Shown here: in pieces, positions 1 to 64,000 of the stretch
Position numbering within the stretch: position 1 is the first letter of the stretch
Layout of the letters: each line of letters opens with the position of its first letter
DNA from: Dictyophora rubrovolvata
Taxonomy: Eukaryota; Basidiomycota; Agaricomycetes; Phallales; Phallaceae
Direction of reading: 5' to 3'
DNA: 64,000 nucleotides
NCBI GenBank assembly: GCA_029959195.1
Contig: CP114125.1
Location: forward strand, 1,798,001 to 1,862,000
Program-made: the position numbers and the translations under genes
Notes under the pieces: model-generated
What the model was told of the DNA's origin: nothing
Databases searched by the model: none
What the model saw: only the letters and a program-made list of their open reading frames with translations

Positions 1-530
1 AATGAGATGTCGTCGCCGGCGCGCTTCTCTCAGGAGAAAACATGACAAAAACACACATTCTCAATTAATATAAGCCACTTTCGTACATGTATAGTTGAGT
101 TGGTATCTCTCTTATCATTTAAGACACTAAAAAAAGCTTCGTAGCTCTGGTTCTCTCACGTTCACTCGTCTAATCACCAATAGCGTTTTTCAGAAGATAA
201 GGCTCACCTTTTCGGACCCTCGTAAGTTCCGTTACTTGCTTTGCTACTCCACCGAATATTTCATTCTTGGACACGCTTTATCATATTAAATGCCGTCGAA
301 TAACGATTTGAACTCTACAGGTTTCTTAAAGAATCCGAGATAACGTTAGAATTTGGGAGATATGCATACTTTATCGGCACACCGTTGTTCATGTCTTGCC
401 GAAGTCTGATTTTGGATCATCACTATCTATAAAACAGTTGTCACACGTGGTAAGAACCCCTTTCATTTCATTCATACTGTTGGCTCAGAGCGTTGTACTT
501 TAGCCCCTTCGCCTACTAGTCCCTCTGGCA
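1..530. other. Intergenic, left edge of window
   Basis: No open frame of useful length and no family motif is visible. The last part is presumably the promoter of the downstream membrane protein gene. Confidence 0.4.
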
Positions 531-1923
531 ATGGGTAACCTTAGCCCCGAACAACTGCAACAATTGGCGAAGGGGACATACCCTCTTCTCATCAACTCAG
601 GTTACTTCACCATGCTCTTTTGAAGAAAACACGCTCATTTATACCCCCTTGTAGTATCTGCCGGAAGTTTATTAATATGGGACATTTTAGTGACACTATC
701 TGCAGAGGTATACTCTTTGAGACCCTTATCCTGAGCGGCCCCATCGTGTTCTGACCAGAAACCTTCTTTAGATTGAGTTAATCTGGAAGTGGGTATGATT
801 TTTCCTTTTGTTTAAATCCCTATGCAATTGGCTCGCCAGGTCGAGACTATCCGTCGCAAAGATCATTTTCCTCATCATGCGATACTTGTCTCTTGCCATT
901 CAATGGTACGCATTACATATATCTCAGCCAATATAAAGCGTTTATGCAATGCGTGGAATAGTGTCAGTATTGCAGTTCCGTTGATGCATTTCGCAGAGAC
1001 ACATTCTACATGCAAAAGCTACATTTGGTTTCGGTCACTCGGCTCAGCGATCTCAATATGTACCTCGCAAATTCTACTGATTTATCGAAGTGAGTTCTCA
1101 ATGGGCTAATGTCGATCAACGTCTAATTCGGATGGCATTGATACTTTAGCCCTTGCCTTCTACAATTGGAACTGCGCACTTCAGATTTGCCTGGGCGCTT
1201 TTTTTCTCGCGACAAATATCTCAATTGTTGTTCTTTTGATTTTGGGCGTATCACATTACACAGTAATCCCAAATCCCAATCCTTCTTTCAATCGTATTTG
1301 GGGCGGTTGTATCACAACTTCATACCCGAAGGCTCTGGGATTTATTTGGTAGGACTCATTGGTCTCTGAACGAACATGAGTGATCACGAATCCAAAACAA
1401 ATTTATTTGAATATAGGATACCCGAAGTTATCTTTCAAAGCATTCTTTTTCTCCTCGTTTTCTCAAAATTTGCTCTTGGTTACCTCGAATTTTGGCGTGC
1501 AGGCAGATCGAGACAGGCGCCTCAAATATATCTGGTGTTCATAAGGGATGGTGTATGGGTATATATAGTCCAGTTAGGTAACAACTTTTCTTTCATTAAA
1601 AAAGCCAATATGAAAGGAAGTGTCAAATCTAGTCGTTCTACTACTTTGCGTGCTATATAACCAACATGCCGGCTTCTTAGGACTTGATTTCATAATGTAT
1701 GTATTCGAAACACCTCGTAGGTCTATGTAGTCTAACGAAGCTCTTGACAAGTTGGCAAATCACTGTAACAAGTATCTGCGTGAGATCGGTTTATCTCTCT
1801 TATCCCGAATTTTGTTTAGCTGAACTCAGAATACTAGTGCACTCGCCTGATTCTAAATTTACGTTTGCTAGGCTCGCAAGGCACCCACCAGACGATACCA
1901 TCATTCTATATCGAAAATACTGA
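531..1923 (+). CDS. DUF6533-type integral membrane protein
   Basis: I see a multi-exon gene for a polytopic membrane protein of the Agaricomycete DUF6533 family; its function is unknown. The start at 531 gives MGNLSPEQLQQLAKGTYPLL. The next exon reads AGSLLIWDILVTLSAEV, the signature first helix of DUF6533. Then come IELIWKW, a helix with LSVAKIIFLIMRYLSLAIQ, and a helix ending SAISICTSQILLIYR. A later exon from about 1151 reads LAFYNWNCALQICLGAFFLA, followed by the loop WGGCITTSYPKALGFIW and a helix IPEVIFQSILFLLVFSKFA. A final helix contains SNLVVLLLCVLYNQHAGFLG. These exons join with consistent phase through GT-AG introns of about 50-80 bp. The last exon and the stop at 1921-1923 are the least certain. 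Such genes occur in large families in mushroom genomes. The family call rests on helix order and the first-helix motif. Confidence 0.68.
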
Positions 1924-4362
1924 AAGTATCGAATTCAAAAATCGCACGTCCGAAAGAAAACTGCAGCCTGAAATACACATTGAGGTCCAGACAATAACCC
2001 ACGTTACCGAGACGTCTCGCGCATCATTCGGTGGTGTCTGAAAGATCATGTTTGTAACATATGCATGTATTCTATACTCAGCAGTAAAAAATGATTCAAT
2101 GACTCTCTTTGACTATCGGCTAAGCTTTTTGTATCCAATTATTGAGTGGATACCTAAGCTTGCACAAATCACAAATCACAAGCCTACTGAGATCCGGCTC
2201 CATGCGAAAGCTTGCAAGAGATAGGCATGCATATGCGCACGTGTGATAAGGAAACATACCCTAAAATCCACGCCCGGCTATTATAACCGCTTGACCTATG
2301 TCATTAACAAGGCTTGCGCAATACGCCATACCAACGTGAGTTGAGACAATTAACGGAGCCCTGAACCAATAGATTATCAAATCAACTGTTCATTACGGTC
2401 GATAGAATAAAAAGGGGACGGCCACCAGAGGGTGACTAGTAGCATCGATCACTATGACAGACCGAATCTGCTCTGGGTCGATGCAACATTCTAAAAAGAA
2501 CGATGTATCACATGTATGGTTGCAGGGTGGTATTAAAATTTGAGGGAAAACGGTCGAAGGAGAAGCTGGGCATGCGACAAGCGGGTTGATACCTTTTAAA
2601 CCAAAGATCGAAAACCAGGAGTGACCGTGCATATCGAAATGGGGGAGACTGGTTGGTCTGGTATCCGTTTGCGATGCTAAGGCACGGAAGAACACGAATG
2701 AGGATTGCAAGTCACGCACAGAACTGGAAAAGACCGAGTTGCAACGGAGACCGCTTGGACTGGTTACAGCTGCCCGGCGAGTTGAAGACTAAACTCAACT
2801 ACTAGATGACGAAAGACTGTAATAGTTCGTGAAGTTGCATGCTTTAGAGCGATATCCATCCGTAGGTGGATCAACGGTGAGTAAGCGCTATCATAATTGG
2901 CATACAGAATCTTTTGAAAAATCTCATCTACTCCCAAGGCGAAATTTTCAACTTGAATAGCCATCTCTTGATCAGCTGAATGGCTGTGTAATTACCGCTC
3001 ATTTTAATTCCTGATTATTCTCACCTGGCAACTTCAACTTGGGAAGGACCGAGAAAAAACGTAAACAAGACACATTGTTACTCAATCAAGGCAAATCTAA
3101 CAGAACACGGGGCTTGTATCGGACACCTATGTTTTCGCAAAAAAAGAGCAAATTTAGTTGGTTTATTTGAAACCATATCTTTGGGCCTGCCAGGGCAGTT
3201 CACACAATTGCAAGGATAAACGTAATGTTTTTCCTCGGAGACTTCCAAAGTCCGTCCGTCACTAATAGGGCCTTGAAAGAATGTCAAGGGAAATCAAGTC
3301 GAATAATAATTTCTATGTTGATTGAATATTTCAGCATTATATCCCCAAATCATTGTGTGAGTATTGAGAGTCACGATAGATGTAAACAGCTCGGTCAAAA
3401 ATGCTAGTGAGCTGCATTTCTCCTCCCGATTAGGTCTTCTACTTATGTGCTAGACCTTGTCAAAATACCAGTCACTGTACCTTCACAAAGAACAAACGCG
3501 AGTGAGGACATTAACCGACCTGGTGGGGACGAAAGTTATTTGTCCAGCGGAAAGGGAAAACGATCAACAGTGAGCTGAAAAAACAGCGGCATACGATGAG
3601 GAGACATGAGGAGTTGCATACCCAGTATTAAAGCCCCATGTTAGAATATATCAATATGAATACTTAACTTACGAGAGCAAAATCGTACTCATACGTCTAT
3701 TTCAAAAATATCACTGGGTTAGACTCGTGTATTTCTTGAAGGTGAATGAAGCTTGGATTCATTGGGTCAGACAGATCTTTGCGAGGCTATCAGAATAACT
3801 CAACCTGGCGACGAGAAATGTCAATAGTCGCAAAGACTATAGAGTATTGGTCTATTACACCAAAGCAAATAGATAATCGGAACTTGGAAAAGCCGGATGG
3901 GTCATCCAATATGCTATGGAAGATAAAAACGTGGACAGAAGCACTTCCTCAACATGAATCTCAACATGAATCAGTCTAAATAATCAGTTCCGATTCTGAT
4001 AGGATGAGTTTGAATAAAAAAAGGATCGCAGTGCCGCATGACGTTGGACTAAGGGTTCTGCTTGTGTATTGCCATTTGATTTGTTTTCGTATAAACATAC
4101 AAACGCTTCCATTCTATGATAAATTCAAATTGGTGTCCGCAAAGGGGATCAAGGAACTGGCTTTTGTGAAAGAATGGCGAAATAGGTTTAGACTGGAAGC
4201 GATTGCTGGTAAGCCTTCATCACGGAGTTTGAATAATTTTAAGTGTGACCGGACTAAGTCACACCACCCACACAACCACATTCGATTTTCTCCCGGCATT
4301 TGCCGAATCATCAGCAAGAACCTTTCAACACCGTCAAGAACGTCGTCCTCGCCTTCGACATC
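1924..4362. other. Intergenic with unassigned ORFs
   Basis: No gene is recognised in 2.4 kb. On the minus strand two ATG-containing frames lie close together at about 2393-2719 (including SLPHFDMHGHSWFSIFGLKG) and 2764-2964 (MAIQVENFALGVDEIFQKI). They could be exons of one unrecognised gene, but I cannot find a convincing join. A plus-strand ORF at 3746-3979 (77 codons) has no recognisable domain. A hairpin at about 2125-2163 pairs AAGCTT..GTATCC with GGATAC..AAGCTT across an 11-base loop. Confidence 0.3.
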
Positions 4363-5124
4363 ATGCCCGTAAGTCTTTCAAACTGCTGACATTTATCATG
4401 TGTCCATTCCACTTTGATTTCGTCTACTTGTGAATCACTTCGGGCTGGATATTTCGATGGATGTGATGGGACACTTTTGGATGACGCTTTCTAAATCTCA
4501 CTTTGAAAACTGGAATTCTCACAAAAAATGTTTTCAGGACCCATCTGTTTTCCGACGTTTCGTAGAAGTTGGACGAGGTATGAAGTTTTAACATTGTTGT
4601 TACGTTTAACTAACCATTGTTTCAACGCAAACAGTCGTTCTCATCCAAAATGGCCCTTACGAAGGCAAAATCGCTACCATTGTTGAAGTTATTGACCACA
4701 AGCGGGCATGTCACGATTTCTAATCTCTTAAATATAAAAAAACTAACTTTGGCTATAGGCTCTTATCGATGGCCCCGTTACTGAAGTACCACGTCAAAGT
4801 ATCCAATACCGCAATGTCGTCCTCACTCCTCTGGTTTTGAAGAAACTTCCTCGTGGGGCCCGTTCAGGAGTAGTCAAAAAATTCTTTGAGAAGGAGGAGA
4901 TTGTTTCGAAATGGTATTTTAACTGGTTGAATTTTTCTACCCTTGTTTCCTCATCATATTGTTTTACTCTCAGGAACGCCACCTCGTGGGCTCAAAAACT
5001 GGAGATCAAAAAGAAGCGCCAGTCACTAGGTGATTTCGACCGATTCAACATTCAGATTTTCAAGAAACAACGGAGAGACCGTGTACGTCGAGAGCTAGCG
5101 AAGGAGAAAAAAGCATCTGCATGA
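4363..5124 (+). CDS. RPL14: 60S ribosomal protein eL14
   Basis: This is cytosolic large-subunit ribosomal protein L14e. Five exons: 4363-4368, 4538-4577, 4635-4705, 4759-4913 and 4974-5124. The spliced protein starts MPDPSVFRRFVEVGRVVLI, then LIQNGPYEGKIATIVEVIDH (the KOW-like SH3 segment), then the eL14 core GPVTEVPRQSIQYRNVVLT and KLPRGARSGVVKKFFE. It ends in a Lys/Arg-rich helix, KKQRRDRVRRELAKEKKASA. The length of about 140 residues is normal for fungal eL14. The first exon encodes only Met-Pro, a common arrangement in fungal ribosomal protein genes. Intron 3 begins GCATGT and ends TATAG, so it is a GC-AG intron. Only that choice keeps KRALIDGP in frame. Confidence 0.95.
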
Positions 5125-6437
5125 AACAGGCATGAGGATTTATCGAGCCGGCCGTGTTATCACGGCGGATGATCGTCATGCATTATGCTTTTATCAAAAT
5201 TCCTTTTTCATATATTTACATTAGGCATAGTTTTATGTATCATCGCAATTATGCTACTAGCTCCTGAGGTAAATCTGTCGACGTTCCACTGTCTGAATTG
5301 ATGGCGGACCGGTGCAGGGTGTGCGGTGGTTTTATCGTACAAATGTTTTATCTTTCTTCTCACGGGAAGATATTGTCAAGTATGACAGGTTCTGACAGGA
5401 CTTCTTTGGTGCAGTTCACGGATATTACCTCTGTATTCCCTCAATCAACGGCCACAAATTTGGGCACAGAAACGCACTCCCCACCAGACAATTCTATAAC
5501 CGTTTGTTCGTCAACCAGCTTGGGGCTGTTATCAAACGTCCCACTCTGCTTACATGAGCCGGACTTGGTGGAGCCTGGCGTTACACGACCTTTTTTTTCC
5601 TCAACCATCCTCCTCTCTTGTCTACCGTTCTTCCAGCTTTAAAAAAATTAAACCAACTTCCCAAGCGCTTATTAAATTATTTTTTCTTTTAAGTTGGGAA
5701 AATCACCAGTTGTCAGAAAAAAAGACGGTGGGCGAATTCGGGTCCGTGTTCATCTGAAATCGATGTTGTGAAACGTTTGCCGGTGAAGATCCACCAGTCA
5801 AATAGTGACACCAAAAAAAACAGAAGACCGATCCATTTTCTTCTCTGTCCTTCGGGATCGCAGCGGGATTCAGGTGACTTGTCGTCACTCTAAAGGCCTA
5901 CCCTGGCCGTTGGAAAAAAAATCAGCCAGACTAGAAGACCGGCTTCGGAGCAGTTGAATTATCGTTTATCGACAAGTGCGGACTACGTACGTGCTAGTGA
6001 AACCAAAATTTGCTTACTTGTTGGCGACCTTGATTTGTATTCCTTCTTTCATACAGTTCGACAGCCCGACATCCTCAGTGTATCCACGTGCGATTCGCGA
6101 CTGGAAATGGTCCCTTTTCGCAATGTAACCGGCAGCTTCTAGTGGCAAAAAAAGACCATACACAGCCTTGACATTGTATCCGTCATTCTGGCTAACCCAG
6201 TTCGCTTCGATCCGTTTTCGGCTTAATTTACCACGCGATAAGAATAAACCCCAACGTCTATAATATCAGGTCCAGTCCAGTCATACACTCTCGTTTCTTA
6301 CTTGACGGTTTTCCTTCTCTCTCTCTCTCTGAAGGGATCCTCTTTTTTTCATAAAGACTCCGTCCTCATCCTTTTCTCTCCCTTTCCCTCCTCTGCTGTG
6401 ACGATTTTTCATTTTCATTCGCCGAGAGGGCAGCAAC
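5125..6437. other. Intergenic between RPL14 and OPT
   Basis: No recognised gene. The longest plus frame (5298-5642) is serine-rich and resembles no family I know. A CT-rich tract at about 6305-6400 lies just before the OPT start, as is usual for fungal promoters. Confidence 0.4.
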
Positions 6438-9400
6438 ATGTCTACTCTTCCGAACATCCACGACGCTGCAATGACGAATTCAGAGAAAGAATTAAACCGT
6501 GCAGACTCGGATAGCCAACTTATTCATAACGGAAAACTCGTGGGTGAATCTGACTCAGAGAGTTACATCGTTCGCTACAAATCCGGCGGCTCTACTCACT
6601 TTCTGAACGATGAACCAATTATCGTAACTGGAGAGGACGTTTCTAACTATGCTATTGACGATCGCGATGACGGTGATCAATCTCTAACATTCCGTTCCTT
6701 GTTCATTGGCACCGTAGTGGCAGGGTTAGGGGCTGCATTGAGCGAGGTATGGCTTTTGTTCCCACTCCCGATTTCATATAAAGAAGACTTTAGCTACCCT
6801 CCCATACAATCTCGTAGATCTACTTCTTTAAACCAATCATCGTCGTAATATCCTCCACGTTCGTTTTGCTCTTAATCTACTCCGTCGGAAAGGCATGGGA
6901 GCGATTTTTACCAACGCGACAAACCTTCGAGGGCCGCCCGCGACTAGCGTGGATGGCGCCCATCGCTCATTTCATCAATCCGGGGCCTTTTGGCTTAAAA
7001 GAGGTTAGCTCCTTTTTGCTTGTTGATGAAAGCTTAAAAATATGGTTGAATGAAATCTCATAATCACTCTATTATACATTATCTTCCGTGTAGCACGCGG
7101 TTGCGACATTACTTTGTACAACGGCCGCTAACGGAAGTACAGCCGTCGGGAATTTTGCTGTACAGCGAGTGCGTACCTATACAATGTTCTTTGTACTGCA
7201 GCTCTAGCTAACTCCAACAACAGCTATTTTATGATGCAAAAGTGAATACATCAACAGCCGTATTGGCGACGTTCTCAACAGCCTGTTTCGGATATGGTAT
7301 AGTCGGATTGTTGCGCCCATTGACAGTGTACCCTGCCGAGATGGTAAGGCACCCTTCCTTTCTTATCTCTTAAGTTGAATCCGCCCATTTTGACATGAAT
7401 TGAATAGGTTTATTGGACTAATCTACCGACAGTCGCCGTATTTCAAACACTTCACTTCGACAAAGCTAAAACATCGAAGCGACTGAAGGTTTTCTGGGCA
7501 ACTGTCACGGGTGCTGCGGCGTACGAGGTAGGCTCATTTGACTTGAAATCAAATCATTAATCTACCAGACGAAGCTTACCTATTTTGCATAATAGGTCAT
7601 TCCTTCTTACATGTATGTCATGATGTATTTCAAAATCGTGAAAAAAACTGGGTTTACGCCTTTAAACTAATTTCTTGTCGTCCTTCGCAGGTTTCCTTGG
7701 CTAAACGGCGTTTCTGTCCCATGCCTTGCCTCCTTGAAAGCTAACAACTCTGTAAGGACGACATTCACCAACTTGTTTGGCGGGGCGCAAGCCAACGAGG
7801 GTCTTGGCCTTTTATCGCTTGGCTTTGACTGGCAGTACATCACTTCAACATATATGTCATTGCCCCTCATCCAGCAATGTGAGTATCTTAAACTTTATGC
7901 TCAACCGTATACTCAACCGTCCAAGTTAACTCATGGATCGGGCTTGCGCTCTGTTATGTTGGCATGATTGCTATATACTATAGCAATGCTTTTGACGTAC
8001 GTCTGAAATATCTATCATGTTCCGATATCATCTCACTCATCTTCTCTTTCAACAAGTCACTCTCTTTCCCGTTCATTTCAACTGATTTATTCAACGCCGA
8101 CGGATCCTTATACAATCAAACAGCTGTCTTTGGTTCCACCTTCGCTCTTAACGAAACAGCCTACCAAATTCAAGGACGTCCCTTTTTATCAGGTAGTTTC
8201 GTCTGGTCAAGCATGACAGGCAACTGGGCCATTGGAGGTCTCATCGCCCACACACTTTGTTTCTACTCGGGATACATCCGGGATTCATTCAAACGAGTCC
8301 GGTCGAATACACTCAACGATCGGCACTACATGGTACGTGCCTAGTTTCATCTTGTGTATTCTTTCTTTTTCCTCTATGTTGATACGATCATGCGATCTTC
8401 TATATCTAGGCGATGAAGAAGTATAAAGAAGCGCCATGGTGGTGGTACTTGATATTATTGGTTCTGGCATTCTTTGCAGGTGAGAGAATTTTATTCTCAT
8501 TTGTAGTATATTGTCTGACACATGCTGATTTGTGAAGGGTTGATTGTTGTTCTTACCGGTAAGAGGCACATCCTTTTTCTCAAATCACTACCCCAAACCA
8601 GTTCTTACCAAATGAAACCAAGGCGATACTACATTACCATGGTGGGGCTACATCATCGCACTGACATTAGGAGGTAATGTATATCCCATCTATCATATCC
8701 ACATCGACGAATCTAATGTCTCATGTCTCACAGTAATTGTTGCGGTAAGTCATTTCCGTCGGTATAAACGGAGGAACAACGAAAAAAGAACATCTTGAAA
8801 AAACCTCCGAGAACCATACAACTTACTGAGTATGGTCTATTTATTTTTAGCCTTTCTCAAACGTTCTATTTGCCCGATTAGGAAACGGGATTGCAACCAA
8901 TCAATTGGTGAATATTTCTTTTCCTGTTCTCACCATCCTTTCTTTTTTCTTCCTCTTGCATGGGAAAAGGATTTAACCGCTAACTCCGACGATTGTGTTC
9001 ATTTCTAATAGATGAAAATGGTGGCTGGTGCACTGCACCCCGGAAAACCCGTCGCCAATCTTTATGTGCGTGTTCTTTCTTCATCTTATCGCGGACTCGG
9101 ATGAAGCTAATCATATCAACATTTCTCCGTTATCAGTTCTCCATGTGGTCTCATGATGTTATCGCTACATCAATTCTCCTTGCTGGAGATTTGAAGTTGG
9201 GTCAATATTGTAAAGCCTTTTTTTCCCTCTGTTCATATCAAAAATCTCATAGTGTTAATTTTGACCTTGTTTGTAGTAAAAATCCCACCCCGTGTGATGG
9301 TTCTCACTCAAGTTTGGGGCACTATTTTGGGATGTTTTGTCAATTACGCCGTCATGACCCCTATCGTCACTAATCAGCGAGAAGTCTTATTGAATCCAGT

Positions 9401-10330
9401 AGGAACTAATGTTTGGAGTAAGTTACTATCCCCGACGCTTATAATCTTTGTTGAACGTCGCTTTTAGGTGGACAATCTGTACAATCGCTCAACACGGCGG
9501 CGATCACTTGGTCCCTGGCTGGTCAACTTTATAGTAGTAGCGGGCCATACGTCTGGGTGCCCCTTGGACTAGTAAGTAATTTTCATATACAACCATGTGG
9601 CGATATTTATGTCTGTAAAGGTGATAGGAATGGTCCCAACGTTCATTCAATGGTTAATTTGGAAGGTCCGTTTGTCGGAATTTCGCCTTTGCTCTCGCTC
9701 TTGTCTAAATCAAGATGTGAATTAGCGATGGCCTAAGATTGGACCTATCGAAGTTGACAAGATCGTTTTGCCTGTGATCTATCAGGTATGGTCTGTTGCT
9801 CTATTGTTTGGTTAGTGACATGTTCAATTTGACATTTTTTTCCCTTTTTCTCCGCAGTATATGGGCTGGCTCACCACGGGATTAAACTCTACCATTTTAT
9901 CGACAATACTCGTGGGCGTTATATCCCAAGTTTGGATAAGAAGACGTCACCCAAGGTTTGTTTTTGTTATGCAGCCAACTTCGACCCGCTGAACGTTTTT
10001 CTCTTGAAAAAGATGGTACCGCAAATTCAATTATGTATGTGTTTGATTTTTTCCCCTTTCCGACTGATAATTCATTAATCACAAATTTATCAGCTTGTTG
10101 GAGGCGCGTTGGACGGAGGCGCACAAACTATGATCTTTGTCCTGACATTCGCTGTCTTCGGTGCAAGCGGTGTATCGCGTCCCTTCCCAACCGTAAGTCT
10201 CGGCCTTCTTTTGATATCATCTTTGCTCACCCAATCGTTCTCTCTCTTGAATAATTAGTGGTGGGGAAATCCTAACATTTCATCTCCCACAGCCGTCAAC
10301 AATCTCGATTACTGTAAGATCATCGAATAA
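6438..10330 (+). CDS. OPT-family oligopeptide transporter
   Basis: Proton-coupled uptake transporter for small peptides or related substrates at the plasma membrane. The start at 6438 gives MSTLPNIHDAAMTNSEKELN, an acidic cytosolic tail, then FRSLFIGTVVAGLGAALSE, the first OPT helix. The signature NPGPFGLKEH is present, split by an intron at about 7003-7093. Further family segments are MVYWTNLPTVAVFQTLHFD, GFDWQYITSTYMSLPLIQQ, SGSFVWSSMTGNWAIGGLI, FSMWSHDVIATSILLAGDLK, PPRVMVLTQVWGTILGCFVN and the C-terminal VGGALDGGAQTMIFVLTFAV with FPTWWGNP. There are about 20 short introns. If the last GT is not spliced the protein ends NNLDYCKIIE at 10330. Splicing it from 10314 to about 10421 would instead add a longer tail ending near 10588. 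Substrate cannot be told from sequence. Confidence 0.92.
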
Positions 10331-10693
10331 GCCAATACTTCGTTGTCCTATTTTCTTATTTGGTCGACATTAACCTATTCTCGGGTACCTTTTTTTCTTT
10401 TCTTGGGGTGATTGTAAACAGCAACATGCAACCACGGAAACTGGGCAAATCAATGTATTATAGCGTCATTATTCAACTGGCATCAAAGTCTTGCATCGGA
10501 ACCGGCTGAGGAATTTTCCTCTTTCTCTTTGGAATTCGTTATTTTTTTCTCCCCTTTTAACATCACTTATGATTTACTGTTCGTGTAAATAAAAGTAAGA
10601 AGGGGTCTGTTGTCGTGTCATAGTAGTAGTTCTAAAGATGTAGCGATAAAGAATTCTTGAAACAAAAAAAATCATTAACCCCGGTCGTCTTTG

Positions 10694-11670
10694 TCATACA
10701 GACTCAAAGGTGCTACGAGTGCGGTCTGGCTCATCAGATCCAGATGGCGCGATCGTTCCTATCCACCACTTGACCATCTCAGCGTTCCTAGGTTCGTCCG
10801 TAAATTTCGCAAAATCCACACGTCCGATAAATCGCTGGTTGGACAGCATTAAAGGAAACCAAAGTGGTACGTCAGCCCACATACGATCAAACGGAATGGA
10901 AGGTAAATCATTATTTGTCATTGCTGCTGCGGCTTCTGTATTCGAATCAAAATGTTGCTGCGTCATCGATGCGAGAAAAAAATTAGATGGTGACAGTTTG
11001 TACCAGGCAGGCCGCATCTCTTCACTTCTTTGTCGAAGACGGGCCACGTCACAAGAGTCAAAAGGAAAATTGAGCTCTCTTTAGATATTATGACGTACTC
11101 CGTTGGATCACCTGAAATTGGTGTGGTGGCCCTGAAGACTTCAACGAGATGAGCGTAAGAATCTCCTTCGGCAAAAAAGAGTAGGGTTCCGCAGTGAAGT
11201 ATGTTCGCCCTGATTCCAGCTTCTTCCTACAATCGGTACATTAATTAATTGCTTTGTGTTGAAAAGGATAAGATTAGATAGTCACTTCTAATTCACGGAG
11301 CGCGGCTTTTGCGATAGTTTCCCCTGGTTCTACTTTACCACCAAAGCCGTTATATCTGGCATAGATTACGGGTCAAAAAACAAGTGCGGTAGACAAAACA
11401 CTTCTTACAGCTCCTTTCCAAACCCTCGCTTTTTATAACCAAGCAAGATCTTATGACTTTGATTAATGGTTTGAATTCTTTTCTCACCCCACGCACAGGC
11501 ATGGCATGCCTGCGGTGACGAACCTTGCCTTCTTTTTCATCTACTATAAAGACATTAGTATACAGCTTCGTTTTAGGGATGTTCATCCAGTCGTAATCAT
11601 AGCCTGATCTATTGCCCGAGAGAACGTGCGTAGCCAACGACGCATTGACAAGATCAGATAGAAAGGACAT
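10694..11670 (-). CDS. MTH1/NUDT1-like Nudix hydrolase
   Basis: Likely an oxidised-purine nucleoside triphosphate pyrophosphatase that cleans the nucleotide pool. Exons 11524-11670, 11409-11449, 11286-11355, 11099-11226 and 10694-11027 join in phase. The product reads KLYTNVFIVDEKEGK, ILLGYKKRGFGKELYNGFGG, then a complete Nudix box, GKVEPGETIAKAAL with RELEEEAGI (GX5EX7REUXEEXGU). It continues with SEEMRPAWYKLS and FDRMWADVPLWFPLML, which align with human MTH1 segments EMRPCWFQL and MWPDDSYWFPLLL. Two oddities: about 31 residues (between WYKLS and IPFDRMW) are inserted before the substrate loop, and the second of the two adjacent aspartates that read the oxidised base (human Asp119-Asp120) is replaced by Val. 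The C-terminus is extended by about 30 residues. The family is clear; exact substrate preference is open. Confidence 0.9.
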
Positions 11671-11784
11671 GCCGTTGGCAGAAAAATACTAGAGATCATA
11701 GATTACGTAAAACAAAAGATCAACAAATCAATAAAATCACAATAAAGTCACTACAAGTAAATAAACATAAATACTTATATATTT

Positions 11785-13250
11785 TTACAAGATACTGAAA
11801 TCATATTCTTCAAAAATCGTAAAAACGTTCGGACGACTTATGGGTCAAACTGGGTTTATTAGGATCTGTAGCTTCTAGACGAGTATCATAGTTGCCAACT
11901 TGAATGTCATAACGTAAATATCAGGTTCATCCCAGGCGAAGAGTCGTCTACACAAAACTTAAGGGGAAAGAGAACTCTATTAACCCAACTAAGTCGCCGC
12001 ATGTTGTCTTCATCACACGAGGGACCACCAAAGAATTCAAGACCAATAATTACCCTCGAGCTCTGAAAAGGGGAGAGATTGTCTGTATAATCGGCTAATT
12101 CAGCCTTGTGAGCGCAACGTGTAAAATAAGTAAAGGGACGGAGGCCAGAACGGCAACAATAATTGATTTACAAATAAGGGCGTTCTAAATCGCTTCGCCT
12201 CGACATCCCAAACTCCACAAGACTTGAAAATGCTTTTCGATATTAAGGCATTCAGCATTAGGGAAGAACCGACCGGAGACCGTCAGCTGGGATAGAAATT
12301 AGGTGTGAACGAGATTATTTTGACGCAATGGCTGTCGATTCCCCGGAATGAAATCTCTGGTTCTTTCCAGAGTTCATCATCTACGGGGAATTCCATTATC
12401 TTTTCCAAAGACCGACGTGAAGAGCTACAAGGAGTTGTGATGATTGTCCGAACAAAATAATCATCAGCGTCCAAAGATTTCAAGTGTGGGAGGCAGCCAG
12501 GAAGAAACACTGCAGTAGGCTGGTGAAGTTTTGGAAAGAGACACGCCACGTCAGGGAGACGACATTCGAATGGAGCTCGAAAAATTCTTGGATATCCTCT
12601 TTTGTTCTGGGTCTAGATGTATGGACAATAGCACAGCTTTCAATCTGGGCCATCGGCAGGAAGAAATCAATTCTTTGGCAACACTTTGATGCAAAGTATG
12701 AAGATTGAGGTACTTCAGCTGCATCAGAAATACGCCGCAAACGGAAGAATAGGAATACCTCTAATTTATCACAAGCTCTCAGAAACTCATATGCAGTGAA
12801 GGCACTTCCATCGTGTAGCTGATCAACAACCTACGCTTTTGTAAGAGTAACGTGGATGATAAATACGATGTATGGCTAACGGGTGTGTTAAAAAATGATA
12901 CACGAGGTGTTCTAGGACTTGAAATAGCCCATTGTGGAAGCACCGCGAATTGCATATCAAGGGATTCGTGAGGCATGTCGCTCATATCGTAGAGCATGGC
13001 AATCTTCTTACGCCTCCCTACACACACTTTCAAGTTGACCATTCCACGCAAAGCTTGAATGAATAATTCATTGGACCGCCACGGTGTTGAGTTTGGCGTC
13101 GAAATTGTGTATAATTGGGAGGTTGTGAATTCAATAGAGGAAGTGCTTTTTCTCCACATCCATTCGGAAGCTCATGATCGTCAGAGGAATCAAATACAGA
13201 TAAATTACCCAACATACGTAAATAGGAAAAGTGATTAATTTGTCGGACGA
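11785..13250 (-). pseudogene. Decapitated tandem copy of the F-box gene
   Basis: This stretch is a diverged copy of the F-box gene immediately upstream on the same strand. Matching pieces are SNELFIQALRGMVNLKV versus SQELFFQALCKMVNLRA, FFNTPVSHTSYLSSTLLLQK versus FDTPVSRAVFLSSTSFSQ, and PVDDELWKEPEISFRGID versus PIDEELWKEPEISFRGID. The end, TIFEEYDFSIL with stop at 11785-11787, matches IIPEEYDRNIL. Homology stops near 13240, directly against the 3' end of the upstream gene, so the F-box and any promoter of its own are missing. The first part also needs a frame change between about 13130 and 13180. I infer a partial tandem duplication, now a pseudogene or a source of an F-box-less LRR product. 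Confidence 0.75.
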
Positions 13251-13264
13251 GTGTTTTTTGTTTT

Positions 13265-14876
13265 TCACAAAATATTACGATCATATTCTTCAGGAATGAT
13301 GAAATCTACATCATACTTGGAGTCAATCGTAGACCGTGCCATCTCGGGTATAGGGTCTATAAACTTTAAATGTGTAAGGCCGTCGTCACGTATCAAGCTT
13401 GCCCCCGACGGGGTATCATCTGCGCAAAATTCGAGACGAGGGAAGATCTGGTCAACCCAGCCAAGGCGCCGCTGATTCTCCTCCTCACTCTCGGTGTCGT
13501 CGAAAAAATGGATACCAAAAATTATTTTTAATCTCTGGAAAGAGGAGAGCTTGTCTGCATATTCAGCCTGTAAATGAAGCGAGCGTTAACTAATGGGACG
13601 GAAGGAAATGGGCATTGGGAACCTTACAATCATGGCCTTTCGAAATTGCCTCATGTCGGCATCCCAAATTACGTCAGAGAGACTGTTGTCCGATATATCA
13701 ACACATTCGACATTAGGAAAGAAACGACCGAAGTCCGTCAGTTGAGATAGAGAACTGGGGTTAAAAGAGATTATTCTGAGACTGGACCTGTCAATCCCTC
13801 GAAAGGAGATCTCCGGCTCTTTCCAGAGTTCTTCGTCTATTGGAAAGTTCAGAATCTTTATCAAAGGTCGCGGCGGAATACAAGGAACCGTGACGATTGA
13901 CCGAACTAAGACGACATCGGCTTCCAAAGCTCTTAAGCGTGAAAAGCAGCTAGGGAAAAGTACTGCAATAGGCGAACAGTGATTTTGAAAAGAAACGCTC
14001 CATCTTAGAGAGACGATGTTCGAATGGAATTCGAAGAATTCCTTCATGGTTTCTTTTGTCCAGGTACTGCCTAAGTCTTGGAGTATCGATAAGCTCAAAA
14101 CTTCTAAATTAGGCCATCGACAAGAGGTGACTAATTTTCCGGCAAGAGACTGGCGTGCAGTGGAAAGACTGAGGTACTTATTCTTTCATTAGAATACACA
14201 ACAAACAGAAACTAATATGCATACCTTCAATCCACGACAAGCTCCTAGGAGAGTTAATATAGAGTTCCCAAAATCTGAAACGTCAGACGACTCGAGAGTA
14301 ATGCTGACTAGATTGTTTAATTGGTCAACGATCTATATTTTGTGAGAATGAAGTAGATGATAAGAACACCGCACGACTAACAGGGGTGTCGAAAGCTGAC
14401 GCGCAACGCGACTGTTTGGGCCCCCGAAAATGCAGATTGGGGAATTTTTTGGCTATCTTTGTTTTTTCAAAAATCATAGGAGTATAGTCATGTCGCCATA
14501 CAAACGCTCTCAAGTTGACCATTTTGCACAGAGCTTGGAAGAAGAGTTCCTGTGACGGACGTCCCGGTATCAAGTGGAATGGTATGTGGTGCCCGACTTC
14601 CAACTGTACATAAGCATCAGACAACCGCATTTTCGGGTTTGAGGACGTCGAAACTTCAAGGCGACGAATGTACCGGCAGAGATGAGGATTCATCATGAAA
14701 TAATGCCAAATTTGGCCCCGATAAATGGACGCGGTGACAGTATGATAGAAAAGATGATAGGGGAGGATAACGCCAGCCAGAGACTTGCAAGTCAAGCCAA
14801 AAGACAGCAAATCAGCCGATTCAGTTACATGTCCAATTATAATTTCTACAAGCTCGAATGGAAGTTTCATAGACAT
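13265..14876 (-). CDS. F-box protein with LRR-like C-terminus
   Basis: A predicted substrate adaptor of an SCF ubiquitin ligase. The start at 14876 gives MSMKLPFELVEIIIGHVTE, placing the F-box at the very N-terminus (LPFELVEII...DLLSFGLTCKSLAGVILPYH), which is usual for this fungal group. An upstream in-frame ATG at 14963 would add 29 residues. The rest is Leu-rich with degenerate repeats, for example KEFFEFHSNIVSLRWSVSF and LSQLTDFGRFFPNVECVDIS. It ends with GWVDQIFPRLEFCADD and EEYDRNIL, stop at 13265-13267. Introns lie at about 14100-14330 and 13570-13625. The substrate is unknown. These families expand and decay quickly in mushrooms, which fits the broken copy next door. Confidence 0.8.
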
Positions 14877-15062
14877 AAGTTTCGGATAGACAATAAAGAC
14901 ACAAGATATTCGTTCGGAGTTGAGATAGACCACTTCGCTGTTTGAATTCGGTACTCGGCACATGCTTTCAAGAGTCCAAGAAATTAATGTATTGAATAAA
15001 CCCCATAAGCTAGCTAAAGTACATGAGTTGGAAATAATGAGTAAGATATGAATGTTTATGCG

Positions 15063-16699
15063 CTAATCCACTAATCCATTGTTAGCTTCGTCGCCTGACT
15101 CCAATAAACTACATAGAGGAGCACGTGAGTAGGCGTAGCATTAGGATGCGTACAATATACAAACCTATGTTGTTTTATCAGCGAACATTCACCACCGTTC
15201 TCCAGGTCAATGTTGTAGGCATAAAAGAATCCCTCTGATGAGATAACCATAACTTGTGGCAGAGTACTAAGAACCGCTTCAGAGATCGTTTGTCTATGAC
15301 TCAGCGAGCAAGGTCATACCTGCTTAATGCGACAACACATCGAGCACCACTTGTGGGCAATTTCAAGAAAGCGAAATCTCGAGAAGGCTCCCATAGTTCT
15401 GATATCGTGTTGGGAAGATATCCTCCAACCGAGGACGTGATGTTCCTGGTTAGCCGCAACGAGTGTTTACGCAAACTTGACCTAAAAAGGAGCGTAGGTA
15501 ACGTTCTTATTAGAAATAATCGAGTTCCTATGCATCTTACCCCGACTTCTTTTTGCCATCAGCGAAAGCTTCATATCCTCCTTCAACGCTTCCACCGTCA
15601 AAAGACCCGGTCGGACTTCCGGAAGTAATTGACTTGTCTTTTACGGAGTCTTTCTCTTGGGATCCCAACTTGAAGATATGGACAGTATCATGCGCCGAAC
15701 TGACAGCCAGTAGAGTCGAAACAGCATTGAAATTCATCGAATATATCTTTGCCTCGCGTGTTCCTCTCCGAAATTGGTATAGCTTCTCCGCACCTGGAAC
15801 CGACCACACGCGGATGACTGTGCCTTTATCCGAGGCTGTGGCCAAGAGTGTACCAGTAGAGTTAAGAGCAAGAAAAAATATCGGAGCTTTGTGAGCCCGA
15901 ATGACATTGGATACTGTTAGTGTCTGTGTCGAGAATAAGATGATATCTCCTGACTGCGACTGTGACGGAGCTGGGGCTGATGGGGCTGAACTGACAGAGG
16001 AAGGAGACGGTACTGGAGAAGGATATGCAAGATATGAGTTTTCAGAAGAAGGTGACAATGCACATATCGCTAGGAACGTGGTAAGAATCCATCCATCCTG
16101 ATACATATAGCCGGTTGAGGCGTACCTTCTGGATTAGGCGTTGTCTCGATAACATGGAGTAACTTCATATTTGAAATGTCATATATGTATATTTCGGACT
16201 CCAAGACAATAACGAGTCGTTTCCGATTCAACTTGACAGCCAATATGGATGATGGAAAGAGAAGCTCGCATATCATCGATTGACGCTGTTCAATGATTGA
16301 GTAGGAAAGGAGACGGGAAAGAGATGTCAGCACCTTTGTATTTACAATCTGAAGCTTGCGAGGACTTGACTGTGGATGATCTGCGACTCCAACTAACGCA
16401 ATAAGGGATGTACAAAACAACATCTCAACGATTCCTTTAGCACCATCATCTAACATGGAGTGGCTGTTCGTTCAAGATAACTCCATATACGAGGATGGCA
16501 CGTACTAGAAGTGAATATTCGTCCAAATGGATCACAATTCGTTACGCTATACCCTTTGCGAGTTCCAACCGAGATACAGCTGAGTAGAATGTCAGCCTGT
16601 CACATCCATACAGGCAAAAGTGGCAATAATGACATACCTAAAGTCTTGATTAAAGTTGGCAAACAACATATTTGCGTTTGTGGAATGCAATGTCACCAT
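15063..16699 (-). CDS. ATG18: Autophagy PROPPIN ATG18
   Basis: A WD40-like beta-propeller that binds PI3P/PI(3,5)P2 and acts with ATG2 in autophagosome formation and vacuole homeostasis. Seven exons splice in phase: 16638-16699, 16506-16579, 16126-16449, 15541-16069, 15320-15481, 15266 down to 15165, and 15063-15108. Landmarks in order: [81 protein letters not shown], the phosphoinositide-binding FRRG in [18 protein letters not shown], then [24 protein letters not shown] and [21 protein letters not shown] Ser/Pro/Ala-rich loop ([20 protein letters not shown]) is inserted after the SYLAYPSP strand. The stop at 15063 gives about 400 residues, normal for the family. It reads through every diagnostic block without a break. 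Confidence 0.96.
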
Positions 16700-16953
16700 T
16701 GCTAACTTAATCCAGGATATATGATGAAGAGCAGTGAGTTTTCTGTGCGAGTTAGAACGATTGCTGTGGAAATTGAATGAGGTAAGCAGTCATCGCGCGT
16801 CACGACCGTCACATTAGTATAGCCAAGTTTTTGCAGGCCTCAATGCGTGTTAGTATTAAATGATAATATTATATTGTAGAATTTCAAGATAATTGAACAA
16901 AAGGAAATGAGATGCAAATAAAAAGATTAGCGACACTCCTACGTTATCTGAAA
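16700..16953. other. Short spacer between ATG18 and EME1
   Basis: An AT-rich spacer of about 250 bp between the 3' end of EME1 and the 5' end of ATG18. It must hold the EME1 terminator and the ATG18 promoter. No motif stands out. Confidence 0.4.
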
Positions 16954-18645
16954 TCAGTTTACCAAAACCTTGGGATCAGATCCCCAGAGGAGATAATACA
17001 AGCGTTCTGAAAGAGCTTTATTTAATATTCGATCAGACCCAGGGACCTAACCTTCTGTCAGCTTAAAATCGGAAGAATAGCTAACAACGTACAGGAACAT
17101 TGACCAACATCGTTGGACCACCACCTCCTGACTCAGCCTTTTTGTACTCTTCCATTAACTTATTAATAGATCCGAACTGCTTAACTACAGCACGAGCAGA
17201 GCGTTCCGAAAGCCTTGGAAGTTGAGCCAACATTTTTTCAAAAGTATCGGAATTCCCTCTTCCCGTTTTGATGTTCCCCGAATTAGGACAAAAAGGTAAA
17301 TGAGAGCGCTCGATAAGTTTGTAAGGTTTAATGCCTAGATAAAACGGGTCAGACGCTCGCAAGTATACAGCCCCAAAACCAACCTAAGTCCGCTGAGATG
17401 TTGTATATCCAAGTAACAGCCTCAGTGATGCTATTGACTTCCTCAATAAATAGGCTTTCTTTGACTTGCAAGGTTACAAGTTGTTCCTGAACGTAATCAA
17501 GAATCCTTGTCAAATTCGTTTTTCCTTTCCAACCACAAATCATGAGGTGGATATGATATCTTGAGCCGAGAACTTGTCTAAGAATCGACACTTGAGCCTC
17601 CAAAGATGGGAGAGTAGGATTCTTGCTGAGGCTATTGACAAGATCATCTCCAGTAACATAAATCAAGTATGTTCCTTCGGGACGTAGGTGATGTCTATCC
17701 TCGGGAAGCGGTATCCACTTTCGCTGCGATTCATCATACGTTGCTTTGACATGGCGTTTCCAGCGAATAATGTTGATATTGAGGTTTCGTAATGTGTTAA
17801 CATCAATTAGTTCAGCGGCATCTCCAGAGGAAGAGATAGGCTGAATTTTGCAATCGTACTCCGCCATTTTGAGTTTCAATGGATGAAAAAGGGGTGCGTT
17901 TACCAAGCGGGGCGAGACTTCAACAATCATGTCTTTCAATGTAGCCTTCTTATCAATGACGAGCTTATTAGCAGCTTTGCAGGCTTTGTGTGCAGCCTTG
18001 TCTTCTGCCTGAAGCATGGATCTCAACATGTAGGCAAGTTAAATACATCAAAGAAACTACCTTTCGAGCCGCGAGTTCCGCCTTTTTCCGCTGAGTTTCT
18101 TCTTTCTTTTTCGCCTTTTCAAGTTCCTTAGGACAATCTCAACAAAGTTCTCCGTATCGACATAAAAAAATACTTTAGCTGCTTGTTCCAGTGCCTTTTC
18201 CTCAGCCGTTTTTCTACGCCGTTTAGCCTTGGGCTTTGGCAAGTCAACATCATCGGCTTTATTTTCGCTTAGAGATGTCTTCCTCTTCAAAGAATCAGGA
18301 GAAGAAGGCGAAGAACTGCCCTGTAAAAGAATAACCTTTACATCACGACAACATTTCATATATATATATATATGGATTTACCTGATATCCCTGATTCAGT
18401 TGTTTAGAGAGATCTCGCAGTATATCAAAGGGGTCAGGTATCTCATCGTCACTCAAATCAGATAGGTCATACACTCGCTCTTGGCTTGATGACGGCAGAC
18501 TTGAAGATGGTGGCAAAGCAGGACTAGACCGTCTCGGATCTTCAATAACGACAATGTCTTCGTCGCTTTCGTAAAGAGTATTTGCAGCAATGGAAGGTTC
18601 AATATCGGAGTCATCACCAATTTCAATGACTTCCGCTTCTGACAT
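16954..18645 (-). CDS. EME1: Crossover junction endonuclease subunit EME1/Mms4
   Basis: The regulatory partner of MUS81 in the structure-selective nuclease that cuts stalled forks and recombination intermediates. Exons: 18382-18645, 18174-18320, 18061-18126, 17384-18008, 17093-17334 and 16954-17046. The N-terminus (MSEAEVIEIGDDSDIEPSIA) is acidic and Ser-rich. A nuclear-localisation-like KPKAKRRRK and a basic coiled coil (KELEKAKKKEETQRKKAELA) follow. The degenerate ERCC4 nuclease fold contains EGTYLIYVTGDDLVNSLS, YHIHLMICGWKG and VNSITEAVTWIYNISADLG. The helix-hairpin-helix region has SDTFEKMLAQLPRLSERSAR. The small last exon ends ILNKALSERLYYLLWGSDPK, stop at 16954, matching the EME1 C-terminus. 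Phase is kept at every join I checked. Confidence 0.9.
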
Positions 18646-19799
18646 AGTTGCAAAATGGGGGTAGAAAAAAAAAGTTGAAACTTCCACAGATCGCGTGACA
18701 AGCGCGCACTGTCACAATTACATGGAGACTTCACTAGCAAGGACCAACACTGGACGATAAAAATCTGACCAAAATCTAACCAAAATCAATGCCCAGGCTG
18801 TTTCACATCAACAATAGGTGCCGGTGAGCAATGGTTGTCAATGCGCTGAATTATAGAATCGCGAGAGCGAGATAGAAAACAGAATAACCCTGTCGCGTTA
18901 ATGGCACTCTGATTCTTTGAAATTCCACCCATCCTCAATTATCCAAAAGACATTTTTTCGCGTCCCATCCAAGTCCAAGCGGTGTCCATAGCTTAGCCTT
19001 CGGCCCCAGGTTGGTATTCCGCCAATTGTTTCAAGTTCACGTATTTAGCTCAGCAAACTTTCGCTCCTGGTCTTTTTGTCATCCTTTTTCATCTGCGACT
19101 TGATAGTTAACTGCATACATATAACTATAATGCACTCAGGGATAAATGAGGTCGGTTTACAGTACACCCATATTAGCCAAGCGTTCAGGGATATGACATT
19201 CACATTCGAAAAGAGATGAATTAAATGGCTTCTACGGCGAGTCCCGCCATTAAAAAGCGGTGCCACACAGCGGGCCGCATCTTCATTTCAATGTTCGATA
19301 TTTAAATTATTGATCGTGCGCCTTTCAATGGGTACGCATCTCTTGCAAAGTAAAGTACCAACGATGCCTAAAGGGCTCGACGGCCGGCTGCGGCCCAATG
19401 TACACGTCCGTCCTTCGCGCATCGGCACATCCGAAATAATGCGTTTATTGCAGAGCGATGAATGATAGCACGTGGATAACAAGGGGGGACGCAACGCGCT
19501 TAACAGGAGATGAATAAGTACAGTGCGCGCACTAATGCGGATCAAAGGAAGAATCTGTCCACAACAAGTGACAACAAAAAAATATAGCTGGTTGTTTTCT
19601 TTGATAAATTATGGGAATGATGTGGTTTGTGATGTGCAAAATTAGGGGATAAAATAAAGTAGAATTGAACATGTGTGAATCTGGTTTTGAAACTTAACCT
19701 CGACATATAGACGTAGTAATGGCTACGCACCTAATGATCATTGTTGTCATAACTGCCCGATCGTACATAAAGGGTATCCTGGAATGGGGCCAATTTTTT
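18646..19799. other. Intergenic between MFS gene and EME1
   Basis: About 1.15 kb with no recognisable gene on either strand. Short frames at 19045-19266 and 19288-19545 look random. Confidence 0.45.
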
Positions 19800-21971
19800 T
19801 CATACTTGAGCAGGGACAATCGACAGTGTGCTACTATTCGAAGCTGTCGAATGCCGTACGCTCGTTAACGGAATCTCCACTTTACTATTATTCCTCATCT
19901 CCTGTTCACGTTGGGCGTCCAGCTCCCGCCGGCTCTCTTTTGGTCCTTTAAGCCCAACGACTCCAATCAGTCCGGCAGAACAAGCCATGACACCAGCAAA
20001 TATGGTCGCTTTGTGCAAATTCGCAGGAGGAGAAGCTCTTGGATTGTTATCCGCTAAGGCCCCCTCGACTGTTGAATACACCCCAAATTCATGCTTCAGT
20101 TTATGACAGCTTAATTAAATAATTTGAACACTAACCGAGGACAAATACAATTGTAGAGAGATTGCCGCTATATAAGAATATTATTATTACGCCAGCGCCA
20201 CTTGATGAAACGGATATGACATACAGGCACCAAAGGATTGCAGAGCTTGTCTCAGCATCTTGAAGAAGATCACATCCCAATTCGAGAGCAAGAGGTAATA
20301 GAGTAAGTGATGTTGATCCAATAGCCGTCACCGTAACAAAAATTCCAGCACGATCGTGTGGTTTTACTGGGGTAACAAATTGGAAAAGGTCAGAAAAAGG
20401 TCATAGTACAGGACTGAAAAGATCACTAACTTGCCCAGATTAGACTTAGCCTTTGACACAAAAAGAAGAAATCAAAAGTGACATCAAAAAGGCGTTTTTT
20501 AATGTATTTGAATCTCTTACCAGGCGCCACTTAGAACAGAAATGCAGGCTTTTATACTGATTGTGATGTACTTTGTGAACACTCTATCAAAGAGCGGTGA
20601 AGTTATAGCTGAAGCAGCTAGTCCTGTCTGAGAAAGATTTAGTTCGTGTATTGAATCCAGTAATCCTGGTTTGCTTACCAACAGTAAACACGCCCCCTTA
20701 AAATGATTCAATGAATATCCAAAGACGAGAATGGAAGGAAGACTTACAAAAAGGCCGGATTGGGTGTCTGAGAAGCCATATGGTCGGAACAGCTGGCCGG
20801 TTAGGAGAGCAAATCCGTTGACACTGACAAGTATACATAAAGAGAAGCTAGAGTCGAGAGTGAATATGATAACTTACGCGCCAACGTATATTGCAAATGC
20901 ATAACAAATGATGAAAAAATCAAGTCTTGTTCTAAAAGGCAAGCCCTTTTTATCAACCGGAACACCGAGTAGTGCTCGCAATGTATCAATAGGCTGAGGG
21001 GAAGGCTGAGCTCCGGAAAAAGCTGAGTAAGTTTGGTTAAGTTGGGTTTTTTGATTACGATGGTGCATTATACGCTTGCTTACTAGGTGGGGTTGGAGGA
21101 GTTGAATGAATCAACAGCGCTAACGGCGATATGACGGTACAGATAACGCCTAATATCAAAACCTGCGGTTTTATTTCTAAGTTCCCGATCAAATGTATTT
21201 GAAATGGAACACGAACGGAGTGTTTTGTACTACCCAGTATTGCAGGAAGAATTTGACCAAGGCCCGCTCCGACGGGATTCGCTAAGGAGGCACTTGAGCC
21301 AAAAGCCAAAAAAAGATATTAAAGAAGAAGAATTTACCAACAGAGACAAGCATCGTAACGGTCGTTCTTCCGTCAAAGTCGAACCAAGCCTGTGAGAACT
21401 TGGGACCAACAATAAGAAATATGGGCTCCGCGATGCCAAGTATTAGCTTCCAAAAATCATATTAGACCTAAGAGAAACCTGAAAGAAGGATCCTTTTGGC
21501 TTACTTGACCAATGACGATTATTCCATAACCTCCCCTATGATGTCTCGAGACACCGATGAAACGAATCCACGTTCCCAAGACGAGACATACTGCAGCGAA
21601 CAAGCATGCATTTCGTAGTCCGTAGCGCGAACAGAAAAAAGGCGTAGCCAATGATACTGGCAAAAATACGACGTTTAGGCTGATACCTAGCCAGTTGATT
21701 CGCCTGACTGAAACGTGCAGCTCTCGCGCGGCTAAACCAGCGTTTCTCAGCATCTGATGCCTCAGCGGCACCAAGAACGTCGACACTGACCTTGCTCAGA
21801 GATGGCCCCGAACCAAGGGTAAATGAGTCCAGTCACAAATGAAAACACCACTAAACTGATCGCTCCAGGAAACCTCCATGAGTATAGTTTATACTTTGTG
21901 GTCGGGCGATCATGAGGTGAGCGGGGTTCTGCATTGAATGGATAGGTGGTAGCTTGGCCTTGGTTCTCCAT
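19800..21971 (-). CDS. MFS transporter, FLVCR/DIRC2-like
   Basis: A 12-helix major facilitator protein. The start at 21971 gives MENQGQATTYPFNAEPRSPH then WRFPGAISLVVFSFVTGLIY, helix 1. Helix 2 and the following loop read INWLGISLNVVFLPVSLATP and SRYGLRNACLFAAVCLVLG, close to the FLVCR pattern where Arg-Tyr-Gly-Leu-Arg follows helix 2. Then IRFIGV, ANPVGAGLGQILPAIL, a cytosolic loop with PSPQPIDTLRALLGVPV, a second half with CYAFAIYVGAVNGFALLTG, and LPLALELGCDLLQDAETSSA in the late part. The tail is hydrophilic (LKGPKESRRELDAQREQE) and ends at 19800. About eight short introns split the gene. Animal FLVCR proteins move heme, choline or ethanolamine; the fungal substrate cannot be inferred from this alone. 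Confidence 0.8.
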
Positions 21972-22951
21972 GAGAATTGAGACGGAATGCTATTCCTGGA
22001 CAAGATGAGAGAGGGATACTATTTGAAAAGGGATGTATCACAGGGTGGGGGTCGTAGGTCTCGTCCGCGTTACGTATCAATTCGGGAGAAGTGAGCTGGA
22101 CCGCGAATTGAGCTTCGTTATGGTTCCAAAGGTCGGAGCAATGGTTCGAGAGGAGAAAGGCAATAAGAAAATAAAGAAAAACAAAGGTTGTGGAAGGAAA
22201 TGAAGAAAAATGAAGGTAAAGATCTGAGTCGCATTGATGGTCGAATTAAAATGGACTGCGTTTGGGCAATGACAAAGCGGCGGCAATCATTGTCGGGAAG
22301 ATGATTAAGCGCCTGTGGCTGCGACGGATCCCAGAGCCGACTCTTTCGACCTGACTCGCCACCAATGGAATAGAAATTTCAGAGAGTTCATGGGAAACTT
22401 CTTTCGTCGGACTGCGAACTGCGAAGGAAGTGCTTCAGCGAGACTGCGGAAAGTTGGCTCTTCGAAAGATCCAATTCATAAGTCAAATTTGAATAAAGAA
22501 AAATCTGAGGCAAGCACTATTAGTAACGGTGCCCACAATTCAAAAAGAAATCAGTCCTTTGCGGGAGGTGCGTTTGATATCACTAATAACACAGGTATTT
22601 CGGTAAATGACCCAATTCGCAGTACTGTCGCATATTTTCCGTGGAAATTGAAATTGGAAAGATAAAGCTCAGCTCTGATCTGTCAACCTGAGTTTCGTGA
22701 ATGGATGGAAGTCGAGCACAACTGGAAGCTTGTCTATTTTTAATAATCACAATACCCGGGGAGGCAGCGCAGTCAATCAGCCAGGTCACACGTCAAGTTC
22801 TCTCAAAGGAGTAAGGAACTGAAAAAAGAATTCGATAACCTTGTGTACTACACACATTACATGAAACCGGCTCCCTAGAAAACCCTACAGGCTACAATCC
22901 CCAGCGGAAAGTGCGGCAGAAGTCGGCATCTCGGGAGAACACGAAAAGAAC
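21972..22951. other. Intergenic between two MFS genes
   Basis: This holds the promoter of the FLVCR-like gene and the 3' flank of the Dal5-like gene. A plus-strand frame near 22390-22665 includes MGNFFRRTANCEGSASARLR. It is short and matches nothing I recognise, so I do not call it. Confidence 0.35.
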
Positions 22952-25408
22952 TCAATAAACAAACCGGAAGTCAAGTCGTCTATTTCCAACATCGTTGGTC
23001 GTTGCAAGATAATCCGCCTTTTCCTAAAGAACAAAATCACGGATAAGAATTTAGCGTGAACAACCGACCGCGAATACACGCCACAAAGATGAACAAACAA
23101 TAAGCTTACCTCTGGAGACATAGCATTCCATATGGCATCCCGCCTCTTATTACGCCACTTGTAATACAACCATGTTGCGGGGTATAAGATCAGGATGTTG
23201 AACAGGCAGATTATTATGAGTGTGCGATTTCCCCGGCGATCTAGAGCGTTCTAAATTTAGCTTCCCAATTACATAGACAAAAAGAGGAAAGGATCACATC
23301 GGGGCGCATCATCCGCCTTATATATCTGCGCTGAAACAATAGATCCGGCCTGAGCAAACATGTTGTAAAGCGACGCATTGATGGCGCGATTGGACACCGC
23401 CCCAGCGTTTCGCGAACACCATGCTACTTCTGTCTCAAACAAACAATATTTGAGGAACGGTTTGGCGATTAAATAATTAAAAAACTAGAACTTACGTATG
23501 GCGTTTGTCTAATTTTTAAATGTTATATAGATTCAAAATTAATGAAACCAACCAGTAAGATAGCCGTACTTACATAGGGATAGGCCAAGAGCACCGTTAC
23601 GACAGCCTGTTGATGATGTTAGAACTCCCGAAGCTCGGGTGCATCAGTTTAGAACAAGCGTACATAATATATCCATGGATTAGGATTGGGAGGTAGAGTA
23701 TAAAGCGCAACGAGGCAAGGTAAGGCCCATAAATCCTGTGCCATAGAGACAAAAGAGCGGTTATCAACCATCTCAGAGAATATTGTGATGCTCAGGAGAG
23801 TCAGCAGTCCCATAGCGGTAAACGGAATGAAAAGGAGATTAGTCTGCGCCGTAGTAAATCTGAATTGTGATAATCAGTGCCTCGGAAGCCAGATGCGAAT
23901 ACATTGAAGGTACCCAATACTTCTCAGGTTTAACGAAACGTAGAATCCCGGCGGGGTAATCGGAATGCAAAACATGAAGCCGATGGCGTATAAGGGATAG
24001 AGGTCGAAATCTGCGAGTTCCCTCAATAGTCGTTTGAGGGTAATCCCCTGTCGGTTGTGCATGTCCCCCTTTGAAAAAAGAGAAAGAAGGTTAAAAAAAA
24101 TCAAATTCAGATTGGACAGTTTGTTCCCAGTATTCTCACCTTCGTTGGGTCGTCCCTCAAAATTCGGTTCACCATAATAACCTCTTCACGTTCCGTAAAC
24201 CATCCCTTTGGCCAGTACACACTCTTAGTTTGTGTAGGCGACGCCGGCATCATGACGAACGTTGCTAATCCAACTAGGAGAGTAGCGAGTCCTCTGTGAA
24301 CAGTTTTATGTAAGAGAAAAAAATCTGAGGCTAATGTGAGATTGACAGATAATCACTCAATCAAGAAAAGCCATCTGTCGGCATAAAATGGTAAGCGAAT
24401 GCTTGACATTTACCTATACTGAGGGGATAACGCACCTCCATCCAGCTTTATTTAGTACACCTTCCATCCGTAGTATACCAAGAGCGAGAAATGCTGAGAG
24501 GATATTGCACACACTCAAGGAAGCCCAGAAGTAGGCAAGACGCAGGGGCAATTCCCTCTTCTTATAGAAATCTATTTTAAAGATTCAAGTCAAGGTTTAC
24601 CACGTCCTTCTAAAAGATCACTGGCATGAACTCACAACTCAGATATAAAACAAGGGTCGGAATAAAACCCCCTTCCAAGATTCCCAACAAAAATTGACAA
24701 GCGAAAAACGAAGTCCGTCCACTCAAAAAGAATTGTGCGGCTGTAACAATTGCCCAAGCGCACATCTGAAGAGGGATCCATCTCTCCGGACCAAATCGTT
24801 TCGCAACCAACTGAGAAGGTATCTCAGAAACCAGAAAAGCAGCTCGGAACAGTTGATTCCCAAGGTTGAAGTCGTTCGTAGTCATGTTGAGGTCCGGGAG
24901 CAGGTTGTCGCTGTTCGCTTGATAAAGACTGCTCTGGTCGATGTTGAGCGCTGCAAATGCAATAGCGGCCCAAAGTGTGATTCTCCAGTCTAGTTTGCGA
25001 ACGAGAGCCTAGAAACAGGACATTTATTGAGACGATTATATGGTCAGTAACTTCGTTTACTTCTCACCTTCTCTTCTCGATAGGTCCATCGTGCCTTTGG
25101 ATCAAAACGATGTATGCCTTCGTAATTTGAGGTGGGCTGATAATACGGGGAGAGCAGGGGATCGTCAAAGACTGACAGCTGAGTAGAGACGAGAATGTTA
25201 AGATATTCCTTCGTTGAAGTATTACGAGAACACCTACCTCAGTCGCCACAGCATCCAGTTGAGTACGATTGACACCTCTATTCCTCCTAAACAAGACTTC
25301 CGAGAGCCTGAAAGGTTCGATATTGGGGGCAGCCAAATCATCTATGTCCTTGAGCTTTTCCGAATCCACCTTTTCAAGGGAGACTCTAGTGACTTCTTTT
25401 TTCGACAT
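22952..25408 (-). CDS. MFS transporter, Dal5/allantoate permease family
   Basis: Anion:cation-symporter-type MFS permease of the Dal5 group, which imports carboxylates, vitamins or nitrogen compounds at the plasma membrane. The start at 25408 gives MSKKEVTRVSLEKVDSEKLK. Then come LVRKLDWRITLWAAIAFAAL and the family block ALNIDQSSLYQANSDNLLPD, followed by AAFLVSEIPSQLVAKRFGPE and FLLGILEGGFIPTLVLYLSY. The second half has GWFTEREEVIMVNRILRDDP, FMFCIPITPPGFYVSLNLRS and YVAWCSRNAGAVSNRAINAS. Splicing the last intron gives the family-typical end NDVGNRRLDFRFVY with stop at 22952-22954. Introns are about 50-70 bp. Exact substrate unknown. Confidence 0.9.
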
Positions 25409-28400
25409 TCTGGAGGCTTGACTCTCTCACTTCATACGGGATCGTTTAATATATACTTTGAAAAAACGCGTTAGTCTTATGAGTGCCAGTCAAAAATTAA
25501 ACTCTGGGTCCGCATTCGCCCCTTTTGATAACAACTGTTACTGTCATTATGAACCACCAACCCATTGCTTCTTTGCATGGGCAGGTGTCAACACGGGCTG
25601 CCCGCGTGATTCATCTCGATTAAGGAAAGTTCGGCTTTATGAAAGGTTTCAGAGACTAACCTTTCAAAAAAACGAGTCGAGGGTATATTTATATATATCG
25701 TCCCGCTCCATGAATTTTCTTCGAGGTGAACTTGCGCAAAGCATGTGCGAATCAGAGCGATGTGATCGACTTCTGTGAACCCTTCATAGATAAAAATAAC
25801 CCGCAGCCAGAGAGAACCAGAGAGGGCGGGTAGAATCAGATGATAACAAATTATTAGTCAGTACAATAACCCTGCCAGAGTCGTTGAAGCTAGAAGATCG
25901 AAGAACCCTCGCCATTCGCCCGCTTCTATGCCGGCATGTCTTAGCACGGGAAACTAATTAATAGTGTAACGAGAAACGAAATTGGCTCAAGAAGGAACTG
26001 TATTAGCAACCCATTAATATTCATAACTGCCAGTACCTACGTGGCCAGCTTTACGGAACTATCAACTCTAGTATCCAACAGACCCAGGACTCGGGAGGAA
26101 TGCCTTATGTGTAGAACAATCACTAGTCACATGGTTGCTTCAAGCGATTATACCACATTAAGAGATCACTAGACAAAAGATATTAGGTACCCTGTATGTT
26201 CAGGTGCCCATTGTGGACAGACTATACATCAAACGTAATTTCATACATACCCTTGTTCCTGATGTGATTTTGGAGTCGTCAGCCCCTAGGACCAATACGT
26301 CCGTTATATTAGTGCAATTTTGGGCAAGCCCCCTTTCCCACTATGAAACGAGGAACCATTATTCTGTGGACTTGGGGAAGAGTTTAGGGGATGGAGAGTT
26401 GGATCTGTAGGGTGCGTTTCAACCAAGTCCACAATCTTGCACGATCTCAGCTAGTCGTCGAAGATCATCGATCATTGTCATGTCCACGTGTCCTTCTTCC
26501 CGCAATTCCAGAACCAACCATTTATATCTTGGACTTTGGTTTATTTCCATGTTGCACCTTGGTAATTACGGGGAATGCTCCTATTACTGCAGACCGTCCA
26601 TGGGAAAAGGGTTTCCTCTTATAGATGAAGCCAACCGTATCTAATTAATCTTCTTCATTCTCAATCTCTATTCATTCAGTTGCGTAATCCGGTATACAGA
26701 TCCCTTTTAATGCTATATCTAGCTAAAATGATTCAGATAATGAAAAAGATAGGTATGGGAGAACTTTGACCATATCTTAGATCTAATCTTCTTGTTCCAG
26801 ATTTAGACGACCGTATGCCCCAGAGGGTTTCTGCTAAAAAAACCGGCGCATTACCAGGGCTACGCATGCTTTCTACCTGCTAAATAAATAGCGTAGTCAG
26901 TTTATAACAAACATTGAGAGGAATAAACAAGTGGAACCTAAGATGATTGTCTATGTTTTCATAATGGAGTAATAAACATTTACCCAATTGCCTTATTAAA
27001 AATACCAAAGCCGATCCAGAGCCCAAAAGCATATTGTATGAAACCCCGATAAACTCGTTTCAGAATGCGCATTAAAGAGAATTTTCAATTAAAACGAATA
27101 TTCTCCATTCGGCGGTAGCGGAACGAGGCCCGCGAAAAGGGTTGAACCTTCACATCTCCCAAGCTGTACGGTAGAGATTTACTATCAACCAGGAAACAAC
27201 CTGATGAGACATGTAACTCTAAAAGCGCCTCGACGCACCTGCTGTTTCAGCGAAACTGCCTGGCCAAAAGCGCATGTCCTGCTTGTGGTAGGCAGTGCAC
27301 CTGTAAAGATGAGAGGATGACCCTAAATACTTAAGCTTAAGTACTATATATCAAAGTCTCAAAGATAGAAGCTGCCTTCCGTGGCCATCCCAAGCTGCTG
27401 CCTAAAGGATCTCATTGGATACTAGTGTTTACACCACACCAGGAAGATGCCAAGCAAACACCAGAAGGCACAACTTCGTAGTAATAGAGTACGGAAGAAA
27501 AGACTGATCAATCCTCAATCCAAGCTGAAGTGTGAATATGAAAAATGGTCAGTGGTTCAATGGTTGCGTAATCTAGAACCCAGATCAGAAACGCGATGCT
27601 CACGTGTCAGCGCCTCAGCGCCTAGCTCCTCTTGCGAAATTGCGATCGGTTCGTTTTAATAGGATTTCCGACCATTCGGAAGGGAGGCTAAAAAAATGGG
27701 CGAGGAGTAATAATTATAGTAGGTGTTCTCTCTACTTGTGACCGGTGTGCAAGCTGACCCTAACTTTCGAGTCGTGGACATGACGCCAAGAAGCCTGTAT
27801 CACGCGAATCCGTTGATATTTGTAAAGCGAAAATGTGATTAGACATTCTTAAACCTGCAATAAATTCGTGTTTAGCTCTCATGATCTTCATATGCCCGTG
27901 AGTATGTGTAGCATGTTTACTATATGTTCTCTTCGCGTGCGATATTCATACGTAAGTAGGATGTCAAGGTGTCATAATCAGCGATCAGCTTACTAGGATC
28001 TTGTGTTGATCTTGTGTACACGAGCTCTATGAGTATTAATAGTCGATTAATTGTAGACCCTTTGTGTTACATAACTACTGCAGGTACTCGGTCGCGAAGG
28101 ATGTGGTACCATACAGATTCCGAGATTTCTGTTCGATGAGATGTGCCGGCGCCACTCTTCCGACATGACCGAACAGGGTCTACGGGAAGTGTGGGCACGG
28201 GTATTGTTATTCAAATCTAATAAAACTGATGGGCGAAATGGCCAATAGATAAAGGATGACGAAAATGGATAAAAGAAACACATACTCGGAATATATTCAC
28301 AATAAATGACTAAAGAACATGCAACTTAGACAACTTCGAGAAGAGTCGATACGCGGAGCTAGATATTTACGTATACCTTGGGGCATTTATTACTGATATT

Positions 28401-29213
28401 TTGTAGGGTATTCAAGCTGAGAACTTCGAGTCGCGATCGCGACGAGCCGATTGTATATTATTATAACGTTCTCCTATAGAGATCGTATCATACACTTGCT
28501 CAACTTGAATGCGAAACAGGGGAAAGCCGATAAATCATAAATGTCGTGTTATCTCGTCTTATCGTTCATCTTTTCACGTAAGACCTAGCCATGAGAATTT
28601 TGGCCTCACTTGAGTAGGTGCGATCTGCAAAATGGTGATAGTGTGATCATCACGAGAAAAAAAAATCAAATTTCCATAACTTCCTGTACGTTATTATTGA
28701 AATGGCTGTCAAGTGAAATCTAGGATAAAATTAGGCATTGTGGACAAGGTGATTGGTGTTTACTAAGCCGTGCACAAACAGAGCGCCGAGATAATGTCAC
28801 GATGAGTCACGCGTTGAAAAAGTTCCATGTGGCGTCGTTCATCCAGCGACTTCTTTACTTCGTCCGCCATAAACGTCTAAATAAATGTTTTAGGTTTGGT
28901 TTTGGAGAAGGTTTCAAAATTGATCATTGATTCATTATGCACGTAAATATCGGCCCGGTAAGTGTCATTTTGATTCGTCCTTGGATCTGTACCTCATTGC
29001 CAGTGCCATAGACGTTCCATTTTCCCTTACACAAACCCAAGCTGACACCTGTTGACACTCGCTTCAATGCCTGTCTGGTTCATAATCGATTACATAAAAT
29101 GAAAACGCCTACACTGGCAGACTTCCGGTCATATCAACTTCTACCTACATACTATTTCGACGTAATATCAAAAACAAAAGACTCGGAAAAAAGTTATTGG
29201 AAGTTTCTCCATT
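25409..29213. other. Gene-poor 3.8 kb interval
   Basis: No recognised gene, tRNA or intact transposon. Frames at 25458-25778, 26204-26410, 26391-26624 and 27447-27659 are short and unassigned. The last (MPSKHQKAQLRSNRVRKKRL) is basic but has no known partner exon. The first few hundred bases hold the promoter of the Dal5-like gene, with a TATATTTATATATA tract at about 25684. It could be old, decayed accessory DNA or a long regulatory region 3' of FTR1. Confidence 0.4.
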
Positions 29214-30751
29214 TCAAACCTCTACAGGCTGGCTTCTAGCTTCGCGTCTGAGACGTCTCTCTTTTGCGAGTTTCGACTCTTTTCCGAAGAAAGTGGTACG
29301 TCCCTAGAAGATGATGATTAAAAAAACGACGCTTATTCGACAAAAGAAACCAATTTGCCAATACCTCTTTCCATTTCAGATAAATTACGGCGACTATAAC
29401 AGCCACCCAGTAAAAAACATATGACAAGACGGTTCCAATGGTGGCGCTGTTTGTCCAACCAAACTGGTTTAGGTTTGTGAGTTTTGGCGTTACTTCGGAC
29501 AAACACAAAGAAAAAGTCGACTGACCAGAGCGTTAAAGATACTCCACCCCTGACCGTCGAGGTTATTCTCCGGATTGCAGCAATCTAAATGCCAGACACT
29601 CCCATCGACTTCGTAGGACCCTGGTCCGTCTCCTCCCGTGTCATCGGCATCGGATCCCACACTTATACAAGAAGTCAATGCTTATATACACGCAACGGAA
29701 TATAGTTGACTGACAGTCTTATAAAGGCATTCGTTTGGAAGTTGCCGACAGCCTTGGAGAACAACCCGGAACCAATCAAAAGCAAGAAGTTCGTCATCAC
29801 AACCAGAAAGACCGTCAAGCCTGTCATAGATTCAATTCACTGTTCTGGCCATGAATCGGAGATAATGCTTACTTGTTCGGGAGGCGAAGGCGTAGATAAA
29901 ATATCCGATGACTAAACCACAGATGATACCGACAATCGCAGCGATAGGGATTGCAGTGGCTGGTTGACCAAGGGACACACCCCCGACGAATACAACAGCT
30001 TCCATACCCTCTCGCAGCACCGTGATGCAAGGAAGGAAGAAAAGGACCCACTTTCCCGTCAGCGTTTTACCATCAACGCCTAGTGAGTAAGATTAACACT
30101 CGAGTAGCCTGGTATAGATGGCAGTACTTACGTTTTCCTTCAAAGGCGTTTTGCAGCTTGACCTTCCATTTGGCTTTGGCGCGGTCCATTTTGAGCATGG
30201 TAATTCCCATGACGAAGATAATGATACAACTGACAATATATTCTTAGTTTGATTTGAGTGAGATCCGACAAGGTAAGGAACATACGCGATAAGACTAAAG
30301 ACACCCTCCCAAAGATCTTCGCTTTTAGACCAGAGATCGGCGGCTTGCGTGAACCAAACAGCAATGAAAGCGGCACCTATGGCAAGTGCGATTACAAACC
30401 CGGAAATAGCACCGAGAAAAATCTATATAAAAGCTCTGGTCAGCTGGTTGGGTCGCGGGTGTTTCATGGCTATGTACTTACCTGCCATCGCAGCTTTTTG
30501 ATCAGCCGTTTGACGCGAAGGGGCTCGTCCTCGTTCACGGAAGCAGTAGGAGTGGAACCACTTTCCTTGGTATCGTCGATTTTTTCATCGGAGGGTGTAG
30601 GAGGTGATTCTACTGCAGGTCGGGCTGGAGCAGTATCCTTGCTGACAATCTGCTCGACAAGACCCAAGAGAACAGAGACGATGATAGCGGCCTCGAGGGT
30701 CTCTCGAAAGACGATGAAGAAAATGGGAATACTGAACAGATTGCGAGTCAT
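29214..30751 (-). CDS. FTR1: High-affinity iron permease FTR1
   Basis: The plasma-membrane ferric permease of the reductive iron uptake complex. The start at 30751 gives MTRNLFSIPIFFIVFRETLE, containing the first REXLE iron motif (RETLE). The second occurs as TVLREGMEAVVFVGG. The cytosolic loop between helices 1 and 2 is long and acidic/Pro-rich (SPPTPSDEKIDDTKESGST). Helices include FLGAISGFVIALAIGAAFIA, ACIIIFVMGITMLKMDRAKA, PIAAIVGIICGLVIGYFIY and a last helix SYVFYWVAVIVAVIYLKWKE. The extracellular segment DGSVWHLDCCNPE matches the WxLxxCNPE-type block of FTR1. The C-terminus is basic (SKLAKERRLRREARS), stop at 29214. It is transcribed divergently from FET3 and shares its promoter. Confidence 0.96.
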
Positions 30752-31177
30752 GGAGTGAAAAACGGGGTGAAAAAATTTGTGCTGTTGATCGACTAAAGAG
30801 GCCCTCCTTATCTGATAAACCGATGAGTAACGTAAGCATCCAAATAGGGATAGTCATCTGATATCTGATAAGATGTCAGATAGAAAAATTTTTTTAATAC
30901 TCCGACCGACGACCCCGATATGATCAAGAATCCGAACTTGCGTAAATAATTTAGCTCGTAATATTGCTTGACCCTAAAGTTTTTTTGGGGTGATAAGCTA
31001 AACCCGTGATCAGGGACAACCCACGCTAGCGTACGGTGCACATGCGTGTTGCTCAAAACTTCACACTCCGCTATCTGATAAAATTACGCCCACCGGAGAT
31101 TAAATTTATCTGATTAGATTGAAAAGCAAAAGAAAAATCGTTTGAGCGTTCTTAACCCATTTTCTCCCCTCCACCCA
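30752..31177. promoter_or_regulatory. Bidirectional FTR1-FET3 promoter with iron-GATA sites
   Basis: This 426-bp interval between the two start codons holds three perfect ATCTGATAA sites at 30810-30818, 30863-30871 and 31073-31081. Two one-mismatch copies lie at 30856-30864 (ATCTGATAT) and 31108-31116 (ATCTGATTA). ATCWGATAA is the known site of the iron-repressing GATA factors (Urbs1, SREA, Sre1), which silence iron uptake genes when iron is plentiful. The sites sit close to both starts, so one factor could control both genes. Confidence 0.88.
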
Positions 31178-33794
31178 ATGTTCCCCCTTCATCTCCTCTT
31201 CCTTCCACTCGTCAGTGCCGCTACTGTCGAGCACTGGTGGAACATCACTTATGTGAATGCCAACCCCGATGGTCTGTTCGAACGTCGGGTCATCGGAGTC
31301 AATGGGACTTGGCCTCCACCACCATTGGAAATCGGCTCAAACGACACCTTGATCGTCCACGCTCTCAATGGAATCGACCAACCTACCAGTTTGCATCATC
31401 ATGGTATGGCTTTCAATGGCTCTGGGTGGGGCGACGGCGCCGTAGGAGTTACGCAATGGTAAACCTTAATAGAGATCTTCTTTTCACTGCTTCTTTTAAC
31501 GGATTCCTTTCCTTCTGGCAGCGGAATACCCCCAGATGATAGTTTCACGTATGTATTACCCGTTCACCAATGGAACCAGTGGGGCTCATATTGGGTTCAT
31601 GCTCATTCTTTGGTAGGTAATAGCCATTTTCCCATGCCCGATTACTTTTTGATTGGCTGGCACATTTAAGGGGCAATATGTCGATGGGCTTCGTGCCCCA
31701 TACCTCATCCATAATGAAAACCCGGGTGGAGAAGTTTATTCAAGCAAATATGACGCAGAATTCACAGTTGTAATAGGCGATTGGTCAGTGCTCTTCCATC
31801 ATCTTCTACTCTATCCCGCCCATTTATCGTCTCATGTCTCCCCTCTTTATTCCTTTATTTTTATGAATTGCACCGCCTGACTCTTTCGTGTAGGTACCAT
31901 GACGAGCATTCTGTTCTTATCAACCAATTCTTGAGTCAGGCTAATCCAGGTGGTGCGGAACCAATTCCGGGTGGGTCTTTTTAGCTTCATTTCATTCAAT
32001 TAATCGTAATAATCGATGATCAAGATTCTGGTCTTATCTATTTCACCCAAAACGGAACGTACCTCCCACCTATTCCTTCTTCATTCCCACCGGATCCGAA
32101 TGTTGGTTTCAACGAGAATGCGACGCTTCCTTTTGAATCTGGAAAAACGTATCGCCTCAGACTTATCAACACGAGTGCATTCAGCGCGTTTTTCTTTCGC
32201 ATCGAAGGACATGACATGACATTGATTGAAGTTGACGGGGTTGGTATTTTTCTCATCCTATTTCGGGAAACCAACAAAGTGCTCATCGCGATGTTAGACG
32301 GATATAGAAGAATTTCCGATCTCACAAGTCTCGATAGCTGTGGCGCAGAGATACTCTATCCTAGTGAACGCTCGCAATGACACCGGTTCGGATGTGCGAA
32401 ACTGGGTCATCCATGCAGACATGGAGTAAGCTGACAAGCCAAATCGTCTTGGTATACCGCTAATTCCTGGTGTTAATTACCAGTACTACCATGTTTGACG
32501 TCGTTCCTCCGACGCTGAACACTAATCTTACATCTAGCATTACATATTCTTCTTCTGCACCTCTCGCGAAGTCCGGAACAGTCGACGTAAGCATGTCGTT
32601 TTTTTCTCATTACGGCACGTTATTCAATAATTATTTAGGTGTACCCCGATCTCAATGACACTGCATTGGTGCCATTCATGGTTCAAGAAGAGCTTCCTCC
32701 TCCTGACCAAGTCATCGAACTCAACGTCTTCTTCGCAACCATGAGTGACGGCATTAACCGGTACGCACATGACTTTATTGAGCCAAGCTGAGTGATTTAC
32801 CGATTTTATTCAGTGCCATGTTCAACAATGTTACGTACAATTCTCCACTTGTGCCGAGTATTTTGACAGAACTCACTATGGGCGACTTGAGTTCTGACGT
32901 TGCCGTATACGGACCGCAGTCTTTTGTATTAAATCATAATGAGGTGGTTGAGATCCGATTATTCAATTGGGATGCTGGCAAACATCCATTGTAAGATGAC
33001 AAAAAGATGGTTCTTTGTTTACAATACCTTCTCACTCGGCAGCGTTTTAGCCACTTACATGGTCATAAATTCCAACTCGTCTATAAGTCGTTTGACGTCA
33101 CCTCAGACGACCCTTCGGTCAATCCACCACAGCCAACGGTTGGAGAGTCAAGCCCTCCTGATCCCAACTCCAATCCTCTGCGTAGAGACACGGTGCAAGT
33201 CCCTGCAACGGGTGCGGTATTTTTAAGATTTGCATCCGATAATCCAGGCGCATGGTTCTTCCATTGTAAGTGCAGTGCTATGATACGTGTTGTATCAATC
33301 TTATCTCTATTCTTTCAGGTCATATCGAGTAGGTTATTTTTAATAACTTTCTATTTCTCACACGTCTAAACCAGCCTATTCGCAGCTGGCACTTGTCAGC
33401 CGGGTTGGCTGTAACCTTATTAGAAGCCCCCCTACAAGCTCAAACTACAATCACCCCTCCATCATCGCTTCAATCCCAGTGTCTCGCTCAAGGTCTACCA
33501 GCGTCTGGAAACGCTGCCGGTCACAACTCTACGACTGACTTTTCGGGGCTTACCGTTGGTCCTTTCCCACAGAAGTTAGGCTGGCTCCCAAAGGGTATCG
33601 GCGCCATGGCTGGTTGTGTCCTGAGTGCTGTTTTGAGTATGTTGGCAGTTGCTTGGTATGAGATCGGAGGCTTTGGAACAGACGAAGAAGTTGAGGAGGA
33701 GGAAAGGGTGAGAATTCAGGGTATTATTGAAAGAGGTGGAGGCCTCAAAAAACGTACATGGAATCGTGTTGTGAAGGCTGTTAAGAGTAGCTAG
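31178..33794 (+). CDS. FET3: Multicopper ferroxidase FET3
   Basis: Oxidises Fe(II) outside the cell and hands Fe(III) to FTR1. The start at 31178 gives a signal peptide MFPLHLLFLPLVSAATVEHW. All four copper blocks are present after splicing: TSLHHHGMAFNGSGWGDGAV, SYWVHAHSLGQYVDGLRAP, HPFHLHGHKFQLVYKS, and FFHCHIDWHLSAGLAV, the last across introns after about 33267 and 33328. Between them lie ADMDTTMFDVVPPTLNTNLT and FVLNHNEVVEIRLFNWDAG. Unlike secreted laccases it has a single membrane helix near the C-terminus (GAMAGCVLSAVLSMLAVAWY) and an acidic then basic cytosolic tail, the Fet3 arrangement. About ten short introns. The pairing with FTR1 strongly supports ferroxidase rather than laccase function. 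Confidence 0.95.
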
Positions 33795-34139
33795 TTTCTG
33801 TCGGTTTGCTGATCTCAGGTGATATTCACAGATGAATTTGAAATGGAAATACATATTTTTTTTAAAAAAAAATCTCTTCGTAAACGATGTTTCGACCGTT
33901 TTCAATTCAATTCAAATTCGCGAATTTGACCTTATTACATTTTGATAAAAGTATGACGAGGACGTTCCTAAAATACGATTGCTCGCAATTTTTAAAGACA
34001 GAAATAGTAAATGTTGACAGACCCCAGATCAATATGAAAAGGGTCACAAGAGAAAAGAACCGGGATACTAATCGATACGATGCGAGGATTGGCAGAATTG
34101 GGTAGGCGCAATATTGGGAAGACATTTTATTTACGCGTT

Positions 34140-34290
34140 GGATTAGGATCATCGTCAGTCTCGTCGCCCCTTGACTCTAGGATTATTTGATACAGTGTAC
34201 AGTGAGCTGCTATCTTGAGTACCCTCAAACGTGCCAAGAATAATAATTTTAGGGCTTAAGATGTCCAGAGTTCGAGATGGATGGGGTATA
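34140..34290 (-). pseudogene. Broken fragment related to the GPI-type gene at 36 kb
   Basis: The plus strand here reads TCTAGGATTATTTGATACAG, closely matching CCTAGGAATATTTGATACAC inside the intact gene at 36573-36592. In protein terms TLYQIILESRGDETDDDPNP aligns with TVYQIFLGTSEDQADNGPDS. Upstream TPSISNSGHLKP aligns with IPSVSDSGGLNL, but in a different frame. So one small domain is recognisable, spread over at least two frames, with no signal peptide and no Ser/Thr-rich tail. I infer a decayed paralog about 2 kb from the functional copy. Confidence 0.5.
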
Positions 34291-34543
34291 GACAGCCGTT
34301 ACACTATTCTTCTCCTGTGGAAGAAATACCCCAAGTACCTCATGGTGCCAGCGCGCGATGAGGACGGTCGCTATAGCCCACCCCCAGCTGAATAAGGCCC
34401 CAAGAACCGGGACCAGAATCTGCTGCTTGGCGTATTTATGTACATACAACCATAAAATTCCACGACAACGACGATGGGGTAAATGGCAAGATGGCGAGGG
34501 ACGAATATCCAACAACGTGATAATGTCCAGAATCTTCTCGATA

Positions 34544-35430
34544 CAGTCGAACTTCCTATAATCCATGCCACCAATAACCCATAGTCACCAATAACCCATA
34601 GGTCATCCCGGATCCCGAGTTGGTAGGCGGGAAAACTAGACCCATAACCCATACACCTCCAATACCCCATAATCCATACCCCCCCTATAAAAAAAACCCA
34701 TAGTTAGTAATACAGTTTGTACATGTAGTCATCAATGCAGGGTCATAGATTTGGCGAAAATCAACGTTCTGAGCTAAAATAAAATCACACCACACAAAAC
34801 ATAAACATCACCATGACTTCAGTTCCTTTAGAAGTTCTCAAGAAAGGTCTGGAGAGGTTAAAGAATAGTGTCCAAGATAGAAAAGAGAAACTTGAGGCAC
34901 AACTGGCGAAGCAAAAGTCTATCTCATCTGAGGATGAAGAGTGGTTGGATAATGATGCGAATCTTATTGTTGAATAACGGATAATCCTACAGCTAGAAGG
35001 AGTTACAAACTATGAAGAGGAATTTGAAGGGCTGGATGGTGAGGAGAGGGAGGTTGTGGAAAAATTGAAAGGGTGGGATGGAAACATATTGTAGAAGTCA
35101 GTAGCGACTACCCTTCCTGTAGATTACGTACACAGGTCACACGGGCGAATAGAGTCATCCTTCCTGCTCCTGACTTTCACAATATCTAAAAAGTAAGCAT
35201 GAAAAAACGCCGTCAGTCTCATCATTTTTCTTTTTCTAGAGCATTTTGACCTGCAAATTCGATCTTAAATGTGTCAGAAAATCGTAACACCTATTACATA
35301 ACTCGGCGTCTAAATTTCGGGCGGTCTAATTTTTTTTCGGAAATTGCCGGATTTCTGCTAATCCATAGTCTCTAATAACCCAAAGGCTGGGGTGTCCACC
35401 GAGGGGTATGGGTTATAGGAGGTTCGACTG
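34544..35430. mobile_element. Non-autonomous pogo-like (Tc1/mariner) DNA transposon
   Basis: The element is 887 bp and flanked by TA on both sides (34542-34543 and 35431-35432), the Tc1/mariner target duplication. Its terminal inverted repeats share the consensus CAGTCGAACYTCCTATAAYC, with about 4 differences over 26 bp. Inside each end are several copies of AATAACCCATA-like subterminal repeats. There is no transposase. The TIR sequence and TA duplication resemble pogo/Tigger-type elements. The family name is inferred from the ends only. Confidence 0.82.
34813..35094 (+). CDS. Small coiled-coil ORF inside the pogo-like element
   Basis: The frame opens at 34813 with MTSVPLEVLKKGLERLKNSV, is highly charged and helical, and contains KSISSEDEEWLDNDANLIVE. 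It stops at 34975-34977 after 54 residues, but the same frame stays open beyond the stop (LEGVTNYEEEFEGLDGEERE, VVEKLKGWDG) up to 35092. So a protein of about 93 residues is interrupted once, or the first 54 residues are the product. I recall similar small helical proteins linked to pogo-like elements in other mushrooms, but cannot confirm this here. No function is known to me. Confidence 0.5.
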
Positions 35431-35970
35431 TATCATAGCGGAAAAAAATATAGGGCTCGTGTAAGATCTGTCAAGGGTCGATCTGGTCAAGCGGGTCAAC
35501 AGAGGCACGAACAATATTTTCCCTTCCTTTTTGCAACGAGAAGTTTCTTTTTATCTAGCCTCTCTTATGGTTGGTAGAATGAACGATAGACGATGCTAGT
35601 GATTGTCATGCAAACTAAATGAATACTACGCGACTGTAACTATGGATGACGGGAGAAAGGTTATGCAGCATAAGAGCAAGGTAGAAATGCAACGTGCCGT
35701 TCTCGGCATCGGGGAAACATCGGCCAATGATCGGCTGTTATGGCGGTAAAATCTTAGCCGCTAATTTGTTGACAAGAAGAAAAAAAAACAAGAACTTCGC
35801 AAGCCACGGCCGTTTAGATTATTGTTGAGCAATTTCAATTCATGTTCTCGATCCCATTACAACTATATTTGATCAAAAGAACAAGGAATGATAAAATAGA
35901 GTATTATAAGCACGTGCCCAAAATACGAACAAGACTTCGGAGACAATAAACACGGGCATAACATCATCTC
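35431..35970. other. Intergenic 3' of the GPI-type gene
   Basis: About 540 bp, AT-rich, no ORF or repeat of note beyond the TA next to the transposon. Confidence 0.4.
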
Positions 35971-36810
35971 TTAGAACAACATGGGAAGTATAATAAAGGG
36001 AAGAACGAGTAGGCTCGTAGACATGATACGAGAATTCGCAGAATTGGGAGGATTTAACGTATTGGGAGACGACGACGACGAGTTTGTTGAGCCGGTAGGA
36101 GAGGGGGTGGGAGCAGGAGATGACCCGCCAGAGGGGGCGGGTATGGAAGGATTTCCAGGAGAGCTTGCAGAAGGCGATGATGCAGAATTTCCAGTGGAAT
36201 CCGACGACCCCGACAGAGACGTAGTGGGTTGAACTAGGTTAGACGTCCCTGATGCCCCAGGTAAGGCGCTCACCAAAGTCACAGGAACTAAGGAAACCGT
36301 CTCGGTGAAAGTAGAGACCGTCGACGTCGCAGATGCTGTTCCTGACATCAAGAGATCGGTTTCCGTGCAACTTGATGCGTCCCCATTTATATTACATTGG
36401 ATGTCGATGCTCATTGTGACTCCTTCATCAATCATAGAGCCAAACATGTGTGCAGTGGAAGATCCTTCGGACAATGTTACTTGAGAAGACTGGTGTCAGT
36501 TGAATTGGCATAATGGGGGATGTTTCACTTACAGGTTGAATCAGGTCCATTGTCAGCCTGGTCTTCACTTGTCCCTAGGAATATTTGATACACTGTGGCA
36601 CCACCCCCAGTATCCACAATCGAGGCCATAAGAGAAACGCCAAGATTTAACCCTCCAGAGTCCGAAACCGATGGGATATAAAGGGAGGTGGTTTGAGCGT
36701 GAACATCTATGTAAACTATGAATTTAATCAGGTATAACTGAAGGAACAAACTCACATTTGCCGAAAGCGACAAACAAGAAAAGTAATGACAATTTTTCGA
36801 AGGAATGCAT
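35971..36810 (-). CDS. Secreted, Ser/Thr/Pro-rich, probably GPI-anchored protein
   Basis: Three exons: 36757-36810, 36533-36706 and 35971-36479. The start at 36810 gives the signal peptide MHSFEKLSLLFLFVAFGKYV, cut near AHAQTT. The mature part begins with a small beta-rich domain: TSLYIPSVSDSGGLNLGVSL, VDTGGGATVYQIFLGTSEDQ and HMFGSMIDEGVTMSIDIQCN, with two Cys. A low-complexity Ser/Thr/Pro/Gly stalk follows (PSASSPGNPSIPAPSGGSSP), then a hydrophobic C-terminus MSTSLLVLPFIILPMLF preceded by NSANS, a likely GPI attachment site. This layout (signal, small domain, stalk, GPI signal) is common for mushroom wall proteins of unknown role. A broken relative lies near 34.2 kb. Confidence 0.8.
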
Positions 36811-37205
36811 TGATATTGAAAAGATCGACGAAAAAACAGGGGAGGATACTAAGAGCAAGAGGTGACTTTGATTCGGGACCTAGAGCTAAAACACCGTGCT
36901 TTATACGCTGCGCTGTTTTAATTTTAGTCAGGGTTATTGCCATTTATGCGATCCACAGGGTGAAGCGATCGAGTCCAGAACCATCTCCGTGTAACAGGCA
37001 CCACCATAGTACCGACCGGTTGAGTTGTCCTCGAAATCAATACGTACGAACCGCAGAAGGAAACATGGAATTTGAAAGAATGAATGTTCGAGGAACCTGT
37101 CTTTCCATAACTACATGCGCATGGTGAGTTACATTAAAGACGGTCTGGTTGGCTCAAGAAACCTTGGCAGGGACAATTTCCTTTTGGCTGATGAGATCCG
37201 GATTC

Positions 37206-38022
37206 CAGTCGATCGTTCCCATTCAGCAAAACAGAGGCCATGGTCTGATGAGACCGTGTCAGGATTGGCCCAAAGCAGAGGGGGTCCCTTGTCACACCGT
37301 TAGACTTAAAATAAATTGATGTCGCGCGGTTTCCAGCGTTCCGAGGAATTAAGATAGACCAAAGTGAGCGAACTTTATTAGAGGTATGGAAGTGAAACAG
37401 AATGGAAAGAAAGATTGTATTGAGAACAAAGAAAGAAATGTATGGAGACTTATAAATAGGAGAAGAGGAAAGGCCAGCGGAAGAAGGGCAATCCAATACT
37501 TACCCGTCCCGCTCTACCCAAATATTCCAAGAAATTATCCTTCTTACCCCAATGATGACCCACAGTATCCGCACCCGCCGCCATCGTCGTATCCCGCTCC
37601 TGCAAGTTACCCGGCTGCACTGCACCAGTACCCTCAGCTTCAACTAACATATCCCTCCCCCACATCCTGCACACCACAATCTGCAAAACCACTCAATAAA
37701 CACTGCAGCGCCCTCATTTTCACTTCAATACACCTACTATCCTTACCAACCCTCGTCCTCTTACAATTCGAATTAACTTTGCTATTTCTTGTTTATACGT
37801 GTCTGCGAATAAAAACGCCACCGGCAAGGGCTTCTTGCCACTGTCCTCACTATCCTCTTCACTTTGTTTATCTTAATTCCTCGGAACGCTGGGAATCGCG
37901 CGACATCAATTTATTTTATTTTTAGTCTAGCGGTGTGACAAGGGACCCCTCTGCTTTGGGCCAACCCTGACACGGTCTCATCAGACCATGGCCTCTGGGT
38001 TGCCGAATGGGAACGATCGACT
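37206..38022. mobile_element. Long inverted-repeat (foldback-like) element
   Basis: Two arms of about 165 bp in opposite orientation, roughly 37206-37373 and 37857-38022, are nearly identical. Both start CAGTCGATCGTTCCCATTC and both contain GAGGCCATGGTCTGATGAG and GACCGTGTCAGG. They end near GAGGAATTAAGATA and AAAGTG. The arms enclose about 480 bp of unrelated sequence. I see no clear target duplication next to the arms. A foldback or long-TIR non-autonomous DNA transposon is the simplest reading. The transcript would fold into a long double strand. Confidence 0.75.
37386..37925 (+). CDS. Pro/Tyr-rich ORF between inverted arms
   Basis: The 179-codon frame starts with ATG just inside the left arm and runs into the right arm. 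The first part is basic (KQNGKKDCIENKERNVWRL). The middle is Pro/Tyr-rich with repeated Y-P (YPSYPNDDPQYPHPPPSSYP, APASYPAALHQYPQLQLTYP). The last part is hydrophobic. No known domain. Being open through both arm and core could be chance. The Y-P repeats look like real coding sequence for a disordered protein. Low confidence that it is expressed. Confidence 0.3.
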   Translation: MEVKQNGKKDCIENKERNVWRLINRRRGKASGRRAIQYLPVPLYPNIPRNYPSYPNDDPQYPHPPPSSYPAPASYPAALHQYPQLQLTYPSPTSCTPQSAKPLNKHCSALIFTSIHLLSLPTLVLLQFELTLLFLVYTCLRIKTPPARASCHCPHYPLHFVYLNSSERWESRDINLFYF

Positions 38023-39246
38023 GTAAACCACTAGTACCGCGCTGACGCGGCCCTCAAAAAAACATGCTGTAGGGCACAATTTTCGACTAAAAAGTTTAAT
38101 AAATGTTAGCCAAAATAAATATGACTGTTCAAATCAAAGAGAGCATAATTTGAGAGGTAAAATAAATCATCGGAAAAAGACAAGGTATCTTAAGAGTGTC
38201 GCGGTAGCTTGAGACACTATGCAGCGAGAGCTCGGAGAAATACCGCGTTAGTCGACTGGACTTTCGGAGAAATACCGCGCCAGTTTCACTAGACCTTCGG
38301 AGAAATACCGCGCGTTAAATTCTTGTAGCCCGATCGTGCAGAGTTGTTCATAAATAGTAATAGATGAAATAACCACTGCCGCTTTGAAAAGGTGTTAATA
38401 GTTCAAACGAGAGATTGACGAGAGAGCAATGAAGGAGTATATTTGTAGCGGTTCACTGTGCGTAATTGTTGGGCGTCAAGTCGGATCTCAAGCACGAGGG
38501 CTCCGATCCAACTCCGATCACAGTGGAGGTCCTAATCCATACTACATGTACATTTGCTCTTGCTCTTGCTCTCCTTTTGGCCGATAAAATGTGCTTGAGA
38601 AGGTAACTCAAACTGAGATTGATACCTAGGCATTCAAGCATTTAGAACCAAATCATTTGATGGTCTTTTTTTTGTTTTGTTTGATTCGTAGGCCCCAATT
38701 CTTCTCTGGAATTTTTTAGATGTGAATGTTTTTGTTTAGACCGGCTATCAAAGGATCTGATGGACGTTCGCACCTCGAGTGGGCAGAGTCAGCCTTTCAA
38801 TTCGTCTATATTACGACCTTACAAAAGACATATTTTACACAAATCAGCTTCCCTTGTCGTTCAGAATAACAAACAGTGCTTTATCTCTGTTCTTTATAAT
38901 TGTTTCGGACACAGGCACACAGGCTCCTTGAGCTTCTTTGGGCTGTGCTTCCGAGCTGAGAAATCTACCCGAAACCGCCGTAAGGTAAACACTGGCACTA
39001 TTCAAGACCCTTATAGTTAGCACTGGCTCCGAGTAAATTGACGAATTTCACTCATCATCATGATCCCCTCCTGGCGACAATCAGCGCAACGCTCCTGCAT
39101 CAACATCAAGCTATTGATTTTCCCGCCGAGAAGGCCCTTGGGAAAATCCTCAGACGGCAAAAACCAATCTCCATCATTTTTCCCTGTTATATCTTTCCCC
39201 AAGACCCCTTTAAAGCTATTATTCAACCACCTCTACTTCAACAACC
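38023..39246. other. Intergenic with short tandem motif
   Basis: No recognised gene. Short frames at 38760-39020 and 39038-39367 are unassigned, the latter overlapping the oxidoreductase start. The interval contains the three-copy repeat at 38233-38312 and the promoter of the oxidoreductase gene. Confidence 0.4.
38233..38312. repeat. Three copies of CGGAGAAATACCGCG at 32-33 bp spacing
   Basis: The 15-mer CGGAGAAATACCGCG occurs exactly at 38233-38247, 38265-38279 and 38298-38312. The intervening 17-18 bases are related (GACTTT or GACCTT before the next copy). It is an imperfect tandem repeat with a conserved core. Its ends CGG...CCG form a short palindrome, as in sites of Zn2Cys6 regulators. 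Confidence 0.75.
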
Positions 39247-40868
39247 ATGCCCGAAATACCTAACCCGCGGCTCCTTTACAAGTCTATACCAAGAGGGTAC
39301 CCCGTTCCAGGAGAAAACCTCATTTACGACACTTCCGAAACTATTGATTTGGACAATGCACCGCTGAATGGAGGATTCCTGACCAAAACTCTTGTCGTTT
39401 CTCCGCAACCATGGTTGAGAGAACGATTACGGTAAGGGATCAACAAACGGTCATTAAGGACTATTACAATGTTCTTATTTTCTATTAGAGACCCGCAAAG
39501 AATCAGCTATTCTACACCGATGCGTGTCGGTTATACGTATGTCCCCTAATAAAACCCTCTCATTGCAAACACGAAGAATAAACTACTGATTGACCTGGCG
39601 ATCATCTTGTTCAGCTTCGTCGGGTTCGGCCTCGTCAAAGTCATACGTTCAGAGGACCCAAACTACTTAGTCGGTCAATATGTCGTCGGGATGATTCGTA
39701 AGTTCTTCAGCTGACAGATTCAGAGGCTTTCATTCGCACTAATCTCACTACCTTACTTCTTACACAGCTTGGCAAGCTTACACCATCCAACCTTGGGATG
39801 GGAAACAGACGTCCGATCCTGAAAGACTGCCCGCGTTCACTGTTGACGTAGACGCTCTTTCAATGGTTAAAGTCGTGAAGCACCCCACTATTCCTTGGAG
39901 TACATTCATGGGCGCTTTGGGAGGGTCCGGTCAGACAGCTTATATGGGGCTTAAAGAGCACGCAGACATGAAGGAGGTGGTTTTTTTACCTTAATTTTCA
40001 GCCCCTTTTCTTCTTCAAAAAAAAAAAGTCCTGACGTTTGACAAGGGTGAGACGCTGTTCGTCTCGACTGCGGCAGGATCTGTGGGAATGTAAGCATTTA
40101 CTTCTTCAACCAAGCAATCAAGACACTGAACTCGTTTACCGCCACTGGCTGTTCAGGATGGTAGTGCAGCTCGCCAAGCTAGCAGGTTTGAAGGTCATTG
40201 CTACCGCCGGGAGTGACGAAAAGGTTGAATATGTCAAGAACGAATTGGGAGCGGATGTTGTCTTTAACTACAACACAACATCAACTGACGAGGTCTTAAG
40301 AGAACATGGACCTATTGACATTTATTGGGATAACGGTAAGACATTATGTATGTTCGTTGTTTCCGGGGCCTGAAAGCAAAATCTCCTCTTCTATTTTAGT
40401 TGGCGGACCCACTTTGGAAGCTGCGATTGAGAATTGCAATCTCCACGCTAGAATTATTGTCAATTCCCCTCTTTATTATGCATATATTTTCTTTTCTGAC
40501 TCTAATTAACAGGCATGTGGGTACATGTCAGAATATAACGACCAAGAACGATATGGCGTCAAAGTAGGTGGTTCACCCAGCTACATACATGCACTTGGGG
40601 CACAATTTGATCATCTACTTTTTTTAAGACTTTAAGTTGGATCTTCAAACGACGTATACACATACACGGTATTGTGACACAAGATTTCAGAGCAAAATGG
40701 GCACAGAACTTCTTCGACGAAGTTCCTCCGCTTATTGCTTCCGAAAAAATTAAAATTAAAGAAGAAATAGTTTGTGGGCTTGAGAATGCTGCGACTGCGT
40801 GGGTTGATATGTTGAAGGGTAAAAATATCGGGAAGAGCGTCGTCATTGTAGCTGAGGATGATGATTGA
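39247..40868 (+). CDS. Zinc-independent medium-chain oxidoreductase (LTB4DH/PTGR-like)
   Basis: NADPH-dependent alkenal/one oxidoreductase of the medium-chain dehydrogenase superfamily, likely reducing carbon-carbon double bonds of reactive enones. The start at 39247 gives MPEIPNPRLLYKSIPRGYPV. The PTGR-type N-terminal domain has LNGGFLTKTLVVSPQPWLRE and SFVGFGLVKVIRSEDPN, with QYVVGMI and WQAYTIQP. The Rossmann part has ALGGSGQTAYMGLKEHADMK, ETLFVSTAAGSVGM and VVQLAKLAGLKVIATAGSDE, with GADVVFNY and DIYWDNVGGPTLEAAIENCN. The end is GKNIGKSVVIVAEDDD, stop at 40868. Catalytic zinc ligands are absent, as expected. About seven short introns. A second copy lies at the right end of the window, so the family is duplicated here. 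Confidence 0.9.
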
Positions 40869-40962
40869 CTTTGCCGCACTCTGCGCACGGATAATTATGT
40901 TTTATTGTAACATACATCCACGATGATAAATATTAGCATGGAGGAGTAAAAAAAAAAATAAT

Positions 40963-42747
40963 CTACGATTGTTGCAACAAATTAAACACCGGCTCCTCGG
41001 GCAAATTAACTATGGTCCCCCGGTTACGCAATGCAAGAATAATACTATAATCAACTTCATTGTAGCACTCCCCTAGTTCTACAACTTGAATCCCCATCCT
41101 GGACACAACATCCAAAAGAGCGTCTGCTATTTCCACCCGAACTCTTTTCAAAATGAGTGTCTTGAGTTTGAAATCTGACGGCAGCGACTGCAGTACTTCG
41201 ACGCAATCGCGCACGGGATGATGGCTACCCGACAACTCGAGAGTTTCAAGACGAGGAAACGCGGTACGAATATCAACTTCCCATGAGGTGAACAATTCCC
41301 AAGCCGACGAAACCAATTCGAGATGCGTTATTTCGGGCATGAAACGTATCAGCTGGAGAAACGGGGCATGATCAAATAAACGACCGGGTTGTCCCAAGCC
41401 TGAAATATAAAGGGGGAATAATGGTTTAGGGGACGGGTGGTTAAAGGAGGTTGTTCGGAATCCGCTTGAAGGCCGCCGACGAGAGTCATCGGAACGGGGC
41501 CCCGAGTAGATTAAAAAATTGCCGGTGTGTCTGAAAAGGTTGATATACAAGTAACGATGGTTTGCAAAATGGGAGAATGTCTCGGACGGCACCAGATCAA
41601 AAATGTTGGCGGAATCTGGCGCTTCGCTGGGTGCGTAGTCGTATTTTAGATCGAAGCAAGATAAAGATCCCATGGTTCTGATATGACGCGCCAAACACTT
41701 CATATACTCGTTCGTACGACCCATTATAGCCAGCTCGAGTCTACAGAGGTTGGGAAAGTCTAGTTGATTAGTCTCGAGGATAATGGGCTGCTTGAATTGC
41801 GCGAGGTCTTCAGAGATCGTAATGTTTGAATCGGATTGCGGAACATCGACTGAAAGAGCAACTTCCAGCTCAACCAAAAGAGGACAATGAGATAGAAACG
41901 TGAGGAGTTGAGATAATGTAGGTACTTTTTTTGGATAATGGATAGAAAAATGTGTTAGCTTGTGGTGCGGAGGTTCGGGCCACGGTAAAGCGACTTCTCG
42001 AAGTCTGAGTACTCGAAGATAGGAAACGTCTACTGGTAAAAGATCTGTCCAAGGTATATCGCCGACTCCAGTCGTATTGTCTAAAGAGTATAGCCCGAGA
42101 TCCAAACTCCGAAGTCGAAGTGGTAGCGAGCCAGAATCTTGAAACACGTGTCGGATCCCCATGAACTCGAGATACGTGAGATGGAGAGTCATAGAACTTA
42201 ATCGGGGTAAAACGTGACTCGCGAGAGACTCGAAATACGATTTCGATAAGCGGTATAGACCATGCAATTTCGGATTGGAGCTCGTGCCGGTGTTTAACAT
42301 TGGATATTCGAAAAGCGGGAAATGGTATCGCGTCGTCCATGAAAACGTGAGAGGAGCATTGCCCGACCGGTTCATGAACAAAGGGATAAGCGGACGAGCA
42401 CTTATATCCACGAAACCCCATAAACTGGGCCATTCCAGTGCAGAGTTCCTCCAATGACGACAAACATGGGAGATATAAAAAATAGTCGTCCCAGGAAAAG
42501 GCGAGTTATTGATTGCCAGTGTGAAAATGTCGTATAGTATATCAGGTATAACTTTGTTTATGGCAATCTTGGAGTTGTGGATAGTGTTTAGCTCCGAAAG
42601 GATGCCGCTGAGATCTTGTCGCGTTTGTTGTATGGTATTCAAAGTCAATTGTTGTGAATTTGTGCTGAAGACAAAGCATTTGTCAATGAGCGGCGTTTTA
42701 TTTTCATAAGACACACGGTGCTTACAGTATCTCATCTCTAAATGCAT
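40963..42747 (-). CDS. F-box/LRR protein, single exon
   Basis: A long F-box protein, presumably an SCF adaptor. The first ATG in frame is at 42747 (MHLEMRYCKHRVSYENKTPL), giving about 594 residues without introns. A helix with LTLNTIQQTRQDLSGILSEL precedes the F-box, which reads INKVIPDILYDIFTLAIN and TTIFYISHVCRHWRNSALEW then PSLWGFVDIS. This is the classic Agaricomycete arrangement 'IPxEILxxIF...VCxxWRxxAL..PxLW'. The remainder is leucine-rich with irregular repeats, for example LRSLDLGLYSLDNTTG, YLRVLRLREVALPWPEP and FPRLETLELSGSHHPVRD. It ends NLLQQS. It is not closely similar to the F-box pair at 12-15 kb. Confidence 0.88.
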   Translation of the reverse strand: MHLEMRYCKHRVSYENKTPLIDKCFVFSTNSQQLTLNTIQQTRQDLSGILSELNTIHNSKIAINKVIPDILYDIFTLAINNSPFPGTTIFYISHVCRHWRNSALEWPSLWGFVDISARPLIPLFMNRSGNAPLTFSWTTRYHFPLFEYPMLNTGTSSNPKLHGLYRLSKSYFESLASHVLPRLSSMTLHLTYLEFMGIRHVFQDSGSLPLRLRSLDLGLYSLDNTTGVGDIPWTDLLPVDVSYLRVLRLREVALPWPEPPHHKLTHFSIHYPKKVPTLSQLLTFLSHCPLLVELEVALSVDVPQSDSNITISEDLAQFKQPIILETNQLDFPNLCRLELAIMGRTNEYMKCLARHIRTMGSLSCFDLKYDYAPSEAPDSANIFDLVPSETFSHFANHRYLYINLFRHTGNFLIYSGPRSDDSRRRPSSGFRTTSFNHPSPKPLFPLYISGLGQPGRLFDHAPFLQLIRFMPEITHLELVSSAWELFTSWEVDIRTAFPRLETLELSGSHHPVRDCVEVLQSLPSDFKLKTLILKRVRVEIADALLDVVSRMGIQVVELGECYNEVDYSIILALRNRGTIVNLPEEPVFNLLQQS

Positions 42748-43493
42748 GAAGGTGACCACGCCCTGCAACGTTATTACACAGTTCCATGGTTTGTGTTTGT
42801 GGTGGATGAGATCTATGAGAAACGAGTACTGAAAGAACCACGACGAAAGGATGAGTCAGATAGTGAGCGCAAACTTTACAACCAAGTTGTCGCACCTTTA
42901 TAAGCTCACAATATAACGCATGTGGTTCGATTGAAAACTGCTGTCGTAACTGCGGATGCTGTCTGACAATCAGACTGCGACGAGTATAGCTTTGTGGTGG
43001 TGTTTAGTAGTGGCCGGAAAACCTATTACGTCAGCTTTTCATTGTTTGCAACCATGTGAGGGCCGCGGTGTTCAAGTTGTCATGTCCGAGGAATGCTTAG
43101 CGTCGATCTCTTTATGTTTTTATCTCTATGGCGTACTTGTGTTCCTTGTCTTGAGGACATTTTCTATTTATAGAAAATCATGGACACTTCGTTGGACCAC
43201 ACCACAAGCTCGGTGATGTTCGACCTTTGTATGAACAAAATCCATTCTGTTGTGGTGAAATCCTTTGCGACGGGATAGATTTCTCCTTGCCCACACGCGA
43301 ACTCTTGTTTATTGTTGAAAGATATATAAAATCTTTGACACGGGACACTTTTCTCCATTGGTTAACCGCCATTGCTTTCATTGTTTGTGCTCGCCTTACA
43401 TAGGTTTCACCTTGTTAAATGCGATATTCCCACCTGATTCACTGAAGTATCTCATTTTCGCAACTTCTGTTGCTGACCGCTTTGTGGCGAACG
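42748..43493. other. Intergenic between divergent genes
   Basis: Contains a plus-strand frame (42956-43216) with a hydrophobic segment ISLCFYLYGVLVFLVLRTF. It is short, starts in no clear context and may be chance. Nothing else recognised. Confidence 0.35.
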
Positions 43494-44210
43494 ATGCCAC
43501 TCTCGGAGGGAACTACCATGACCGGATCCTACGCGACTACAACGATTGATGAACCGGTAACTGCGCAGACAGCTGTCATGGATTCCCCATATTCTTCCTC
43601 TGCTGCTACCATCCAGTCGTACCATGAACAGCCGTACCCCAAAGTCGCCGCGGTAGACCCTGAGCCTGCAGGGATCCAATGGTTGAAAGAAGTATCCGCA
43701 GATCCAGGTTATCCTGAACAAAGTTCAGAGTCACCTGAGGACCCGGTTAGCCGGGTCAATCCAATCGTATCCGACAGCGATTCTGTTATGACCCGAAACT
43801 TCGCCTCCGAAACCGACTTTGTCTCTGAAACCAATCCCTTCGCTCTTGATTCTTCTTCTCAATCACCAGAATTCACTTTGCAACAGGAATATGTGAACGG
43901 TTTATTCCCAGACTTAGGCTATGAACTACCCATTTATGCCTCGGATGACGTCGATTTTCAACAAACACAACAACTCTATGCACGTCGTGCCAAATGGCTC
44001 GCAAAAAAGGAACAGATATCCAGAGATTTGGGCAAGTCATCTCTGTTCTCGCCATCATTGGTTAACTGTCCGGTTTCCTCGACCGCAACACCTGCATCTA
44101 ACGACCGTTTCCTGCGCTACAACACTAACACATCGATTCATCATCCCCGACCTGTGGAGTCCCGACTTCCCTTTCCAAATGCTCGGCTACACCCCTTCAA
44201 CCCTCTTTGA
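43494..44210 (+). CDS. Hypothetical low-complexity protein
   Basis: A single uninterrupted frame of about 238 residues from the ATG at 43494 (MPLSEGTTMTGSYATTTIDE) to a stop at 44208. It is acidic and rich in Ser, Pro, Asp and Glu, for example DPGYPEQSSESPEDPVSRVN. A denser part follows: EFTLQQEYVNGLFPDLGYEL and DDVDFQQTQQLYARRAKWLA then KKEQISRDLGKS, which may form a helix. No signal peptide, membrane helix or known domain. Length and composition suggest a real coding region. The function is unknown. Confidence 0.5.
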   Translation: MPLSEGTTMTGSYATTTIDEPVTAQTAVMDSPYSSSAATIQSYHEQPYPKVAAVDPEPAGIQWLKEVSADPGYPEQSSESPEDPVSRVNPIVSDSDSVMTRNFASETDFVSETNPFALDSSSQSPEFTLQQEYVNGLFPDLGYELPIYASDDVDFQQTQQLYARRAKWLAKKEQISRDLGKSSLFSPSLVNCPVSSTATPASNDRFLRYNTNTSIHHPRPVESRLPFPNARLHPFNPL

Positions 44211-44502
44211 AAGAATGGATGATCCTTCGCCAGTGACTTATACCCTGAACCCATTAGGAATCATTGTATGAAATGAACTCTTCCCTCACCTCGTTACCTT
44301 TGCATCTCAATGCCACGTGATCTATGCACCTTCACGATTTCGTCATAAATAGCGGTATATTAGATAAATACACAATGAATATTAGCATGTGCATTCTTAC
44401 CATCTATCAGTTTTTGCTGTAACATCGAAGATCTGTTCTCTACGTCCCAGATTCCGGCCCTTGACTTGGGCTATTCTTCGGCCTACACGAGTACACAATG
44501 CT

Positions 44503-47007
44503 TTAAGCTGATTCGTATCTGGGTGGCGTCTCCGACGCTTTGTTCATCGCGATGTTATCCAGCCTTATTAATACTTCGGACATCGCTGGTCGCTTTTTAG
44601 GCTCAGAATGCATCAAAGAAGCTGAAATAGCTAATAGTGAAGTCCGTAAATCAGATTGCTCCGATTTATCACACATATACTTGATGGTCGCTCCGCAACT
44701 GTATAGATCAGCCCGAAAAGGGTTGTACCATTTCGAAGTCTCCACTTCAGGCGCCACATATCCCCTCGTTCCGACTCTTCCTTGGATTATCTTTTCCTGA
44801 CTGCTTAGCTGGCATGATAGTCCAAAGTCTATGATAGTGAATCTTAGTTCCGAGTCATCAGAAAGCATGAGATTATCCAGTTTGATATCGAGGTGCACGA
44901 TATTGTTCTCGTGTAAAAACGCAATCCCTTCGACAAGTTGGCATACGATCTTCCTCAGATTTTTCGATATGGTGGATGGAGTCGCGCTGGAAAAACATTG
45001 TCCGCCATGTGGCAAAGACACCATTGTCCCACCTGCAACGGACCACATCCGGATTGGACGAACAGCGTGGTTGTGAGGGACGTAAGTGTGGATAGATGGT
45101 GAAGTATCCGTAGTTCACTTGAATTGTTATTGACGAATTTAAGAATTTCAAAATAGGGGTCATCGGTATTTTTCTCGTATATCAGTGCGATATTTGGATG
45201 CTGAAAATGCAGTTCAAAAGTTATTGCTAGAAATTAAGCGCAAAAATCGGCTTACGAAGCAATCTACGATCTCAACCTGAAGATTCAACTGATCCAGGAC
45301 GTAAGTTACCTCATCTGAGTGGAAATGCGAGGGAACGTTTTCCTCGTCTTCGTTGCCGCCTTCGTCCCCTTCACCTTCACCTTCGTCCTCTTCGGTTATG
45401 TTGGGTAACGTACTCTCACGGGGTTGCTTAGTAGTCCGCAGTCCCGAGAATGAAAGCACAGATTGTGCTTGTTTCGCGAGAGTTGATAGTTGGGATTCTT
45501 TTTCGGAATCAATATCCTCCGCCAGGGATTGGAACTGGGAGAGCAAATTGAACATCTCCAGCAGAAATTGTGAAGAGGCCTTGCGTTGTTTGAGATCGAA
45601 CGTCTTCTGAGCGATGTTCACCTTTATATATATATGTTATTAGTCACCTATTATCTGTAAATAGGGTTAAGAAGATTATACCTTCGCATCCGCATTCTTA
45701 TTTTCTGGTTTTACGATGTAACGGTGAACATGAAGATCTGCAGTGAGGTATATAGCCACCACGAAGAAAATCTTGTTCGATGTTGACTTGAGGAAGTAAT
45801 TCCCAGGGCGGGAGAGCGCTATTGCCTGGAGCAACATCCGAAATTTATCTGACTGATTCTTGTTTGAAATGACTTCTGATAAAGTGATTGGTAGGACATT
45901 ACTTATGACCACACTCCAATCATTCCGAGGGATATATTTTGTCCAAACTTCGCCGACCTTGATAAATACAGGGAATCTCCAATCGACGTTCCTGTATCGA
46001 GGGTTATAGCAAATCACTAAAGAAGAGCATAGACCTTACTCTTTGTAGTTCAATAACGTTGAGTCCAAGAAAGGATAATGAACAGTTGGGTGAATGAAGG
46101 TGCTACAAAATGTACTTGCTTTGAAGGCGGAGGAGGATCCATCTACGGCCCTCACAGTATCCGTGATGTATGAGTGTTGAAGGATAAATAGAGATGCGTA
46201 TTCTCTATCGCTCTCTACGGATACTGCGTCTTCTTCATCAAAAGCTTGAAACATCAGAGAGAACTGTTCACCATAGCGATCACGAGCCAAATCGCGATCT
46301 GGTGAGGGAATGGTCTTGTAATTTGTTTTCAGAGAAGCATTCGAATGAGAGAGAGAGAGAGAGAGAGTAAAACTAAACGACACATACGTCAGAGTAAACA
46401 CGTAATTGAGAAAGTCTATCTTGTATTTCCTGGATATCGATAGGTACTTGTAGAGAAGGTTGGGAATCCGATGATTCATTATCAAAGTTGGCCGAGTCCG
46501 AAAACATTTCAGCATTGTTTCTGGCCACATCGCCACTTTTGAATTGACCCTTGGTCCCGACGACAAGGCTTAGTCTCATGAATAATTCAGAATAATTCAG
46601 CTTCACAAGATCAACTGCATTGACACGTTTGGTTGGTTTGAACAGATCTTGGAAATCAAAAATTCATCTTTAGGGAGAGGCGATGAGCCCTTGAGCACTC
46701 ACCCAGGTTGCGTAGTTTCATAAAGCTTCTCTCCTCGATGCATTCAAACAGAAGATCAACAAGTGCTTTATTCTCGCGAACAAGCTTTTCAGAATTGTCA
46801 AGATCCAGATATTTCTTGTTGACTAGACCCCCGGGAGTGAGACGTAAAGACAATGAGGTAAGTAGCCACTGCATTGATGTCGTCCTTCTGAGGGATAGGT
46901 AATTTGAGAATATTTTCATCTATAACATTTTCTTCTTGTTCATTGAACTCTCTTTCATACGTCTTCAACGTCTTTTTGTTTGTGGAGGTGGTCGCTTTCG
47001 GTGGCAT
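44503..47007 (-). CDS. Kinase-like protein with long novel N-terminus
   Basis: The start at 47007 gives MPPKATTSTNKKTLKTYERE. Exons splice to a long N-terminal part I do not recognise: YLDLDNSEKLVRENKALVDL, DLFKPTKRVNAVDLVKLNYS, RDRYGEQFSLMFQAFDEEDA, NVDWRFPVFIKVGEVWTKYI and TADLHVHRYIVKPENKN. A coiled, acidic linker follows (QFQSLAEDIDSEKESQL; EEDEGEGEGDEGGNEDEE). The C-terminal third is a protein kinase C-lobe: GIAFLHENNIVHLDIKLDNL (catalytic loop with Asp, Lys and Asn), TIIDFGLS, GRVGTRGYVAPEVETSKWYN and a C-terminus KKRPAMSEVLIRLD. The N-lobe is weak: I see HPNIALIYEKNTDDPYFEIL with a possible alpha-C Glu, but no glycine loop or obvious VAIK lysine. Between about 45070 and 45105 the frame changes by one base, so this allele has a frameshift or the sequence has an error. 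Confidence 0.7.
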
Positions 47008-47175
47008 GATGAATGACAGATTCTGAACAAAGTGACGGTTCGCGACGCCGTCACGCCGTTATTTGGTCCAATCCGCTGTTCCGAAATGAAACTCAGTTTG
47101 GGCACCCCGAAGCGGTTACATGGACTCGGAGTATGTTCGGACATCCTTTGAGAACCATTATGCATTATTCACCGT

Positions 47176-47720
47176 CTAATCTACTAGTAATGTGACCAGT
47201 ACATATAACTCGCGCAAAGTATCCATCAAATGTCGTAAATAGATGGTGGTAAACAAACGCAGGAGAACAGGTCGCTCTGTCAATCTTACCTGAATTTCAG
47301 CTGCTTTGCAGACCTCACGTTTTTGAATGACATTGAAAACTTGTGCAATAAACGTAATATTTTTGGCAAAGCGTCCGTCGTGGTACCGCAACGCCCACTT
47401 TGCATGCTCCTGATATGAAACCTTTTTCCTTCGTTTGACTTCGAAACCTCCTGCACCGTATGGGAAAAGATATGGAAACGTGCCCAATAGATGGTTGGGG
47501 TCATCAAGGCTTCCTTCGAACACCTCGTCTTGTTCATTTCGTCTTGCGCATTCATTTACGTATCCCTTTCCTCGTCGTTATAAATACCGTTCCTCGTCCT
47601 GCTCTTCAACATTTCAATTCCCATGCTGGAAGTTGCGAATACCATGTCGCATTAACTCCTTAGTAGGTATATCGTAGCCGTTAATGTTTACAACGGCATT
47701 TTCGGAAAGAGGTATTATCA
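47176..47720 (-). mobile_element. Helitron N-terminal domain relic
   Basis: The frame at about 47240-47555 reads LLGTFPYLFPYGAGGFEVKR, KKVSYQEHAKWALRYHDGRF and ITFIAQVFNVIQKREVCKAA. This is the Helitron helicase-like N-terminal domain (LFPYGxGG...HxxWxLxYHDxRF...QKR). Upstream, up to about 47720, the sequence still reads as Helitron-like (IPLSENAVVNINGYDIP) but contains stops. No Rep or helicase domain follows, since the next gene starts at 47007. It is a short, broken fragment of a rolling-circle DNA transposon. Confidence 0.78.
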
Positions 47721-47828
47721 TGGGGACCGCAAATGCCATATAAAAATCAAAATAATTATACACAGAATACGTGCATTTTACAATTCCAGCTGCAACTTGC
47801 TAATAAACCTATGTCAAAGAGAGACCAT

Positions 47829-47973
47829 GTCGCAAAAATCGAAACCAAATAATTTATTAAGCGAACGGATCAAGGGCTCCAACTTGATTAATAAAAGGTT
47901 TTATTTTGCTACATAAACTCATGTCAGCGCCTTGATCAGTTCGCTTGGTAAGTTAATTTTCGATTTTTACGAC
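47829..47973. repeat. Inverted repeat, 44-47 bp arms
   Basis: The arm at 47829-47875 (GTCGCAAAAATCGAAA... GCGAACGGATCAAGG) is the imperfect reverse complement of 47930-47973 (CCTTGATCAGTTCGCTTGG... TCGATTTTTACGAC), about 85 percent matched, around a 54-base AT-rich centre. It could be a tiny MITE or a leftover end of the neighbouring Helitron. Confidence 0.7.
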
Positions 47974-48568
47974 ACAAGAACATCCAATGACATACTCGGT
48001 ATGTGCATCGTGTATGCGCAAAATAGGACCACCTGTTTTGATCATCTACAATCCCATACCTTGACCGTTTGGTCTACGCTGGCAGTGGCAATACTGAACG
48101 GATGGTTTTATTCCAGTGAAGTGTAAGGACTTCGGTAATGCTGGTCCCTGGCTGGCGTAGTGAGCGCGCCGCTTGAGCAAGCGGCTGATGGTGGACCTAG
48201 TGTTCCTAGAACAGGGGGAGCACTGGCATATTGTTTTTGGAGAGTACTCAGAAAGAATGGAGCGCACACAAACGCCGGGACACAGCGTCCGCACAATCAA
48301 TCCTTCAAATTTAAAGTAAATATTTCTCAATTCAAACCATCACATAAAAACTCAGTTATGTGAGTACAGAAGAACAACTAGGAAATGTTCGTGGGATTGT
48401 TTTTTTTGAAACAACAAACAAGAAATTCAAGAAAATTGGCATGGAATGAGACTCGGAAAACAAGTCAAAATCAGAAGGAAAAAAAGAGCTTAATAAAGTC
48501 TCTCTTTAGTACGAAAATAATAAATTGTATGGTTGGTAATAACGCGTCAAGAAGGATCCTCTACTCAT
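47974..48568. other. Intergenic, relic-rich
   Basis: No recognised gene. Overlapping frames at 48046-48330 on both strands look like chance. It separates the Helitron relic and hairpin from the VHL-type gene. Confidence 0.35.
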
Positions 48569-49688
48569 TTAAATGTAAATATTGGCATCAGAAGCGATAG
48601 GTTGGAAATAAGTCGTTATCCGACCAGTGACAACTTTCCACGGGTGATTAATGTAAGTGAGCTGTTGATATCTCTCTCCCGGATTCAGCGTTTTATAGAG
48701 CACAAGCCCTCCTTGGAAGTTAATCCAAAAGACATCCGCAGCGCTGGTACTGCTATTGATAAAATTGATAGACGTCGCGGGTCCATTAGTCGTTGATCGA
48801 AGGTTTTCTGCTTCGGATCCTTGAAGGGAAACAAGTGCCTAACAGGAAGCAAAGAGTTATTAGTTTTCTCAAAAAAAAAAAAAGGTTTCGTGAGACGCAG
48901 TTACAGGGTTGTCTGTGGCTCCAATGAGAGCAATGTAATCAGCCCCAGCAGCTGGGAGGAATCGCTGAGTAGCTTTCCCTCCATTGATGACAACCTCCCA
49001 AGGATGACCGACAAAGGTTGCTTGTTGGTAACTTTCCCCAGCCCCGAGGGTTTTGTATAGCTGACACTGGCCTTGGTAGTTGATCCAGTCAACATTGACA
49101 TTCTCTGCAGTTTCATTGACAAATGTGATGTACGCCGCTGTCTGACTGTCAATGGACTTGAGATTGGTTACGTCGCGATTATGGGCTAAAGGGTAAAGCT
49201 TCCCATGACAGTTAGAATAGGAGCGTACAAAGATAAGAGTAATAATACTTGCCCGAATTCCTTCATTTGAGGAAGGGAGACCCTTCAATTCATTAATATA
49301 AAGGTCCGTGTGAGGTCTGGAATTAAAATGACGATAAAATCAACATGCAGAAAAACATACCCGATTGGAAGCCTTATCGGAATCGATAACAAGAAACTCA
49401 TTTTTTTTTATCACATTCACATTTTGAGTCTGGCCTTGGGAAGTAACTTGAAATATTTGCCCGATGGTTGCAGGCACCTCCGTTTTGCTATTTGGCTGAA
49501 CTGTGGTGACCACCACTGATTTCCCATTAGAACCAACTGTAACAGGGATGTTTGAATTATTTTTGATGGTGAAAGTGGCTTTTTGGCTTGGGTAAGGTGA
49601 TTCGGGCTGAAAAAAAAACATAAACAGTGAAGTGGAAAGAAAAGAGAAGTTTGGGGGGGTACATCATACATACATGAATCGAAGTCAT
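48569..49688 (-). CDS. Protein with two tandem VHL beta domains
   Basis: The product has two copies of the von Hippel-Lindau beta domain. Copy 1: YITFVNETAENVNVDWINYQ then GQCQLYKTLGAGESYQQATF and VGHPWEVV. Copy 2: INFINSTSAADVFWINFQGG then LVLYKTLNPGERYQQLTYIN and HPWKVV, ending YFQPIASDANIYI with stop at 48569-48571. In animal VHL this domain binds hydroxyproline. The alpha domain that recruits Elongin C is not visible here. Upstream, exon 1 (49674-49688, MTSIH) and exon 2 from 49606 (PESPYPSQKATFTIKNNSNI) encode a small beta-rich domain. The join between exon 2 (ending SDKASNR) and the next exon (DLYINELKGLPSSNEGIR) is out of phase in my reading, so the 5' part may be a separate gene or have a shifted splice site. 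An intron starting GCAAGT is likely at about 49253. Confidence 0.72.
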
Positions 49689-51057
49689 AGTACGTCACAG
49701 AATTTGTGTAGTGTATAGTAGGTATTTAGTAAGAAGGAGTCGAGAACAGCCTATGCGTTAATACGTTTGTCGAAGAAAATGATGCTGGTTTAAACGTTTC
49801 TTGAATACGTTTTCTTTCACTGTTTTGCGCACTTTTGAATGACCAATGAGATACTCTCTGAATATCAGCTGACTGACTCAAACAGTGAAATGAATTCGTC
49901 AACCAGGAATCGGTGTGATACTAATGGAAGATGTCAGATTGGAAAAGAGATTTTTATTAAAGCTTCTATGGAGGTTTTATATACATAATACAGGTCATCT
50001 CAAAGCGGTCCGTTTAAATTGTTTCAATATTCGATTTGATGTGCCTGTACCGTGAAAACTGAGGTAAAAGCATTTGTTTTGAGCTTCTCAATTAATTGAA
50101 GCCGAACATGACATTATGTGCTGAGGAGACTCGAGGCATATAGTAATATCAATACCGTCGCGTTACTAGTAGAAGATTCGAGCAGGCCCTCCATTCCACA
50201 TTCCACCACATTCGTTTAGGGAGTCTCCTAGAAGGAGATTAATACGACGTTCCCTACATATCTTGGCCTCACTGGCAGCAGCGCCCAGAACCCCCGATGT
50301 ATGCGCGTTTACCGAACGAAGAATATTTTAATAATCCGCCAGAACTCAACTACATGCATGAATATTATCATGTACGCGAGACAGTTCCGTGCCGACGATG
50401 ACGTTTAAATTGTTCATCATGGATTTTATGTTGAACTTTATGATCTGTCACGGTCGTCGCGCTGTCAATTCTTCTCTTCTTGGTCCCGACTCGTCTCAGA
50501 GAGAGATGTCGTTACCCGCTGCCGGAGCTTCCTGACACCTGTCAGAACGATCCAGTTTTTATCCGATCAGAGTGGGCAGTGGGACGGGGACACGAGAAGC
50601 CGGTCAACCGTGGATGAACTCGAAAGAATATTATTAATAGTATTACATACGACAATTTCAACATCGGAGTACTAATCCGTCAAAACGGGCCGTCTAACTT
50701 GCTTCCATTTATTATTGTTCATTTTATATTTGTATTAGATTTTAAAAGTCCGTCTATTATTCTGCATTGTTTTCTCGTTCAATGATTCTAACTTCTCGTC
50801 GTTCTGTTCCTGCGCAAACACCTTCCGAATCATATCTTGAAAATTTATACGTATCTCTCTAGTCGGAGTAATCCGTCCAATAAACTTGTGGACAAGGAAT
50901 TTGGTCTGAATTACCAAAGTATATTTCCAATAAACCCAAATATATATTGCAAAATACGGTATATAGACAAGACGAAAGGCGTGTGGCGTAATAGATGCAG
51001 CGAAAGAAAGAAGAAAAGGAAAGAGAAAACCTGCAATAGGGCCACACACATAGAGTT
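49689..51057. other. Intergenic, no gene seen
   Basis: About 1.4 kb. A frame at 50735-51061 (minus) overlaps the 3' end of the cupredoxin gene and is probably its shadow and UTR. Nothing else recognised. Confidence 0.4.
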
Positions 51058-52259
51058 TCAAACTGTAATGTTAGAATTCAAAGCGAGCTGCAAGTATGCA
51101 TCAAAGTCGTGAGTTTGACCATCAGTATTGGGGTTGATGCCAACAACCATTCCTTGAGCGCAGTGACCTGTCTGACGGCAATAGCCCCTATATCGAGGAA
51201 TAAGAAAGAGTGGTTAAGATGGGGATAAGGTTACGTAAAATGACTTGCCAAATTGGTTTTGTGTCGTTTATCAAGATGCTGAATGTCTGATTTTGGTTGT
51301 TGGCGGGTGGAAGACTAGGAGGGATAAAGGACTGCTCTTGGATTGAATCGTGAATGGGTGGACTTACAAGCCAGAATCAAAGCCATCAGCGCCGCCATTC
51401 AACTCTTTCGGAATGGGAGCACACGGGAAACCAAAGGTGGATTGAGTAACGGTATGATTCTTGAGACCAAACACAAAGGTGACGGTGTCGCCCTTGTTTG
51501 CGGAAATGGACGGGGGGTCATACTTGAGTATTGGTTTCCCCGCAGCATCGAGACCTCCGACTTGGATGGTGTGCGTGGTTGGGGCGGCAGTGGTGGTGTT
51601 AGTAGTAGCAGTAGTAGTCGAGTTGGCCTGTTGGGCCTTGCCGATGGCGAGGGCTGCGTCTTGGAAGTTTGTAAAGGTATTGCCTGTTGTTGGAGCGTTG
51701 GCGGCGAAGACCATACCCTGGCCACAGTGTGTTGGTGGGCCTGGCTGTTTGCAGTAGACCCAGATGGGTTTAGTGTCTTTAACTTGGACGTCGAATGTAG
51801 GGAGACTGGCGTCGGGAGTAGTTGGTGAGACTGGCATGCTATATACACGGGGGTTAATCTGAGACTCTTTTTACTGGGCTCGTGTGCCACTTACAACCCC
51901 GAGTCGAAGAAAGACGGATCTTGGAGTGCTGGGCCACATGGATTCTGGAAGCTGGTTTGAGTTACAGTGTGGTTTTTTGGATGGCTGTGAAGTGTTTAAG
52001 AGATGTTACTCGACGGAGAACATGGAGAATCAGCTGACAATACAAAACGGAGGGTGTCGCCAGTCTGGGCTGGGATATTGTCTGGGTCGAATGTGAGACT
52101 GCCGTTGCCAACTTGGATAACGTGCACGTTCTGGTCGATGGTGAGAGATAGTGGGTGAGATAACGAGGAGACAGACATTACCTGACTCAGGACTAGTCCA
52201 ACAAAAGAGCTTAGAACAACAACACTTCTCTTCATCGCCGTCATCATCGCCATCATCAT
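51058..52259 (-). CDS. Secreted protein with two cupredoxin domains
   Basis: An extracellular cupredoxin-like (plastocyanin fold) protein. The start at 52259 gives MMMAMMTAMKRSVVVLSSFV; a start at 52235 (MKRSVVV) is equally possible. Either provides a signal peptide. Domain 1 has VHVIQVGNGSLTFDPDNIPA, GDTLRFVL and, after splicing, HTVTQTSFQNPC and WVYCKQPGPPTHCGQGMVFA. A Thr-rich linker follows (NSTTTATTNTTTAAPTTHT). Domain 2 has KYDPPSISANKGDTVTFVFG, KNHTVTQSTFGFPC and WGYCRQTGHCAQGMVVGIN. In each, His, Cys, His and Met are spaced as in type-1 copper sites (H...C...H...M). The last intron begins GCAAGT (GC-AG) and the stop is at 51058. Mushroom genomes carry many such serine/cupredoxin proteins of unknown role. 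Divergent from the CBM19-like gene. Confidence 0.85.
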
Positions 52260-52544
52260 CGCAGTCGTAGTCGTCGAAGAAAAAGAAAAAGACGCTTTTT
52301 CTCAAGCATGTGGATTGACACGGCCATCGTTCACCGTCGAAGGGAAAAACAGCGCGGAGTTAACCTGCCTCGCTTGTGCAACTGACAAAAAACAGCGGGC
52401 GTCTAATTTCTTGACATCTTGGTGGACTGTGATTGGATGCAGAGTTGGACTGCGTTGTTGGACTATTGTCCTCGTCACGTCACTTTTCTTATTGTCCACC
52501 GTCTTATTGTCCTTGCCATGTAGTACGTCCAGCATCCAACTAGG

Positions 52545-52552
52545 TATATAAA
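52545..52552 (+). promoter_or_regulatory. TATA box of the CBM19-like gene
   Basis: TATATAAA about 117 bp before the ATG at 52669, on the correct strand. The 409-bp spacer is shared with the divergent cupredoxin gene. Confidence 0.6.
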
Positions 52553-52668
52553 GAGAGAAAGGGTTGCCATGCACACAACAACTCTCTCCTTTCTTTCATT
52601 CAAGCCAGGTGCTTGCCATACGACAACTCCTCCCTCCATCTATCAGTCTTTCCACGTCTCATCTTCAC

Positions 52669-53948
52669 AATGAGGTTCTCTTCCATCCTCTCTCTAACGA
52701 CCATTTTCTTCTCCTTGTCTTATACAGCGACTGCTGTTCCAACACCCTCCCTTACCCCCTCCCAACTCCTCCAGAACGGACAAGATGCGCAAACTTTAAA
52801 CGCGCAATTCGCATTGATCAGTCCCACTGATCCTTGCAATGCCACCGGTACGCCTTCTACTCCCTCTAACTTGAGACATTCCTTTACTGACCGTTCTTCT
52901 CGTTTAGAATTGTCGATAGCATGTGTTGCTGGCCAAAACGCACAGTGCACCAACTCCCAGTGGGTGTTGACGCCGTGTTCCACGACCGGCCAGACTTGCG
53001 TTGTATTGCCACTGACCAACCAAGTTGGCACTGTAAGTCATCCCTCCCGTTCATCTTTCCTTCATTAAAGGCTCATTCTTCTTGTTTTAGTCAATCACAT
53101 GCGACACCCTCTCTGATGCCCTTGCTCAAATGCAAGCCGCCGGCGTCCAAGGCGGTTTAACTGGCTCCGATGGTAACTCGACTGGCTCCGATGGTAATTC
53201 GACTGCCACCGGTGGTGATCAGTCTGGTGACGACTGCGGTAATGGCGACAACGGGAACCCATCCAATTCTACGTCTGGGAACAGTTCCAACTCGACGTCT
53301 GACGGCTCATCGGCTTCACCGACAATCCCGGCGATAACAACGTCGGCCTCGCGCACTGCAACGCTTGCTCCAAGCGTTACTTTGCAGCCCTCATCGTCGT
53401 CTTCCAACACTTCGGGTTCGTCAACCGGCTCTAACAATGGTAATTCGACTGGCAACGGAGGATCCGTTTCGCCAGTGGTGCCACAGGTCACCACCTCGGC
53501 GTCCAGGACAGCAACACTTGCTCCAAGCGTCACTCTTCCCCCACAGTCCTCAGGCGTTTCTTCATCTATCGCGTTGACGACATCTGCACCATCCGCACCA
53601 TCACCAGCCCCAACCTTGTTCTCATTCAACACAACCATCACTCTCTCCCCGGCCTCTGCATCAGCCCTCATCTCCTCTCTGGAAGCAGGCAACCCAGATG
53701 GCATCACAGTTATCACCGCCAACCCCGCTCAACCAAGCAGCAGCTCTGCAAACGCAAACGCAGACGACAGCGGCGGTGAGGCTTCCACTTCGATCCCAAT
53801 TACGATATCATTGGGAACAACCACGTTAGTGGTTCCGGCCACAACCACCATTTCTTTAACCGCTGCTTCAGCTTCAGCTTCGGTCTCCGCTTCTGTTTCT
53901 GGCTCCGGGTACAACCCCGCTTACCGTGTCCGAAGAATGATGATATGA
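52669..53948 (+). CDS. Secreted Ser/Thr-rich protein with CBM19-like module
   Basis: Exons 52669-52847, 52908-53032 and 53091-53948 join in phase. The signal peptide is MRFSSILSLTTIFFSLSYTA, followed by PTPSLTPSQLLQNGQDAQTL. The CBM19-like chitin-binding module follows: SIACVAGQNAQCTNSQWVL, TPCSTTGQTCVVLPLTNQVG, SITCDTLSDALAQMQAAG, with six Cys in the expected pattern. A long Ser/Thr/Gly stalk with GSDGNST repeats and two TTSASRTATLAPSVTL repeats (about 160 bp apart) follows. The end is SGYNPAYRVRRMMI with no clear GPI helix. Likely a wall-associated or wall-binding protein. CBM19 normally binds chitin. Confidence 0.82.
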
Positions 53949-54920
53949 TGATTTAATGATGCCCCGCTCTCTGGTTCATTATTTTATATGCATCTCTTGA
54001 CATTGTGTTAATATTTTTGCATTTGCATCGAAGATTTGAGAACTTGTATCAGGTAATAGGTATATTTTTACTACCACTAGGACATTCGGTTGGCCTAAAT
54101 GTATTTCATACATACAATCTACTAGAATTTCTTTCTTTCTTTCTTTTTTTCTTTCGGTAATCTATTACCCAATACATAATTTCTTAAAAACAATGACACC
54201 TTGTTGCTCGATGTTTGATCCAGAATACAACATTCTCAACTCCCCCCAACCAATTGTAATCATGATTCCAGTGCTCCTCGGAAGCCGCATTCAAAACCGG
54301 TACCATTTCAGATGCTTCCCCTTCAACAAATCCATCACAAATGGGCTTTCTCAAGTTTTATAATTTCAATCGGGTGGGCAGCGAATCTAAAGACAATCGG
54401 TACATCCCCATTCGGGTTTCTTTCAGAGTGAGTATTATAAAGCGCCTTGGAGCCTTTCAACTTCGTGTCACCGAAGGCATAATACCGAGGATCGGTGAAT
54501 GACTGAATGACTAATGGCCACCAAATAATCATTATCATTGTAACAACAATCAATCAATCTTTTCGTGTCAATTGTAATGAATGCCCGGACTTGAGAAATT
54601 CATGATTGGTACCCCAAGAATTACACATTTTGAGCGGATAGGGGACCTCCTTTTGAAAACTAGGCTTAACCAATTATAGTTCAGAATTATTATTAGACCG
54701 GACCGACAGCCTGAGGGGAAGTTTTTTCTTTACTGGGTTTTGAATATTTTTGGTTTAATTTTTCAACAATAAAATATTACAGTCGAAAAAAATTTTGAGT
54801 AATGGACGTTTGCTATCCTAAATTGTGCCCGCTTTCAACATTTTCTCCTCTATTCTCAAGACCTTTAAATTTGATCGAAAACCCAAAACATCGTACACAA
54901 AGCTCTCCCTTCTCACAATC
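53949..54920. other. Intergenic containing a possible gene relic
   Basis: The flanks show only AT-rich sequence. The interval from 54184 to 54540 (minus) is listed separately. Confidence 0.4.
54184..54540 (-). pseudogene. Unidentified protein fragment, frame-shifted
   Basis: Reading minus, one frame gives SFTDPRYYAFGDTKLKGSKA then NTHSERNPNGDVPIVFRFAA and HPIEIIKLEKAHL and stops. A second frame continues DGFVEGEASEMVPVLNAASE, EHWNHDYNWLGGVENVVFW and ends at 54184. The two halves look like one compact globular protein split by a frame change near 54350. No start context is visible. I do not recognise the family. Probably a decayed gene copy. Confidence 0.35.
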
Positions 54921-55535
54921 ATGTCTGAAACATCTTTCGACGGCTACTTCAACCTCAAGCTCTACCTTGCTGATCTCAGCGCCGAATCGCCCAGCAACTT
55001 AGACAATGGTCGAATCGACCTAGTCACATTGAACGAAAACGATCTTAATCAGACGGTTTGTATCCTGACAAGCTCAACTAATATAATACTAGACACGTGT
55101 ATCTCACTTTTATTATATATAGTGGGTTTTCCGACCCATTCGCAGTTTTGGTTCACCAGCCCATACCATCCAAAACGCCTTCACGGGAGCTTACGTCGTG
55201 CCCAAAGACGATGTATTGTCCTATGGTCTTAATCCTTATGTTTGGCATATTACTAGTCCAAGAGACTACAGTTATCTGTACTGTTGACTTTATTTATTCT
55301 CAAACATGTTCAAAGATAACCACATTTTTCCTTTCAACACAGGATCCAGTCTGCACCGCCGGGCACTTCACCGAAATACTGGAATCCTAGCGGAGACGAA
55401 AAGGTATGTATTAGTGGACACATAATATGAACGTGGACTTGCCATCTGAATCAAACATGAATCCAGTATGTGATACTCAGCGGCAGTACCTCTCGGAATT
55501 GGCGCATATCCTTTTCCCCTGGAATATACAACTAG
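54921..55535 (+). CDS. Small beta-trefoil-like protein, copy 1
   Basis: First of three tandem related genes. Exons 54921-55055, 55123-55277, 55343-55403 and 55467-55535. The product starts MSETSFDGYFNLKLYLADLS (no signal peptide), then WVFRPIRSFGSPAHTIQNAF, TGAYVVPKDDVLSYGLNPYV and WHITSPRDYSYLIQSAPPGT. It ends YVILSGSTSRNWRISFSPG. The repeated pattern W-x-I/F-x-P, a T-I-Q-x-A-x-T-G-x-Y-V segment and a second W-x-I, about every 40 residues, is typical of fungal beta-trefoil proteins such as the I66-type (cospin) and mycocypin protease inhibitors. The fold is inferred from pattern only. About 140 residues, cytosolic, consistent with those families. Confidence 0.6.
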
Positions 55536-56214
55536 TAGGATGTGTTTGTTATATTAGTTGATGTTAGAAATTACGAAGCATTTCAGCTATACAGAACTAC
55601 AAGGCTAAATCTAAATCCGTGTTATGTTTGCTACGTACAGTGTGAGGTATCAAAAATTAGATAAAACAGTAACTTGTATACAGTACAACTGTTTGAAATA
55701 TGAGAGAACTTGGAAAAAAAAGGGTTAGCATATGATTAGATTTACGTCATGTATAAATATACTACCATGAGAGTTGGAAATGTCGCCGTCTAACAATATA
55801 TGTTTCGCAAACTGTCCGTTCATCTTTGACCACTCTCTGAGCTCCGGGTCAGAGCCGTGCATTAAAGTTCATAATTCAGTAGTTTTGATTAGAAGGAACT
55901 TTAATTTAGGTGTCTCAATATTCATTCGGTCGAGAAAACCAATTAGGCATGAGAAGCCTGCTATAATCGGAGAGAAGACAACCCCGAGTAATTCGCGTCA
56001 GGATTTAAATTATTCCGTTAGCCGGGTTTTTTTTTTTTTTTTTTTTTTTCAGAAATAATTTTCACGAAGCTCGTACACTTTCCCCGTCCAACTTAGAAGT
56101 TAGCGCCGCTCAGAATTTACGATATTTTTGTTATACCTCTGATTATATAAAACAGTTAACTCAAGTAACACAATCTCTCCCTCCTCTGTTGTCCGCACAC
56201 TTTCTCGGCTAATC
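55536..56214. other. Spacer between beta-trefoil copies 1 and 2
   Basis: Contains a long T-tract (about 56027-56049) and the promoter of copy 2. No gene recognised. Confidence 0.4.
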
Positions 56215-56749
56215 ATGTCCTATGACGGAATTTACAACCTTCTTCTCAACGGCGGCAGTGCGACTGCCAATTCTCCTGCGGTCTCAACCTTTGGTGTTGA
56301 CCTGACTGGAATAGACACAAACAATCCTAGGCAGAAGGTTCGTTCTGATGTTACGATCTGTAACTAATTAATTGGGTTTCTCATACCTTATACAGTGGAG
56401 TATTAGACCAATTGGTGGTGTTGAAGACAACGCATATACTATACAAAGTGCATACACAGGCATTTATGTTGCTCCTGCAGGTGAAACCGTGACCTACAGT
56501 CTTAATCCTTATGCCTGGTTCATCTCCGGTGCCAACGGCTTGTATGACTTAAGTCTGATGCCACTTGACCGTGTGCTGACTTGAATAATTCAGAATCCAG
56601 AACAACCCAGGGGATTCCGCGTTGAATTGGAGTGCAGGAGAAGATGGAAAGGTAACGAAAATGATTTATCACAACTCCCCACTCAGAATTGACGATGACT
56701 TCAGATTGTGCTCTCGACTGACACGAATGCGAGATGGTCTATCTTCTAA
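56215..56749 (+). CDS. Small beta-trefoil-like protein, copy 2
   Basis: Starts MSYDGIYNLLLNGGSATANS, then WSIRPIGGVEDNAYTIQSAY, TGIYVAPAGETVTYSLNPYA, WFISGANGL and NNPGDSALNWSAGEDGK, ending IVLSTDTNARWSIF at 56749. A TATATAAAA lies at 56145, 70 bp before the ATG. Exons 1 and 2 (56215-56337; from 56396) are clear, with the same intron position as copy 3. The third junction, near 56545-56590, is uncertain: where copy 3 has a GT donor after TATTACTT, this copy has AA. Splicing may use an earlier GT (after GGCTT) and lose three residues, or the gene is damaged there. Confidence 0.55.
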
Positions 56750-57806
56750 ACAACGGGAAACAGTTGAGAAACTATGTATTTAGTGTCGGAAATAAATGAT
56801 TCCAGCGCTTATAAAGTTCCGGACCATTTCAAGCGCTTTGAATTCCTAGCTAATTATTCAACTAACTCAAAACTCTCCTTTTGATACCTATCGGGTTACT
56901 TGAACACTGAGAAGAAACGAATAATAATAATACACTCGGGCTCCTGGCCTGCGAGCTTGCTCTGCCGAGAGTCGATCAGCAAGAACATAAATAAATAGTA
57001 AGTCGAGGAATCCGACAGTTTAGTCTGGAATAGAAGTCTGATGAGTAATTTGATTTGCTGGGAAACAGGTGGACAAAGAGGTCCCGGCACTTTAATCTTA
57101 GCAAGTTAGGATCAAATTACTAATTAGGCTGTTTGGATTCGAGGGCTCGGGGGGTTCTTCACGAAACTACTGTGGTCACTTGCGTGAATGAATGATGTGA
57201 TATACAATTAAATTGTCCAACGCTTCGAGTGGGGTTGTTTCTTCTTTTCTCTCGGAAATCAAAGAAGTCGTCCTCAAGCAAATTTATTGAGTACATTCTT
57301 GAAGTGACATATGTATACCCTAATTTAGACCCGGACCTGACATGAACCGACAATCGGACCGGTAACTAATACATCTGTGTTGTATTTTTATTACTATAAA
57401 TGGAAAAATAGACTTTGAGCGGAATTTCGAGACAACCTTCAAGTTTGCTCTAAGTGAAAGATAACTACTTATCATGTGTATGCGAATTTGAAATTTACGA
57501 AGTTCCGATGGAGTATCCTCATATGCGATTCGACCTTTGACGTTTATCTTCATCAGTACAAGGTTATAACGAAGCTCCAGGCACCCTGATCCTCTATTAC
57601 AGTTGAAAATAGAACGGAAAAACTTTCAATATGGGGGTGGCCTCATGAAAATTAATGGGGTTCCGCTCTCATAGAGTGCGACATAATCACTTACTTTAAA
57701 CCTCAGCCTGGTTTTTCGAGGTATCTAAAGAGACGTGTCTCAACAAGAGTTTATACCTACCTTCGTACCCCCCACCCCTGTTTATCAGCAGTATTTCTTC
57801 ACACTC
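56750..57806. other. Spacer between beta-trefoil copies 2 and 3
   Basis: About 1.06 kb without recognised genes. Minus frames at 57159-57353 and 57320-57553 are unassigned. Confidence 0.4.
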
Positions 57807-58399
57807 ATGTCAAAGCCGTTCATCGGAGACTACAACATTCAGGCTGAAGGCGGTGGCTCGGTTGCCGTTGCTCCCGATGATCTTCAGATTGTCGATATCA
57901 ATAGAACCGACATTAAGCAACATGTTTGTGCGCGGTAGCAACAATGTGAATGATATCTCATACTTTTTGTAGTGGACTATTCTACCTCTTGGAGGTGTCA
58001 CTGTGGGAGACTCGGGTCTCACGGTGACTATCCAAAGTGCATACACAGGGGCTTTCGTTGTCCCCGGTAATGACGGCATTCTTCGTTATAGTCTCAATCC
58101 TTACGCATGGTCGATCTCAAAAGGCACTGGTCTTTATTACTTGTATTCTTGAGATTAAACCTCCCCACTGGCAGAACGAAACATGACATTAATCACTTTT
58201 CTCAATTTAGCATCCAAAGTACACCACCTGGTGGTTCCACGCTGAATTGGAATCGTTCCGGACAGGTAAAGTAAAAGACTGGAAATATTTGCAAACGTTG
58301 AGACTGAACCGTGTGCAGCGTCTTACATACGGTTCTGCACAAGCGAGGTGGATCGTTGTTCCTTCCCCATCCGAAGCGCTGAGGAAGACTTTGACGTGA
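57807..58399 (+). CDS. Small beta-trefoil-like protein, copy 3
   Basis: The start at 57807 gives MSKPFIGDYNIQAEGGGSVA. An in-frame upstream start at 57735 would add 24 residues without a signal peptide. Then WTILPLGGVTVGDSGLTVTI, QSAYTGAFVVPGNDGILRYS, LNPYAWSISKGTGLYY and IQSTPPGGSTLNWNRSGQ, ending RLTYGSAQARWIVVPSPSEA with stop at 58397-58399. Shares SLNPYAW, IQSAYTG and the final ARW-I block with copy 2. Probably a protease-inhibitor-like or lectin-like defence protein. Which of these cannot be settled from sequence. The three copies are in the same direction within 3.5 kb. Confidence 0.6.
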
Positions 58400-61300
58400 A
58401 ACGAGCAAGAAAGACATATGATACCTGGGTAGAGATGTTTCAAGGGTTGAATTGAGACTTACTGATAAGGGTAGCGCCACAATATATGCTGTGATTTTAT
58501 AAAGACAATTGCAATTAAAATGAAACTAGTGCAAGTTTTTTGTGGAGGAAAGATAAACGTCATTTCCATTGACTCCTTTCTGCCTTGCTTCGAAATGATC
58601 AGTTATCATTTCACCCTCGACATCATAAGCGAATAGGTTGTTTTAACGAAATAATTTGAGAAGGACAAACATGTATCTTCCGTTCGATTTGACAGAAAAG
58701 ACCCTAATGAACGAACTCGCGTTTAGATGCTCAAATGTCAAAATATCTTCTTGACGTTCTCCTATGTTTTTTTTTTCGGCTGTAGTATTGTTTTTTCTTG
58801 TTTGGCAAATTTTTAGAATGCCGACTGAATCCGTACCAACGAATTTATGCGCGTCTTGGAAAAGCTTCGTAGTGCAGAGGCCTGAATATCGGACTTGAGG
58901 AGGGGGCTGTAAGGTTGAGGTTGAGTGTAAACCCTTTAATCCCAGAGACGGGTTCCTACGGCCTTAGAATTGAGAAGTGTAGGTACGACAGTCGAGAACA
59001 AGAGCAGCAATTTTACTGCAGGAACCCGCGATTGAAATAGTCAGTAAAATAAGACCATACAACGCGATTGTGGGGTGGTAACGTCTCATCATGCTCCCTC
59101 AGTCAACACACCTGTTCAGATGATGGGTGGATGACAACACTCCCGAACATTAGATGATCCATGTCGACCGGAAGTTCCGGAAGACAGCAGGACAGGATGC
59201 GATTAGACAACACGCCGACAGGAAAAAGTGATGAAATTTGGAAATCTCATTTGTTTTGATTCTTTTTGTATCGTTTTTCTAAGATTGAAAGAGCGGAAAA
59301 ACATGGGGAGAAACGTCTGCCATTTGACGAGATTTTCATACTGAAATCAGCTCTGAGGTTCGTAACAAATTCGATAGTGATATCAGCGAACCGACGCAGT
59401 GCGTTGTAACTTGTTGATGTCCGATAGCGGAACCGCATACCCCTGAAAAGCCGCTTCCCAAAACTTAAGAGTCTCAGTTTCTAGTGTCGTGAATGTGAAA
59501 GTCATATAAAGCAAGGGAATAAGGACGAAGCTGGAGATGACGAGGTTGTATTCTGTGCCTTTTATAGCTCTGGTAAACAGACGACAAACAAGGTAGTTGT
59601 TACTTTCACTACTTCTTTCGAATAAATCTCCGACAATGTTTGAAGCGCCACATTAGACGAACAAGTCACGTTTATTGAGCGCGAGATTACGTAAGCCCAA
59701 AGGACAACTGCTTCTCGTGATGTCAGACTGGTCAATATGCAATCGTACACATTCTCACTGTAGACCCGTCTTCTCAAATACTGGATAAAAAGCCAAGCAT
59801 TCAGATTCTGCACGAATAAAATGAAAATGTCGACGGAAGGGCAATTCGTGCGCATTCCTCCACGGGCTCGAACAGTAGGACCCAAAGGGCGAGCCATCGA
59901 GTCATTTACACGCGAATGGATCTTATATTTACCATAATTCTCTGTTCACCCGCTGACACTGCGCGCAAGACCTGACAAGATTCGTTGGATTCAGTAGATC
60001 CGTGCTCTATTAGAAAGCCCAAAGTTTGTTTTTCACTATCGTGACAATTATAGCTGGATAAGGCGTCAGAAACACGCTGAGCTGGCAGTAGCCATGCGGG
60101 TGTGCGTGGATTGACACACGGATTCAATCCTATCTAGCACCTTTCTGAGTTAGGATGTTCTGTTATGACATGACATGTGATTCTAATGAAGTGGGAGTCT
60201 ACATAATTGTATGTCCTTGTGCCTCATTTATTGTTTGTTGAAATCATTAAGGAATACAGCACCCTGCTGGTTTTTTCGTCCAGCCTTCAGATTGTTATGA
60301 ACAATGGCAGGTAAACATGCTTTTTATATGACTACAGGCTTTAAAATGAGCTACGCTTTGTTGCTAGGCTGATCCGCTTCCGAATTAATCCACGTGGGGC
60401 AACGCTGATTCAATTCTTTTATCAGCTTATCGACACCATCTATGATAATAATCACTTGCAATCATCGAGGTCATGAGGTTGTAATTCTCCTTTCCTTTTG
60501 TCTGTTTTAAACCATCGTTTTGATCTAGACTATTTAAGCTCGAGTGGCGCAGAACGCTCCACTCAACCCGACAGAGCGACTTTTGCGGGAGACGCGCGAT
60601 TGGATCAACATGAGGTCGCATGGGACAAAGCTCCCCGTTTGGATAACAAGTATATTTCTCGTTGTTTTTACCTCAGCTTTCACCCTGAGCGAGACACGTC
60701 GTCAGGGCACAAATTCGGATGAAGCGACAACGAACCTCGGGCACTCCTATTTTCATGGGTAATTTAGTCTAAACGCTCTCGGAAATAGGGTCCTGTAAGT
60801 CAATCACTGCATCTTCCTGTTCCAAGCTTTTCTGTTCTTTCATGATACGTTATTTCAATGCAGAATATGGGGGAAACGTTCTAATCCAAAAAGACATTTA
60901 GTCGTCCGAATCCTTGGCCGGAGACAATTATGGCTCTTCAGAAGGTCATTTCACACAAGGAAAAACAGGAGATAGTCCAACTGGAGATAATCACCATGCG
61001 ATGATGTAACGCGGTTCTTGACCGAGTTCTTCCGTCCGTATACGTTTCTTCGTTAAGGCTAATCGGTGGTTCTCATCCTTTAATAGTCAGTGTTAATATC
61101 CGTATCATGGCAACAATACGGAAAAGGGAGAGTAACACCTCAATGAAGAACCTATTTTTGAGCTTGCTTCCGTGTGGTTGTCTACTGTCCACGTTCATAC
61201 AAAGTCCCAAGAAAGCCAGCAAGCATGCTGGACACGCATTCCAAGACCCTATCTAAGCGGACACGATACGCTAGTCTGAAATTTTTCCTTCCTCAATTCC

Positions 61301-61527
61301 ATCACACCAATTTTCCATCTGCTACCTCATTACGTTCGTCCTTTTAGGAAATGCGTCCCGTATGCAACCAAAGATGGAGCATGTGCTCATTTCGACCTCT
61401 GATTAAATTGAAAACGGGCTGTAGTCTCATCCTCAATAAAGCCGGCTTGCGTATAAAAATCAAGGAACCGAAGCCGAATTCTGGACGTCTGCAATTGCGA
61501 TTAGCACTTTCTCGCCGTAGATAAATC
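58400..61527. other. Intergenic 3.1 kb with unassigned frames
   Basis: No recognised gene. On the minus strand between about 59640 and 59393 one frame stays open (LVCRLFTRAIKGTEYNLVIS, SFVLIPLLYMTFTF, KFWEAAFQGYAVPLSDINKL) and looks like the last exon of a membrane protein, but I find no matching upstream exons. A plus frame at 60544-60762 includes a hydrophobic helix WITSIFLVVFTSAFTLSE. The right end holds the chitinase promoter, with TATAAAAA at about 61451. Confidence 0.35.
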
Positions 61528-63062
61528 ATGGTCGCGATATCCTTCTCGCTCTCTCTTGCGTTGTCTCTTCTTTGTTCTTTCCGTTTGATATATGGTGCAC
61601 CTAATGGTTCCTCTCTACGTCGATTGAAAGGAGAAGTTAGCATGTTCAACCATGGAGGAATCAACCCCCCTCCTGTAAAGGACAATGCTGTCTCGACTCG
61701 TCCTGCCACAGAACACGGAACGGGTCCCATATCTCCAGAAACAAGCACCTCTTCTCCTAAATTTGTCATATACAGCGATAAATGGGTCCAAGGTCTCACA
61801 GGGCCGCCAAACGTGACCGCTGTCGCTGTAAGTCCGAGCCTGTTTATCAAGGTCTAGCTCATCTACAATTCTTGATACCTTCGTAGGGTTATAACGTTTT
61901 GTGCGTTCTCAAATTTAACATCATGAACTTTTCAGTAATTCTCAATCATACGTGACAGTATACTTTCCTTCTTACTCACGGAAGGAGCATATGACAAAGC
62001 AGCCGAATGGACACAACTAACGGCGGCACAGCGCTCGACCATCAAGAGCCAATACAACGCGGCAGGAGTCAAGCTTCTTGTTAGTTTGTTTGGCTCAACT
62101 GATGCACCTACGTCGAACGGTGCCGATCCAGTTGCCACAGCGAATACGATGGCAGCATGGGCTATTCAATACGATTTGGACGGTGTCGACGTCGATTACG
62201 AAGTAAATCGGATCAATTCTTTTTTCGTCTCTTTCCTAACAATTTCTTACTGTAAACTAGGATTTCAATGCCATAGACGCAGGTAATGGTAAAGCCGAAA
62301 GCTGGATCGCTACATTTACGCAACAACTGCGCACTCAACTTCCGCAGGGACAATATATTATTACTCACGCTCGTACGTTTTTGTTTCTGCATTAACGTTT
62401 ATTCACTAACCAGTAAAAATCAAGCCGTGGCACCTTGGTTCTCGCCTAACATTTGGGGAGGAGGCGCGTATCTTACTGTTAATAAAAATGTCGGCAGTTT
62501 AATCGACTGGGTAAGTTTATACATCATCTTTCTAGTGAAGACTTGATGATTTGTTCTGTAGTACAACGTTCAGGTATCACTCTATTTTTCTCTCACTTAT
62601 AATTAATTAACGCCCCATTTCTCCTTTCAACCAGTTTTACAACCGTAAGCCTGAGTCTTATGAATATAATTAGATGAATTATTGGAAACTAACTCCCGAA
62701 TAGAAGGCACAACCGAATATACCACCTGCTCGGGACTCTTAACCAACTCCTCCAGTACATGGCCTCAAAGTGCTCTCTTCCAAATCGCAGCAAGCGGCGT
62801 GTCATTGAACAAACTTGTTATCGGAAAACCTGCAAATACTGGAGACGCAAATAACGGATACATTTCCCCTGCTACGCTTGCTACGTGTATGTCTCAGGCG
62901 AAAACGAAAGGATGGAACGCTGGTGTTATGGTTTGGGAGGTACGATTTCAAAAGTGCCCAAAACAAAAATGCAACTTCTCACTCTTTGATTCAACTTCAT
63001 AGTATCCTGATGCGACGGCTTCATGGATTCAATCCGTCCGCGCACAGGCATTTCCCGAGTAG
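61528..63062 (+). CDS. Secreted GH18 chitinase
   Basis: Hydrolyses chitin beta-1,4 links, here probably in wall remodelling or attack on other fungi. The start at 61528 gives a signal peptide MVAISFSLSLALSLLCSFRL with cleavage near YGAPNG. Then a Pro/Ser/Thr-rich prodomain, then the catalytic barrel: KFVIYSDKWVQGLTGPPNVT, YNVFILAFLLTEGAYDKAAE, GVKLLVSLFGSTDAPTSNGA, WAIQYDLDGVDVDYE (the GH18 DxxDxDxE with catalytic Glu), QLPQGQYIITHAPVAPWFSP and ASGVSLNKLVIGKPANTGDA, then GWNAGVMVWEYPDATASWIQ. It ends AQAFPE at 63062. No carbohydrate-binding domain. About seven introns. Short class-III/V-like GH18 of about 330 residues. Confidence 0.92.
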
Positions 63063-63656
63063 ACATAGAACCATGATATGCTCACTCCGTATCTCTACAA
63101 ACGTGACATCGGGAATATTAACAGACCTATTACGCTGAATTCTATACTTTCTATTTGGATCTTCATGTATCATTAGGCTGCGGGACGGATGGCCAATATG
63201 TTTGGTCATGTATTTTTCGAAAGCCTGGGTGTACTTTCGTGTATGTATTTTGTACAGTAGAGTTGTTTTACATTTGCTTTCGGATATATTTCCACATGAC
63301 CTTGACCCCATTCCAGAAATTGGTCTCAAGAGTTGAGTGTACGCAAACGTACATAAATGATGTACATAATCATGAGCGCGCCTGGAATGTGCAACCAAAC
63401 AACCTATCAAACCTTCACGTTGATATCAAAAAAATATTTTCTTTTAAATACTTCCCTGGCTGAGAATAATTGGTGAGTGAAACGGACGGCGAAACGGCCT
63501 TGAAACGGCTTATTCTGACATCCCCTATTACTTAAATAATATAGAATCATCACCTCCGACTTTGAAATCACTAGCTACACAAGATAGGCGACAATTCTAT
63601 ATCTTCTAATCATTCATGCAATAAAACAGTGAAAAAAGTTTTGAACAAAAAAAGGT
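63063..63656. other. Convergent spacer between chitinase and oxidoreductase
   Basis: Two genes meet tail to tail here. No ORF of note. Confidence 0.4.
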
Positions 63657-64000
63657 CTAGAGCTCATCTTCTGATACTATGACAAGGGTTTTACCCAAAT
63701 TCTTGCCATGCAAAAGATCAAAAAAGGCCTGGGGTACTTTCTCTAAACCGTATACTATATCCTCCTTAGTCTTTATCTTCCCGGAGGAGATTAGGGCTGG
63801 AACTTCTTGCATGAAGGTGGGGAGCCACTTCTCGAGAATATCATAAGTCAATATGCCGTAAAACTGCAATCGTTTTTTAAAAATCCAGTGTAAATTCTAG
63901 GAGTCATTGTAAGTATAAAATATTAAACTCTCTTTTCCAAACTGCAGGCCAGACAAACCTTGACGCCGTATTTTTCTTGATCATTGTATTCGGAGATGTA
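63657..64000 (-). CDS. Medium-chain oxidoreductase, 3' end only
   Basis: The 3' part of a paralog of the gene at 39.2 kb, cut by the window end. The upstream piece (63959-64000) reads YISEYNDQEKYGVK. After a short intron the exon 63657-63896 reads NLHWIFKKRLQFYGILTYDI, EVPALISSGKIKTKEDIVYG, LEKVPQAFFDLLHGKNLGKT and ends VIVSEDEL. This aligns along its full length with the end of the first copy (GLENAATAWVDMLKGKNIGK). The rest lies beyond 64000. Confidence 0.88.

Follow-up and report, generated by a model that had tools for sequence, protein, structure and literature searches.

The window analysed here, a stretch of 64,000 nucleotides, is part of contig 9 of the Dictyophora rubrovolvata genome (28.24 Mb, 11 contigs). 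The gene under study, with all the features described below, lies on its minus strand at 48569..49688. In the preferred predicted model, the exons from high to low coordinates are 49688-49674, 49606-49361, 49198-48905 and 48838-48569, giving 825 nt and 274 aa, and the coordinates place all three introns in phase 0. Exon 1 (49674..49688) carries the start codon and encodes MTSIH. An in-frame stop is found two codons upstream, and no other ATG between 49607 and 51300 is followed in frame by a phase-0 GT[AG]NG donor. Intron 1 (49607..49673) is 67 nt long (GTATGT...TTTTTTTTTCAG, phase 0); a pattern search for a branch-like site in it gave no match. Exon 2 (49361..49606) encodes the 82 aa of D1, a probable degenerate VHL-beta fold. 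Intron 2 (49199..49360), which the preferred model makes 162 nt long, ends with GGGAAG, and its join is tentative. Exon 3 (48905..49198) encodes D2 (98 aa), assigned as a VHL beta domain by Pfam, AlphaFold, Foldseek and VIA-align, and exon 4 (48569..48838) encodes D3 (89 aa plus stop), assigned likewise by Pfam; the pocket residues are kept in both. They are separated by intron 3 (48839..48904, 66 nt, GTAACT...CTAAT...GTTAG, phase 0), and the stop codon (48571-48569) directly follows D3.

The first-pass annotation had expressed doubt over the 5′ exon join near 49300. This doubt was justified: when the acceptor ends at 49317, the D1 frame runs into a stop. The frame stays open with five others, exon 3 then starting at 49282, 49198, 49156, 49141 or 49102. 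We preferred 49198 because CTAAC lies just before it, beginning 17 nt before the 3′ end of the intron, and because it matches the start of exon 4 in the D2/D3 alignment; this choice is a judgement, not a proof. A single protein requires a long intron with an AAG 3′ end. The region can also be read as encoding two products, D1 alone, terminated soon after exon 2, and D2-D3 starting from the ATG at 49266, issued from two transcripts or from alternative splicing. In that case a 44-nt intron would run from GTATGT at 49360 to CAG at 49317 and a 50-nt phase-0 intron from GTATTA at 49248 to GGGAAG at 49199; from ATG 49266 onwards, the reading frame of D2-D3 is open. However, the D1 stop would lie within a few dozen bases of this ATG, so that separate gene ends would hardly fit, whereas the single 162-nt intron keeps one frame across all domains. 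We regard two products as a fair but lesser possibility; D1, D2 and D3 are probably carried by one 274-aa protein, with phase-0 introns between the exons of its domains.

Several other features were observed in the window, all on the minus strand where positions are given. A weak Helitron_like_N match (15.1 bits, cut-off 28.9) at 47179-47577, roughly 1 kb past the gene's 3′ end, is perhaps a transposon remnant. Frames resembling secreted cupredoxin-type proteins lie at 51364-52301, with no Pfam match at E ≤ 0.1. A long open frame at 40966-42855 shows an F-box-like match below cut-off (14.0 bits, cut-off 24.3), and a neighbouring frame matches the fungal-kinase Pfam family PF17667 (28.5 bits, cut-off 24.1).

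The presence of two tandem VHL beta domains, as first proposed from the letters of the DNA, was confirmed by profile search: PF01847 was found above its Pfam cut-off of 21 bits in both D2 (36.1 bits, E 6.6e-9) and D3 (30.0 bits, E 5.3e-7). The pattern ascribed to both copies is indeed present in each (WIN[YF]QG, LYKTL, GE.YQQ.T, HPW.VV). A PDB sequence search matched human VHL (E 0.0022). The AlphaFold model of D2 (pLDDT 79.8) retrieved VHL in all 50 Foldseek matches listed (best E 1.6e-7) and was aligned to VHL by VIA-align as well; its matches to giant-virus models were far weaker (best E 7e-4). NCBIfam profiles found nothing in D3, and all their matches to D1 and D2 were far below cut-off. 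D2 and D3 share 39% identity, a D3 search of its own genome recovered only itself and D2, and the two are sister copies in the tree (97/97, computed with loci L063 and L065 left out; the bootstrap is not settled). Over 88 aligned codons they differ at 36, 37 and 58 first, second and third positions, respectively, as expected for coding DNA under selection.

The start of D2 also weakly resembles a PDB entry (9euf_8, ‘CBM-cenC domain-containing protein’, E 0.062) and staphylococcal phage proteins, some of which carry a virion structural annotation (E 0.3 to 0.5); both resemblances may be due to chance. We discounted the phage tblastn matches (best E 0.3), which are at chance level.

We then compared the ligand pocket with that of human VHL. 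According to the section of PMC9528729 devoted to it, the hydroxyproline site of VHL comprises Trp88, Tyr98, His110, Ser111, His115 and Trp117; the hydroxyl is bonded by Ser111 and His115, and the His110 contact is made by the backbone. In the alignment to human VHL, both D2 and D3 carry W, Y, T, H and W at positions 88, 98, 111, 115 and 117, Ser111 being replaced by Thr in each. A check of these residues had been suggested at the outset, and the pocket is kept in both copies. The surroundings differ from human VHL: N67, R69, P99 and H110 are replaced by D/T, Q/G, K/K and A/L in D2/D3, and I109 is also changed, so that peptide specificity is unpredictable. The core that would accommodate a hydroxylated ring is thus kept, and the grip on the HIF peptide is not. 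Computation thus shows that D2 and D3 are VHL beta domains and each other's sisters, with their pocket residues kept and their HIF-context residues changed. A decaying or unexpressed gene, to which the weak Helitron-like stretch (below cut-off) about 1 kb away and the awkward intron 2 might point, is quite improbable, as the frames of the domains are open, differences between D2 and D3 fall mostly at third codon positions and both pockets are intact.

The small beta-rich domain that had been noticed ahead of the two copies is present: D1 is predicted to be all-strand, with seven strands; what had been missed is its probable fold. Its best structure model has a pLDDT of 68.4 and the remaining four range from 62.3 to 39.8; the best Foldseek row obtained for D1 was not VHL. 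Against Pfam PF01847, D1 gave no match at E ≤ 10 and did not reach the curated cut-off of 21 bits. Among 1000 shuffles made, of which 975 and 971 were scored, the D1 profile score was reached by 37/975 and 29/971; it thus falls within the shuffle range, and D1 as a VHL copy is unsupported by sequence. No D1 paralogue was found in its own genome at E ≤ 10. On weak evidence, D1 is taken as a probable degenerate VHL fold, a worn first copy.

In animal pVHL, the alpha domain recruits elongin C and cullin 2. Compared with animal pVHL (human VHL; PDB 1lm8, 1lqb, 4awj), the fungal model has no alpha domain and carries two clear copies of the beta domain plus a probable third. The statement that no alpha domain is visible held: the model ends right after D3, and Pfam VHL_C gave no match at E ≤ 10 in the three gene pieces. 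Over the genome, the VHL_C and Ofd1_CTDD profiles each gave 0 matches, but their controls were silent too, so these counts are no evidence of absence; genome profile searches were run exon by exon and can miss split genes. With the pocket kept and the alpha domain absent from the model, a binding protein appears likelier than a ligase adaptor, in agreement with what had been suggested initially. The protein might still be a ligase adaptor, the alpha-domain role being filled by D1, by an unseen exon or by a partner protein. In favour of this, the animal beta domain functions solely within a ligase, and the genome VHL_C search had a silent control. D1, however, is predicted all-strand, the gene ends after D3 and VHL_C is absent from the gene pieces, which makes such an adaptor very improbable.

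VHL beta domains are not restricted to animals. A bacterial VHL beta-domain protein appears in print for Litorilituus sediminis, in the part of PMC9002001 concerned, and a choanoflagellate VHL homologue is reported in the relevant section of PMC9618697. Using a DNA-pattern scan, we found relatives in Micromonospora, Actinoplanes, cyanobacteria, alphaproteobacteria and other bacteria. Over 79 residues, bacterial proteins are up to 41.8% identical to D2; they share the HPW motif with the fungal copies and have mostly the same pocket. A 62-residue fragment of human VHL is 29.0% identical to D2 and 30.6% to D3. A bacteria-only profile scored 81.5 bits with D2, 74.2 with D3 and 34.3 with the human fragment, the last score being lowered because the human row is only this 62-residue fragment. 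By these profile scores, the fungal domain has bacterial relatives closer than the human fragment.

The scan seeded with plasmid relatives yielded 59 confirmed stretches out of 87, all bacterial loci; a first genome pattern scan (0/63 stretches confirmed) and viral contigs (0/203) gave none. Since the 59 loci were selected by the pattern [QV]-x-T-[YF]-[VI]-[TGN]-H-P-[WF]-[VEK], which covers the motif, its conservation among them is by construction. We also searched with the whole Pfam profile, which matched 11/386 genomes in a phylum sample around a Calothrix and 7/398 in one around a Bradyrhizobium (centres included), and none of 14 control genomes. The resulting set comprises 19 loci, of which L085 was lost for lack of a domain match; as L088 and L093 overlap, the 20 rows reduce to 18 distinct domains, all from two phyla only. 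Trp88 and Ser/Thr111 were present in 18/18, His115 and Trp117 in 17/18 and Tyr98 in 12/18. Three of the 18 (L071, L075 and L082) are on contigs matching in size those that carry the pattern-set loci L010, L029 and L043; without them, 15 independent domains remained, with Trp88 and Ser/Thr111 in 15, His115 and Trp117 in 14 and Tyr98 in 9. At L088, overlapping L093, two adjacent genes of one proteobacterium each carry one VHL beta domain.

Pfam or InterPro may already list fungal VHL members. Among the titles and abstracts listed in an open library for the words searched, none dealt with a VHL protein, tandem or otherwise, from a fungus. The VHL beta domain itself is already known, bacteria included.

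The bacterial and fungal proteins differ in their architecture. Two copies at domain E < 1 were found in 0/59 pattern-found bacterial ORFs, whereas the fungal protein has two clear copies. A hydrophobic 17-mer precedes the domain in 48 of 53 stop-to-stop bacterial ORFs with a closed 5′ end; this count, obtained with a rough hydropathy rule on stop-to-stop frames and not with a signal-peptide predictor, may be taken as a rough sign of export or anchoring. In contrast to such putatively exported proteins, the fungal model starts with MTSIH followed by D1, with neither signal peptide nor membrane anchor before the domain, and a search of 49607-51300 for single-piece first exons with a phase-0 donor found no other candidate that would give a hydrophobic start. 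The model contains one Cys in 274 residues. A Cys pair occurs in 15 of the 18 distinct profile-found bacterial domains but in only 13/59 pattern-found ones, so that the lack of both Cys in D2 and D3 is weak evidence. The missing signal peptide, the single Cys and the missing Cys pair point weakly to a protein acting inside the cell.

We propose, with a probability of roughly 0.45, that the gene encodes tandem VHL-type beta domains, with a worn D1, D2 and D3 carrying an intact hydroxyproline-type pocket and no alpha domain, acting as an intracellular two-pocket reader or scaffold. In both D2 and D3, the Trp/Tyr/Thr/His/Trp pocket would hold a single 4-hydroxyproline of a partner, or a comparable hydroxylated, ring-like group, and the Thr-His pair of each aromatic pocket may bond the hydroxyl. 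Two pockets on one chain would permit two-point binding, and this would suit a reader or scaffold of a hydroxylated partner inside the cell, without degradation, better than a degradation adaptor. Alternatively, the pocket could be real and conserved and serve another ligand, such as a sugar, some other small hydroxylated molecule or an unmodified proline or aromatic motif; the reading of hydroxyproline would then be an animal specialisation. The bacterial domains keep the same pocket, the HIF-context residues are changed in the fungal copies, and we know of no hydroxyproline ligand for bacterial VHL beta domains. The pair that bonds the hydroxyl, Ser/Thr111-His115 (human VHL; section cited of PMC9528729), is nevertheless found in both fungal copies, and the profile-found bacterial domains keep Ser/Thr111 in 18/18 and His115 in 17/18. 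Another ligand is therefore a real but lesser possibility, and we retain the hydroxyproline-type reader or scaffold as our preferred reading.

Candidate partners, sources of a hydroxyl mark included, were searched for in the same genome. PF13640 gave two matches, one above cut-off. At one place (L066, 1120-2361), an uninterrupted 414-aa frame carries this 2OG-Fe(II) oxygenase domain; the second oxygenase-like place (L067) is not continuous but falls into two frames or exons. The 414-aa frame is a possible source of the mark, and nothing ties it to the VHL protein. PF13661 gave 0 matches in an exon-by-exon search whose control was working, and a collagen profile gave one match at the edge of its cut-off. 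On the fungal side, the relevant part of PMC5800844 describes oxygen-dependent degradation with protein components that differ from those of the HIF pathway, and the passage of PMC9618697 on Ascomycota states, from nine genomes, that this group possesses HIF homologues.

A broader scenario, which we hold to be a long shot, is that the reading of prolyl hydroxylation by VHL-type domains predates the animal HIF pathway and extends beyond it: such reading would be mostly extracellular in bacteria, intracellular, two-pocket and ligase-free in the fungus, and the ligase-recruiting domain would have been joined later in animals. Under this scenario, the fungus would have its own hydroxyproline signalling. 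Should the fungal protein bind hydroxyproline, it could also serve as a naturally occurring tandem reagent for this modification. Nearly all that is known of VHL concerns its role as ligase arm of oxygen sensing in animals. With a ligase-free fungal protein bearing two intact VHL pockets, and sparse bacterial relatives whose pocket is much the same, whether hydroxyproline recognition preceded the ligase would become directly testable.
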